From an uncultured Prevotella sp. (GTDB lineage Bacteria; Bacteroidota; Bacteroidia; Bacteroidales; Bacteroidaceae), in NCBI GenBank assembly GCA_945787895.1, contig CALZJQ010000008.1, forward strand, positions 1 through 39,819: DNA of 39,819 nt, in the 5' to 3' direction. The notes under the pieces were generated by a model. The model was not told the DNA's origin and made no database searches. It was given only the letters and a program-made list of their open reading frames with translations. Positions 1 through 39,819 of this stretch are shown here, piece after piece; within the stretch, counting starts at the first letter, position 1; every line of letters begins with the position of its first letter. Position numbers and translations under genes: made by a program.

Positions 1-195
1 TTTTAAGCAGGGATAATCCAGTGCGTTTTTAGTACCACAAACTGGACACCCTAAATAAAAATAGAAGTAAGCGCTGGAACGCCAGATATTACCAAATTTA
101 CCACAAAAGCACGTAATGAAGCAGAGAGGGCAGAACGCGCAGATTCGGTTTTCAATGTTCTGCTAAAAAATGGATCTATTATTCTCACAGACCCA

Positions 196-1713
196 TTGCC
201 TATAGTTAGTAAATTGGAGGAATCGCATGGGCTCTTAATTGAGATTCCTTTGCCCTCACTGCCTTTCGGATTCCTCATAAGGTTGAGACCAATAATTGAG
301 TATAGTGTCTCTATTATTGGAAGTGGAGAAGTCGTATTATGGTTTTCCAATTCAGTGGTAGAAACAACTATCTCCAATGGGGAAAAAATAGAAAAAGAAC
401 CGCAGCAACTCAAGTCCCCTTCCCCTGAAGTGTCAAGCTCGATAGTAGGAAAAGCCAGTTTCACAGCCGGGGCTGAGCTTTTTCTTGGCTTTGGAAAAAA
501 AATACTTGGAGCGCTTGAGCCATCTGCTATCGGATTGGGCGTAGCAGCCTCATTTGAAGTAAATGCAGAAGCGGAAGCAAATTTTGCCTGGGATTGGGGA
601 TGCCTCGACGGCTCCCTCGATTGTGGGGTTACTATTACAGCAGATGCTACGGTCGGTGCCAAGGCATTGGGTGGAAGATGGGGCGAATACGACTTCTTGA
701 CTAAAGAGTTCAGGGTATGGGATGGACCCAGTTGGAAATTCTATCCTTCTGTTAGTGTGAATGATGATATTCCAATTGTTTACCACGAAAACGCTGACGA
801 AAAGTACAAAGAAATCAAAGTTACTTATACATACAAAAATCTCGGATTCTTTGCTTCTTTTACGAAAAGTTATTTTCATCCCCGCCTTAGGATATACCGC
901 GGAACAGATCTTTACGGCAATGAATCATATATAGATCTCGAACCAGACAACAAACCGTCTCATGTAGAGAAAGGCGAACCATACACCTTTACATACAAGA
1001 CTATTGAGATAGATCAGGATTTTACGGTCGTTCCATTGCTATACTATGAGAAAGGGGTTAACCACTCCACCTTTTTTACTGACAATGTACGATATTTAGA
1101 TAAAAATAGAAAGCCGATAGTTCAGTTTTATCATTCTGATGATAGAAGCGTAAAGGGAGATAGAACGGTTTATCTGTATAAGACAGTAAAATTGAAGGAT
1201 GACGACCCTTTATATCAGCAGAATGCAATTCAATCCGGACTAACTTTGTATGCTTATGACTTTTGCTTACCTTTCCGTATCCACAATGCTACAAACATGG
1301 CGGATTACTGGTCGGATTTTGGAATTAAATATATGGTCTATCTTGATAATATTGCGGAAGGCAGATACCAAAGTTTGTTCAATAAGATTAAAAAGAGCAA
1401 ACCATATGCACCGCATTTCACAGTAGTCACAGACAAGTACTTTAATTACTCATCACGTAATTATGTTAAGGCACAGCTCTACTATGTAAATAAAGATGAC
1501 CCCAAAAAAGAAAAACACTATTTCAATGAGATAGGTGACTGGATGTTCTGCTGGAGCAAATATTTAGATTCTGACTATGAATTGGGAGATGCTGATGTAC
1601 TATTGTATGATAGAGCAAAATTCATGTTCTATGAAGATAAAAGAGAAACCTGGGATTGGGAAGAAGAATTCTCAAAAGATGATTTTTTGACAATTAATTA
1701 TAAGAGCAAATAG
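196..1713 (+). CDS. Hypothetical protein, 5' end disrupted or missing
   Basis: I do not recognise this protein. The only usable start is TTG at 196; the first in-frame ATG lies far inside (in the N-A-T-N-M-A-D segment near residue 368). The frame is open back to codon 55, and the residues from 55 to 195 look like genuine protein (alternating beta-type and charged stretches), ended upstream by TAA at 52-54. All three frames carry stops within the first 54 bases. I infer that the true N terminus lay further upstream and was cut off by a stop or frameshift, or that the gene is a decaying remnant. The visible protein has a glycine/alanine-rich stretch near residues 85-160, like a beta-rich surface protein, then a Tyr/Lys/Asp-rich C-terminal half. 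The C-terminal half is AT-rich compared with the housekeeping genes to the right, which could mean acquisition by transfer. Confidence 0.6.
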   Translation: MPIVSKLEESHGLLIEIPLPSLPFGFLIRLRPIIEYSVSIIGSGEVVLWFSNSVVETTISNGEKIEKEPQQLKSPSPEVSSSIVGKASFTAGAELFLGFGKKILGALEPSAIGLGVAASFEVNAEAEANFAWDWGCLDGSLDCGVTITADATVGAKALGGRWGEYDFLTKEFRVWDGPSWKFYPSVSVNDDIPIVYHENADEKYKEIKVTYTYKNLGFFASFTKSYFHPRLRIYRGTDLYGNESYIDLEPDNKPSHVEKGEPYTFTYKTIEIDQDFTVVPLLYYEKGVNHSTFFTDNVRYLDKNRKPIVQFYHSDDRSVKGDRTVYLYKTVKLKDDDPLYQQNAIQSGLTLYAYDFCLPFRIHNATNMADYWSDFGIKYMVYLDNIAEGRYQSLFNKIKKSKPYAPHFTVVTDKYFNYSSRNYVKAQLYYVNKDDPKKEKHYFNEIGDWMFCWSKYLDSDYELGDADVLLYDRAKFMFYEDKRETWDWEEEFSKDDFLTINYKSK

Positions 1714-1830
1714 TAATTTTGTGGATAGTTGTTGGTTGTTGGTTGCGTTGGTTCTTGAGATATTTCAAGACATCAATGCATTATTAACCCACAACCAATA
1801 ACTCACAATCAGGTAATACAACCCACAACC
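1714..1830 (+). repeat. Intercistronic G/T then A/C repeat element (locus 1)
   Basis: A G/T-rich run of degenerate GTTGTTG units (about 1721-1754) follows the upstream stop. An A/C-rich run of CCCACAACC-like units (about 1786-1830) ends directly at the ATG of the DUF1573 gene. The two arms are roughly complementary and could pair in RNA. It is the first of six similar elements in the window (others at 23530, 26204, 27508, 28354 and 37902). Confidence 0.7.
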
Positions 1831-2286
1831 ATGTCCCCTCATCACCTTATCCTGCCACTATTCCTGCATTTCTCCTCCGTGCAAGCGATGGAGAGCCAAG
1901 CAACGTCGGTCAGCGGGACGGACGTTCACACGTCTCCGTCGTTCATGACAACGGCGTACTCTCAGGAAGACACTCCCCACCCCGACTTTGAGATAAAAGA
2001 GAGGATGCACGACTTCGGGAAAGTGAATGCAAAGAAGAGTCACACCTTTTACATCACCAATACGGGGAATGCACCGCTCGTAATCAAGCACGTGGCAACG
2101 GGATGCGGATGCACTACCACAGACTATACAAAGTCGCCCATATTGCCGGGAAAGAAAGGAAAGATAACGGTATCATTCAATCCTGAGACACAGAGAGCAG
2201 GAGCATTCAGAAAGTCGGTCACCATATACACCAACTCGCCAAAGGACTACACTCGCGTGTTCATCAAAGGAGAGGTGGTTAGATGA
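1831..2286 (+). CDS. DUF1573 family exported protein
   Basis: A 151-residue protein whose C-terminal ~90 residues match the DUF1573 domain: H-D-F-G-K-V near residue 60, then a T-N-T-G-N-A-P-L strand, the hallmark G-C-G-C-T cysteine pair, and a beta strand ending F-I-K-G-E-V. This immunoglobulin-like fold is common in Bacteroidetes exported proteins and often binds or scaffolds other surface factors; its exact role is unknown. The N terminus (M-S-P-H-H-L-I-L-P-L-F-L) is a short hydrophobic stretch and probably a signal peptide, followed by a weakly conserved linker. The start ATG directly abuts an A/C-rich repeat with no Shine-Dalgarno, and no other ATG precedes the domain except Met20. The gene is followed by a strong hairpin at 2509-2567. 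I am sure of the domain but not of the function. Confidence 0.85.
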   Translation: MSPHHLILPLFLHFSSVQAMESQATSVSGTDVHTSPSFMTTAYSQEDTPHPDFEIKERMHDFGKVNAKKSHTFYITNTGNAPLVIKHVATGCGCTTTDYTKSPILPGKKGKITVSFNPETQRAGAFRKSVTIYTNSPKDYTRVFIKGEVVR

Positions 2287-2473
2287 TTTGGTTTGGGGTT
2301 GTGTTTTTTTTTGTTTTCTGTTTCTGTTTTCATCGTTTTGCCAGATTGAGCTTTCTTGAGCGTGAGACTTTTGTCAGCCATCCGCCTTTTCTGATGGCAA
2401 CAGGCAGTGGCTTTTGGGATTATTCTTTTTTATCCGCAGTCACTGCCCCGAGTAGGACAAAATGAATATCATT

Positions 2474-2539
2474 GATATTGCACGACGAAAGCGTTGATAT
2501 TACAACGCAAAAGCGTTGAGATTGACATGTAAAAGCAAT
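2474..2539 (+). repeat. 22-bp tandem repeat array A (three units)
   Basis: Units begin at 2474, 2496 and 2518, each exactly 22 bp. All carry a GATATT/GAGATT start, a variable middle and an AAAGCGTT or AAAAGCAAT end. The third unit forms part of the left arm of the hairpin at 2509-2567. The reverse complement of the array at 30746-30833 aligns to the same unit (G-[AC]-TATT ... AAAAGCG), so the two arrays appear to be one repeat family. Confidence 0.7.
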
Positions 2540-2570
2540 GCTTTTGCCATGTAATCTCAACGCTTTTTTT
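2509..2570 (+). terminator. Long hairpin with T tail after the DUF1573 gene
   Basis: Left arm 2509-2536 and right arm 2540-2567 are complementary over 28 bp with three mismatches around a 3-nt loop. The right arm runs into seven T residues (2564-2570), as in an intrinsic terminator read on the + strand. It would end transcription of the DUF1573 gene and stop read-through into the opposing TPR gene. The arms include 22-bp repeat units, so the terminator seems to have been built from the repeat. Confidence 0.75.
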
Positions 2571-2704
2571 ATGTGTCTGTATGTCAGTCTGTTGCAAAAC
2601 AACAGACAGCGGTGGCGGAATAGGACAAAATGGACATTTGCCGTTTCCTGCTCCTGTATTGCCTGACTGTTCCCGACAGTCAGCAGGAGCTCTGCGTCAG
2701 CTGC

Positions 2705-4129
2705 TTACTTTAGTCCGGCTACCTGTGTTGCCATAGCGTTGGCAGGGTCGATAGCAAGAATCTTGTTGGCGAAATCCTTTGATGTAGGGATGTCATCCTT
2801 TATCTTGAGGAAATACACCATGTTGTATGTGTAAGCCTCTACGAGCTGGCGGTTGTCAGAATCATCCTTCTGTTCGAGAGCAGAAATAAGCTCGATGAGC
2901 TTGTCGTAATGTGGCTTTGCCATACCAGCCTTGTCTTCTGGGTCGAGGATAAAGGCCAGCTTTGCACGCTGTGCGGTAACGCTCTGAGCGAAGTTAGGGA
3001 ACTCCTCTGCTATCTGACCGAAGATATTGTCAGTATTCTTCACAGCCTCCGCTTTCTGCTCGGGAGTGATATTGTCTTCGAGAGCCATTGAGCGATAGAT
3101 GAGTGCAAGACCATTCTTTACGTTGGCAGTAACATTCTGCTGACCTTCCATGTACTTTTTGTAATAAGCGATAGCATTGTCATAGTCGCTCATTGACTTA
3201 TATACGTCGGAAAGGTTCTTGTAAGAAGAAACCTTGTCGGCAGCGTCGATGTTCTCATCCTCCACTATCTTCTTGAAGATGGCGATGGCCTCATCGTTCT
3301 TCTTCAGTTTCTGCAGGGCAGTACCGTAGTTGATGTAGTCAAGGTAAGAATACTTTGCAGAGTCTGAAGCATTGAAGAGACGATCTGCATATACAAGTGC
3401 TTCCTCGTACTTCTCAAGGTTCACGTTGTTGAGCATGCTGAGACGGTTGAGTGAAGCATAGCGAGGGAACTTGTCGTTGCCGAAAGAAGATACTTTGAGT
3501 GACTCGTCATACTTCTGCTTGAGGAAGAGAAGCATGGAATAGTCTGTCAGCTCGTAGTTCTTCATCTTGTCGAGAGACACCTTTGAGTAATAACCTATTG
3601 CAGCGTCGGCATTGCCAGCACGTGACTGTATCTCAGCAGCAATGAGGTCAACAGGGTAAGTAGGGTCTATGCTGCGGAGCTGCTCAAGTTTTGCTATTGA
3701 ACCGGCAGGGTCGGTCTTGCTGTTGATTTGCGCATAGCGGCGATAGCCTTCTGGATCCTTTGGGTCAAAGTAGTTAGCCTGTTCGAACCATGATGAAGCC
3801 TGACCTCCATCGTCTTTAAGAACGCAGATGTCACCTTTCAGCACGTAGCCTACTGCGAGATTCTTGTTAGCCTTGATGGCAAGGTCTGCGTAAAGGTCTG
3901 CTTGCTCAAAGTTCTTTACACCGAGATAAGCACGGCCGATAGCTGCCAATGCCTGTGCATCCTTTTTTACAGCCTTGCTGAGGTTCTTTACTTGCTTGTC
4001 TGCATCAGCAGCTTTGCTGTTGATAATCTCTGCTGCCTGAGCCACAACGGGGTTGTCACTCTGGGCCATTACAGGAGCGCTGATGACTGTCATCATGGCT
4101 CCAACTAAAAAGTATTTCAATGTTTTCAT
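2705..4129 (-). CDS. Tetratricopeptide repeat (TPR) exported protein
   Basis: About 474 residues. I chose the start at 4129 because the protein then begins with a clean signal peptide (M-K-T-L-K-Y-F-L-V-G-A-M, cleavage near A-P-V-M-A-Q); an in-frame upstream Met at 4231 would add 34 residues of unlikely sequence. After the signal peptide comes an array of TPR-like helix pairs with the usual alanine, tyrosine and D-P spacing, for example A-L-A-A-I-G-R-A-Y-L, A-D-L-A-I-K-A-N and A-I-A-Y-Y-K-K-Y. TPR arrays bind partner proteins, here in the periplasm. It lies directly downstream of the PstS-like gene in the TonB/ExbBD cluster, so a role in that complex or its assembly is a reasonable inference, not a demonstrated one. 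Confidence 0.88.
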   Translation of the reverse strand: MKTLKYFLVGAMMTVISAPVMAQSDNPVVAQAAEIINSKAADADKQVKNLSKAVKKDAQALAAIGRAYLGVKNFEQADLYADLAIKANKNLAVGYVLKGDICVLKDDGGQASSWFEQANYFDPKDPEGYRRYAQINSKTDPAGSIAKLEQLRSIDPTYPVDLIAAEIQSRAGNADAAIGYYSKVSLDKMKNYELTDYSMLLFLKQKYDESLKVSSFGNDKFPRYASLNRLSMLNNVNLEKYEEALVYADRLFNASDSAKYSYLDYINYGTALQKLKKNDEAIAIFKKIVEDENIDAADKVSSYKNLSDVYKSMSDYDNAIAYYKKYMEGQQNVTANVKNGLALIYRSMALEDNITPEQKAEAVKNTDNIFGQIAEEFPNFAQSVTAQRAKLAFILDPEDKAGMAKPHYDKLIELISALEQKDDSDNRQLVEAYTYNMVYFLKIKDDIPTSKDFANKILAIDPANAMATQVAGLK

Positions 4130-4305
4130 AATGTCTTTTTTCTTTTCAAATGAATGATGCCTTACCGGCAATTTCTCCGAGATAGCATTCTCTATGTCTT
4201 TTAGACGCATTGCGCCCGGGATATGTTGCATCCAGGATGTTAATATTTTTTTATGCGAAGGGAATATTGACTGCTATTGACTTGTTTTTCGGAAAAAACA
4301 AACAC

Positions 4306-5283
4306 TTAGTCAGATACGTGTACCTCCCTGATACTTATGTTTCCGTATGCTGGAAGCAGTCCAGCCTTGAAGAGAATCATTTGTCCCTTTGGGGATATAA
4401 TGAACTGCGCAAAGCCGTATGGTAGTCCGTATCGTCCGCGCTCATCGTTGAGCAGAGCCCAGATACGGCGGATGAATGGATATTTGTCGTTATAGATATA
4501 TCCCTGATATGGCTTATATGAGTTCTTCCATGTAGCAGGGTCGAGTTTCGCTATGCGGAGTACTCGAATGGCTTTGTTCCACGTAAGGTTGGTGGAGTCA
4601 CGTTTGTCGTTGAGCCAGTTGCTGCCGATGATGCCGATAGCACCCGGAGTCTCTTCTACGTAAGATATTACATCAGCCGTCTTCTTCGTTGCAAAGACGT
4701 TGGGACTGGTAATTGGCTTTCCCCCGAGAATGGAGTCCTCTACGTAGTGTACCGTGCTTGAGGTTTTGTTGTCGAAGGCAACGATGATTTCTCCGCGTGG
4801 CTTGCTTGCAGGATTTATCTGCGACCATTCTGTATATTCTCCGGTAAGGATTTTCTTTACTGTGTTGACCGAAAGACAGGAGTCTGTGTTGTTTTTGTTG
4901 GCAATAAGCGCCAAACCGTCATAACCCATAAAAATGGAAATGGGAAATCTGTCCCGCTTCTTGAGGTTCTCCCTTTCAGAGGTCTTGAAATCGCGGGCTG
5001 TTATCATCAGAAGGAGTTTGTCGTCAAGAAGGAGATTCATGCCTTCTGACTCGCTCATGTACTTGGGAGTGACTTTAGCGTTGCGGTAGATGGAATGGAA
5101 TACATCCATTTCCTCGTCAATAATTGGAGCAAAACTCTCATCCGCACCAAATGTGATATTTCCTGAAGAGTATGTATCAGTGCGCGCATTAGGGTCTTTC
5201 TTTTTGTCAGAGCAGGAAGACAACAAGCCTAATGTGAGCATTGAGACTACGAGTGTGAGGGATATTAGAGTGGTTCGCTTCAT
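4306..5283 (-). CDS. PstS-like phosphate-type substrate-binding lipoprotein
   Basis: A 325-residue periplasmic-binding protein of the PBP-like_2/PstS type. The N terminus is a lipoprotein signal with lipobox L-S-S-C at residues 21-24. The mature part starts with a beta strand (I-T-F-G-A-D-E-S-F-A-P), followed by a phosphate-binding-type fold including I-L-T-G-E-Y-T-E-W, P-G-A-I-G-I-I-G and a Y-P-F-I-R-R-I-W segment usual in PstS homologues. No pstC/A/B permease genes are adjacent. Instead it sits between tonB and a TPR gene, so it may serve TonB-linked uptake or sensing rather than a classical ABC importer; that is inference. It is separated from tonB by a strong terminator-like hairpin (5371-5417), so its expression may be lower than, or uncoupled from, the exb/tonB genes. 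Confidence 0.88.
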   Translation of the reverse strand: MKRTTLISLTLVVSMLTLGLLSSCSDKKKDPNARTDTYSSGNITFGADESFAPIIDEEMDVFHSIYRNAKVTPKYMSESEGMNLLLDDKLLLMITARDFKTSERENLKKRDRFPISIFMGYDGLALIANKNNTDSCLSVNTVKKILTGEYTEWSQINPASKPRGEIIVAFDNKTSSTVHYVEDSILGGKPITSPNVFATKKTADVISYVEETPGAIGIIGSNWLNDKRDSTNLTWNKAIRVLRIAKLDPATWKNSYKPYQGYIYNDKYPFIRRIWALLNDERGRYGLPYGFAQFIISPKGQMILFKAGLLPAYGNISIREVHVSD

Positions 5284-5370
5284 TATCGTTATGAAATAAA
5301 TCGGGTATCTATTATGTAGATGGATAAACAGGAGATAGAGATGTCGTAAATATCTCTTGCGTCCCCTCCT

Positions 5371-5417
5371 AAAAAATAACTTGGGTTCCCTCCTCTATGG
5401 GAGAGAGGGAACCCAAG
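5371..5417 (-). terminator. Intrinsic terminator between tonB and the PstS-like gene
   Basis: Arms CTTGGGTTCCCTC (5380-5392) and its exact complement (5405-5417) form a perfect 13-bp stem with a 12-nt loop. On the - strand the stem is followed by GTTATTTTTT (to 5371). This is a textbook intrinsic terminator after tonB. Because the next gene has the same orientation, it may act as a partial terminator. Confidence 0.85.
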
Positions 5418-5463
5418 GACTATTCTATCTAATCCTACACTGGGTAAGATATTAGTTTACGTA

Positions 5464-6303
5464 TTACTGAAGGCGGAATGTAACAGGGAGAGTGTATTTT
5501 ACACGTACTGCTGAGCCATTCTGCTTACCTGGTATCCACTTAGGCATAGAGCTAACCACGCGAACGGCTTCCTTATCAAGGGAAGGATCGACAGATTTTG
5601 CTACGCGAACATCTGTTACGCTACCGTCTCTTTCTACGACGAAGGTACAGATTACACGTCCCTGAATACCATTTTCTTCAGCCACGACAGGATATTTGAT
5701 GTTCTTGGAAAGATATTGCATGAGTGCACCGTTTCCACCAGGATAAGAAGGCATCTGTTCTACAACGTCGAACACCTTGTTTTCTTCCTCCTTTGGCTTT
5801 ACAGGCTCTGTAGCAATTACTTCCTTAGCCTTGAGGACTTCACCATTCTCGTCGTTACCTACTACGTTGGCAAAACCAACGGCAACCTTAGAGTCCATGA
5901 TTTCGTCCTGAGTCTTCAGTTCGTCCTCCTCCTTTACTTCATCGTCTTTCTTGATGACAGGAGCAGTGAACTTAACAGAACTCTTTACCTTTTCAACAAC
6001 TTTTTCTACTTCCTGTTGCTTTACAATTTCCTTACGCTCTACTTTTGCTTCCTTCTTCTCTTGCTTGAGAGCAGAGAGCTCGGTCACCTGATCATGCACC
6101 TGATGAGCCTTCTGGTATTCATCATAAGCATTCTTGGCTACCATATATACCATGACGCAAGCGAACATGATAAGAACAGCAATGATTGCAGATACGTTTC
6201 TGCGACCAGTCTGGCGACGTAGTACGTAAGCACCGTATTCTTTGTTACGGTTTTCGAACATTAAGTCCGACCATTGATTGTCAATAAGATCTATTTGTGA
6301 CAT
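5464..6303 (-). CDS. tonB: TonB energy-transducing protein
   Basis: A 279-residue TonB-family protein. A cytoplasmic N terminus of about 36 residues carries the F-E-N-R-N-K-E-Y-G-A-Y-V-L-R motif typical of Bacteroidetes TonB. One membrane helix follows (about 37-57, V-S-A-I-I-A-V-L-I-M-F-A), then a Lys/Glu/Val-rich periplasmic spacer (about 75-175). The C-terminal TonB domain (about 185-279) has the usual Y-P-G-G, I-K-Y-P, G-x-V-x-x-x-F-V-V and final strand V-K-Y-T-L-P-V-T-F. It transmits proton-motive force from ExbB/ExbD to outer-membrane TonB-dependent transporters, including SusC-type channels. It sits 42 bp downstream of the second exbD and ends at a strong terminator. Confidence 0.95.
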   Translation of the reverse strand: MSQIDLIDNQWSDLMFENRNKEYGAYVLRRQTGRRNVSAIIAVLIMFACVMVYMVAKNAYDEYQKAHQVHDQVTELSALKQEKKEAKVERKEIVKQQEVEKVVEKVKSSVKFTAPVIKKDDEVKEEDELKTQDEIMDSKVAVGFANVVGNDENGEVLKAKEVIATEPVKPKEEENKVFDVVEQMPSYPGGNGALMQYLSKNIKYPVVAEENGIQGRVICTFVVERDGSVTDVRVAKSVDPSLDKEAVRVVSSMPKWIPGKQNGSAVRVKYTLPVTFRLQ

Positions 6304-6345
6304 TTTCTTTTCCTTTCTTAAGTTAAAGTTACATTACTAATAGAC

Positions 6346-6999
6346 TTACTCCTTGACCTTAGCCTCTTCGAGAAGCTTCTTGTCCTGGTCGTTGATTTTA
6401 TCTATCACATACTTGTTAATAGAGCATATCTGCATCTCATCGAGAGCATCAACAAGGTTGAGATAAGAAGAGTTATCTGTAGCCTTGATGATTACGGTCA
6501 TTGTCTGAATCTTGTTGCCATCACCGTTGAGGTCACCATTTTTGATTGCCTTCAGACGCTCGTCGTACTTGGCTTGTGGCATATCAGGATTAGCATGTCT
6601 CTCCTGGTCAAGCTTTGCCTTTGCAGTCATGATGTCAAGTACTGGCTGTGTGCCATCCTCGGTAACGTGACTGATAAGCACCTTGCGGATACCATCCTTG
6701 CCCCAGGTAGTCTTCTGGAGACAGGTCGGGTCATCATACTTAGGCAAACCCTTTACGTAGTAAATCTGGTTGTCTGCAGTGACGAACATTGTGATGGTAT
6801 ATGATGCCTTGGTAACAGACTTGTCCTGATCTTGCAGGTTTTCATCGTTGGTAGGCATAGAGAGCTCCATGGTCTGAGGCTTAGCCAATGTAGTACAGAG
6901 CATGAAGAATGTGATAAGCAACATCATCATGTCCACCATAGGGGTGAAATCCACACGAGTCTGTTGTTTCTTCTGTCTTTGTTTCTTTTCTTTAGCCAT
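6346..6999 (-). CDS. exbD: ExbD/TolR family biopolymer transport protein (second copy)
   Basis: A 217-residue ExbD-family protein. A strongly basic cytoplasmic N terminus (K-E-K-K-Q-R-Q-K-K) precedes D-F-T-P-M-V-D-M-M-M-L-L-I-T-F-F-M-L, where the in-membrane aspartate that carries protons is preserved, followed by a periplasmic domain. The periplasmic part is longer than in E. coli ExbD (141 residues), with an Asp/Asn-rich insert near 140-165. Only 3 bp separate it from the preceding exbD, so the two are translated from one message and may form a heteromer. The paralogues differ in sequence, so this is not a recent duplication. Confidence 0.93.
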   Translation of the reverse strand: MAKEKKQRQKKQQTRVDFTPMVDMMMLLITFFMLCTTLAKPQTMELSMPTNDENLQDQDKSVTKASYTITMFVTADNQIYYVKGLPKYDDPTCLQKTTWGKDGIRKVLISHVTEDGTQPVLDIMTAKAKLDQERHANPDMPQAKYDERLKAIKNGDLNGDGNKIQTMTVIIKATDNSSYLNLVDALDEMQICSINKYVIDKINDQDKKLLEEAKVKE

Positions 7000-7002
7000 G
7001 CC

Positions 7003-7611
7003 TTAATCCTCCTCAGTTTTCAAGTTGGTGATAAGATAATAACGGTTCTCGTTAATATCCTGCAACTCACTCATTACACGCTTGATGATTTTATAAGGAG
7101 TGTCAGAGTCTGCCTTAATGGCAACTTTGATGTCGCCATTGGCAGCGCGTGCTGCCTTTACCCATGTCTGGAACTCACTTATTCCTCCATCAATACTATC
7201 CAATGGAATACCGAGAGTAGCGAGGTGCTTTCCGCGCTCGAGGTCAGGGATTTGCAGGTATTTCTCAAGGTCTTGCATTGGTGCACCGAACATTGGGTCG
7301 GCTACGAATGCACCTTTATACTTTGAGAGATCCAATCCATACTGACTTGTTACGTCATCGAAAGCTGCCGCAAGCTGAAACTGGTTATCCATACTCATGA
7401 ATACCTTGCCTTCTTTATCGACAAGAATACTCAGTACATCTTTCTCTGGCACCTTGATTTCAGACACTGATGATGGTGTTACCACCTTTACTGGCTCTGG
7501 CTTCGTAAATGTTGAGGTCAACATGAAGAAACAGAGCAACAGCACCATCACGTCTGACATAGGCGTCATGTCAATCCAGATGTCTTGTTTCTTAAGTTTT
7601 ACTTTACCCAT
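7003..7611 (-). CDS. exbD: ExbD/TolR family biopolymer transport protein (first copy)
   Basis: A 202-residue ExbD-family protein starting M-G-K-V-K-L-K-K. The transmembrane motif M-T-P-M-S-D-V-M-V-L-L-L-C-F-F-M-L keeps the conserved membrane aspartate. A proline-rich exit (T-K-P-E-P-V-K-V-V-T-P) leads into the periplasmic domain, which ends I-K-R-V-M-S-E-L-Q-D-I-N-E-N-R-Y, matching the ExbD C-terminal fold. It works with ExbB as the stator/proton channel for TonB. It lies 32 bp after exbB and 3 bp before the second exbD. Confidence 0.93.
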   Translation of the reverse strand: MGKVKLKKQDIWIDMTPMSDVMVLLLCFFMLTSTFTKPEPVKVVTPSSVSEIKVPEKDVLSILVDKEGKVFMSMDNQFQLAAAFDDVTSQYGLDLSKYKGAFVADPMFGAPMQDLEKYLQIPDLERGKHLATLGIPLDSIDGGISEFQTWVKAARAANGDIKVAIKADSDTPYKIIKRVMSELQDINENRYYLITNLKTEED

Positions 7612-7643
7612 AGCGATAAAAGATTTAAAGGGTTAGTAAAAAC

Positions 7644-8477
7644 TTAAGCCTCGTCGTGGTTTGCCTCGTAAGTCTGAGCGATAGTGTAACCAACCTCGTC
7701 GAGAGCGTATGTGAGCTTGTCGATACGGTTAGAGAAGAAGTTGTAAGATACTACAGCGAGCCAAGAGGTCAAGATACCGAGAGCAGTGTTGATAAGAGCC
7801 TCAGAGATACCTGTTGAAAGGGCTACAGAGTCACCGCCACCACCAGATGCAAGAGCTGCGAATGACTTGATCATACCCGTTACCGTACCGAACAGAGCGG
7901 TAAGAGTACCAAGTGTTACGAGAGTAGCGAGGATAGGCATGTTCATCTGAAGGGTTGGCATCTCGAGCTGAACTGCTTCTTCGTGAGCCTGCTGAATCTT
8001 TGCAATCTTCTGTGCCTTCTTGATACCTTCAGCCTTCTCCATCTCTTCATAAGCTGAGAGAGAAGCACCTACTACGTTAGCGATAGTACCACGCTGCTTA
8101 GCGCAGAGGTTCTTTGCCTCAACGAAATCGTTCTTTGCGAGAGCTGCCTTGATAGCGATGACAAACTTTGTAGTAGCCATCTTACCGAAAGCTGTGCGCT
8201 GAGCGAGGTAACGCTCTACTGAAAGACACAATACGGTGAGCATCAATGTGATGAGGACAGGAACGACGATACCGCCCTTATAGATGGTACCGAGCATGTT
8301 ACCATTGAGAACTTCTCCTTCTGGGTCGCCGCCAACAAAGTTAGCTGGGTTACCGAGAACGAACTTGAAGATACATACTGCAACAATAAACATTGCTGCG
8401 ATGATCCAAACTGCATTACGAACGCCCTGGAAGCCTGCAGACTTCTTTTTCTGGGCTGGCTTTTGTGTAGCTGCCAT
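7644..8477 (-). CDS. exbB: ExbB/TolQ/MotA family proton channel
   Basis: A 277-residue MotA/TolQ/ExbB-family membrane protein. After a basic N terminus come membrane segments near residues 22-42, 68-88, 183-210 and 228-250, more than the three of E. coli ExbB but usual for Bacteroidetes. The family signature is clear in the C-terminal half: L-G-T-L-T-A-L-F-G-T-V-T-G-M-I-K-S-F, then G-I-S-E-A-L-I-N-T-A-L-G-I. It is the first gene of the exbB-exbD-exbD-tonB unit. On the - strand a candidate -7 box TATCTTTG lies at 8608-8601, which would give a leader of about 115 nt. Confidence 0.95.
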   Translation of the reverse strand: MAATQKPAQKKKSAGFQGVRNAVWIIAAMFIVAVCIFKFVLGNPANFVGGDPEGEVLNGNMLGTIYKGGIVVPVLITLMLTVLCLSVERYLAQRTAFGKMATTKFVIAIKAALAKNDFVEAKNLCAKQRGTIANVVGASLSAYEEMEKAEGIKKAQKIAKIQQAHEEAVQLEMPTLQMNMPILATLVTLGTLTALFGTVTGMIKSFAALASGGGGDSVALSTGISEALINTALGILTSWLAVVSYNFFSNRIDKLTYALDEVGYTIAQTYEANHDEA

Positions 8478-8600
8478 AATTTTGATTGATTTTTAGTTAT
8501 TAATAATTTGAGTTAATTAATTGTACTTTAATAGGTAGTAAATCAGCTAATAGATGTGTTTTTAAGGTTATTTTTATGCTATAAATCAGCTTTTCAATCG

Positions 8601-8608
8601 CAAAGATA
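8601..8608 (-). promoter_or_regulatory. Candidate -7 box for the exbB operon
   Basis: On the - strand the sequence reads TATCTTTG, matching the Bacteroidetes TAnnTTTG element, in the only long non-coding gap before exbB. No good TTTG -33 element is found 19-20 bp upstream, so this rests on the -7 box alone. Confidence 0.4.
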
Positions 8609-8742
8609 AGCATTTCTGCCGAACTATCGCATCGATTAATAACTTTTAACACAACTTTTTTATATTTCTCTGTGCAGAGAGCCTGCAAAAGGGTAGTGGA
8701 ATGGCATATTTGCAGGTGTTCCCGCCTGTCATTCCAGTCGCC

Positions 8743-9936
8743 TTATTTCAGTTTTGCAAGGCATTCCCCGATGCGGCGCATAGCCTCTCGGATGTTGTCG
8801 TCGCTTGTCGCATAGCTCATGCGGAAACATTCGGGATCTCCGAATGCGTCACCGCCCACGGTGGCTACGTGTCCCTCTTCGAGGAGGTACATTGCGAGGT
8901 CGGTGGAGTTGTTTATCGTGCGGTCTCCGCAGCTCTTGCCATAGAAACTCGTACATTTAGGGAAGAGATAGAAGGCTCCCTGAGGTACGTTCACTTCGAG
9001 ACCCGGAATCTGCTTTGCAAGTTCCACGATGAGGTTGCGGCGTCTTTCAAAGGCAGAGCGCATTTCTTCCACGCAGTCCTGCGACATCGTGTAGGCAGCT
9101 TCCGCCGCTTTCTGGCTTACGGAGCAAGGACCTGAGGTATATTGTCCCTGGAGCTTGTTGCATCCCTTGACAATCCATTCCGGACCTGCCATGTAGCCTA
9201 TGCGCCATCCTGTCATGGCATAAGCCTTGCTGACACCGTTGATTATTATGGTCTGTTCCTTCATTCCCGGGAACTGTGCTATGCTTTCGTGCTTGCCGAC
9301 GTAGTTGATGTGCTCGTATATCTCGTCAGCGAGGACATACACCTCCGGGTGCTTTACGAGGACATCGGCCAGTCCCTTGAGTTCCTCCTTGCTATATACG
9401 CTTCCCGTAGGGTTGCTTGGAGAGCAGAGGATGAGCATTCGGGTCTTGGGGGTGATGGCAGCCTCGAGCTGTTCCGGCGTTATCTTGAAGTCCTGCTCAA
9501 AGCCTGCGGGGATGTGGACGGGCGTGCCGCCTGCAAGGAGAGCCATCTGAGGATAGCTTACCCAGTATGGTGCAGGGATGATAACCTCGTCACCTTCATT
9601 CACGAGAGCCATGACGGCATTGCATACAGCCTGCTTTGCGCCGTTGCTGACAAGAATCTCTGACATGGAATAATCAAGTCCGTTCTCGCGTTTCAGTTTT
9701 TCCACGATAGCCTTGCGGAGGTCAGGGTAACCTGGGACTGGAGAATAGCGTGACCAGTTGTCATCGACAGCTTTCTTTGCTGCTTCCTTGATATGGTCGG
9801 GAGTGTTAAAATCAGGCTCACCGACGCTCATGTTGATGACGTCGATGCCTTGTGCCTTCATTTCGCTGCTTTTCTGCGACATTGCGAGAGTAGCTGAAGG
9901 AGCGAGTCTGTTGAGACGGTTTGATAATTGTGCCAT
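8743..9936 (-). CDS. aspC: Class I PLP-dependent aspartate-type aminotransferase
   Basis: A 397-residue class I aminotransferase, close to the usual 390-400. I chose the start at 9936 (M-A-Q-L-S-N-R-L-N-R-L) because the longer frame to 10131 adds 65 residues unlike the family and would run past the likely promoter. Visible motifs: V-G-E-P-D-F-N-T-P near the N terminus, the A-P-Y-W-V-S-Y cofactor/substrate loop, N-P-T-G, D-E-I-Y-E-H, and S-K-A-Y-A-M-T-G-W-R-I-G-Y with the PLP-binding lysine. It interconverts aspartate/2-oxoglutarate and oxaloacetate/glutamate, though family members may also accept other amino acids. A TAACTTTG -7 element (10033-10026) lies upstream. Confidence 0.93.
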   Translation of the reverse strand: MAQLSNRLNRLAPSATLAMSQKSSEMKAQGIDVINMSVGEPDFNTPDHIKEAAKKAVDDNWSRYSPVPGYPDLRKAIVEKLKRENGLDYSMSEILVSNGAKQAVCNAVMALVNEGDEVIIPAPYWVSYPQMALLAGGTPVHIPAGFEQDFKITPEQLEAAITPKTRMLILCSPSNPTGSVYSKEELKGLADVLVKHPEVYVLADEIYEHINYVGKHESIAQFPGMKEQTIIINGVSKAYAMTGWRIGYMAGPEWIVKGCNKLQGQYTSGPCSVSQKAAEAAYTMSQDCVEEMRSAFERRRNLIVELAKQIPGLEVNVPQGAFYLFPKCTSFYGKSCGDRTINNSTDLAMYLLEEGHVATVGGDAFGDPECFRMSYATSDDNIREAMRRIGECLAKLK

Positions 9937-10025
9937 ATTTGTCTTTACGGGTAAATGTTCCGTTAAATCTTGTTTGTAATAGCAGTTGTAATAAACGAAG
10001 GAGAGCCGTGTCTCCATTCGGGATG

Positions 10026-10033
10026 CAAAGTTA
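10026..10033 (-). promoter_or_regulatory. Candidate -7 box for the aminotransferase
   Basis: Reads TAACTTTG on the - strand, about 90 nt before the start at 9936. It supports the shorter start, since the longer frame would begin upstream of it. The -33 region is weak. Confidence 0.5.
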
Positions 10034-10157
10034 ATAAAAATCTTTTGTTTTTTACGAAAAATGTCTTTTTTTTTGTCTTTTTGCTTTACATTTGCCAAAA
10101 CTGGTGACGTTCCGTATCTGTGGCTGTACACCTTATTATATATATTATTAAGTTGGA

Positions 10158-12173
10158 TTATCTGTCATGTTTTATCTCAGTCAGTGAGTTCTCTCCTTGA
10201 TTCATTTCAGGGTTCTCTGTACTTGATGTGACGGATTGTTCCGGGGAATCGAAATAAGATGCTTCTGCAATGTCTGGAGATATTTCCTTTATTCTGTCAA
10301 TTATAGAGTTGTTGACAGTTCGTATCTGCTTCAAGTCACCATAGAGTCTCAGTCTGAATCGCCACATTCTCAGGTAGAGGATGATACCGAGGGGAAAGAA
10401 TATGGCAGCCGTGATATTGAGCCATTTTCGTTCAAAAGGTCGGGTATGGGCTTTAAGAGATATGACTGGATATTTGTTGAGGAAACTCAAAATAAATCTG
10501 TCGCGTGTGTTTGACAGATCTTCGATGACAGTTTCAAGTTCTGCACTTATACGCTCCATCTCGTGATCAGGCTGGTATTTGAAGAATACCTTGATGACAT
10601 TCGGCATACGCATGATGTGGTGGGCGTGTGCATAGTCGTGTATTTCCTGCGTGATAGTGTTGAGCTTGAGTATGTCCGCCTTGTAATCCGGGTCGCTGAT
10701 AATCACTTCCTTGCCCGATACATTTCTCTTCAGGCGGAGTCCGAGCAGTCGTGTGAAGAAGTTGCGGTAAGCGTCCATGTTGAACACGGAGGAGTCCTTG
10801 TTTGCCTTGTACGTGACAAAGGAGGCGAGAGGTATCAGCACTGCAGGAGCTATACCCTTGCCGAACCATACAGGCCATGCGCCCAGTCGTGCCATCCTGT
10901 ACCCCGTGTTGTCAAGGATATAGAACACGATGAAGACGAGTACGGAGATGATGACAGGCACTCCAAGTCCTCCTTTCCTTATTATTGCGCCGAGCGGAGC
11001 ACCTATAAAGAAGAATATCAGGCAGGTGAGCGCAAGCGTGAACTTGTTTATTGCCTCTATCCTGTGTTCGCGGATGAGCTTGTCGCCGTCCTTGGCTACC
11101 ATTTCCCGGAACTCAAGTTCGGATGACACCATCTGCACTTTGCTCAGCGAACGCTGTATGGCATCGCGCCTGTCCGTCAGTGACATTCTTGACACGACGG
11201 AATCAAACTGCATCGTCTTCTTTGCCGCTTCCTTTACGGCAAGGAGAGAGTCTTTCCTCTCAATCGTCGGACGTGCGAGGTAGCCTCTTGAGAGGTCGGT
11301 ACGCAGTTGCCTTCCGATGCTGTCGTAGGTATTGTTGAGAGAGTCGATGGCAAACCTTATCTGCTTCAGGCTCTTTGCCGTGGCATTGTTGGAGAAGATG
11401 GAGGCGTCGGCGAGGTTGAAGCCGTTGTCGAAGTCGAGTACGATCTTCTTGGAGACGAAAGACTCGCGGCGGTAAGGCACGGCGGCATCCTGGGCAAATT
11501 CCTGCGAGCGCATGTTCTCAAACCATTCGCCGTTGTAAAGGGAAAGGACGAGATGCTCCTTTTCCGCCGTAGATTGCAGCATTCCGGAGTCGGCAAGGAT
11601 GATCGCTGCATCTTCAAAACTTGCCGTCATCCTGTAGATCATCACGCCATAGAGCATACCCGTCTCCATATCTTTTTTCTGCACGTAAAGGTTGCAGTTG
11701 GGGATGCCGTCATAGAATATTCCCTCCGGTATCTCCAGTTCGGGACTCTTCTGCCTCATGGATAGAAGCAGCTGGGCAAGGTCGCGGGTGGCATTGGGTC
11801 CGATGTTGTTCTGGAAATAGAATGACCCGCAGGCTACTGCAACAGAGAAGATAATCAGCGAACGCAATGCCTGCATCAAGGATATCCCTGCCGCTTTGAT
11901 GGCTGTCAGCTCGCTATTTTCGCCTATGTTTCCCATAGTGATGAGAGAGGAGAGAAGTACGGCGAGCGGTAAGGCCTGTGGCACGAGTTTCAAGGACATA
12001 TACCAGAAGAATTTTCCCAGCACGTCAATGGTCAGGCCCTTGCCTATGAGGTCATCGACATAACGCCAGAGAAACTGCATCATCAGCACGAAGAGGCTGA
12101 TGAAGAATGCTCCGGCGAAAAGCAGCAGGAACTGCTTCAGCATGAATATGTCGAGTTTTCTTATTTTGAACAT
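10158..12173 (-). CDS. LptF/LptG (YjgP/YjgQ) family permease
   Basis: A 671-residue member of the YjgP/YjgQ family, the inner-membrane permease of the lipopolysaccharide export machine. The N-terminal region has I-R-K-L-D-I-F-M-L-K-Q-F followed by membrane helices (about 13-33, 55-80 and 100-120) with the G-E-N-S-E-L-T-A-I-K-A-A-G-I-S coupling segment typical of LptF/G. A large periplasmic jellyroll region spans roughly 125-370. Three more helices lie near 378-470 (L-T-C-L-I-F-F-F-I-G-A-P-L-G). The last ~200 residues form an extra cytoplasmic tail with one more hydrophobic stretch; such extension is common in Bacteroidetes and makes it longer than the E. coli proteins (~360). A strong promoter lies at 12275-12306. 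F versus G cannot be assigned from sequence alone. Confidence 0.92.
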   Translation of the reverse strand: MFKIRKLDIFMLKQFLLLFAGAFFISLFVLMMQFLWRYVDDLIGKGLTIDVLGKFFWYMSLKLVPQALPLAVLLSSLITMGNIGENSELTAIKAAGISLMQALRSLIIFSVAVACGSFYFQNNIGPNATRDLAQLLLSMRQKSPELEIPEGIFYDGIPNCNLYVQKKDMETGMLYGVMIYRMTASFEDAAIILADSGMLQSTAEKEHLVLSLYNGEWFENMRSQEFAQDAAVPYRRESFVSKKIVLDFDNGFNLADASIFSNNATAKSLKQIRFAIDSLNNTYDSIGRQLRTDLSRGYLARPTIERKDSLLAVKEAAKKTMQFDSVVSRMSLTDRRDAIQRSLSKVQMVSSELEFREMVAKDGDKLIREHRIEAINKFTLALTCLIFFFIGAPLGAIIRKGGLGVPVIISVLVFIVFYILDNTGYRMARLGAWPVWFGKGIAPAVLIPLASFVTYKANKDSSVFNMDAYRNFFTRLLGLRLKRNVSGKEVIISDPDYKADILKLNTITQEIHDYAHAHHIMRMPNVIKVFFKYQPDHEMERISAELETVIEDLSNTRDRFILSFLNKYPVISLKAHTRPFERKWLNITAAIFFPLGIILYLRMWRFRLRLYGDLKQIRTVNNSIIDRIKEISPDIAEASYFDSPEQSVTSSTENPEMNQGENSLTEIKHDR

Positions 12174-12274
12174 ACCGTAAAGTCTGTTGCTCTGTCACGT
12201 ACGGATGGCGTGGGGTAGGCTGTGCAAGGATTATGGAAAAACGTCCAGCCTGCCTTATCCATTCTTTTGCGGTG

Positions 12275-12306
12275 CAAAATTAGCATAAAAAGTTCAAACA
12301 GCCAAA
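12275..12306 (-). promoter_or_regulatory. Promoter of the LptF/G-family gene
   Basis: On the - strand TTTG (12306-12303), a 20-bp spacer and TAATTTTG (12282-12275) match the Bacteroidetes sigma-ABfr consensus exactly. This predicts a leader of about 95 nt before the start at 12173. Confidence 0.75.
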
Positions 12307-12335
12307 TAATTCTCGTCATTCTGTGCAGTCGTAAC

Positions 12336-12396
12336 AAAAATGAAGCGTCTGGCCGGCACCTCCACGATAATGAGTGGCAAATGTCAGTCAGACGCT
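12336..12396 (-). terminator. Probable terminator after the purH - small gene unit
   Basis: On the - strand AGCGTCTG (12396-12389) and CAGACGCT (12351-12344) pair perfectly around a 37-nt loop that can fold further, followed by TCATTTTTG. It lies just past the small gene 12417-12605. The large loop makes this moderate evidence. Confidence 0.45.
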
Positions 12397-12416
12397 CTTG
12401 CTTGTGTACATCATTG

Positions 12417-12605
12417 TCACTTGTTCCTTTTAGCACGCTGCTCGCGGTATTTTGCTTTCTGCATTGCAGAGCCGGAACCATGTGCGCCGGTGATGTACTT
12501 TTTCTTCTTTGCCTTGGTCTTCACCTTTCCTTCATCCTGCTTCGGACGTTCTCCTCCTCTGCCGAACGATATGCCGTTGACCAAGATGTCTTGAAATTCG
12601 TTCAT
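12417..12605 (-). CDS. Small basic hypothetical protein
   Basis: A 62-residue frame starting 18 bp after the stop of the AICAR transformylase, in the same orientation, and ending just before a probable terminator. The sequence is strongly basic with a Lys/Gly-rich middle (K-V-K-T-K-A-K-K-K-K) and ends Q-K-A-K-Y-R-E-Q-R-A-K-R-N-K. The N terminus (M-N-E-F-Q-D-I-L-V-N-G-I-S-F-G) looks like a folded segment. I see no signal peptide or membrane helix. The basic tail suggests RNA or ribosome contact, but that is only inference. Composition and placement support a real gene. Confidence 0.6.
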   Translation of the reverse strand: MNEFQDILVNGISFGRGGERPKQDEGKVKTKAKKKKYITGAHGSGSAMQKAKYREQRAKRNK

Positions 12606-12623
12606 AAATGGTGGGTTCGTTGA

Positions 12624-13805
12624 TTAATGGTGGAACAGACGCACGCCCGTGAATGCCATTGTGATGCCGTACTTGTCGCAGGTTTCTATGACATTGTCAT
12701 CGCGAACGGAGCCGCCTGCCTGCGCAATGTACTCCACTCCTGACTTGTGTGCGCGCTCTATGTTGTCTCCGAACGGGAAGAATGCGTCGGAACCGAGGCT
12801 GACCTTTGTGTTCTGCGCTATCCATGCTTTCTTCTCCTCACGTGTGAGAGGTTCTGGCTTCTCTGTGAAGAAGTTCTGCCATACGCCCTCAGCGAGTACG
12901 TCCTCGTAGTCGTCAGAGATATATACATCAATAGTATTGTCACGGTCGGCACGGCGGATGCCCGGCTTGAACGGCAGTTCCATGACCTTCGGGCACTGGC
13001 GCAGCCACCAGATGTCCGCCTTGTTGCCTGCGAGGCGTGTGCAGTGGATGCGGCTCTGCTGTCCTGCTCCGATACCGATGGCCTGTCCGTCTTTTACGTA
13101 GCATACGGAGTTTGACTGCGTATATTTCAGCGTGATGAGTGCAATCATGAGGTCACGCTTTGCTTCCTCTGTAAAGTCCTTGCTTTGTGTAGGTATGTTC
13201 TCAAAGAGTGAAGGGTCATTGAGTGCTATTTCGTTACGTCCTTGTTCAAACGTAATGCCGAAGCACTGCTTGCGTTCAATAGGAGCGGGTTTGTATGTTG
13301 GGTCTATCTTTATGACGTTGTATGTACCCTTGCGTTTCTCGCGAAGTATCTCAAGAGCCTCTTCCGTATAATCAGGTGCAATGACACCGTCACTTACTTC
13401 TCGCTTGATGAGTGTAGCTACGGCAGCATCACAAGTGTCGGAGAGGGCTATGAAGTCTCCATAACTTGACATACGGTCAGCTCCACGAGCACGGGCGTAT
13501 GCACAGGCAATAGGAGAAAGAGGTATCTTTACGTCATCTACGAAATAAACCTTTTTTAGAGTGTCGGACAAAGGAAGTCCAACTGCAGCTCCAGCAGGGC
13601 TTACGTGCTTGAAACTTGCTGCAGAGGGAAGACCTGTTGCCTCCTTCAGTTCCTTGACAAGCTGCCAGGAGTTGAGGGCGTCGAGGAAATTGATATATCC
13701 GGGACGACCGTTGAGTACTTCGATAGGCAGTTCGCCTTCCTCGATGAAAATGCGTGACGGTTTCTGGTTTGGGTTACAACCGTACTTGAGTTCTAATTCT
13801 TTCAT
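12624..13805 (-). CDS. purH: Stand-alone AICAR formyltransferase (PurH-type without IMP cyclohydrolase)
   Basis: A 393-residue protein matching only the AICAR transformylase part of PurH; the N-terminal MGS-like IMP cyclohydrolase domain (about 200 residues) is absent. I chose the start at 13805 (M-K-E-L-E-L-K-Y-G-C-N-P-N-Q-K-P); the 24 residues upstream are not family-like. Key motifs: K-Y-G-C-N-P-N-Q at the start, A-S-F-K-H-V-S-P-A-G-A-A with the catalytic Lys-His pair, Y-A-R-A-R-G-A-D, L-K-Y-T-Q-S-N-S-V, G-I-G-A-G-Q-Q-S-R and S-D-A-F-F-P-F. It transfers the formyl group of 10-formyl-THF to AICAR in purine synthesis. The IMP cyclohydrolase must be encoded elsewhere. A shared intergenic region with the 62-residue gene carries divergent promoter elements. 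Confidence 0.92.
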   Translation of the reverse strand: MKELELKYGCNPNQKPSRIFIEEGELPIEVLNGRPGYINFLDALNSWQLVKELKEATGLPSAASFKHVSPAGAAVGLPLSDTLKKVYFVDDVKIPLSPIACAYARARGADRMSSYGDFIALSDTCDAAVATLIKREVSDGVIAPDYTEEALEILREKRKGTYNVIKIDPTYKPAPIERKQCFGITFEQGRNEIALNDPSLFENIPTQSKDFTEEAKRDLMIALITLKYTQSNSVCYVKDGQAIGIGAGQQSRIHCTRLAGNKADIWWLRQCPKVMELPFKPGIRRADRDNTIDVYISDDYEDVLAEGVWQNFFTEKPEPLTREEKKAWIAQNTKVSLGSDAFFPFGDNIERAHKSGVEYIAQAGGSVRDDNVIETCDKYGITMAFTGVRLFHH

Positions 13806-13874
13806 TATATAAAATTTTCTGTTATGTTTATCCGTATGCACACCTGCTGATGAAACAATTCTCGATGGTGCTTG

Positions 13875-13882
13875 CAAAGTTA
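13875..13882 (-). promoter_or_regulatory. Candidate -7 box for the AICAR transformylase
   Basis: Reads TAACTTTG on the - strand, about 70 nt before the start at 13805. It supports the shorter start. The -33 element is not convincing. Confidence 0.45.
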
Positions 13883-13903
13883 AGAAAAAAATCTTACATT
13901 TCT

Positions 13904-13933
13904 ATTGTGTTATGCGAAAAATTATTACCTTTG
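13904..13933 (+). promoter_or_regulatory. Promoter of the 62-residue gene
   Basis: ATTG (13904-13907), 18-bp spacer and TACCTTTG (13926-13933). Transcription would begin near 13940, ruling out the in-frame ATG at 13905 and favouring the start at 14007. Confidence 0.6.
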
Positions 13934-14006
13934 CAGGCGCATTATAGACAGAACATGGCTTTTCCTACATGACACAAACAATACTCATTGCAAATCAGAC
14001 AAGAAG

Positions 14007-14195
14007 ATGAAACATCCGAAGATAAACCTCCACAGGGCCTGGGATATGTTCAAAAGGCATGAACACCCTTCAAAGGAAACTCTCGACCATATAGCTCTCC
14101 TTGCAGGCTTCCAGACTTGGGACGACCTTCATTCTGCCTTTCAGGAGGAATACAGTGACGAGCATGACGGCAAAGATGACGGTGCCGGTGAATGA
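14007..14195 (+). CDS. Small hypothetical protein (62 residues)
   Basis: The protein begins M-K-H-P-K-I-N-L-H-R-A-W-D-M-F and continues with a helical segment S-K-E-T-L-D-H-I-A-L-L-A-G-F-Q-T-W-D-D-L-H-S-A-F, ending in an acidic tail (D-E-H-D-G-K-D-D-G). The middle could be a short helix-turn-helix-like unit, but I do not recognise a family. The start was chosen from the promoter at 13904-13933, which lies inside the longer frame. It is a lone + strand gene between two - strand genes and is followed by a bidirectional terminator. Confidence 0.6.
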   Translation: MKHPKINLHRAWDMFKRHEHPSKETLDHIALLAGFQTWDDLHSAFQEEYSDEHDGKDDGAGE

Positions 14196-14305
14196 CTCTC
14201 GGCATGCGATGCCGGTATGTCATGCAGAGGGATGCTTGCCTCCTTGGCTTCCTGGTCGGGAGGGCGTAGTCATGCAGGCTTTCATACGGGGCATAGAAAC
14301 AGAAT

Positions 14306-14341
14306 AAGGCTCATCTTCGCTGTACTGCGGAGCTGAGCCTT
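14306..14341. terminator. Bidirectional terminator between the small gene and rplS
   Basis: AAGGCTCA (14306-14313) and TGAGCCTT (14334-14341) form a perfect 8-bp stem. On + it is followed by GCTTGTTTCTTTTTC. It lies between the convergent ends of the 62-residue gene and rplS, so it can serve both. Confidence 0.6.
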
Positions 14342-14374
14342 GCTTGTTTCTTTTTCTTGCCTGTCAAGGGTCTG

Positions 14375-14734
14375 TTACTTGTTGGTAACGACACGTCTTT
14401 CAGCAATACGAGCCTTCTTGCCAGTGAGGTTGCGGAGGTAGTACAGCTTAGCGCGACGAACCTTACCGTGCTTGTTCACTTCGATAGACTCGATAGCAGG
14501 AGACTCGATAGGGAAGATACGCTCTACACCTACGGTACCTGACATCTTGCGTACTGTGAAACGCTTCTTGTCACCGTGGCCGGAAATCTTGATGACTACA
14601 CCACGGTAGAGCTGGATACGCTCTTTTGAACCCTCGATAATTTTGTAAGCGACAGTGATTGTGTCACCTGACTTGAACTCAGGGAACTTCTTGCCGGTTG
14701 CAAATGCTTCTTCAGCAACTTTGATCAAATCCAT
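14375..14734 (-). CDS. rplS: 50S ribosomal protein L19
   Basis: A 119-residue protein, the usual L19 length (about 115-120). It starts [11 protein letters not shown], then [38 protein letters not shown] and [10 protein letters not shown], all core L19 blocks. It sits at the interface of the ribosomal subunits. It is monocistronic here, with its own strong promoter (14831-14862) and a terminator just downstream; in many other bacteria rplS follows trmD and rimM, which are not here. Confidence 0.98.
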
Positions 14735-14830
14735 TTTGAATGATATTTTTTATAATGTTGTTGTATCGTTCGAGCGCAACATAGCGGGTAACACTTCTCC
14801 CACACCATAGGTTACGCCGAAAGCGGGTGC

Positions 14831-14862
14831 AAAATTACTCAATTTCAGTCATATAACCAAAT
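14831..14862 (-). promoter_or_regulatory. rplS promoter
   Basis: On the - strand TTTG (14862-14859), 20-bp spacer, TAATTTTG (14838-14831). This is an exact match to the Bacteroidetes consensus and predicts a leader of roughly 90 nt. Confidence 0.8.
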
Positions 14863-14888
14863 ATTTTCTCATTTTTTTCACTTTTTCT

Positions 14889-14919
14889 TTTGATTGTCAG
14901 TATTTTTTGATTACTTTTG
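14889..14919 (+). promoter_or_regulatory. Promoter of the 5'-nucleotidase C-terminal-domain gene
   Basis: TTTG (14889-14892), 19-bp spacer, TACTTTTG (14912-14919). Transcription should begin near 14925, so the in-frame ATG at 14917 cannot be used and the start is 14944. Confidence 0.75.
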
Positions 14920-14943
14920 TCCTTGATTCTTAAATATACCATC

Positions 14944-15714
14944 ATGAAACGATTGTTCAATCATATATCATCAATCCTGCTCCTGGCAACTCTTGCCGCC
15001 GCTTGTTCGTCGCACAGATATTCTGTGGAAAAGGCTGATTTCCGCAGATATACCATTGACTCCTCGTATGACAATCTTCCAAATGCCGAGGCAGAGAAAT
15101 TCATTGCGCCCTACAGGCAGACAGTCGATAGCATCATGTCGCCGATAGTGGGATATGCCAAATGTAATATGGAAGCAGGCCGGCCGGAGAGCCTTTTGTC
15201 CAATTTCCTCACGGACATACTCGTAGCGGCAGGCAGCGGCTTTGGCGAGAAGCCGGACCTGGGCATATACAATATAGGTGGAATACGTGCTTCGATAAGC
15301 AAAGGGGCGATAAAAGCGGGAGATATTATAGATGTAGCACCTTTTGAGAACAAGCTCTGTTTCCTGACGCTGAATGGAAAAGACCTCATTTCCCTCTTTG
15401 AACAGATAGCTGCGAGGGGAGGCGAGGGCGTGAGCAGTCAGGTGAGGGCTGTCATCAGTAAGGACGGCAAACTCCGTTCACTGTCAATAAAAGGTGAGCC
15501 TGTCAGGGCAGAAGCCACGTACCGCATTGCCACCATCGACTATCTTGCGGAGGGCAACGACGGAATGCCTGCCTTTACTCTCGGCACTGACCGCAAGATG
15601 CTGCAGGATAAAGGCAACAACCTCCGTTACATCATCATCTCCCATCTCCAGCGTCTCATGAAGGAGGGCAAGATGGCAGAGAGCTCTCTTGAAGGCAGGA
15701 TAACCGTAGAGTGA
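14944..15714 (+). CDS. 5'-nucleotidase C-terminal domain lipoprotein
   Basis: About 256 residues. It begins with a lipoprotein signal (M-K-R-L-F-N-H, lipobox A-A-A-C near residue 21), followed by the C-terminal substrate-binding domain of the 5'-nucleotidase/UshA family: S-L-L-S-N-F-L-T-D, Y-N-I-G-G-I-R-A, D-I-I-D-V-A-P-F-E-N-K, and Y-R-I-A-T-I-D-Y-L-A-E-G-N-D-G-M. The metallophosphatase half is missing and is instead encoded by the convergent gene at 15823-16668. Together the two would make a complete periplasmic nucleotidase; each alone lacks either the metal site or the nucleotide-stacking site. The start follows from the promoter at 14889-14919. I infer the two products act together, but the sequence does not prove it. 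Confidence 0.9.
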   Translation: MKRLFNHISSILLLATLAAACSSHRYSVEKADFRRYTIDSSYDNLPNAEAEKFIAPYRQTVDSIMSPIVGYAKCNMEAGRPESLLSNFLTDILVAAGSGFGEKPDLGIYNIGGIRASISKGAIKAGDIIDVAPFENKLCFLTLNGKDLISLFEQIAARGGEGVSSQVRAVISKDGKLRSLSIKGEPVRAEATYRIATIDYLAEGNDGMPAFTLGTDRKMLQDKGNNLRYIIISHLQRLMKEGKMAESSLEGRITVE

Positions 15715-15822
15715 TTTCTTAGGAGTCAATTTGAAAAGGCCGTCTATTTGTTTGCCCACCATTTTATGGAATCAGCCGTCTGTTATCATTCCTTTCACAC
15801 AAGGCTAAAGGCTGGCTGATGT

Positions 15823-16668
15823 TTACCGGCAGATTAAGTCAAATCGGGCGATGGAGCATGCGGATTTTCCATTTTGGCATACTGGTATCTTCTTTCCTTC
15901 TGCGTTTTCTACGAGAGCAGGATTTAGGAGCATGGTGTGGGAATGTCCTCCGAGAAGGATGTCGATACCGGATGTTGCTTTGATTAGGCACTCGTCACTT
16001 GCTGTCGGGTCGTCAGTTTTCCATCCGAGGTGGGAAAGGCAGATGACTATGTCGCATTTTTCCTTTTCACGTAGCAACTGTACCATCTTGCGTGCTACAG
16101 GGATTGGGTCGAGATATTTCGTGTTTCCATAGTTGGCAGCGACTACAAGTCCTTCAAGACGTGGGGATAGACCGAAGACTCCTATACGCAAGCCGTTGCG
16201 TCTGATGACGGTGTAACGTTTTATGATGCCTTCGCATGGTGTGCCGGAGAAATCGTAGTTGGAGCACACCACGGGGAATGTGGCTTGCCTGAATAGTCGG
16301 GCCATGTTGTCCAGTCCGAAATCAAACTCATGATTGCCTATTGCCACGGCATCATATCCCATGAGATTCATAAGACCTATCTCTACATCTCCCTTGTACA
16401 TCGTATAGTATGGTGAGCCTTGTGAGAAGTCTCCGCTATCAAAGAGTAGTAGGTCTGGGTTCTCCTTTCGTTTTTGGTCAATGAATGCTACACGGCGAAC
16501 AAATCCTCCTCGCCCTGCCTTAATGGTGTCTTTGAGATTTGGATTTAAGGGGAATATCTGCGAATGGGTATCGTTGGTATGATATATGGTAATAGTCTTC
16601 TCTTTTTTTGCTTCAGCAAGTGAGGACGTTGATATGAAGGCAAGTGTCAGCAGTAGGGTTCTTAACAT
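15823..16668 (-). CDS. 5'-nucleotidase N-terminal metallophosphatase domain protein
   Basis: A 281-residue exported calcineurin-like phosphatase: signal peptide 1-20 (ends S-S-L-A-E-A), then the metal motifs T-I-Y-H-T-N-D-T-H-S, F-D-S-G-D-F-S-Q-G, A-I-G-N-H-E-F-D-F-G, C-L-S-H-L-G and L-L-G-G-H-S-H-T. These are the five blocks of the UshA/5'-nucleotidase catalytic domain. The protein stops right after this domain; the partner C-terminal domain is on the facing gene at 14944-15714. It has its own strong promoter at 16887-16918 and a roughly 210-nt leader that contains a possible 45-codon ORF. The likely role is periplasmic nucleotide dephosphorylation for phosphate or nucleoside scavenging. Confidence 0.92.
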   Translation of the reverse strand: MLRTLLLTLAFISTSSLAEAKKEKTITIYHTNDTHSQIFPLNPNLKDTIKAGRGGFVRRVAFIDQKRKENPDLLLFDSGDFSQGSPYYTMYKGDVEIGLMNLMGYDAVAIGNHEFDFGLDNMARLFRQATFPVVCSNYDFSGTPCEGIIKRYTVIRRNGLRIGVFGLSPRLEGLVVAANYGNTKYLDPIPVARKMVQLLREKEKCDIVICLSHLGWKTDDPTASDECLIKATSGIDILLGGHSHTMLLNPALVENAEGKKIPVCQNGKSACSIARFDLICR

Positions 16669-16725
16669 ATTGTCGTCGTTGTCTTTATGACCGCTCAGTC
16701 ATTGTTGATGAATGTGTGATAATTC

Positions 16726-16863
16726 TCATTTGTATCTGAGAATGAAATTTTCTAAATCTTTCTTCCATTTTGGTCGGTTGAGTGAGTATTCCCGACGCAT
16801 ACACTGCAAAAGCATGCCTGTGTAATATATTCTTTTTATGAAAGTAATATGTTTTTCTTGCAT
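16726..16863 (-). CDS. Possible small basic protein / leader ORF (45 codons)
   Basis: Starts about 18 nt after the predicted transcription start set by the promoter at 16887-16918 and ends 57 nt before the metallophosphatase start. Sequence begins M-Q-E-K-H-I-T-F-I-K-R-I-Y-Y and ends L-E-N-F-I-L-R-Y-K; it is basic with aromatic residues and has no signal peptide. A longer in-frame start at 16917 overlaps the promoter and is unlikely. I recognise no family. It may be a genuine small protein, a regulatory leader peptide or chance. Confidence 0.3.
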   Translation of the reverse strand: MQEKHITFIKRIYYTGMLLQCMRREYSLNRPKWKKDLENFILRYK

Positions 16864-16886
16864 TTTTTTCTTGTATTTGTTGTGTG

Positions 16887-16918
16887 CAAAATTACACATT
16901 TTATGCACATAAACCAAA
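16887..16918 (-). promoter_or_regulatory. Promoter upstream of the metallophosphatase gene
   Basis: On the - strand TTTG (16918-16915), 20-bp spacer, TAATTTTG (16894-16887). Exact consensus match; it gives an unusually long leader (about 210 nt) to the start at 16668. Confidence 0.75.
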
Positions 16919-16985
16919 AAAATACCAATAAAAAAAGAAGTGATTGTGAGAAAAGACTTTGAGGATAGTTTCCCAGAAACAAGTA

Positions 16986-17052
16986 ACCTGACAATTGCGA
17001 TTTGTAGTTGACGGTGTCAATATCCGAAAACAATAAAGCGCAATTGTCAGGT
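16986..17052. repeat. Nested inverted repeat
   Basis: ACCTGACAATTGCG (16986-16999) and its perfect complement (17039-17052) flank 39 bp. Inside the spacer TTGAC-GGT-GTCAA (17008-17020) is a second small inverted repeat. It lies 38 nt beyond the stop of the PEGA gene, so it may end that operon's transcript, although no T run follows on either side. Confidence 0.7.
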
Positions 17053-17090
17053 CATAGGTGGATGTGAGAAATGTCAGGACACATTCTCAG

Positions 17091-18689
17091 TTAGTATGTA
17101 ATGCTTTTGATATTGCTCCTTTTAAGTTTTATGACAGGAGATTTTGCTGTCTTTGCTTTTTTATATGAGACGATGGTAGGAGTATCCTCGCAAACCCAAA
17201 CTTTCATACGTGCTCCTTTCTTAGTCACGATGGTTGCAAGTTTCGGGTTCTTTATGGACGGCTTCTCAGCTTCCGCTCTCATGGATTCCTGTAATTCCCT
17301 TATTTTTGCGAGTTGGGCTTCACGAGCCTTACGTTCCGCTTCCAATCTTGCTTCTTCTGCCGCCTGTTCACGTTGGTCTTGCTCTATGATGCTCGTGAGT
17401 ATATCTCTTGAACCATTGGGGTAGTTTATCAAGAATACTTCTGAAGCAGGTATGGACATCTGTTGTCCTTTGTTCTTTTTCGCTGTGTTATAAATTACGT
17501 TGCCGTTTTCTATTTTGGCGTTATATCCCACTATTTCCCTGCCATCGACACATATTATTGACATTGCTCCTTTAGGTATGTCAATATGCTCTGATGTCGT
17601 GAGAATACGTTCTCCAAATCTGTTGAAAACCACATTTCCACGACTGTAAGATTTAAGCATGAAAATCTCTGTGTTCATGATATAATGCTCAGATGCGCTG
17701 TTGGCTCCGGACTCCATGACAAGGGTTTTCTCATTGTCTGTCTGAATGATTTTTACAGACTGCATACGTCCGTCTCGGAATATGATGTAGTCCAAATCGT
17801 TTTTGAATACTTTGTCAAAGAATTTGTTGATTTTCTGACCAATAGTCTGTTCTTTCTGGTTAGTCCGTGTGGTATTGTCGTTTGCAATGTCAGTATTGGT
17901 ACTCGGATTCGTATTACCACTCTGTCTTGTTGAGGGGGCTGGGTTTTTGCCAGTTACCCGACGTTCAGTATTTACTTCTCTTTTATTGTCTTGTTTATTC
18001 TTTTCTTTTATAGTTGTTTTTGCCTGATTGTCCCTGACAAGTTCCTCAGTGATGGTTCTCGGACTATATTCGTTCAGTTTGACAGTTCCTTCTACAGCAA
18101 TATATCCTTCAGCTGCAATCACATAATTGTGCTCGCCAACAGGCAGTTCGATTTCGATTTTTCCATCTCCACTCACCATTTTGCTGTCAATGATTACTGT
18201 GGCATTAGCCGGAGAGTAGTTGAGGATGAATTTCTGCAGAGTGTTCTTCTCAGGTTCTGCCACAGGTGGAGTAGGCGCACTGCCTGCCTGTCCATCAGAT
18301 GCTGACGGATTCTCGGCTTCTTCCAAGACAATTTCATATACCCTGTTTCCTTCTAAGTCAGAGATGCTATGTTCTTGAAAGACAATATTGACGGGGAGGT
18401 GCTTTTTAAGATGGATACGCATATTACGAGTCCCTTGACACATGTACACTAATTTCTCAGCACCACCATTATCTACAATCTTTCCGATTTTGTTGCCTTC
18501 CACCCTTGCTATCTCGTCTAAGACTTGAACCTTAACGAGAGCGCAAGGTTTTCCGTTGAAATCGTTCCGACGCATATCTGCAGGGATATGGTCAGTTGTT
18601 AGTTTACAGCTCTTTACGACTACATTCTGAGCTGTTGTTGGGATTATGTATTGTAAGAGAAATAATATGAATAATAATCTAAATTTCAT
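17091..18689 (-). CDS. PEGA-domain exported protein
   Basis: A 532-residue exported protein: signal peptide 1-20 (ends T-T-A-Q). An N-terminal domain (about 22-125) with D-F-N-G-K-P-C-A-L-V-K-V and V-Y-M-C-Q-G-T-R resembles the module that precedes PEGA repeats in many Bacteroidetes proteins. A PEGA beta-domain follows (about 152-205, ending L-P-V-G-E-H-N-Y-V-I-A-A-E-G-Y), then a low-complexity Asn/Thr/Gln/Lys linker (215-285), a beta-rich region with an I-I-F-R-D-G-R-M strand, and an Ala/Glu/Arg helix (about 435-475) that is probably a coiled coil. It is the last gene of a five-gene unit whose other products also carry export signals. Function is unknown; PEGA modules usually bind envelope surfaces. 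Confidence 0.85.
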   Translation of the reverse strand: MKFRLLFILFLLQYIIPTTAQNVVVKSCKLTTDHIPADMRRNDFNGKPCALVKVQVLDEIARVEGNKIGKIVDNGGAEKLVYMCQGTRNMRIHLKKHLPVNIVFQEHSISDLEGNRVYEIVLEEAENPSASDGQAGSAPTPPVAEPEKNTLQKFILNYSPANATVIIDSKMVSGDGKIEIELPVGEHNYVIAAEGYIAVEGTVKLNEYSPRTITEELVRDNQAKTTIKEKNKQDNKREVNTERRVTGKNPAPSTRQSGNTNPSTNTDIANDNTTRTNQKEQTIGQKINKFFDKVFKNDLDYIIFRDGRMQSVKIIQTDNEKTLVMESGANSASEHYIMNTEIFMLKSYSRGNVVFNRFGERILTTSEHIDIPKGAMSIICVDGREIVGYNAKIENGNVIYNTAKKNKGQQMSIPASEVFLINYPNGSRDILTSIIEQDQREQAAEEARLEAERKAREAQLAKIRELQESMRAEAEKPSIKNPKLATIVTKKGARMKVWVCEDTPTIVSYKKAKTAKSPVIKLKRSNIKSITY

Positions 18690-18717
18690 TTTTCTGAGGA
18701 CACACTATAGTTTGTCA

Positions 18718-19698
18718 TTATTCCAATGAAGGTATGTTGAAATCCATGATGTTTATGATTTCATCTTTGCCGATCTTCTTTGAACCGATACGGTCAGGTT
18801 GCCATGTACGATAGTGTATTATAGGATCCTGTCCGTCATGGAATTCCCAAATGAGGAGCAGATATCCATCATCTTCATATCTGCTTGATTTCCAATGCTG
18901 GTGCAGCGTGACACCATAATAATTGGGGTTGGCAGGGTGACGCACTACTTCTACATCGCTGAACGTCACCTTGATGTATTCGTTCTTGTCGAAAGTGTTC
19001 TGCAGGCTGCTCATGTATTGTGGTTTCGTCTGTACCTTGTATTTTATTTGTTCGCGCCAAGACTTGTTGTCACTGTTGACCGTTTTCTGTAGAGGTACTG
19101 TTCCTGTAATGATAATTGCATCATCGCTGAAGATGCGGTCGATGGCATCAAGGTCCTTTTCATCGTAGAAACTGCGGTAGTTCTCTACGAAACTGAGGAT
19201 TGTGGTACGGCGCTCGAGGTCAGTGACGGACAATCCTTCTTCCATGATTCTGCCATATACGGCATCGCTTGCCGCCATGGCGAGGCTGGCTATCTGTCCG
19301 TCCTTTGTCAGTCGGATGGTCAATGCGCGCTCCGGTTCGTCGGCATATCCCTCCACCATAGGGTTTACCTGAGTGTATATATTCCTGATGACGTAACCTT
19401 CAGCGGATGTGAGACAACGTTCTACTATCTGATTGTCTTCACACAGGAAATGCAGGTTTTTCCATAGTGCATTCAGCGAATGCTTGCCGCTGAGAGCCAT
19501 ATCGATATTGTCAAGGTCAAGGTCTCTTTCTTGTGCACATGCCCTGTTTATTTCACTCAGGAGTGCTGAGATTCCTTTTTCCATGCGGCTTTTCACCTTT
19601 GTGTTTTGTATTCCTTCTACGATAGTCATTTGGACATCTTGAGCGTTCGCATAGGCCGAAGCCACAAGTAGCAGGGCGAGAAACAAGAACTTTTTCAT
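18718..19698 (-). CDS. Exported protein with NTF2/SnoaL-like domain
   Basis: A 326-residue protein with signal peptide 1-19 (A-Y-A-N-A-Q). The first ~160 residues are not recognised. The second part (about 165-315) looks like an NTF2/SnoaL-like cone fold: I-L-S-F-V-E-N-Y-R-S-F-Y-D-E-K-D-L-D-A-I followed by I-F-S-D-D-A-I-I-I-T-G, a strand V-T-L-H-Q-H-W-K-S-S, and Y-L-L-L-I-W-E-F. Such folds bind small ligands or act as protein modules. It is fourth in the five-gene unit, 24 bp from the preceding gene and 28 bp before the PEGA gene. I cannot name its ligand. Confidence 0.8.
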   Translation of the reverse strand: MKKFLFLALLLVASAYANAQDVQMTIVEGIQNTKVKSRMEKGISALLSEINRACAQERDLDLDNIDMALSGKHSLNALWKNLHFLCEDNQIVERCLTSAEGYVIRNIYTQVNPMVEGYADEPERALTIRLTKDGQIASLAMAASDAVYGRIMEEGLSVTDLERRTTILSFVENYRSFYDEKDLDAIDRIFSDDAIIITGTVPLQKTVNSDNKSWREQIKYKVQTKPQYMSSLQNTFDKNEYIKVTFSDVEVVRHPANPNYYGVTLHQHWKSSRYEDDGYLLLIWEFHDGQDPIIHYRTWQPDRIGSKKIGKDEIINIMDFNIPSLE

Positions 19699-19722
19699 AT
19701 TCGTTTTATTGTGTCGTAATTG

Positions 19723-20475
19723 TTATTTTTTTATAAACCAGATGACTGCCGTCATACTCTGAGGATAGTTGCTCAATGAGTCGGGTGTTCCGAAAATCAT
19801 GTTGGTACGTGTTCCTGATGAGTCCTCTGCGGATAATATGGAGATTATTTCCTGACTGCTCATGTCAAACAAGATCAGGTCAAAGGAAGTATAATCCTCT
19901 ACATCCTTCAGTTTTCCGAACTGCAATACTTGTCCAGTGGAGGTCATAGAGGTGAGCAATTTGTAAACATTACTGAATGTCTTCGCTTCAAAGAGACGCA
20001 GGGTAAAGGCATCAGCGACAAATTTCTCTGGTGGTCGTGAAACTTCCACGGGGATTGTATTTGAAGACTGTTCTGGTACAGACTGTTGATTGGAGTTGTC
20101 GATTGTGCTCACAATTCGTTTTTGGGGAGTAACTCCTTTCTTGATGTCGAGCGCAGTCTTCTTCTCTATGTAAGCAAAACATTGTTTGAGGCTACCTCGG
20201 TTGATGGAAATAACTTCTGCATAGCGAGCAATCTCTTCGACGGTAAACTGCTCTTTGTCATCAAGTTCTGCTTCGATAAAGAGGATAAGTCTTTTTAGGG
20301 CACCTGTTCTTGCCGTGTCGGCATTAGGGTGGGTATATTGATCCCAAAAATACTGGTCGCTTTGGCTCTTTATCGAGTTGATGAGCGATACGAGAGATTG
20401 ATTGCTTCTGTTTTGTGCGCTAAGAATTGCACATCCCCAAAACATGCAAAGTATAATGAAAACTATTCTTCTCAT
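19723..20475 (-). CDS. Exported hypothetical protein
   Basis: A 250-residue protein with a signal peptide (M-R-R-I-V-F-I-I-L-C-M-F-W-G, cleavage near L-S-A-Q). I recognise no domain. The first half is helical (L-K-R-L-I-L-F-I-E-A-E-L) with a Ser/Asn/Gln-rich linker near 120-145. The second half is a mixed alpha/beta segment ending in strand M-T-A-V-I-W-F-I-K-K. Its start overlaps the preceding stop by 4 bp (ATGA), so translation is probably coupled. It belongs to the five-gene exported unit. Confidence 0.75.
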   Translation of the reverse strand: MRRIVFIILCMFWGCAILSAQNRSNQSLVSLINSIKSQSDQYFWDQYTHPNADTARTGALKRLILFIEAELDDKEQFTVEEIARYAEVISINRGSLKQCFAYIEKKTALDIKKGVTPQKRIVSTIDNSNQQSVPEQSSNTIPVEVSRPPEKFVADAFTLRLFEAKTFSNVYKLLTSMTSTGQVLQFGKLKDVEDYTSFDLILFDMSSQEIISILSAEDSSGTRTNMIFGTPDSLSNYPQSMTAVIWFIKK

Positions 20476-21668
20476 GGCAACTTAAATTGTGCGTTGGATT
20501 TTTTTACAGGTGCAGTACCTAACAATTTTGATTTATCAACAGGAGGGATGTACAGATACACATCCGCATCTATTGTTGGATTTTCTTCTGCCAACTGCTC
20601 GATGGTAGTCTTAAGACTGAACAGGTGATTGTATCCTTTAGGCAGGTTACTTGCAAACATTATTCCTTTCGCCTTTCCTTCCTTTATCAAATCGCATGCA
20701 AAGTACATCTCACAGCCATTCTGCCGACAGAAAGATTTCAGTTGGCTAAGAGACATACTGACTTTCTCACGATGATAATTGCTAAGGTGGAAGTCGAGAT
20801 TGATTGTGACATCAGGAACGGAATTGTTGTCGCAAATCATCAGATTGGCAAAAGACTCTGCAGGAAATATCGTATCATTGACTACAACCGGAAGAACAGC
20901 ATCAAGTGTCATTCTCGTCGGTTTCATATTGATTACAGTGTCTATTGTCTCGGAAACCGTAGTAAGTTTGTAGTAAACGTTTTGATTAAGCAGACTGATT
21001 ATGTATGATTTCCCTGGAATGACAAAAAGACCTTCTGTGCCATAAATGCTCAAGTCCTTCTCCTGTACAAGCGGAGGTTGCTGTCTTGAAATGTTGGCTT
21101 GGAATGCTGAAAGGTCTTTTATGAAATCCCTTTCCATGTTTCTGCGGGTGTCATTGTTGAGCAACTCGTACTCTATGGGAATGCCAATGACCGCCACATC
21201 TTTGCTTTCTTTTTTCCAAGTTACAATATATAGCTTGTCATCCATATTCTCTATGGAGCATTCGCATTCCAGCAGATTCTCTCTTGTAAGAATTTCCCAG
21301 TTGCCTTTCTTGAAAATGACTTTTGAAAGGTATAATTGGTTTGGCATGACTTTATATTTCCAATTCAGCACGGCATATTCCAGAAAGTCATATATGGGTG
21401 AGGGTTGAAGGAATCTCATTGCACTGCTGAATAACGGCATCCCAATGTGCTCAACCATACCCATGGGATCTGTTCTCAAATATACCTTGCGTCCGTCTTT
21501 AGCCTTTAGTTCGATTGTCTTTTGGGGGAGAAGAGAGTCGGGTATGACCCGCAGCCCCAGAACTTCAGACGCTTTTTTCAATCGGTCTGCTTTATAGTTC
21601 TGGGCTTGCAGGCATATCCCATTGAAGAGTATGAATGCAACAAGCGTTATACGCTGTAATAATGACAT
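20472..21668 (-). CDS. Exported hypothetical protein
   Basis: A 398-residue protein with a signal peptide (M-S-L-L-Q-R-I-T-L-V-A-F-I-L, cleavage near C-L-Q-A-Q). I recognise no family. The middle is beta-rich, with E-G-L-F-V-I-P-G-K-S-Y-I-I-S-L-L near residue 215 and a repeated strand pattern after it. The C-terminal part has M-Y-F-A-C-D-L-I-K-E-G-K and ends in a Pro/Lys tail. Its start overlaps the upstream stop by one base (TAATG) and its stop overlaps the next start by four, so it is translationally coupled at both ends. That tight packing suggests its product is made in fixed ratio with the TolB/LysM lipoprotein. Confidence 0.75.
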   Translation of the reverse strand: MSLLQRITLVAFILFNGICLQAQNYKADRLKKASEVLGLRVIPDSLLPQKTIELKAKDGRKVYLRTDPMGMVEHIGMPLFSSAMRFLQPSPIYDFLEYAVLNWKYKVMPNQLYLSKVIFKKGNWEILTRENLLECECSIENMDDKLYIVTWKKESKDVAVIGIPIEYELLNNDTRRNMERDFIKDLSAFQANISRQQPPLVQEKDLSIYGTEGLFVIPGKSYIISLLNQNVYYKLTTVSETIDTVINMKPTRMTLDAVLPVVVNDTIFPAESFANLMICDNNSVPDVTINLDFHLSNYHREKVSMSLSQLKSFCRQNGCEMYFACDLIKEGKAKGIMFASNLPKGYNHLFSLKTTIEQLAEENPTIDADVYLYIPPVDKSKLLGTAPVKKSNAQFKLP

Positions 21669-22828
21669 TATTTTGATACTTTAAGTTTCATGCCGGCACT
21701 GATTGTCATCGTTGTCAGACTATTCCAACTTACAACGTCACGTACGGTAATGCCATATTTACGTGCAATGTCAGTGATTGTCTCTCCGCTTTGCACGGTG
21801 TGGTATCTTGGCTGGCTTACGACTGTTGCAGGTCTGGTCTGTACGGCTGGTGTGACTGTCGTGTTGGCAGTATTGACGGTGGTAGCGGGTTTTCCGTAAA
21901 AGAATCTCCATATCTGGAGATGGTCTGCTCTGTCACCACGATCACTGGTAAAATAGATGTTTCCGTCGTTTGCCCAATAAGGATATGAATCGTATGATTC
22001 GTTGATTGTCAGCTGTGTGAGGTTGTTGCCGTTTGTGTCTATGACATACAGGTCATAGTCCTTCTTTTGCGTCTTGGCACATGAGAATACGAGTTTTGTC
22101 CCGTCGGGACTGAAGCAAGGTGCATATACAGAACCCATGCTTGCGTCTGTCAACTGTGTGACGTTGCTTCCATCAGTGTTGCACATGAAGAGACACGTTG
22201 TATAGTTGTCGGGAGCGAACTTTGAAAATGCTATCTTGCTTCCGTCTGGAGAGAATGTCGGATTACAACCTATTCCCAATTGTGTATTTTCATTGGTTCG
22301 CAGATTTTTGACCCAAATTTCCAAAGATTTGATACCTGCACCTCTAAGTCCCTTTGTATATACTATTTTCGAACCATCTCTACTAATACATGGTGAATAT
22401 TCCTCATATTCTGAGGTGTTTGTGATTTGTGTCAAGGCACCGCCCTTTGAAGCATCAATCATGTAGATGTCATTGACGGAACTTCCTGTCAGCCTTCCTG
22501 AGAAGACAACAGTGTTGGTGGCAGCGCAGTAAGAAGGAGCTGAGTTGAAGTTGTGTCCACCAGTAATCTGACTCATAGACATACTGGTTGGTATGTCTTT
22601 ACGATAAATATTCTGGAAGCCAGCTTTATCTTGTACGACAAAAAACAGATTGCGACCATCGTCACCTCCGCAAGGGCTAAAGCAAATATTCTCACTCTCG
22701 TTTATTTTGGTTAATGCCGTGAGGTTCTCTCCGGGAGAATATACGACAAATTTCTTTGCACCACATCCTGTGCATAGTATTGTCAGGATAATTGCTAATG
22801 ATAGCTGAAGGATGATGTTTTTATTCAT
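21668..22828 (-). CDS. TolB-like beta-propeller lipoprotein with C-terminal LysM
   Basis: A 386-residue lipoprotein with lipobox C-T-G-C (Cys22). The body (about 40-320) is a WD40-like/PD40 beta-propeller of the TolB type: C-F-S-P-C-G, C-I-S-R-D-G-S-K-I-V-Y, T-F-S-P-D-G-S-K-I-A-F and C-F-S-P-D-G-T-K-L-V-F repeat with D-I-Y-M-I-D / D-L-Y-V-I-D strands. A Thr/Val/Pro-rich linker (about 320-345) leads to a single C-terminal LysM domain (Y-H-T-V-Q-S-G-E-T-I-T-D-I-A-R-K-Y-G-I). LysM binds peptidoglycan, so the protein probably anchors the unit between outer membrane and cell wall. It is the first gene of the five-gene operon; a candidate promoter is at 22980-23011. Confidence 0.9.
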   Translation of the reverse strand: MNKNIILQLSLAIILTILCTGCGAKKFVVYSPGENLTALTKINESENICFSPCGGDDGRNLFFVVQDKAGFQNIYRKDIPTSMSMSQITGGHNFNSAPSYCAATNTVVFSGRLTGSSVNDIYMIDASKGGALTQITNTSEYEEYSPCISRDGSKIVYTKGLRGAGIKSLEIWVKNLRTNENTQLGIGCNPTFSPDGSKIAFSKFAPDNYTTCLFMCNTDGSNVTQLTDASMGSVYAPCFSPDGTKLVFSCAKTQKKDYDLYVIDTNGNNLTQLTINESYDSYPYWANDGNIYFTSDRGDRADHLQIWRFFYGKPATTVNTANTTVTPAVQTRPATVVSQPRYHTVQSGETITDIARKYGITVRDVVSWNSLTTMTISAGMKLKVSK

Positions 22829-23154
22829 ATTTTCAAGTATTTAGATGTTATAAATAATTCTTGCAGTGTGTGAAAGTTACTAAAGGTCTGTAAGTGTCAA
22901 TGTTTATGACAAATTCCTTTCTTGGATAGTTAGTCAAGTGTTTTTATTTTCTTGTATGGTGACAATTAAGAATTTTTGGCAAAAATACAACATTATTTTA
23001 GTATTTGCAAGAAATTTTCATGATTTTTTGAAGTAAATGCAAAATTTACTCACTTTGTATTATAGTCAGCAGAATTGGTTGTGGTCTGGAAGGGCTAATC
23101 TTTCTGTTTTTGTATGAGAAGTTTCTTATGGATGATAACTGTCTGGCACACCTG
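22829..23154. other. 326-bp intergenic region
   Basis: Between the YjbR-family gene and the five-gene exported operon. It is very AT-rich and holds the operon's candidate promoter. I see no ORF of note, no RNA gene and no strong hairpin. Confidence 0.6.
22980..23011 (-). promoter_or_regulatory. Candidate promoter of the five-gene exported operon
   Basis: On the - strand CTTG (23011-23008), 20-bp spacer, TATTTTTG (22987-22980). One mismatch from the TTTG/TAnnTTTG consensus. It gives a leader of about 145 nt before the start at 22828. Confidence 0.55.
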
Positions 23155-23529
23155 TTAAGAATTGTGAAGCCCATGAGTATTTGCCAGTATCTCTTCCCGT
23201 GTTTTTCGAGGTAGTTTTTTGAAGACGAGGTGGTAGCTGTGGTCTATCAGTGTGCGGATAAGTTCATCGGTGAGAAGACCGAAGAGATTGATTTGATTCC
23301 AATGCTTTTTGTTCATGTGCCATGCTCCAGTAATCTCAGGATGATGTTCTCTCAGTTCCAATGCGTATTCCGGGTCGCATTTCAGTACGAACCACTCGGT
23401 GTTTTCGAGGTCTATCATAGCAAATATCTTGCCTGATACCCTAAAGACGAGTGTCGTCTCATCAAAAGGGAAGTCCTCCGTTGCAGCTGGCAGGGAGAGG
23501 CAGTATTCTCGTATTGTTTCGATGTTCAT
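23155..23529 (-). CDS. MmcQ/YjbR family protein
   Basis: A 124-residue protein of the MmcQ/YjbR family (CyaY-like fold), close to the usual 115-125. It shows the family pattern: M-N-I-E-T-I-R-E-Y-C-L-S-L-P-A-A-T-E-D-F-P-F at the N terminus, V-F-R-V-S-G-K-I-F-A-M near 30-40, F-V-L-K-C-D-P near 47, and a C-terminal H-M-N-K-K-H-W-N followed by helix L-I-D-H-S-Y-H-L-V. The family has been linked to DNA binding in a few cases; the true role is not settled. Its ATG directly follows the A/C-rich arm of a repeat element, and it is the last gene downstream of the S9 peptidase. Confidence 0.9.
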   Translation of the reverse strand: MNIETIREYCLSLPAATEDFPFDETTLVFRVSGKIFAMIDLENTEWFVLKCDPEYALELREHHPEITGAWHMNKKHWNQINLFGLLTDELIRTLIDHSYHLVFKKLPRKTREEILANTHGLHNS

Positions 23530-23680
23530 GGTTGGCGATTGTTGGTTGTAGGTTGTTGGTTGTAGGTTAATAATGTCTTTCTAATGGAGAGTTTATCCTG
23601 AGGAAAAGGCAATCCAACCAACAACCCACAACCAATAACCCACAACCGAAAACCCACAACCCACAACCCACAACCATTAA
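23530..23680 (-). repeat. Intercistronic G/T-A/C repeat element (locus 2)
   Basis: On the - strand, after the S9 peptidase stop there is a G/T-rich run of GGTTGTGGGTT-like units (23675-23613). Then follows a spacer, then an A/C-rich run of ACAACCAAC-like units (23568-23530) that ends at the ATG of the YjbR gene. The arms are complementary. This is the clearest copy of the element. Confidence 0.75.
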
Positions 23681-26167
23681 TTACAATGTCTTTGGAGTAT
23701 AAATGCTGTTCCACCAACTTGGTTCGTCCTTCAGGTATTTGTCAAACCATGCTGACATGGAGTTGATCCATTTAATACGTTTTGAATAATCCATGATGCC
23801 GTGGTTTTCTCCTTCTACTACGATGAATGCCGTGGGCACTCCGAGCAGTTTGAGGGCTGTGTACATCTGGATACTCTCACCGATAGGCACGTTGGTGTCT
23901 GCGGAGCCATGAGTGAAGAGCAGCGGCTTGTGTATCTTGTCGGCGTTGAAGATCGGTGAGCGATTTACGTAAAGGTCCTTTCGCGTCCATGGATATGAGT
24001 TTGCCATGCTTACCTCGCTGTAAGAGTATCCCCAGTAACCTTCGCCCCAATAGCTGGTGTGGTCTGAGATGCCAGCGTGGCTTATACCGCAGGCAAAGAG
24101 GTCTGTCTTGGTAAGAAGCAATTGTGTCATGAAGCCGCCGTATGATGCGCTGACGCATCCTATCCTGTCCTTGTTGACGAAACCGTTGTTGTCGGCATAC
24201 CATTTTGTAGCCTCTATGATATCTTCTGCCACGCCTTCGCCTGCTGTATTGACGTGACGTGCGCCCCATTCCTGTCCGAAACCGGAGGCGCCGCTTGGGT
24301 TGACGATGAGCACTATGTAGCCGAGTGAGTTCCAATAGTGTGCAGGGTAGTGGCTGCCACCTCCGAAACGGCGTGAGGTAGGGGAGCAGCCTCCGTAGTA
24401 ATGTACTATCATGGGATATTTCTTCCCTGCATCCATGTTGGCAGGGAGATAGACGTGTCCTGTCAGTTCATATCCCTTTTCGCTCTTGAATCTCCATCCC
24501 TGGCACGTGCCGAGCTGTATTTCTGCCATGCGTTTAGCATTGACATTGCCTATTTCTGTTACCTTTTGTGTCTTTGTGGCAAGGCAATAGAGTCGTGGTG
24601 CGGTGCAAGCTCCGCTGCCATAGTAGAGCAGTGTGGAGCCGTTTTGTGAGAGGACGCATTTCTGTATCACTTCGCATGGCTGCTTCACGTTTGCTATCTT
24701 TCCGCTTTTCATGTCGAGACGATACAGACTTATGGAGTCTGCATTCTCGGCGGTGAAATATACTGTGGTGGGAGAAGCTGCCACAAGGCTGGTGACTGAC
24801 GGATTGAAGTATTTGGTTACGGCGTCGATTTTCTTTGTATTGAGGTCGAAGATGAAGAGTTGGTGCTCAAAGGAGTTTGGCGTCATGCCTTCCGGGAGGT
24901 TTCTGCCTATGCCTCCGAGAGCCTCCGCACTGCCTATGACAGCCATTTTCTCTGTTCCAGGAATGAGTGTGACGTCATTGATGAATCCGTCGTTTTCTAT
25001 CAGTTTCTCGGTCTCTAAGGTGTTTACGTCCATGCGATAGACGGTAGTCCTGTCGGTAGGGCGTGAAGAGAGGTCTTGCGTCCTGACTCCGAAGATGATG
25101 TGTTTTCCATCGTTGGAGATGTCCATCAGCCATACGTTGTTGTCGCTGTATGTGAGGGGCTGCACGAGTCCTGAGGCGATGTCGATTTTCGCAAGGCTCG
25201 TACGTGTGCGCCATCCTGGCTGACGGTCGTCGGGATTGAGTATCTCATATACCCCGTTTTCCTTCTTCGGGCCTTCCTCGCGCTTTGACAGTATGACGTA
25301 GGTCTCGTCGGGCGACATCGTTATCGTGCCGTCGGGGAGGTTGCCCGAGAGGATTTCTTCACGCAGCGTGAGGGGATCTTCGCATACGAGTTGTGTGCGT
25401 CCTTCCACTCTTCTCGTGTAGTAGTAACGGTCGGAACGCGGCATCCATACCATTCCGTGGTTTACCTGCCTCAGTTCCTTGCCTGTGGCAGTCTCGATGA
25501 GTGTGGTCTTGTATTGTGTCCTTCCATCTGTTTCAAACCATGAATTGCTGACGAAAGCATACTTTCCGCTTGCAGAAACCCTTACGTCGCTGTAATGCTT
25601 CATGAGCATATTGTCAGCCATAGAGAAGGGACGCAGCTGCGATGCCGCATCTTCCTGTCGTGGAATGGTCAGGGCTTTCTCGTTGTCGGCGATGACGGAG
25701 ATGGCAAGACGCGTGGTGTCGGGGATGTATTTTACTACGACATTGTATTTTCCTGCCATCAGAGGTGTCTTTCCCCCGTGCATCATGCCGTTGACATAGA
25801 TGCGGTATTGCTTTGGTCCGCTGACCTTTACCCATGCGTTGGTGTATTGTGAGAGAGTGAAAGAAAATCCCGCCAGCATCAGTTGTGACTTGTCGATGGA
25901 GTCTTTTTTCTCAGCATTGAGTTTGGCAAGCGTAGCAGAGTCGGGCAGGATGTCCATTGTCTTTCCGTTCTTTACGAGGTCGAGAGAGACAGGGGTGTCA
26001 AGGATGTTTCCCGCCACGTATTTCTTTTGTGCGGCATTGATGCTGTCGATGACGAAAGGCTCCATTACCTTGAATGGTCCTGCAGTGCGGACTGTCTTGA
26101 CGTCTATGGCGTTAATTTCCGATAAAGCCATTACTGTCAGGCAGATTGTAGTAAGTATTTTTTTCAT
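23681..26167 (-). CDS. S9 family (DPP IV/prolyl oligopeptidase-like) peptidase
   Basis: An 828-residue exported serine peptidase. Signal peptide 1-20 (ends S-E-I-N-A). A long N-terminal beta-propeller region (about 150-560) contains repeated strands such as V-S-A-S-G-K-Y-A-F-V and M-S-P-D-E-T-Y-V-I-L. The C-terminal alpha/beta-hydrolase domain (about 575-828) holds H-Y-Y-G-G-C at the oxyanion region, nucleophile serine in S-A-S-Y-G-G, aspartate in H-G-S-A-D-T-N-V-P and histidine in G-E-N-H-G-I, so the catalytic triad is complete. It resembles Bacteroidetes dipeptidyl peptidases that remove N-terminal dipeptides from oligopeptides in the periplasm. The exact specificity cannot be read from the sequence. 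Confidence 0.93.
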   Translation of the reverse strand: MKKILTTICLTVMALSEINAIDVKTVRTAGPFKVMEPFVIDSINAAQKKYVAGNILDTPVSLDLVKNGKTMDILPDSATLAKLNAEKKDSIDKSQLMLAGFSFTLSQYTNAWVKVSGPKQYRIYVNGMMHGGKTPLMAGKYNVVVKYIPDTTRLAISVIADNEKALTIPRQEDAASQLRPFSMADNMLMKHYSDVRVSASGKYAFVSNSWFETDGRTQYKTTLIETATGKELRQVNHGMVWMPRSDRYYYTRRVEGRTQLVCEDPLTLREEILSGNLPDGTITMSPDETYVILSKREEGPKKENGVYEILNPDDRQPGWRTRTSLAKIDIASGLVQPLTYSDNNVWLMDISNDGKHIIFGVRTQDLSSRPTDRTTVYRMDVNTLETEKLIENDGFINDVTLIPGTEKMAVIGSAEALGGIGRNLPEGMTPNSFEHQLFIFDLNTKKIDAVTKYFNPSVTSLVAASPTTVYFTAENADSISLYRLDMKSGKIANVKQPCEVIQKCVLSQNGSTLLYYGSGACTAPRLYCLATKTQKVTEIGNVNAKRMAEIQLGTCQGWRFKSEKGYELTGHVYLPANMDAGKKYPMIVHYYGGCSPTSRRFGGGSHYPAHYWNSLGYIVLIVNPSGASGFGQEWGARHVNTAGEGVAEDIIEATKWYADNNGFVNKDRIGCVSASYGGFMTQLLLTKTDLFACGISHAGISDHTSYWGEGYWGYSYSEVSMANSYPWTRKDLYVNRSPIFNADKIHKPLLFTHGSADTNVPIGESIQMYTALKLLGVPTAFIVVEGENHGIMDYSKRIKWINSMSAWFDKYLKDEPSWWNSIYTPKTL

Positions 26168-26203
26168 AGTAGTATATATATATCTTATGTTTCGCAGGCT
26201 TCA

Positions 26204-26363
26204 GCTTGTTATTTGTGGTTTTAAGGTTTTACGGCCAGTACATGGTTGTAGGTCGCAGTTTTTGGGTTGTAGGTGGGGATGCTTGGCTGATGGAGGGTTT
26301 CTCAAGAGTTGAGGTTGGCCTGCCCGCAACCCACGACCTGAAACCAGGAGCCCGCAACCGTAT
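26204..26363 (-). repeat. Intercistronic G/T-A/C repeat element (locus 3)
   Basis: Between the LpxH-like gene and the S9 peptidase gene. On the - strand a G/T-rich arm (26360-26322) follows the stop codon and an A/C-rich arm (26277-26212) lies about 45 nt before the next start. It is less regular than locus 2 but built the same way. Confidence 0.6.
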
Positions 26364-27146
26364 TCAGCTCTCCCCTTCAATATAGTTTTCAAGGAACATA
26401 CATTCCCCGTCAAACACTGCATAGGAGAATTGCCATATCCAGTCGCCGAGGATGAGCAGTCGTGTAGTGCGTGAGAGCATGAGGTCCAGTTCTATATGCC
26501 GGTGTCCGAAAAGGAAGTAGTCGATGTCCTTGTGTCCTTTCATGTAGTCTTTTGCGAAGAGTACGAGATACTCCTTGTCTTCTCCCATGTACGGCGGTTC
26601 CTTTCCTCCTATTCGTTTCAGGCGCGAGCGTTTTGCCCAGTTGAGTCCAAACCTCATTCCCATGCTGGTAGGCATGACGTTCCTGAAGAGCCATTGGCAG
26701 GCCTTGTTGTGGAAGATGCGCTTTATCAGCTTGAAACTCTTGTCGGGGTCTCCGAGCCCGTCGCCGTGTGCGAGGAAGAATGTCTTGCCGTTGATGTCTA
26801 ACGTGCACGGTCCTCTGTGGATTGTCACTCCACATTCCTGTTCGAGATAGCCATAGTCCCAGATGTCGTGGTTGCCTGTGAAATAATGCACTTCCACGCC
26901 ACTGTCCGTGAGTTCTGATATTTTTCCAAGAAAGCGTGTATATCCTTTAGGCACGACGTATTTGTATTCATGCCAGAAATCAAACATATCTCCGAGAAGA
27001 TATACTGCGGATGCTTTCTCCTTTATCTCGTCGAGGAAGCGCACGAGTCTCCTCTCCTGGGTGCGTGGGTGGTCGATGGCCAGCGAACCCAGATGTGCAT
27101 CGGAGAGGAAATAGGTCAGTCCCCGCTTTGTCGCTTCGTGTTGCAT
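26364..27146 (-). CDS. lpxH: UDP-2,3-diacylglucosamine diphosphatase (LpxH-like)
   Basis: A 260-residue calcineurin-like phosphoesterase with the LpxH layout: S-D-A-H-L-G-S near residue 15, G-D-M-F-D-F-W near 52, G-N-H-D-I-W-D near 91, A-H-G-D-G-L-G near 126, and F-G-H-R-H-I-E-L near 214. These residues bind two metal ions. LpxH removes UMP from UDP-2,3-diacylglucosamine to give lipid X in lipid A synthesis at the inner membrane. It is about 20 residues longer than E. coli LpxH. It lies in a same-direction run with radC and a SufT-like gene, which are unrelated in function, so regulation is probably shared only by position. Confidence 0.88.
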   Translation of the reverse strand: MQHEATKRGLTYFLSDAHLGSLAIDHPRTQERRLVRFLDEIKEKASAVYLLGDMFDFWHEYKYVVPKGYTRFLGKISELTDSGVEVHYFTGNHDIWDYGYLEQECGVTIHRGPCTLDINGKTFFLAHGDGLGDPDKSFKLIKRIFHNKACQWLFRNVMPTSMGMRFGLNWAKRSRLKRIGGKEPPYMGEDKEYLVLFAKDYMKGHKDIDYFLFGHRHIELDLMLSRTTRLLILGDWIWQFSYAVFDGECMFLENYIEGES

Positions 27147-27180
27147 GGTGCGTTGTCTTTCTGCGTTATTGCCTTGATTG

Positions 27181-27501
27181 TCAGTCGAATCCTAATTCTA
27201 CCCGTGCCTCTTCAGTCATCATTGACTTGTCCCATTCCGGTTCAAAGACCATGTTGACATTGGCACTTTTGACTCCTGCCACGGCTTCCACCTTTGTCCT
27301 TACATCCTCTATGATGAAGTCTGCGGCGGGGCATGAAGGTGCCGTGAAGGTCATGTCGAGGTCAAGTTCGCCCTCTTCGTTAAGGTCAATCTTGTATATC
27401 AGTCCGAGGTCGTATATGTTTACGGGTATTTCCGGGTCATAGACTGTCTTGAGTACTTCTACTATTCTCTCTTCTATCTGTGATTTTTCTTCTTGTGTCA
27501 T
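27181..27501 (-). CDS. SufT/MIP18 (DUF59) family iron-sulfur assembly protein
   Basis: A 106-residue MIP18/DUF59 protein, standard length. The motif Y-D-P-E-I-P-V-N-I-Y-D-L-G-L-I-Y is the family hallmark. It is followed by D-M-T-F-T-A-P-S-C-P-A-A-D-F, which holds the conserved cysteine, and ends with the E-P-E-W-D-K-S-M-M-T-E-E-A-R segment typical of SufT-type proteins. Members help mature iron-sulfur proteins, often alongside SUF machinery, which is not in this window. It is 34 nt upstream of lpxH in transcription order. Confidence 0.93.
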   Translation of the reverse strand: MTQEEKSQIEERIVEVLKTVYDPEIPVNIYDLGLIYKIDLNEEGELDLDMTFTAPSCPAADFIIEDVRTKVEAVAGVKSANVNMVFEPEWDKSMMTEEARVELGFD

Positions 27502-27507
27502 TTCTTT

Positions 27508-27645
27508 TTGCGGTTTTAAGGTTTTGCGGTTTTAAGGTTTTGCGGTTTTGTGGTTTTGTGGTTTTAAGGTTATAAGGAAGTCTGTAAGGTCAGAAAGTAA
27601 CTTCCGTAAAACCTTACAACCTCATAACCCTAAAACCTCAACCCT
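27508..27645 (-). repeat. Intercistronic G/T-A/C repeat element (locus 4)
   Basis: On the - strand a G/T arm (about 27645-27606) runs from the radC stop and an A/C arm of AAAACCGC/AAAACC units (27577-27509) ends 8 nt before the SufT-like start. The repeat pattern continues into the last codons of radC (to about 27660). Confidence 0.65.
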
Positions 27646-28353
27646 TCAATACCCCAACCCTCCTTCCTCCTGATAGGAGTAGTATCCTCCATCGGTGATG
27701 ATGAGATGGTCGAGGAAGTGAAGCCGCATTATCTTGCATGCGTCCTGTACTTGCTTTGTGAGCCTGTTGTCGTTGCCGCTTGGTTTTGTGTTTCCGCTGG
27801 GATGGTTGTGGGCTAATGCTACGACGGTGGCATTTATCATGACAGCTTCACGTATGATGAGTCTTACATCTACAGCAGTCTCTGTTATACCTCCGTGAGA
27901 GAGTCGGATAGTCTTCAGGTGTTTGAAACTTTGGTTCATGAGCACTATATACGCCTCTTCTACATCCAGGTCTCTCATACGGGGCAGCAGGTGGCGGTAG
28001 ATGTCGTCGGGCGAAGCCAGCACCTCTCTCTGCAAGTCCTCTTCGTGTTCGCGCCTCCTTCCCAGTTCGCTTGCGGCGATGATGGTTATAGCCTTTGCTT
28101 CTCCGATGCCCTTGAAGGTCATCAGTTCTTCGATGCTCATCTTTCCCAAGGCATTGAGCCTGTTGTCGCATTGCGCCAGGATGCGCTTCATCAGATCTAC
28201 CGCACTCTCGTTCGGGCTTCCCGAGCCGATGAGTATGGCGAGCAGTTCTGCGTTCGACAAGGCTCCTGCGCCCAGTTTCATGAGTTTTTCCCTCGGCCTG
28301 TCTTCTTCTGCCCAGGCATTGATGGCGAGTTTGTATGGTTCCTTGGCAAGCAT
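27646..28353 (-). CDS. radC: RadC family (JAB domain) protein
   Basis: A 235-residue RadC/UPF0758 protein, usual length (about 225-230). It starts with I-N-A-W-A-E-E-D-R-P-R-E-K-L, then L-S-N-A-E-L-L-A-I-L-I-G-S-G and a helix-hairpin-helix stretch (F-K-G-I-G-E-A-K-A). The C-terminal JAB/MPN+ domain carries A-L-A-H-N-H-P-S-G-N-T-K-P-S-G-N-D, the metal-binding JAMM motif. Despite its name, a role in DNA repair is doubtful; the molecular function is unknown. The last residues (E-E-G-G-L-G-Y) are coded by bases that belong to the repeat element just downstream, which suggests the repeat has entered the coding end. Confidence 0.94.
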   Translation of the reverse strand: MLAKEPYKLAINAWAEEDRPREKLMKLGAGALSNAELLAILIGSGSPNESAVDLMKRILAQCDNRLNALGKMSIEELMTFKGIGEAKAITIIAASELGRRREHEEDLQREVLASPDDIYRHLLPRMRDLDVEEAYIVLMNQSFKHLKTIRLSHGGITETAVDVRLIIREAVMINATVVALAHNHPSGNTKPSGNDNRLTKQVQDACKIMRLHFLDHLIITDGGYYSYQEEGGLGY

Positions 28354-28461
28354 GGCTGGTTGTTGGTTTTAGGTTTTGGGCTTTAGGTCATTGGTTGACA
28401 GTGCTTTTGTTGTGGCGACTTTTAAGGTTAATCTGACCCACAATCAAAGACCCTCAACCTG
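28354..28461 (-). repeat. Intercistronic G/T-A/C repeat element (locus 5)
   Basis: Between the glycosyltransferase and radC. On the - strand a G/T arm (28460-28432) follows the stop, and an A/C arm (28396-28356) with ACCTAAAACCAACAACC-like units ends at the radC start. Confidence 0.6.
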
Positions 28462-29499
28462 CTATTTATAAAATGTTTTCTCGAAAGCCTGGAACTCGTC
28501 TTTCCTGCATACGCAACGTTTCCACCACGCTTCAAGGAAGCCGAAGCCATAGCCCATGAGCTGCGTGAAGGCGGCCGCAATGCTGACAAGCCCTATCTTT
28601 ACAGACTTGTTCTGTATGCTCGAATCGATGAATATTATCAGCGAATAGAGCAGGATAGGCAGCCACGGAGCTGCGCAAAGCCAGTACCAGCGGTGGACGT
28701 CGTCATAGTGCATCAGCAGTCTTCCTGCCATGGAAATGAGGATGAGACCTGTCACCCCCACGGTGAAGACCATTGGAAGCAGGTGTACCAGTTTCATGGT
28801 GCCGGGGTGCCTCTTCTCGAGGTTTATGCGCGCGATACCGCTGTTATATACCTGTCGGAAGAATTTCTTGAGGTCTGTGCGGCGTTTGTGCCATACCCAG
28901 GCCTCCGGGAACAGTCGGCATGAGTACCCGGCTTCCACTATCCTGTAGGAAAAGTCGATGTCCTCACCGAAGCGCATTTTGGAGAAACCGCCCAGTTTCC
29001 GGTACACATCCCTGCGGATTCCCATGTTGTAGGAGCGTGGGTAGAACCTGTCCAGTTTTTTCTTGCCACCCCGTATGCCTCCCGTCGTGAAGAAGCTTGT
29101 CATGGAATAGGAGATGGCCTTCTGCACGTCGGTGAAGGAAGGGTGGGAGGCGTCGGCACCTCCGAACGCATCGCAGGGGTTGGCGGTCAGTTCCCTGTCC
29201 ACCGCAGAGAGGTAGCCCTCGGGCAATACGACGTCGCTGTCGAGGATAAGCAGGTAGTCTCCCTTGGCGCGCTCAGCCCCATAGTTGCGGCTTTGCCCAG
29301 GTCCGGAGTTCTGCTTGGGAAAGTAGTGCAGGTCGAGCCGGTCGGCATACCTGTCGCATACCTCCTTGCACGGTACGGCAGAGCCGTCCTCCACGATGAT
29401 TACTTCAAAATCAGAATAAGCCTGACGGGTGAGACTGTCAAGCAGTTCGTCCACCTCATCAGGCCTATTATATACTGGAACTATGATTGAGTAAATCAT
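28462..29499 (-). CDS. GT2 family glycosyltransferase
   Basis: A 345-residue GT-A fold glycosyltransferase. I chose the start at 29499 (M-I-Y-S-I-I-V-P-V-Y-N-R-P), because the fold begins here; the 27 extra upstream residues are not conserved in type. Visible blocks: V-I-I-V-E-D-G-S near 35, G-P-G-Q-S-R-N-Y-G near 67, the D-S-D metal motif (L-I-L-D-S-D-V-V-L-P) near 85, and F-G-E-D-I-D-F-S-Y-R with W-V-W-H-K-R-R near 190-215. Two or three membrane helices follow near 250-330, so it is an inner-membrane enzyme. The sugar donor and acceptor cannot be read. No polysaccharide cluster surrounds it. Confidence 0.9.
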   Translation of the reverse strand: MIYSIIVPVYNRPDEVDELLDSLTRQAYSDFEVIIVEDGSAVPCKEVCDRYADRLDLHYFPKQNSGPGQSRNYGAERAKGDYLLILDSDVVLPEGYLSAVDRELTANPCDAFGGADASHPSFTDVQKAISYSMTSFFTTGGIRGGKKKLDRFYPRSYNMGIRRDVYRKLGGFSKMRFGEDIDFSYRIVEAGYSCRLFPEAWVWHKRRTDLKKFFRQVYNSGIARINLEKRHPGTMKLVHLLPMVFTVGVTGLILISMAGRLLMHYDDVHRWYWLCAAPWLPILLYSLIIFIDSSIQNKSVKIGLVSIAAAFTQLMGYGFGFLEAWWKRCVCRKDEFQAFEKTFYK

Positions 29500-29623
29500 G
29501 TTTTCTGTGTGTTGGGTAGTCAAGTCATTCGGATGGAATGAGGTCTCTCCTTTTCTTTGTTTGAAAACAAGACCTTTCATTCAGAGAGTGCTGACAGCGT
29601 TCCAAATGGCGAAACGCCAGCCC

Positions 29624-30190
29624 TTACTCCTTCACACGCTGCAGGTAGGAACCGTCACGTGTATCTACCTGCACGAGTTCACCTTCCTCGATGAAGAGAG
29701 GTACGCGGATTTCCACGCCGGTCTCGAGAGTAGCAGGCTTGAGGGTGTTGGTAGCGGTGTCGCCTTTGATGCCCGGCTCGGAGTGGGTGACGCGGAGCAC
29801 GGTCTTGACAGGCATTTCCGCATAGAGCACGGTATCAGTATCAGCATCGCTTACTACTTCCACGATGTCTGACTCCTTCATATATTCTACTCCGGTAACG
29901 AGGTCTGCAGGGATAGGAGTCTGGTCGTAGGTCTCCTGGTTCATGAAGATGTAGTCCTCACCCTCTTTGTAGAGGTACTGATATGGACGACGTGTAATCT
30001 GTACGTCCTCGAGTTTCTCACCGATGTTGAAACGGCGCTCAAGTACGCGGCCGTCCGTTACATTCTTCAACTTGATGTTCATGATGGTGTTTCCCTTACC
30101 TGGCTTGCGGTGCTGAAAATCAATGCACACCCAAATGCCACCGTCCATGCGGACTGCAACACCCTTCTTTATGTCCTGTGAATTAATCAT
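29624..30190 (-). CDS. efp: Translation elongation factor P
   Basis: A 188-residue EF-P, the standard length, with three beta-barrel domains. The exposed loop H-R-K-P-G-K-G-N-T carries the lysine (Lys32) that is modified in many bacteria. The N terminus I-N-S-Q-D-I-K-K-G matches the family, and the C-terminal domain contains L-E-T-G-V-E-I-R-V-P-L-F-I-E-E-G. It relieves ribosome stalling at polyproline. It is divergent from rpmH, with a -7 element TAACTTTG at 30239-30232 on its own strand. Confidence 0.97.
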   Translation of the reverse strand: MINSQDIKKGVAVRMDGGIWVCIDFQHRKPGKGNTIMNIKLKNVTDGRVLERRFNIGEKLEDVQITRRPYQYLYKEGEDYIFMNQETYDQTPIPADLVTGVEYMKESDIVEVVSDADTDTVLYAEMPVKTVLRVTHSEPGIKGDTATNTLKPATLETGVEIRVPLFIEEGELVQVDTRDGSYLQRVKE

Positions 30191-30231
30191 TGTAAATAAA
30201 AAAACTTGTTGTATTATTCTGTTTCTGACTG

Positions 30232-30239
30232 CAAAGTTA
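30232..30239 (-). promoter_or_regulatory. Candidate efp -7 box
   Basis: Reads TAACTTTG on the - strand, about 40 nt before the efp start. The -33 region is poor. Confidence 0.5.
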
Positions 30240-30311
30240 CTATTTTTTTGTTAAAAAACGACTAATAATCAAGAATTTTACTCTTTTTCTGTGCTAATTT
30301 CGCTACTTTTC

Positions 30312-30342
30312 TTTGTTATTTCAAAAGAAATGAGTAATTTTG
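30312..30342 (+). promoter_or_regulatory. rpmH promoter
   Basis: TTTG (30312-30315), 19-bp spacer, TAATTTTG (30335-30342): exact consensus. The leader to rpmH is about 75 nt. Confidence 0.8.
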
Positions 30343-30421
30343 CACCCTGAATTGCGTGAATGGCAGACAATCTTGTATCAACATCGTCGCAGATCAATAA
30401 CAAAAATAACATACATCAACA

Positions 30422-30577
30422 ATGAAAAGAACATTTCAGCCCCACAACCGTCGTCGCGTAAACAAGCATGGTTTCCGTGCTCGTATGGCAACGAAGAATG
30501 GTCGTCGCGTTTTGGCTTCTCGCCGTGCACATGGTCGTAAGAAGCTCACTGTAAGTGATGAGCATCATGGAAAGTAA
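30422..30577 (+). CDS. rpmH: 50S ribosomal protein L34
   Basis: A 51-residue, very basic protein: [19 protein letters not shown] at the N terminus and [21 protein letters not shown] in the middle, the diagnostic L34 blocks. The C-terminal S-D-E-H-H-G-K tail is a few residues longer than E. coli L34 (46). In many bacteria rpmH sits beside rnpA and dnaA at the replication origin; here it lies between divergent efp and a PASTA gene and no rnpA follows, so this does not mark an origin. It has its own promoter and terminator. Confidence 0.98.
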
Positions 30578-30640
30578 GTCCTGATGTCAGGCTTCTCGGC
30601 CTGAAGTCTGTGACTTGCTCCCTCTTGCGAGGGAAAGAAC

Positions 30641-30676
30641 GGCAGTCTTCCATCCCGGGAGGCTGCCTTTCTTTTT
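30641..30676 (+). terminator. rpmH terminator
   Basis: GGCAGTCTTCC (30641-30651) pairs with GGGAGGCTGCC (30657-30667), allowing G-T pairs, around a short loop. It is followed by TTTCTTTTT (30668-30676). This is a standard intrinsic terminator. Confidence 0.75.
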
Positions 30677-30745
30677 AGTGCGCAGGAAGCCAAAAGGGAA
30701 ACGGCTGGGAAAATGCCTGTGTAACAGGTTGAAACACAATAGGTT

Positions 30746-30833
30746 GCAATAGCGGCGCTTTTACCATGCAATAACGGCGCTTTTACCTCGTAATAGCGGC
30801 GCTTTTACCTTGTAATAACGGCGCTTTTGTCTT
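30746..30833 (-). repeat. 22-bp tandem repeat array B (four units)
   Basis: Units start at 30746, 30768, 30790 and 30812, each 22 bp, with a near-invariant core CGGCGCTTTT and alternating TAGCGG/TAACGG. The reverse complement aligns to array A at 2474-2539, so the strand is given as minus relative to that array. It lies outside predicted transcripts, between the rpmH terminator and the next promoter. Confidence 0.8.
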
Positions 30834-30915
30834 GCAGTCTCTCAGCTGTGTTTTTTTCATGTTTCCCGCGTATGCGCGCAGTACCATAAATAATGATAAA
30901 AAGCAGGGGAAAAAT

Positions 30916-30946
30916 TTTGTTATTTCACCGCTTTATCATAACTTTG
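30916..30946 (+). promoter_or_regulatory. Promoter of the PASTA - rluD - ddl unit
   Basis: TTTG (30916-30919), 19-bp spacer, TAACTTTG (30939-30946). The leader is very short (about 6 nt to the ATG at 30958) and rules out the in-frame upstream start at 30832. Confidence 0.75.
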
Positions 30947-30957
30947 TAACCAAAAAG

Positions 30958-31623
30958 ATGAAAACGTCAGAGTTCGTACATAAGATATTCAGCCGTTACC
31001 TGTGGCTCAATCTTGCCGCCATGGCCCTTGTCGTGGTGCTCCTCGTCGTCGGTGTAAAGGTTGGACTCGACCTCTACACGCATCATGGAAAGTCGGTCTC
31101 CATACCCGACGTGCGCAGGCATTCACTGGAAGATGCCACGCATATCCTTGAGGAACTGGGACTGCAGGTGACCGTGACTGACACCGGATATGTGAAGTCG
31201 CTGCCGCCGGGCACCGTACTCGCGCAGTCGCCGATGGCTGGACAGAAAGTGAAGTACGGCAGGATAATCTGTTTCACCATCAACAGTGCCCACTCCCCGA
31301 CGCTCGCCTTGCCCGACATCATCGACAATTCCTCCTACCGTGAGGCGTTTGCCAAACTGACCTCGATGGGTTTCCTCCTCTCCGCGCCTGAGTATGTGGC
31401 AGGAGAAAAAGATTGGGTGTATGGCGTGAAATGCCGTGGACGTGCCCTTTCCAACGGCGACCGGGTAGCCATCGACGATGCCATCGTGGTGCAGGTGGGA
31501 AGCGGCATGGTGGATGATGAGGAGGAACTGTACGTCACGGATTATGAGCAGGACATGCCCGAAGAGGGCGACGTGTTCGGGGGAGAAGAGGAGTATGATG
31601 ACTTTGAAGAAATTACAGAATGA
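30958..31623 (+). CDS. PASTA-domain membrane protein
   Basis: A 221-residue protein. Residues 1-15 are cytoplasmic, followed by one membrane helix (about 16-38: L-N-L-A-A-M-A-L-V-V-V-L-L-V-V-G). Two PASTA domains follow: about 45-110 (S-V-S-I-P-D-V-R-R-H-S-L-E-D-A ... G-T-V-L-A-Q-S-P-M-A-G) and about 115-182 (L-P-D-I-I-D-N-S-S-Y ...). The last ~35 residues are strongly acidic. PASTA domains bind peptidoglycan fragments or beta-lactam-like ligands, usually on PASTA kinases or PBPs; here there is no kinase or transpeptidase domain. The stop overlaps the rluD-like start by 4 bp, and ddl follows, so a link to cell-wall growth is a fair inference. The start at 30958 follows from the promoter position. 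Confidence 0.92.
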   Translation: MKTSEFVHKIFSRYLWLNLAAMALVVVLLVVGVKVGLDLYTHHGKSVSIPDVRRHSLEDATHILEELGLQVTVTDTGYVKSLPPGTVLAQSPMAGQKVKYGRIICFTINSAHSPTLALPDIIDNSSYREAFAKLTSMGFLLSAPEYVAGEKDWVYGVKCRGRALSNGDRVAIDDAIVVQVGSGMVDDEEELYVTDYEQDMPEEGDVFGGEEEYDDFEEITE

Positions 31624-32732
31624 TAGGATACAACGAAGAATATGAAGACTTGGAAGGTCTGGACGATGCAGACCTTGGCAGCGAGGCAGAACCGGGTGTC
31701 GGCTCTGGCGTGGGAGACGGGGATGCAGGGCAACTGTACGAGCACTTCCGCATCGTGGCTGATGCAGGACAGATGCCCCTGAGAGTGGATAAGTTCCTTT
31801 TTGACCACATGCAGCATTCTTCACGCAACCGTATTCAGGCTGCTGCGGAGGCAGGCTACATCCATGCCAACGGCCGTCCCGTGAAGAGCAACTACAAGGT
31901 GCGGCCGGGAGATGTCGTCACGTTGATGCTGTCGCGTCCGAAACATGACACGACGATTCACCCTGAAGACATTCCGCTCACCGTCGTATATGAGGACGAC
32001 CAGCTCATGGTCATCAACAAGGAGGCGGGCATGGTGGTGCATCCCGGAGCCGGCAATTTCTCCGGAACGCTGATAAATGCCGTAGCCTGGCACATGAAGG
32101 ACGTGCCGGAGTTTGACCCCAACTCCCCGGAAGTGGGACTGGTACACCGTATCGACAAGGACACGAGCGGACTGCTTGTCGTGGCAAAGACGCCCGATGC
32201 CAAGTCGAAGCTGGGCAGGCAGTTCTTTGACAAATCTACGCACCGTTCCTACAAGGCTCTCGTATGGGGGCATTTCCCGGAGGAAGAGGGCAGGATAGAG
32301 GGCAACATCACCCGTGACCCGAAGGACAGGCTGCGCATGACGGTCACGTCTCCCGACTCGGGAATAGGAAAACCGGCAGTGACGCATTGGAAAGTAGTAG
32401 AGCGTTTCGGATATGTCACGCTGATAGAGTGCATCCTTGAGACAGGGCGCACGCATCAGATACGAGCGCACATGAAGCACATAGGGCATCCGTTGTTCGG
32501 AGACGAGCGTTACGGCGGCAGCGAGATACTCCGCGGCACCCGCTCATCTACCTACAAGGCGTTCATACAGAACTGTTTCAAGCTCTGCCCACGGCAGGCT
32601 CTCCATGCACAGACTCTCGGTTTCGTGCATCCCGTCACGGGCTGCCAGATGGATTTCAACAGCGAATGGCCCGATGATTTCAAAGCCCTGATTGACAAAT
32701 GGCGCAACTATGTCAACGGCGCAGCCAAGTAG
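31620..32732 (+). CDS. rluD: RluD-type 23S rRNA pseudouridine synthase
   Basis: A 370-residue RluA/RluD-family protein. An unusual acidic N-terminal extension (residues 1-45, Glu/Asp/Gly-rich) precedes an S4 RNA-binding domain (about 52-110: L-R-V-D-K-F-L-F-D-H-M, A-G-Y-I-H-A-N-G-R-P-V-K). The catalytic domain holds V-H-R-I-D-K-D-T-S-G-L with the nucleophilic aspartate, and later R-T-H-Q-I-R-A-H-M-K-H-I-G-H-P-L-F-G-D. It probably makes pseudouridines in 23S rRNA helix 69, as RluD does. The extension is longer than in E. coli RluD (326 residues) and might affect binding; this is inference. It is translationally coupled to the PASTA gene by an ATGA overlap. Confidence 0.93.
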   Translation: MIGYNEEYEDLEGLDDADLGSEAEPGVGSGVGDGDAGQLYEHFRIVADAGQMPLRVDKFLFDHMQHSSRNRIQAAAEAGYIHANGRPVKSNYKVRPGDVVTLMLSRPKHDTTIHPEDIPLTVVYEDDQLMVINKEAGMVVHPGAGNFSGTLINAVAWHMKDVPEFDPNSPEVGLVHRIDKDTSGLLVVAKTPDAKSKLGRQFFDKSTHRSYKALVWGHFPEEEGRIEGNITRDPKDRLRMTVTSPDSGIGKPAVTHWKVVERFGYVTLIECILETGRTHQIRAHMKHIGHPLFGDERYGGSEILRGTRSSTYKAFIQNCFKLCPRQALHAQTLGFVHPVTGCQMDFNSEWPDDFKALIDKWRNYVNGAAK

Positions 32733-32762
32733 CAGCAGGCAGGAAACAAAGGAAGAATGGTA

Positions 32763-32783
32763 TTCTTCGACCTGGTCGAAGAA
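32763..32783 (+). promoter_or_regulatory. Palindrome before ddl
   Basis: TTCTTCGACC and GGTCGAAGAA form a perfect 10-bp inverted repeat with one central base, in the rluD-ddl gap, 31 nt before the ddl start. A near-identical palindrome lies 32 nt before argG (38040-38060). It may be an operator, an RNA hairpin or a dispersed small repeat. Confidence 0.6.
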
Positions 32784-32814
32784 CACAAAAAAAACAATAA
32801 AAAGCAAAAAGAAA

Positions 32815-33816
32815 ATGGCCTCACTAAAGAGAAGCATAGCAATAGTATGCGGAGGAGATTCCTCCGAGCACGACGTTTCCCTGCGTTCAGCTCAGGGACT
32901 CTATTCCTTCTTCGACAAGGAGAAATATGATTTGTACATAGTAGATATCAAGGGTCAGGACTGGCACGTCAACCTCCCGGACGGAAGCACGGCACCGATA
33001 GACCGCAACGACTTCTCGTTCAGGTACAACGAAAAGACAATAATCGTAGATTACGCATATATAACCATACATGGTACCCCAGGAGAGAATGGACTATTAC
33101 AGGGATATTTCGATCTTGTCCACGTACCTTACTCCACGAGCGGTGTCCTCGTCGAAGCACTTACATTCGATAAGTTCGTACTCAACAACTACCTGCGCGG
33201 CTTCGGCATCTCGGTGGCAGAAAGCATCCTCGTGCGCCGCGGCGACGAGGACAAACTGACGGAGCAGAGCCTCAAGGAGACGGTAGGATTTCCATGCTTT
33301 GTCAAGCCGGCTGCTGACGGCAGCAGCTTCGGAGTAAGCAAGGTGAAGGAGTTCGACCAGTTGGCTCCTGCTCTCCGCAAGGCCTTCATGGAGAGTGACA
33401 CGGTGATGATAGAGGCATACCTCGAAGGAACGGAAATATCGCAGGGATGCTACAAGACGAAGGAAAAGTCTGTCGTGCTGCCAGCCACGGAGGTGGTCAC
33501 GAGCAACGAGTTCTTCGACTACGATGCCAAATACAATGGTCAGGTAGAGGAGATAACGCCTGCACGCCTCGCTCCGGAGACCACAGAGCGAGTGGCAAAG
33601 ATAACGTCAGCCATCTACGACATCCTCCACGCCAACGGCATTATCCGTATCGACTACATCATTTCCAAGACGGCAGACGGAAAGGACAAAATCAACATGC
33701 TGGAGATAAACACTACCCCGGGCATGACGGCCACCTCCTTCATACCTCAGCAGGTGAGGGCTGCCGGGCTCGACATCAAGGACGTGCTCAGCGAGATAGT
33801 GGAAAACCAGTTCTGA
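32815..33816 (+). CDS. ddl: D-alanine-D-alanine ligase
   Basis: A 333-residue ATP-grasp ligase. I chose the start at 32815 (M-A-S-L-K-R-S-I-A-I-V-C-G-G-D-S-S-E-H-D-V-S); the 41 residues upstream overlap rluD and the palindrome and are not family-like. Visible motifs: G-G-D-S-S-E-H-D-V-S (first substrate loop), H-G-T-P-G-E-N-G (variant of H-G-x-x-G-E-D/N-G), F-V-K-P-A-A-D-G-S-S-F-G-V (ATP-binding), and M-L-E-I-N-T-T-P-G-M-T at the metal site. It joins two D-alanines for peptidoglycan precursors in the cytoplasm. It follows a PASTA protein and RluD, with a palindrome in the 82-bp gap, so it may have partly independent expression. Confidence 0.96.
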   Translation: MASLKRSIAIVCGGDSSEHDVSLRSAQGLYSFFDKEKYDLYIVDIKGQDWHVNLPDGSTAPIDRNDFSFRYNEKTIIVDYAYITIHGTPGENGLLQGYFDLVHVPYSTSGVLVEALTFDKFVLNNYLRGFGISVAESILVRRGDEDKLTEQSLKETVGFPCFVKPAADGSSFGVSKVKEFDQLAPALRKAFMESDTVMIEAYLEGTEISQGCYKTKEKSVVLPATEVVTSNEFFDYDAKYNGQVEEITPARLAPETTERVAKITSAIYDILHANGIIRIDYIISKTADGKDKINMLEINTTPGMTATSFIPQQVRAAGLDIKDVLSEIVENQF

Positions 33817-33866
33817 CATCAAGGCTGTCAGCATCAGAAATGTCTCATAAAGAATAGATTATCATC

Positions 33867-35048
33867 ATGAATCCAGAATTTGACGAGATACGTCCATATA
33901 ATCCCGACGAGGTGCCGGTCGTCATTGAGGAACTGCTGCATGACCGTCAGTTCTCCCTCGTGCTCAAGAGTCTCGTGCCATGGTTGCCCAAGACGCTGCG
34001 CAACGGACTTATCCGCCTCGTGCTGAAGGGAGTGAAATCCTCGCAGGACTTCCAGATAAGGGTGATGAAGCCCGTCGTGAAGATGGTCATGTGGCGCACG
34101 ACGAAGAAGCATACCTTTGCCTACGACAAGAGTCTGAAGAAAGACAGCCACTATATCTTCCTCTCCAACCACAGGGACATTGTCCTCGACTCTGCCTTCC
34201 TCGATGTGATGCTCCATCAGAACAAGTTTGAGCGGACGTGCGAGATAGGCATCGGCGACAACCTCCTCATCTATCCCTGGATAAAGAAACTGGTGAGGAT
34301 TAACAAGGCTTTCACCGTACGCAGAGGACTGACACCAAAGGAAATGCTACGCTCCAGCATACTCATGAGCAACTATATCCATTATGCTGTCAACGAAAAA
34401 GGAGAGAACGTATGGATAGCGCAGCGTGAAGGACGCGCGAAGGACTCTGATGACCGCACGCAGGAAGCCGTGCTGAAGATGTTTGCCATGGGAGGCGAGG
34501 GCACGATAATAGAACGGTTGAAGCATCTTCATATAGTGCCATTGACCATATCATACGAATATGACCCGTGCGATTACCTCAAGGCGGAGGAGTTTCAGTT
34601 CAAGCGTGACGTGCCCGGATGGAAGAAAAGCAAGCAGGATGACCTCGACAATATGAAGACTGGAATATTGGGAAAGAAAGGCAACCTGCATTACGAGGCG
34701 GCAGCATGTATCGACGAATGGCTCGATACGCTGCCGGAGGATATGCCCAAGCAGGAGATATTTGCTGCTGTGGCGAAGCATATCGACGAGGAAATACACT
34801 CGCGTTACCGCCTCTACCCCGGCAACTGGATAGCATACGACGAACTTTTCGCCACTCCGGGAGCCAACAGGGACAAATACTCCGATGCGGACGTAGCCAC
34901 CTTTGAGGCATATATCGCAGAGAGGGTAGGCAAGGTGCGTGTGCCAAAACCTGACAAGGCATTCCTGCGTGAGAGGCTTCTCACCATGTATGCCAACCCT
35001 GTACGCAACTATCTTGCAGCTAATAAAGCGATACGACAGCGGCAGTAG
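33867..35048 (+). CDS. Acyltransferase (1-acyl-glycerol-3-phosphate/PlsB-PlsC type)
   Basis: A 393-residue protein with a glycerolipid acyltransferase signature. The motif I-F-L-S-N-H-R-D-I-V-L-D-S-A-F carries the catalytic His (near residue 103); the aspartates fall at His+2 and His+6 rather than the usual His-x4-Asp, a variant I associate with Bacteroidetes members. Later blocks are F-T-V-R-R-G-L and A-Q-R-E-G-R-A-K (matching the E-G-T/S-R block). The C-terminal third (about 290-390) is helical and charged. It probably transfers an acyl chain to a lysophospholipid at the inner membrane. It starts 50 bp after ddl and is probably in its transcript. Substrate is uncertain. Confidence 0.85.
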   Translation: MNPEFDEIRPYNPDEVPVVIEELLHDRQFSLVLKSLVPWLPKTLRNGLIRLVLKGVKSSQDFQIRVMKPVVKMVMWRTTKKHTFAYDKSLKKDSHYIFLSNHRDIVLDSAFLDVMLHQNKFERTCEIGIGDNLLIYPWIKKLVRINKAFTVRRGLTPKEMLRSSILMSNYIHYAVNEKGENVWIAQREGRAKDSDDRTQEAVLKMFAMGGEGTIIERLKHLHIVPLTISYEYDPCDYLKAEEFQFKRDVPGWKKSKQDDLDNMKTGILGKKGNLHYEAAACIDEWLDTLPEDMPKQEIFAAVAKHIDEEIHSRYRLYPGNWIAYDELFATPGANRDKYSDADVATFEAYIAERVGKVRVPKPDKAFLRERLLTMYANPVRNYLAANKAIRQRQ

Positions 35049-35093
35049 ATAGCATACAAGGTCGTTTCATACCAATATAACAAAAATATAATA

Positions 35094-35753
35094 ATGCGTC
35101 ATCTGGTAAAGACAATAATAATTGGCACACTTTTGGCAGGATGTCAGCAGGAACCTTTCGACACTGGCGACACCTCTCTCTCATATCTCAATGCAGAGAT
35201 GGTCAGCGTCCATGTCAAGGGAGCGGAGATAGTGAGCATCGTCAACGATGCTGACGTGCAGCTTCCCGTGCCGCCGGAGATAAGGGCGTCTGAGGCATTG
35301 GTGCACAAGGACAGCACTTACCGCATGATGATGTATTACGTCCGTGAGGGAAATGATGACATGAAGATACTCAGGTCGCAGATGGCGATGGTCATGAACA
35401 TCTCCGACAATGCCGTCACAAGACCCTATCTGACTGACCCTGTCACCATGACAAGTGCCTGGATGGCGGAAAACGGGAAGTATCTCAACCTCTCGATAGG
35501 AGTCAGGACGGGCGTGGAAGAGGACAAGGATGCTGCACAGACGATGGCTCTCGTGACAGACTCTGTAAAAATGACGGACGGAGGACGATGCAGGAGGTAC
35601 GTGACGCTGAGCCATGACCAATCTACGGTGCCGCAGTTCTATACCACGACGCTATACATCTGCATCCCGACAGAGGAATATCCTGATGGTGACGAGATAA
35701 CGCTTCGTGTAAATACGTACGACGGAGAGTATGTGAAGACGTTCCGAAAGTGA
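35094..35753 (+). CDS. NigD-like lipoprotein
   Basis: A 219-residue lipoprotein with lipobox L-A-G-C (Cys17). Mature part: a short N-terminal beta domain (about 25-90, M-V-S-V-H-V-K-G-A-E-I-V-S-I-V-N), then a beta-sandwich domain with W-M-A-E-N-G-K-Y-L-N-L-S-I-G-V and Y-T-T-T-L-Y-I-C-I-P, which matches the NigD-like family of Bacteroidales. Its function is unknown; some members accompany bacteriocin or surface clusters, but no such genes are near here. It lies 45 bp after the acyltransferase. Confidence 0.8.
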   Translation: MRHLVKTIIIGTLLAGCQQEPFDTGDTSLSYLNAEMVSVHVKGAEIVSIVNDADVQLPVPPEIRASEALVHKDSTYRMMMYYVREGNDDMKILRSQMAMVMNISDNAVTRPYLTDPVTMTSAWMAENGKYLNLSIGVRTGVEEDKDAAQTMALVTDSVKMTDGGRCRRYVTLSHDQSTVPQFYTTTLYICIPTEEYPDGDEITLRVNTYDGEYVKTFRK

Positions 35754-35848
35754 GCATTCTTTCTGAAAAAGACCTCATTCTCTCCTATATATAATAAGGT
35801 ATAGGCAATCATAGACAAAACATATAAAAACAGAAAAAAAACGAAATT

Positions 35849-36574
35849 ATGGAATACGACAAGTTTGAAAGAACCATCAACCAGATGGAAGGAACAAGCA
35901 GGCCGACTTCGCTCGCCCTGCCTTCACTCATGAGAAAGGTATATCTTTGGATGACCCTCGCCCTTGTAATAACGGGACTGACCAGTTATGAGGTGGCAAC
36001 GTCCGAGAAGATACTCTATGCCATCTTCTCCAACCAGATATATATGTGGGGAATAGTAATAGCAGAACTGGCTCTCGTCATGACTATCTCAGCTGCAATC
36101 AATCGCTTGAGCCTGCTGACAGCCACACTGCTCTTCATTCTTTACTCCGTGCTTAACGGTGTCATGTGTTCTACCGTCCTCATAGCCTACACTATGGAGA
36201 GCATTGCCACTACATTCTTTATCACGGCAGGTACGTTCGGAGCTATGGCACTGATAGGATATACTACCAAGACCGACCTCTCCTCGCTCGGAAAGATAGC
36301 CTTGATGGGACTCATAGGCATCATCATTGCCACGGTAGTCAACATCTTCGTGGGTTCATCCACGATGGGGGTGATTATCAGCTATATCGGAGTGGCAATA
36401 TTTGTAGCACTTACGGCATACGATGTACAACGCATCCGCACGATGCTCGCACAGTATGAATATGCTGACGAGAGTGCGCAGAAGGTGGCCCTTATCGGTG
36501 CTCTCAGTCTCTATCTCGACTTTATCAACCTCTTCCTCTATCTCATCCGTATCTTCGGAGACAGGAGAGACTGA
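35849..36574 (+). CDS. Bax inhibitor-1/YccA family membrane protein
   Basis: A 241-residue protein with seven hydrophobic segments (about 27-47, 58-80, 87-107, 112-132, 145-165, 170-192, 210-232), as in BI-1/YccA proteins. The family's terminal block is present: Y-D-V-Q-R-I-R-T-M ... A-L-S-L-Y-L-D-F-I-N-L-F-L-Y-L-I-R-I-F-G, with the aspartate pair that forms the pH-sensing site. It is an inner-membrane protein proposed to leak calcium or protons in bacterial homologues; YccA is linked to FtsH. It sits 95 bp after the NigD-like gene, with a hairpin beyond its stop. Confidence 0.95.
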   Translation: MEYDKFERTINQMEGTSRPTSLALPSLMRKVYLWMTLALVITGLTSYEVATSEKILYAIFSNQIYMWGIVIAELALVMTISAAINRLSLLTATLLFILYSVLNGVMCSTVLIAYTMESIATTFFITAGTFGAMALIGYTTKTDLSSLGKIALMGLIGIIIATVVNIFVGSSTMGVIISYIGVAIFVALTAYDVQRIRTMLAQYEYADESAQKVALIGALSLYLDFINLFLYLIRIFGDRRD

Positions 36575-36582
36575 CCCGGGGA

Positions 36583-36641
36583 CATGGCAGGCAGGATGCA
36601 GGACAACGGTTGCGCCGTGACACGTCCTGCGCAATGCCATG
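36583..36641 (+). terminator. Hairpin after the BI-1 family gene
   Basis: CATGGCA (36583-36589) pairs with TGCCATG (36635-36641), and GCAGGAC (36598-36604) with GTCCTGC (36624-36630), forming a two-part stem. No T run follows, so intrinsic termination is uncertain. It could protect the 3' end. Confidence 0.4.
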
Positions 36642-36668
36642 CGTATAAAAAGTGAATGATATGAAAAG

Positions 36669-36700
36669 ATATGCAAGAAATATTCATATTTCTTGCATAT
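36669..36700 (+). promoter_or_regulatory. Perfect 15-bp inverted repeat upstream of argR
   Basis: ATATGCAAGAAATAT (36669-36683) and its exact complement (36686-36700) separated by two bases, directly upstream of the argR -33 box. Its AT-rich character and half-site TGCAT fit an ArgR-type operator, but it could also be an AT-rich terminator stem. Confidence 0.55.
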
Positions 36701-36703
36701 TTA

Positions 36704-36735
36704 TTTGGATGTATGAATAAATATTAGTAATTTTG
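36704..36735 (+). promoter_or_regulatory. argR promoter
   Basis: TTTG (36704-36707), 20-bp spacer, TAATTTTG (36728-36735): exact consensus match. The leader to the ATG at 36765 is about 22 nt. A candidate ARG box fills part of the spacer. Confidence 0.8.
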
Positions 36736-36759
36736 CAACCTCAAATGAATATTTATTCA
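36714..36759 (+). promoter_or_regulatory. Two candidate ARG boxes in the argR promoter
   Basis: TGAATATTTATTCA at 36746-36759 matches the general ARG box pattern TGNATWWWWATNCA exactly. TGAATAAATATTAG at 36714-36727 matches the left half. The two are 32 bp apart, about three helical turns, and flank the -7 element. This is the arrangement expected for autorepression. Confidence 0.65.
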
Positions 36760-36764
36760 TCTAT

Positions 36765-37241
36765 ATGCATAGTAAAAACGAAAAGTTAGCAGCACTGAAG
36801 GTGCTTATATCGACCACGGAAATGGGTTCGCAGGACGAGGTGCTCAAGGCGATGGCGCAGAAAGGTATCTCCATAACGCAGGCGAGTCTGTCAAGATACC
36901 TCAGGCAGCTCGGCGTAACAAAGCAGACCATTGCCAACGGAAAGAATATATATGTCCTTGCAGAGCCGACGGGCTACAGGCGCATCCACCGCCCGATACC
37001 ATCGTTCGAGGGACGGCATACCGAGGGTTTTGTCTCTGTAGCCTTCTCGGGAAACATGGGGGTCATACGCACAAAGCCGGGGCACGCCGGCAGCATAGCA
37101 TACAAGATTGACTCCGCAGAGCTCGATGAGATACTCGGAACCATAGCGGGAGACGACACCATCTTCATCGTAACCAACCAGGACTTTACACAGCAACAGG
37201 TAATCAATGCCCTCGCCACTGTCATACCTGACATTTATTAG
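36765..37241 (+). CDS. argR: Arginine repressor ArgR
   Basis: A 158-residue ArgR, typical length. The N-terminal winged helix (about 1-70) contains I-S-I-T-Q-A-S-L-S-R-Y-L-R-Q-L-G (recognition helix). The C-terminal domain has L-D-E-I-L-G-T-I-A-G-D-D-T-I-F-I, where the G-D-D-T block forms the arginine-binding site at the hexamer interface. It controls arginine biosynthesis in response to arginine. It heads an arginine cluster (GNAT, argG, argC) and its promoter carries candidate ARG boxes. Confidence 0.97.
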   Translation: MHSKNEKLAALKVLISTTEMGSQDEVLKAMAQKGISITQASLSRYLRQLGVTKQTIANGKNIYVLAEPTGYRRIHRPIPSFEGRHTEGFVSVAFSGNMGVIRTKPGHAGSIAYKIDSAELDEILGTIAGDDTIFIVTNQDFTQQQVINALATVIPDIY

Positions 37242-37277
37242 CACCGTTTTCAAGACAAACAATACTGATAGACAACA

Positions 37278-37907
37278 ATGAAAGATATTAGGATTTTAGT
37301 AGCCGACGCATCACACGAGAAGTATGTCGATACTATCCTTGACACTATTCGACAAGCTGCCAGGAAACGAGGCACAGGAATAGCAGAACGTACACATGAG
37401 TATGTAGCTACGAAGATGAAGGAGGGAAAGGCTATACTCGCCCTCGACCCGACAGTCCAGACGGAGCTCGGAGACAAATTCGTAGGATTTAGTTATATCG
37501 AGACGTGGGGAAACAAGGAATATGTCACTACGAGTGGACTCATCGTTCATCCTGATTACCTCGGATGCGGGGTGGCAAAGCAAATAAAGAACTATACGTT
37601 TACCCTTGCACGGGTACGTTGGCCTCATGCCAAGATATTCTCGCTTACCAGTGGTGATGCCGTGATGAAGATGAATACACAACTCGGTTACGTGCCCGTC
37701 TCCTTCAATCAGCTCACTGATGACGATGCTTTCTGGCGTGGATGCGAAGGATGTATCAATCATGACATACTGGTGATGAAGCAACGGAAGTTCTGTATCT
37801 GTACGGGAATGCTCTACGATCCAGAGAAGCATACAGGAGAACCTACACCTATAGAGGTATTCCAAGACGTGATAAAGACTCTTACGCTGAGAGGAATACC
37901 GTTTTAG
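37278..37907 (+). CDS. GNAT-family N-acyltransferase in the arginine cluster
   Basis: A 209-residue GNAT protein. The acyl-CoA binding block is L-I-V-H-P-D-Y-L-G-C-G-V-A-K-Q-I, preceded by strand Y-V-T-T-S-G and followed by helix Y-T-F-T-L-A-R. It has a C-terminal extension with several cysteines (G-C-E-G-C, F-C-I-C-T). It lies 36 bp after argR and upstream of argG. Bacteroidetes lack a usual ArgA/ArgJ and some use N-succinyl intermediates, so I infer this could be the first enzyme, an N-acetyl- or N-succinylglutamate synthase. I recall genetic work in Bacteroides implicating a GNAT gene in this step, but cannot verify it here. The stop codon lies inside a repeat. Confidence 0.85.
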   Translation: MKDIRILVADASHEKYVDTILDTIRQAARKRGTGIAERTHEYVATKMKEGKAILALDPTVQTELGDKFVGFSYIETWGNKEYVTTSGLIVHPDYLGCGVAKQIKNYTFTLARVRWPHAKIFSLTSGDAVMKMNTQLGYVPVSFNQLTDDDAFWRGCEGCINHDILVMKQRKFCICTGMLYDPEKHTGEPTPIEVFQDVIKTLTLRGIPF

Positions 37908-38092
37908 GTTTTAGGTTTTAGTTTTAGGTTTTAGTTTTAGGTTTTAGTTTTTGGTTTTAGTTTTTAGGTTGGAATAGCCTTGGTCGTTGAGAGAACTCCA
38001 TTGTGCTGAAATGACCAAGCAGCGAAACAACCCCAGGAACTCTTCGACATGGTCGAAGAGAAAAAACAACGAAACAACAAAACAACAGAATA
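37902..38092 (+). repeat. Intercistronic G/T-A/C repeat element (locus 6), telomere-like
   Basis: From the last codons of the GNAT gene to about 37970 the sequence is TTTTAGG/TTTTAGT repeats. An A/C-rich run of AACAAC/AAACAAC units (about 38062-38090) ends just before the argG start. Between them lies the palindrome at 38040-38060. Confidence 0.7.
38040..38060 (+). promoter_or_regulatory. Palindrome before argG
   Basis: CTCTTCGAC (38040-38048) and GTCGAAGAG (38052-38060) around ATG, 32 nt before the argG start. It shares the core CTTCGAC-x-TGGTCGAAG with the palindrome at 32763-32783. Confidence 0.6.
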
Positions 38093-39298
38093 ATGGCAGA
38101 AAAAAAGAAAGTGGTAGTAGCCTTCTCGGGAGGTCTTGATACCAGTTACAATGTGATGTATCTCACAAAGGAAATGGGATACGAGGTATATGCTGCTTGT
38201 GCTAATACAGGCGGGTTTAGTGCAGAACAGCTAAAGGCTAACGAGGAGAATGCCTACAAGCTCGGTGCTGTGAAGTATGTCACGCTCGATGTGACAAAGG
38301 AATACTACGAAAAGTCACTCAAGTACATGGTCTTCGGTAATGTACTGCGCAATAATTGCTATCCCATCTCAGTGAGCTCGGAACGTATTTTCCAGGCTCT
38401 TGCCATAGCACGTTATGCCAAGGAAATAGGTGCTGATGCCATAGCACACGGCTCTACTGGAGCAGGCAACGACCAGATACGTTTCGACATGACGTTCCTC
38501 GTGATGGCTCCTGGCATAGAAATTATCACTCTCACACGTGACAGAAACCTCTCACGTCAGGAAGAAGTGGATTATCTTAATGCCAATGGTTATTTTGCCG
38601 ACTTTACAAAACTGAAATATTCATACAACGTAGGCATCTGGGGCACCAGCATTTGCGGAGGAGAAATACTCGACTCCACACAGGGATTGCCCGAAAGCGC
38701 ATACCTCAAGCACGTCACCAAGGAAGGACCAGAAATCCTGAAGCTCGGCTTCGAGAAGGGAGAACTGTGTTCCGTCAATGGTGTGGTGTACGAGGATAAG
38801 ATAAAAGCCATACAGGCTGTAGAGGAAATAGGTGCTGCATACGGCATAGGTCGTGACTGCCATGTAGGTGATACTATCATAGGCATCAAGGGACGTGTGG
38901 GCTTTGAGGCCGCAGCTCCGATGCTCATCATCGGTGCTCACCGCTTCCTGGAGAAATATACCCTCTCCAAGTGGCAGCAGTATTGGAAAGATCAGGTCAG
39001 CAACTGGTACGGAATGTTCCTCCATGAGAGTCAGTATCTTGAGCCTGTCATGCCTGACATAGAGGCTATGCTTACATCTTCACAGCGTAATGTGACTGGT
39101 GAGGTGACTCTCGAACTGCGTCCGCTCGGCTTCCAGACAGTAGGAGTAGATTCTCCTAACGACCTCGTAAAGAACAAACTTGGCGAATATGGAGAGACTG
39201 CCAAGGCATGGACCTCAGAGGATGCCAAGGGATTTATCAAGGTCACATCTACTCCTCTGCGCGCTTACTATCTCGCACACCCGGGAGAGAGAGACTAA
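38093..39298 (+). CDS. argG: Argininosuccinate synthase
   Basis: A 401-residue protein, family length about 400. The N-terminal ATP-PPi loop A-F-S-G-G-L-D-T-S is clear; later blocks are A-H-G-S-T-G-A-G-N-D-Q-I-R-F, L-S-R-Q-E-E-V and Y-S-Y-N-V-G-I-W-G-T-S-I. It joins citrulline and aspartate to argininosuccinate in arginine synthesis (cytoplasm). It sits between the GNAT gene and argC, with an unusual A/C-rich leader and a palindrome before it. Confidence 0.97.
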   Translation: MAEKKKVVVAFSGGLDTSYNVMYLTKEMGYEVYAACANTGGFSAEQLKANEENAYKLGAVKYVTLDVTKEYYEKSLKYMVFGNVLRNNCYPISVSSERIFQALAIARYAKEIGADAIAHGSTGAGNDQIRFDMTFLVMAPGIEIITLTRDRNLSRQEEVDYLNANGYFADFTKLKYSYNVGIWGTSICGGEILDSTQGLPESAYLKHVTKEGPEILKLGFEKGELCSVNGVVYEDKIKAIQAVEEIGAAYGIGRDCHVGDTIIGIKGRVGFEAAAPMLIIGAHRFLEKYTLSKWQQYWKDQVSNWYGMFLHESQYLEPVMPDIEAMLTSSQRNVTGEVTLELRPLGFQTVGVDSPNDLVKNKLGEYGETAKAWTSEDAKGFIKVTSTPLRAYYLAHPGERD

Positions 39299-39313
39299 TC
39301 TGTGAATAATCAT

Positions 39314-39336
39314 GGAGGTGGTGGAATGCCACCTCC
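39314..39336 (+). promoter_or_regulatory. Hairpin between argG and argC
   Basis: GGAGGTGG (39314-39321) pairs perfectly with CCACCTCC (39329-39336) around a 7-nt loop in the 53-bp gap. There is no T run, so it more likely acts in mRNA processing or stability, or as a partial attenuator, than as a full terminator. Confidence 0.55.
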
Positions 39337-39351
39337 ACTTATATTGTATTT

Positions 39352-39819
39352 ATGATAAAAGTAGGAATTCTTGGAGCTGCCGGATATACCGGAGGCGAGC
39401 TTATAAGGTTGTTGATTAATCATCCTGAAGCGGAAATAGTTTTTGCAAATAGTGAGTCGAATGCCGGTAATAAGGTGTATGACGTTCACGAGGGACTTAT
39501 CGGTGATACCCAACTGACATTCACCAATGAAATGCCTTTTGAAAAGGTCGATGTAGTATTCTTCTGCTTCGGTCATGGCAAGAGTGAGGCTTTCCTCAAG
39601 GAACATACTATTCCTGACAACGTAAAGATTATTGACCTCGCACAGGACTTCCGCATCAAGGGTAATCACGACTATGTCTATGGTCTGCCAGAGATACATC
39701 GGGAGGAAATAGCCAAATGTAAGCATCTTGCCAACCCTGGTTGCTTCGCCACCTGCATTCAGGAGGGATTGCTTCCGCTTGCAAAGGCCGGGCTGCTCAC
39801 GCATGACATTGCGGTCAAT
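39352..39819 (+). CDS. argC: N-acetyl-gamma-glutamyl-phosphate reductase, 3' end outside window
   Basis: The first 156 codons are present; the gene runs off the window. The N terminus M-I-K-V-G-I-L-G-A-A-G-Y-T-G-G-E-L-I-R-L-L is the NAD(P)-binding motif, and H-L-A-N-P-G-C-F-A-T carries the catalytic cysteine. ArgC reduces N-acyl-glutamyl phosphate to the semialdehyde in arginine synthesis; the acyl group could be acetyl or succinyl in this group. It is the next gene after argG, 53 bp away, and probably co-transcribed. Confidence 0.96.
   Translation, partial: MIKVGILGAAGYTGGELIRLLINHPEAEIVFANSESNAGNKVYDVHEGLIGDTQLTFTNEMPFEKVDVVFFCFGHGKSEAFLKEHTIPDNVKIIDLAQDFRIKGNHDYVYGLPEIHREEIAKCKHLANPGCFATCIQEGLLPLAKAGLLTHDIAVN

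Follow-up and report, generated by a model that had tools for sequence, protein, structure and literature searches.

Among the described systems closest to the repeats analysed here is BrickBuilt of Porphyromonas gingivalis, a member of the same phylum. As published, it resembles our family in several ways: it is a short, non-coding, intergenic MITE whose ends are inverted and whose target sites are duplicated, it contains a tandem array with predicted long stems, and in many copies one end or both are missing (PMC4596501). BrickBuilt, by the same account, occurs in 18-19 copies with IS5-like GAGACCTTTGCA-type ends and has a single array of 23-nt direct repeats and a distinct leader and tail (PMC4596501). 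The family described here has two inverted arms of 7-8-bp units, TCAAGTTTCGCAAG ends, several cores between identical ends and a density of about 13 arm elements per 100 kb; the elements found here do not carry the IS5-like GAGACCTTTGCA-type ends. Galileo, a foldback-like element of Drosophila, is described as having inverted arms that are long, repetitive inside and variable in length, as well as chimeric copies in which the middle of one subfamily lies between the ends of another, and 7-bp target duplications, all of which recall our elements (PMC3573991). Our family is far smaller, however, and bacterial, and Galileo has a known P-superfamily transposase (PMC3573991); the likeness is one of build alone. 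PINSR, a 188-bp repeat of Prevotella intermedia and Prevotella nigrescens with 177 and 184 copies in two strains, is likewise an amplified, intergenic, non-coding repeat, but its authors report no terminal inverted repeats, whereas ours combines ends and target duplications with inverted tandem arms; we set PINSR apart by its description, its consensus appearing in a figure (PMC4755523). REPs and REPINs, as described, are like our elements in being intergenic palindromes of high copy number, and they too occur at junctions of all three gene arrangements (co-directional, convergent and divergent); unlike them, our elements are without the GTAG tag and with target duplications, and no associated RAYT was found (PMC3733652). 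A description of the present family was not found in the open-licence PMC literature, and its arm-unit strings matched three paper texts, all under unrelated titles.

The window, a stretch of 39,819 nt from the genome of an uncultured Prevotella sp., has six junctions at which a G/T-rich repeat (GT arm) is followed by an A/C-rich repeat (AC arm). They had been listed in a sequence-only reading of the window, and on re-inspection all six read as they had been described. Arm units from a larger sample of the genome (57 elements, see below) are of three types: A (22 elements, 7-bp GGTTNTN), B (25 elements, 8-bp TTGTTTNG) and C (10 elements, 8-bp GGTTTTAN). The six places are as follows.

1714..1830, arm pair, A-like by its arm unit, between the genes at 196-1713 (+) and 1831-2286 (+, DUF1573); GT arm at about 1717-1757, AC arm at about 1786-1831 and abutting the ATG; no match to a core profile.
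23530..23680, A-type element between an S9 peptidase gene and a YjbR gene (both -); core at 23560-23619 (E 2.4e-6).
26185..26363, composite between a metallophosphoesterase gene and the S9 peptidase gene (both -); in order, a degenerate left end TTATGTTTCGCAGGC at 26185-26199, a C-type GT arm at about 26215-26235 and an A-type element with its core at 26268-26324 (core profile E 1.5e-7).
27508..27645, C-type element between radC and an Fe-S assembly gene (both -); core at 27565-27618 (E 0.0019).
28354..28461, degenerate arm pair between a glycosyltransferase gene and radC (both -), recognised by eye; below the pair rule and with no core-profile match.
37901..38092, arm pair before argG (+); GGTTTTA-type GT arm at 37901-37972, AC arm at 38061-38092; in the interior, a weak A-like core at 37967-38002 (E 0.2) and a palindrome, CTCTTCGACATGGTCGAAGAG, at 38040-38060.

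Four of these places (1714, 23530, 27508 and 37902) were also recovered by an automatic pair rule, which takes G/T runs followed by A/C runs no more than 120 nt further on, and the more degenerate ones at 26204 and 28354 are seen by eye only. We applied this fixed rule to 439,819 nt (~440 kb) of the genome, made up of the window and 20 stretches of 20 kb, and obtained 57 GT-then-AC pairs against 5 AC-then-GT pairs. Each of ten replicates of a second-order Markov control gave no GT-then-AC pair. The arm elements make up 2.05% of the sample, and would number 357 genome-wide if the sample density holds. A search of this and related genomes had also been proposed: under a slightly different pair rule, the own-genome sample has 54 pairs, and 316 kb sampled across 20 other genomes of the genus yielded no pair. 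In three relatives, referred to below as G084, G328 and G021, the modified rule gave 5 pairs in 157 kb, 11 in 137 kb and 6 in 57 kb, respectively, densities that are biased by choice, many of these stretches having been picked on account of a match. An A-type query matched 4 of 398 genomes of the genus (E <= 1e-10) and a B-type query 22 of 398 (E <= 1e-8), the own genome being among the matches listed, and high first-look counts were confined, among the matches listed, to G000, G328, G084 and G021. ArgG is 94% identical to that of G084 and 91% to that of G328; of the relatives that are named for the S9-peptidase locus, most are Prevotellaceae or Prevotella MAGs.

Outside the arms of some elements the sequence runs on into TCAAGTTTCGCAAGC at one side and into ACTTGCGAAAGTTGA at the opposite side, and the copies that bear such ends have terminal inverted repeats of about 15 nt. 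The end pattern TCAASTTTSGCARG, with at most one mismatch, matched the genome 103 times, against 3 matches for a backward control. Both longer ends were present in 15 elements, which measure 151-276 bp and in six cases exactly 159 bp, and the flanks of these 15 were identical at 7.13 of 9 positions, compared to 4.77 +/- 0.29 after permutation (0/5000). With shorter ends, 29 candidate pairs were found, 18 of them of 148-170 bp, with short, AT-rich target-site duplications; flank identity was 6.48/9 against 4.45 +/- 0.20 after permutation (0/3000), in a test that keeps one false pair lying in a gene (L021:4670) and two spans that use the ends of neighbouring elements (L152:473 and L134:1402). 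By arm type, the duplication was clearest for C (0/3000, n = 20), weaker for A (113/3000, n = 4) and not significant for B (511/3000, n = 3). Exact target copies of 7-9 bp were seen by eye in 14 of the 29 pairs, and the aligned flanks suggest a duplication of 7-8 bp around an element that runs from C-TCAAG to GTTGA-A. The shorter-end search found no pair in the 316 kb of 20 other genomes and none in the G084, G328 and G021 loci. The same ends enclose A arms (L146, L149:731, L157), B arms (L014, L148, L149:3089) and C arms, and we therefore see here a family that is MITE-like but has a foldback-like interior, variable from copy to copy. As in MITEs, the copies are short, numerous and dispersed and have no gene inside; as in foldback elements, long inverted arms, here of tandem 7- or 8-bp units, surround a variable middle, with three main core types found inside identical ends.

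The GT/AC repeats are thus very probably the inverted arms of a non-autonomous, non-coding family of DNA transposons, MITE-like and of foldback-like build, and the AC-rich arm is best read as often becoming the leader of the next gene. We observe the arms, cores, ends and target-site duplications, together with several types between the same ends and turnover at orthologous junctions. A full copy opens with an inverted end (C)TCAAGTTTCGCAAGC and a short subterminal stretch, followed by the GT-rich arm with its tandem 7-8-bp units, a short core and the complementary AC-rich arm; a second subterminal stretch then leads to the end ACTTGCGAAAGTTGA(A), and about 7-8 bp of duplicated AT-rich target flank the whole. 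A trans-acting transposase would move such copies. Once a copy is in place, the sequence beyond its arms, along with the ends, would be lost until the stop and start codons reach the arms, which slippage could both lengthen and shorten. No recognisable end lies within 70 nt of 51 of the 57 arm elements; a recognisable end is kept in 6, three of which have both, compared to 1.7% per end at random places. The lack of ends in 51 of 57 weighs against this reading, since the descent of these copies from the end-bearing form has to be traced through their shared arms and cores. Arm lengths differ strongly between end-bearing and end-less copies, a difference that we do not count as evidence because the end-less set was selected by arm score.

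The cores align within each arm type, least well in C, and core profiles built without the window copies recover the window cores at 23560 and 26268 (A) and 27565 (C), so that three of the six places have a significant core match; that the other three have none is a point against the transposon reading. The sequence-only reading held that what is kept between loci is strand bias and pairing and not the exact sequence. This is right only by half: the units are of three types, and conserved cores go with them. The relatives G084, G328 and G021 have comparable arms around different cores: core strings of the own genome were not found in the stretches of these relatives at up to 4 mismatches, and the B core profile had two matches in G021 (E 0.0002 and 0.003). 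That these relatives have the arm units in common with this genome but not its ends or core strings also counts against the transposon reading.

Further composites, layered in structure, were seen at L015:16082-16256, L021:2182-2362 and L021:19526-19721. In these, A arms lie inside GTAGTWCCNGG/CCNGGWACTAC-like motifs with B-type AC arms further out, and they look as if elements nest or exchange modules.

At each of the six window places the GT-rich repeat comes first in the direction of transcription, a constancy that the earlier reading had pointed out. It holds no gene-strand information: because a GT...AC inverted repeat gives GT...AC on either strand, the polarity is trivial, a by-product of mirror symmetry. 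The orientation of the cores, by comparison, is with the genes in 24 cases and against them in 21. The placement between co-directional genes, true of the six window places, does not extend to the sample, in which 45 elements are at co-directional, 6 at convergent and 5 at divergent junctions and one is at an edge; set against 274 co-directional, 27 convergent and 24 divergent adjacent gene pairs, as called by a simple codon-usage caller written for this analysis, no co-directional preference is visible. Abutment on the start codon, also part of the earlier description, is indeed a property of many elements: in 27 of the 45 co-directional ones the AC arm stops no more than 15 nt short of the start codon and no more than 40 nt past it. 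At the other side, the GT arm starts within the same range of the stop codon (40 nt inside to 15 nt off) in 35 of the 45. The median co-directional gap is 178 nt with an element (45 gaps) and 81 nt without (229 gaps), and a median of 12 nt of the co-directional gap remains outside the element. Co-directional copies with both ends fill their gaps less tightly than arm elements do (15 vs 45, Mann-Whitney P 0.0018), the element limits being defined differently in the two sets.

The presence of elements at orthologous junctions differs between species, one genome per species being compared. Where this genome has an element, a paired-arm element was found at 1 of 8 comparable orthologous junctions in G084 (one of these comparisons, L013:2934, spans 1.3 kb of extra sequence) and at 1 of 9 in G328. 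The reverse is seen at 33816/33867, which has none here and an element with other cores in both G084 and G328. The mobility proposed for these repeats is thus borne out by shared cores, ends, target-site duplications and presence or absence at junctions; for their proposed expansion we have the varying arm lengths, which would suggest it. At several orthologous junctions of another species, UBA1710 (L033 6230-10020), we noticed other inverted fillers, for instance arms that contain AGTTCATAGTGCA and palindromes of which CCCTCCCATAAAGGGAGGGGAGTAG is an example.

It is possible, though we hold it only tentatively, that the family goes further than this, with the ends fixed, the arms and cores swapped as modules, the AC arm serving as a ready-made Shine-Dalgarno-free leader and junctions being progressively rebuilt throughout the genome. 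With such a leader at hand, insertion between stop and start would be harmless or useful. Bacteroidetes are described as initiating translation without Shine-Dalgarno sequences and as favouring A at -3 (PMC6847099), which may make an AC leader acceptable. Directly upstream of the start codon, the final 20 nt have 52% A, 26% C and 8% G where an element is present, compared to 40% A, 17% C and 13% G in leaders without arms. The main reading of the family itself includes that the AC arm, as a leader rich in A and poor in G, would be tolerated or retained because of this mode of initiation.

A less likely account is that the repeats grew where they stand, with no transposition involved, slippage and template switching having extended short seeds that lay at the stop codon and within the A-rich leader. 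The argG junction speaks for it, since its arm unit TTTTAGG matches the host sequence of G084 at the stop codon (CCGTTTTAGGACGG) and its AC arm resembles the G084 leader, which suggests that some arm growth was local there; the two arm lengths of an element correlate only weakly (0.13), and cores differ between species, as this account would also have it. Against it stand the cores common to dispersed loci, as well as the transposon ends and target-site duplications; growth in situ may still be the source of later arm lengthening and of core-less junctions.

The sequence-only reading went on to suggest that the RNA hairpin could control translation or stability of the downstream gene. We consider such a transcribed hairpin, maintained by selection, improbable. 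The location between stop and start would suit such a role, and RNA folding, which had been proposed as a check, predicts a strong hairpin for 23530-23680 (-59.8 kcal/mol, z -5.16) and a median of -48 kcal/mol over the 57 elements. But strong folds are expected of a family with inverted arms, and the folding of a 159-bp copy as DNA gives a z of -4.75. The arms of one locus match each other no better than same-type arms from elsewhere: own-arm duplexes have -31.5 kcal/mol against -31.7 for arms of other loci (a fit this good or better in 399/2000 permutations), nor do the two arms of a locus have unit variants in common (332, 1171 and 872 of 2000 permutations as close or closer for A, B and C, respectively). 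The copies at convergent and divergent junctions, the nearly even core orientation relative to genes and the lack of an element at most comparable orthologous junctions likewise speak against control of the downstream gene, and there were no Rfam matches in the window at gathering scores. Structure near the start codon is reported to lower initiation (PMC6847099). A stable hairpin before the AUG should hinder initiation and therefore fits a leader role badly, unless ribosomes open it. That the elements are REP/REPIN-type palindromes moved by a Y1 (RAYT) transposase is very unlikely: they are short, intergenic, palindromic and high in copy number and the genome has one Y1-like open frame, but the Y1 match is below the Pfam cut-off with no arms in its 2-kb locus, and the ends are TCAAG.../...GTTGA with target-site duplications instead of a GTAG-tagged hairpin.

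For the transposon family, we looked for a parent transposase and for mobile carriers. An autonomous version in the form of a gene between opposed arms or ends was rejected, a Pfam scan having found no transposase among ten genes so placed (zinc-ribbon, NADH dehydrogenase subunits, pectate-lyase-like, RsmG, glycosyl hydrolase, DUF2582, EamA, acyltransferase); these belong to three arm spans of the sample and to wider spans between ends at C23 (L146) and C41 (L148), and the scan excluded three further genes in the L009 span and another two in an L021 span. Eighteen non-genic end matches in 20 further stretches led into arms in 11 cases by threshold and 3 by eye, and into nothing clear in 4. Among the matches listed, we saw no parent insertion sequence with matching ends in this 198-contig draft, in which Y1 was the one transposase type searched genome-wide; this counts against the transposon reading. 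The Y1-like frame (L051:70-1071, G000:C69) encodes a protein of 333 residues, whose Y1/HUH-like match falls slightly short of the Pfam cut-off. Two occurrences of AAGCGACGAAATCGC(TTG) lie a short way downstream of this frame, and GT/AC arms are absent from its 2-kb locus. No stretch with core and end patterns was found on viral contigs, and the 159-bp copy matched no phage record and one plasmid record, the latter over 35 bases only.

If the preferred reading is true, some 2% of this genome and many of its translation-initiation regions derive from one mobile family, which would be a bacterial counterpart to foldback elements. Its copies would then form a natural set of many replaced leaders, probing what the Bacteroidota ribosome tolerates directly upstream of the start codon.

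Other repeats occur in the same DNA. A second palindromic repeat, TTCTTCGACCTGGTCGAAGAA, lies at 32763-32783 and 38040-38060 of the window and has 29 matches over both strands in the 440 kb (at most 3 mismatches), often near an A-rich leader; it was absent from the stretches of the relatives that were examined. Tandem repeats of 22 bp are present at window positions 30744-30836 and 2472-2567, and TTGCAATAACGGCGCTTTTACC has 6 matches in the 440 kb, 4 of which are inside the window.
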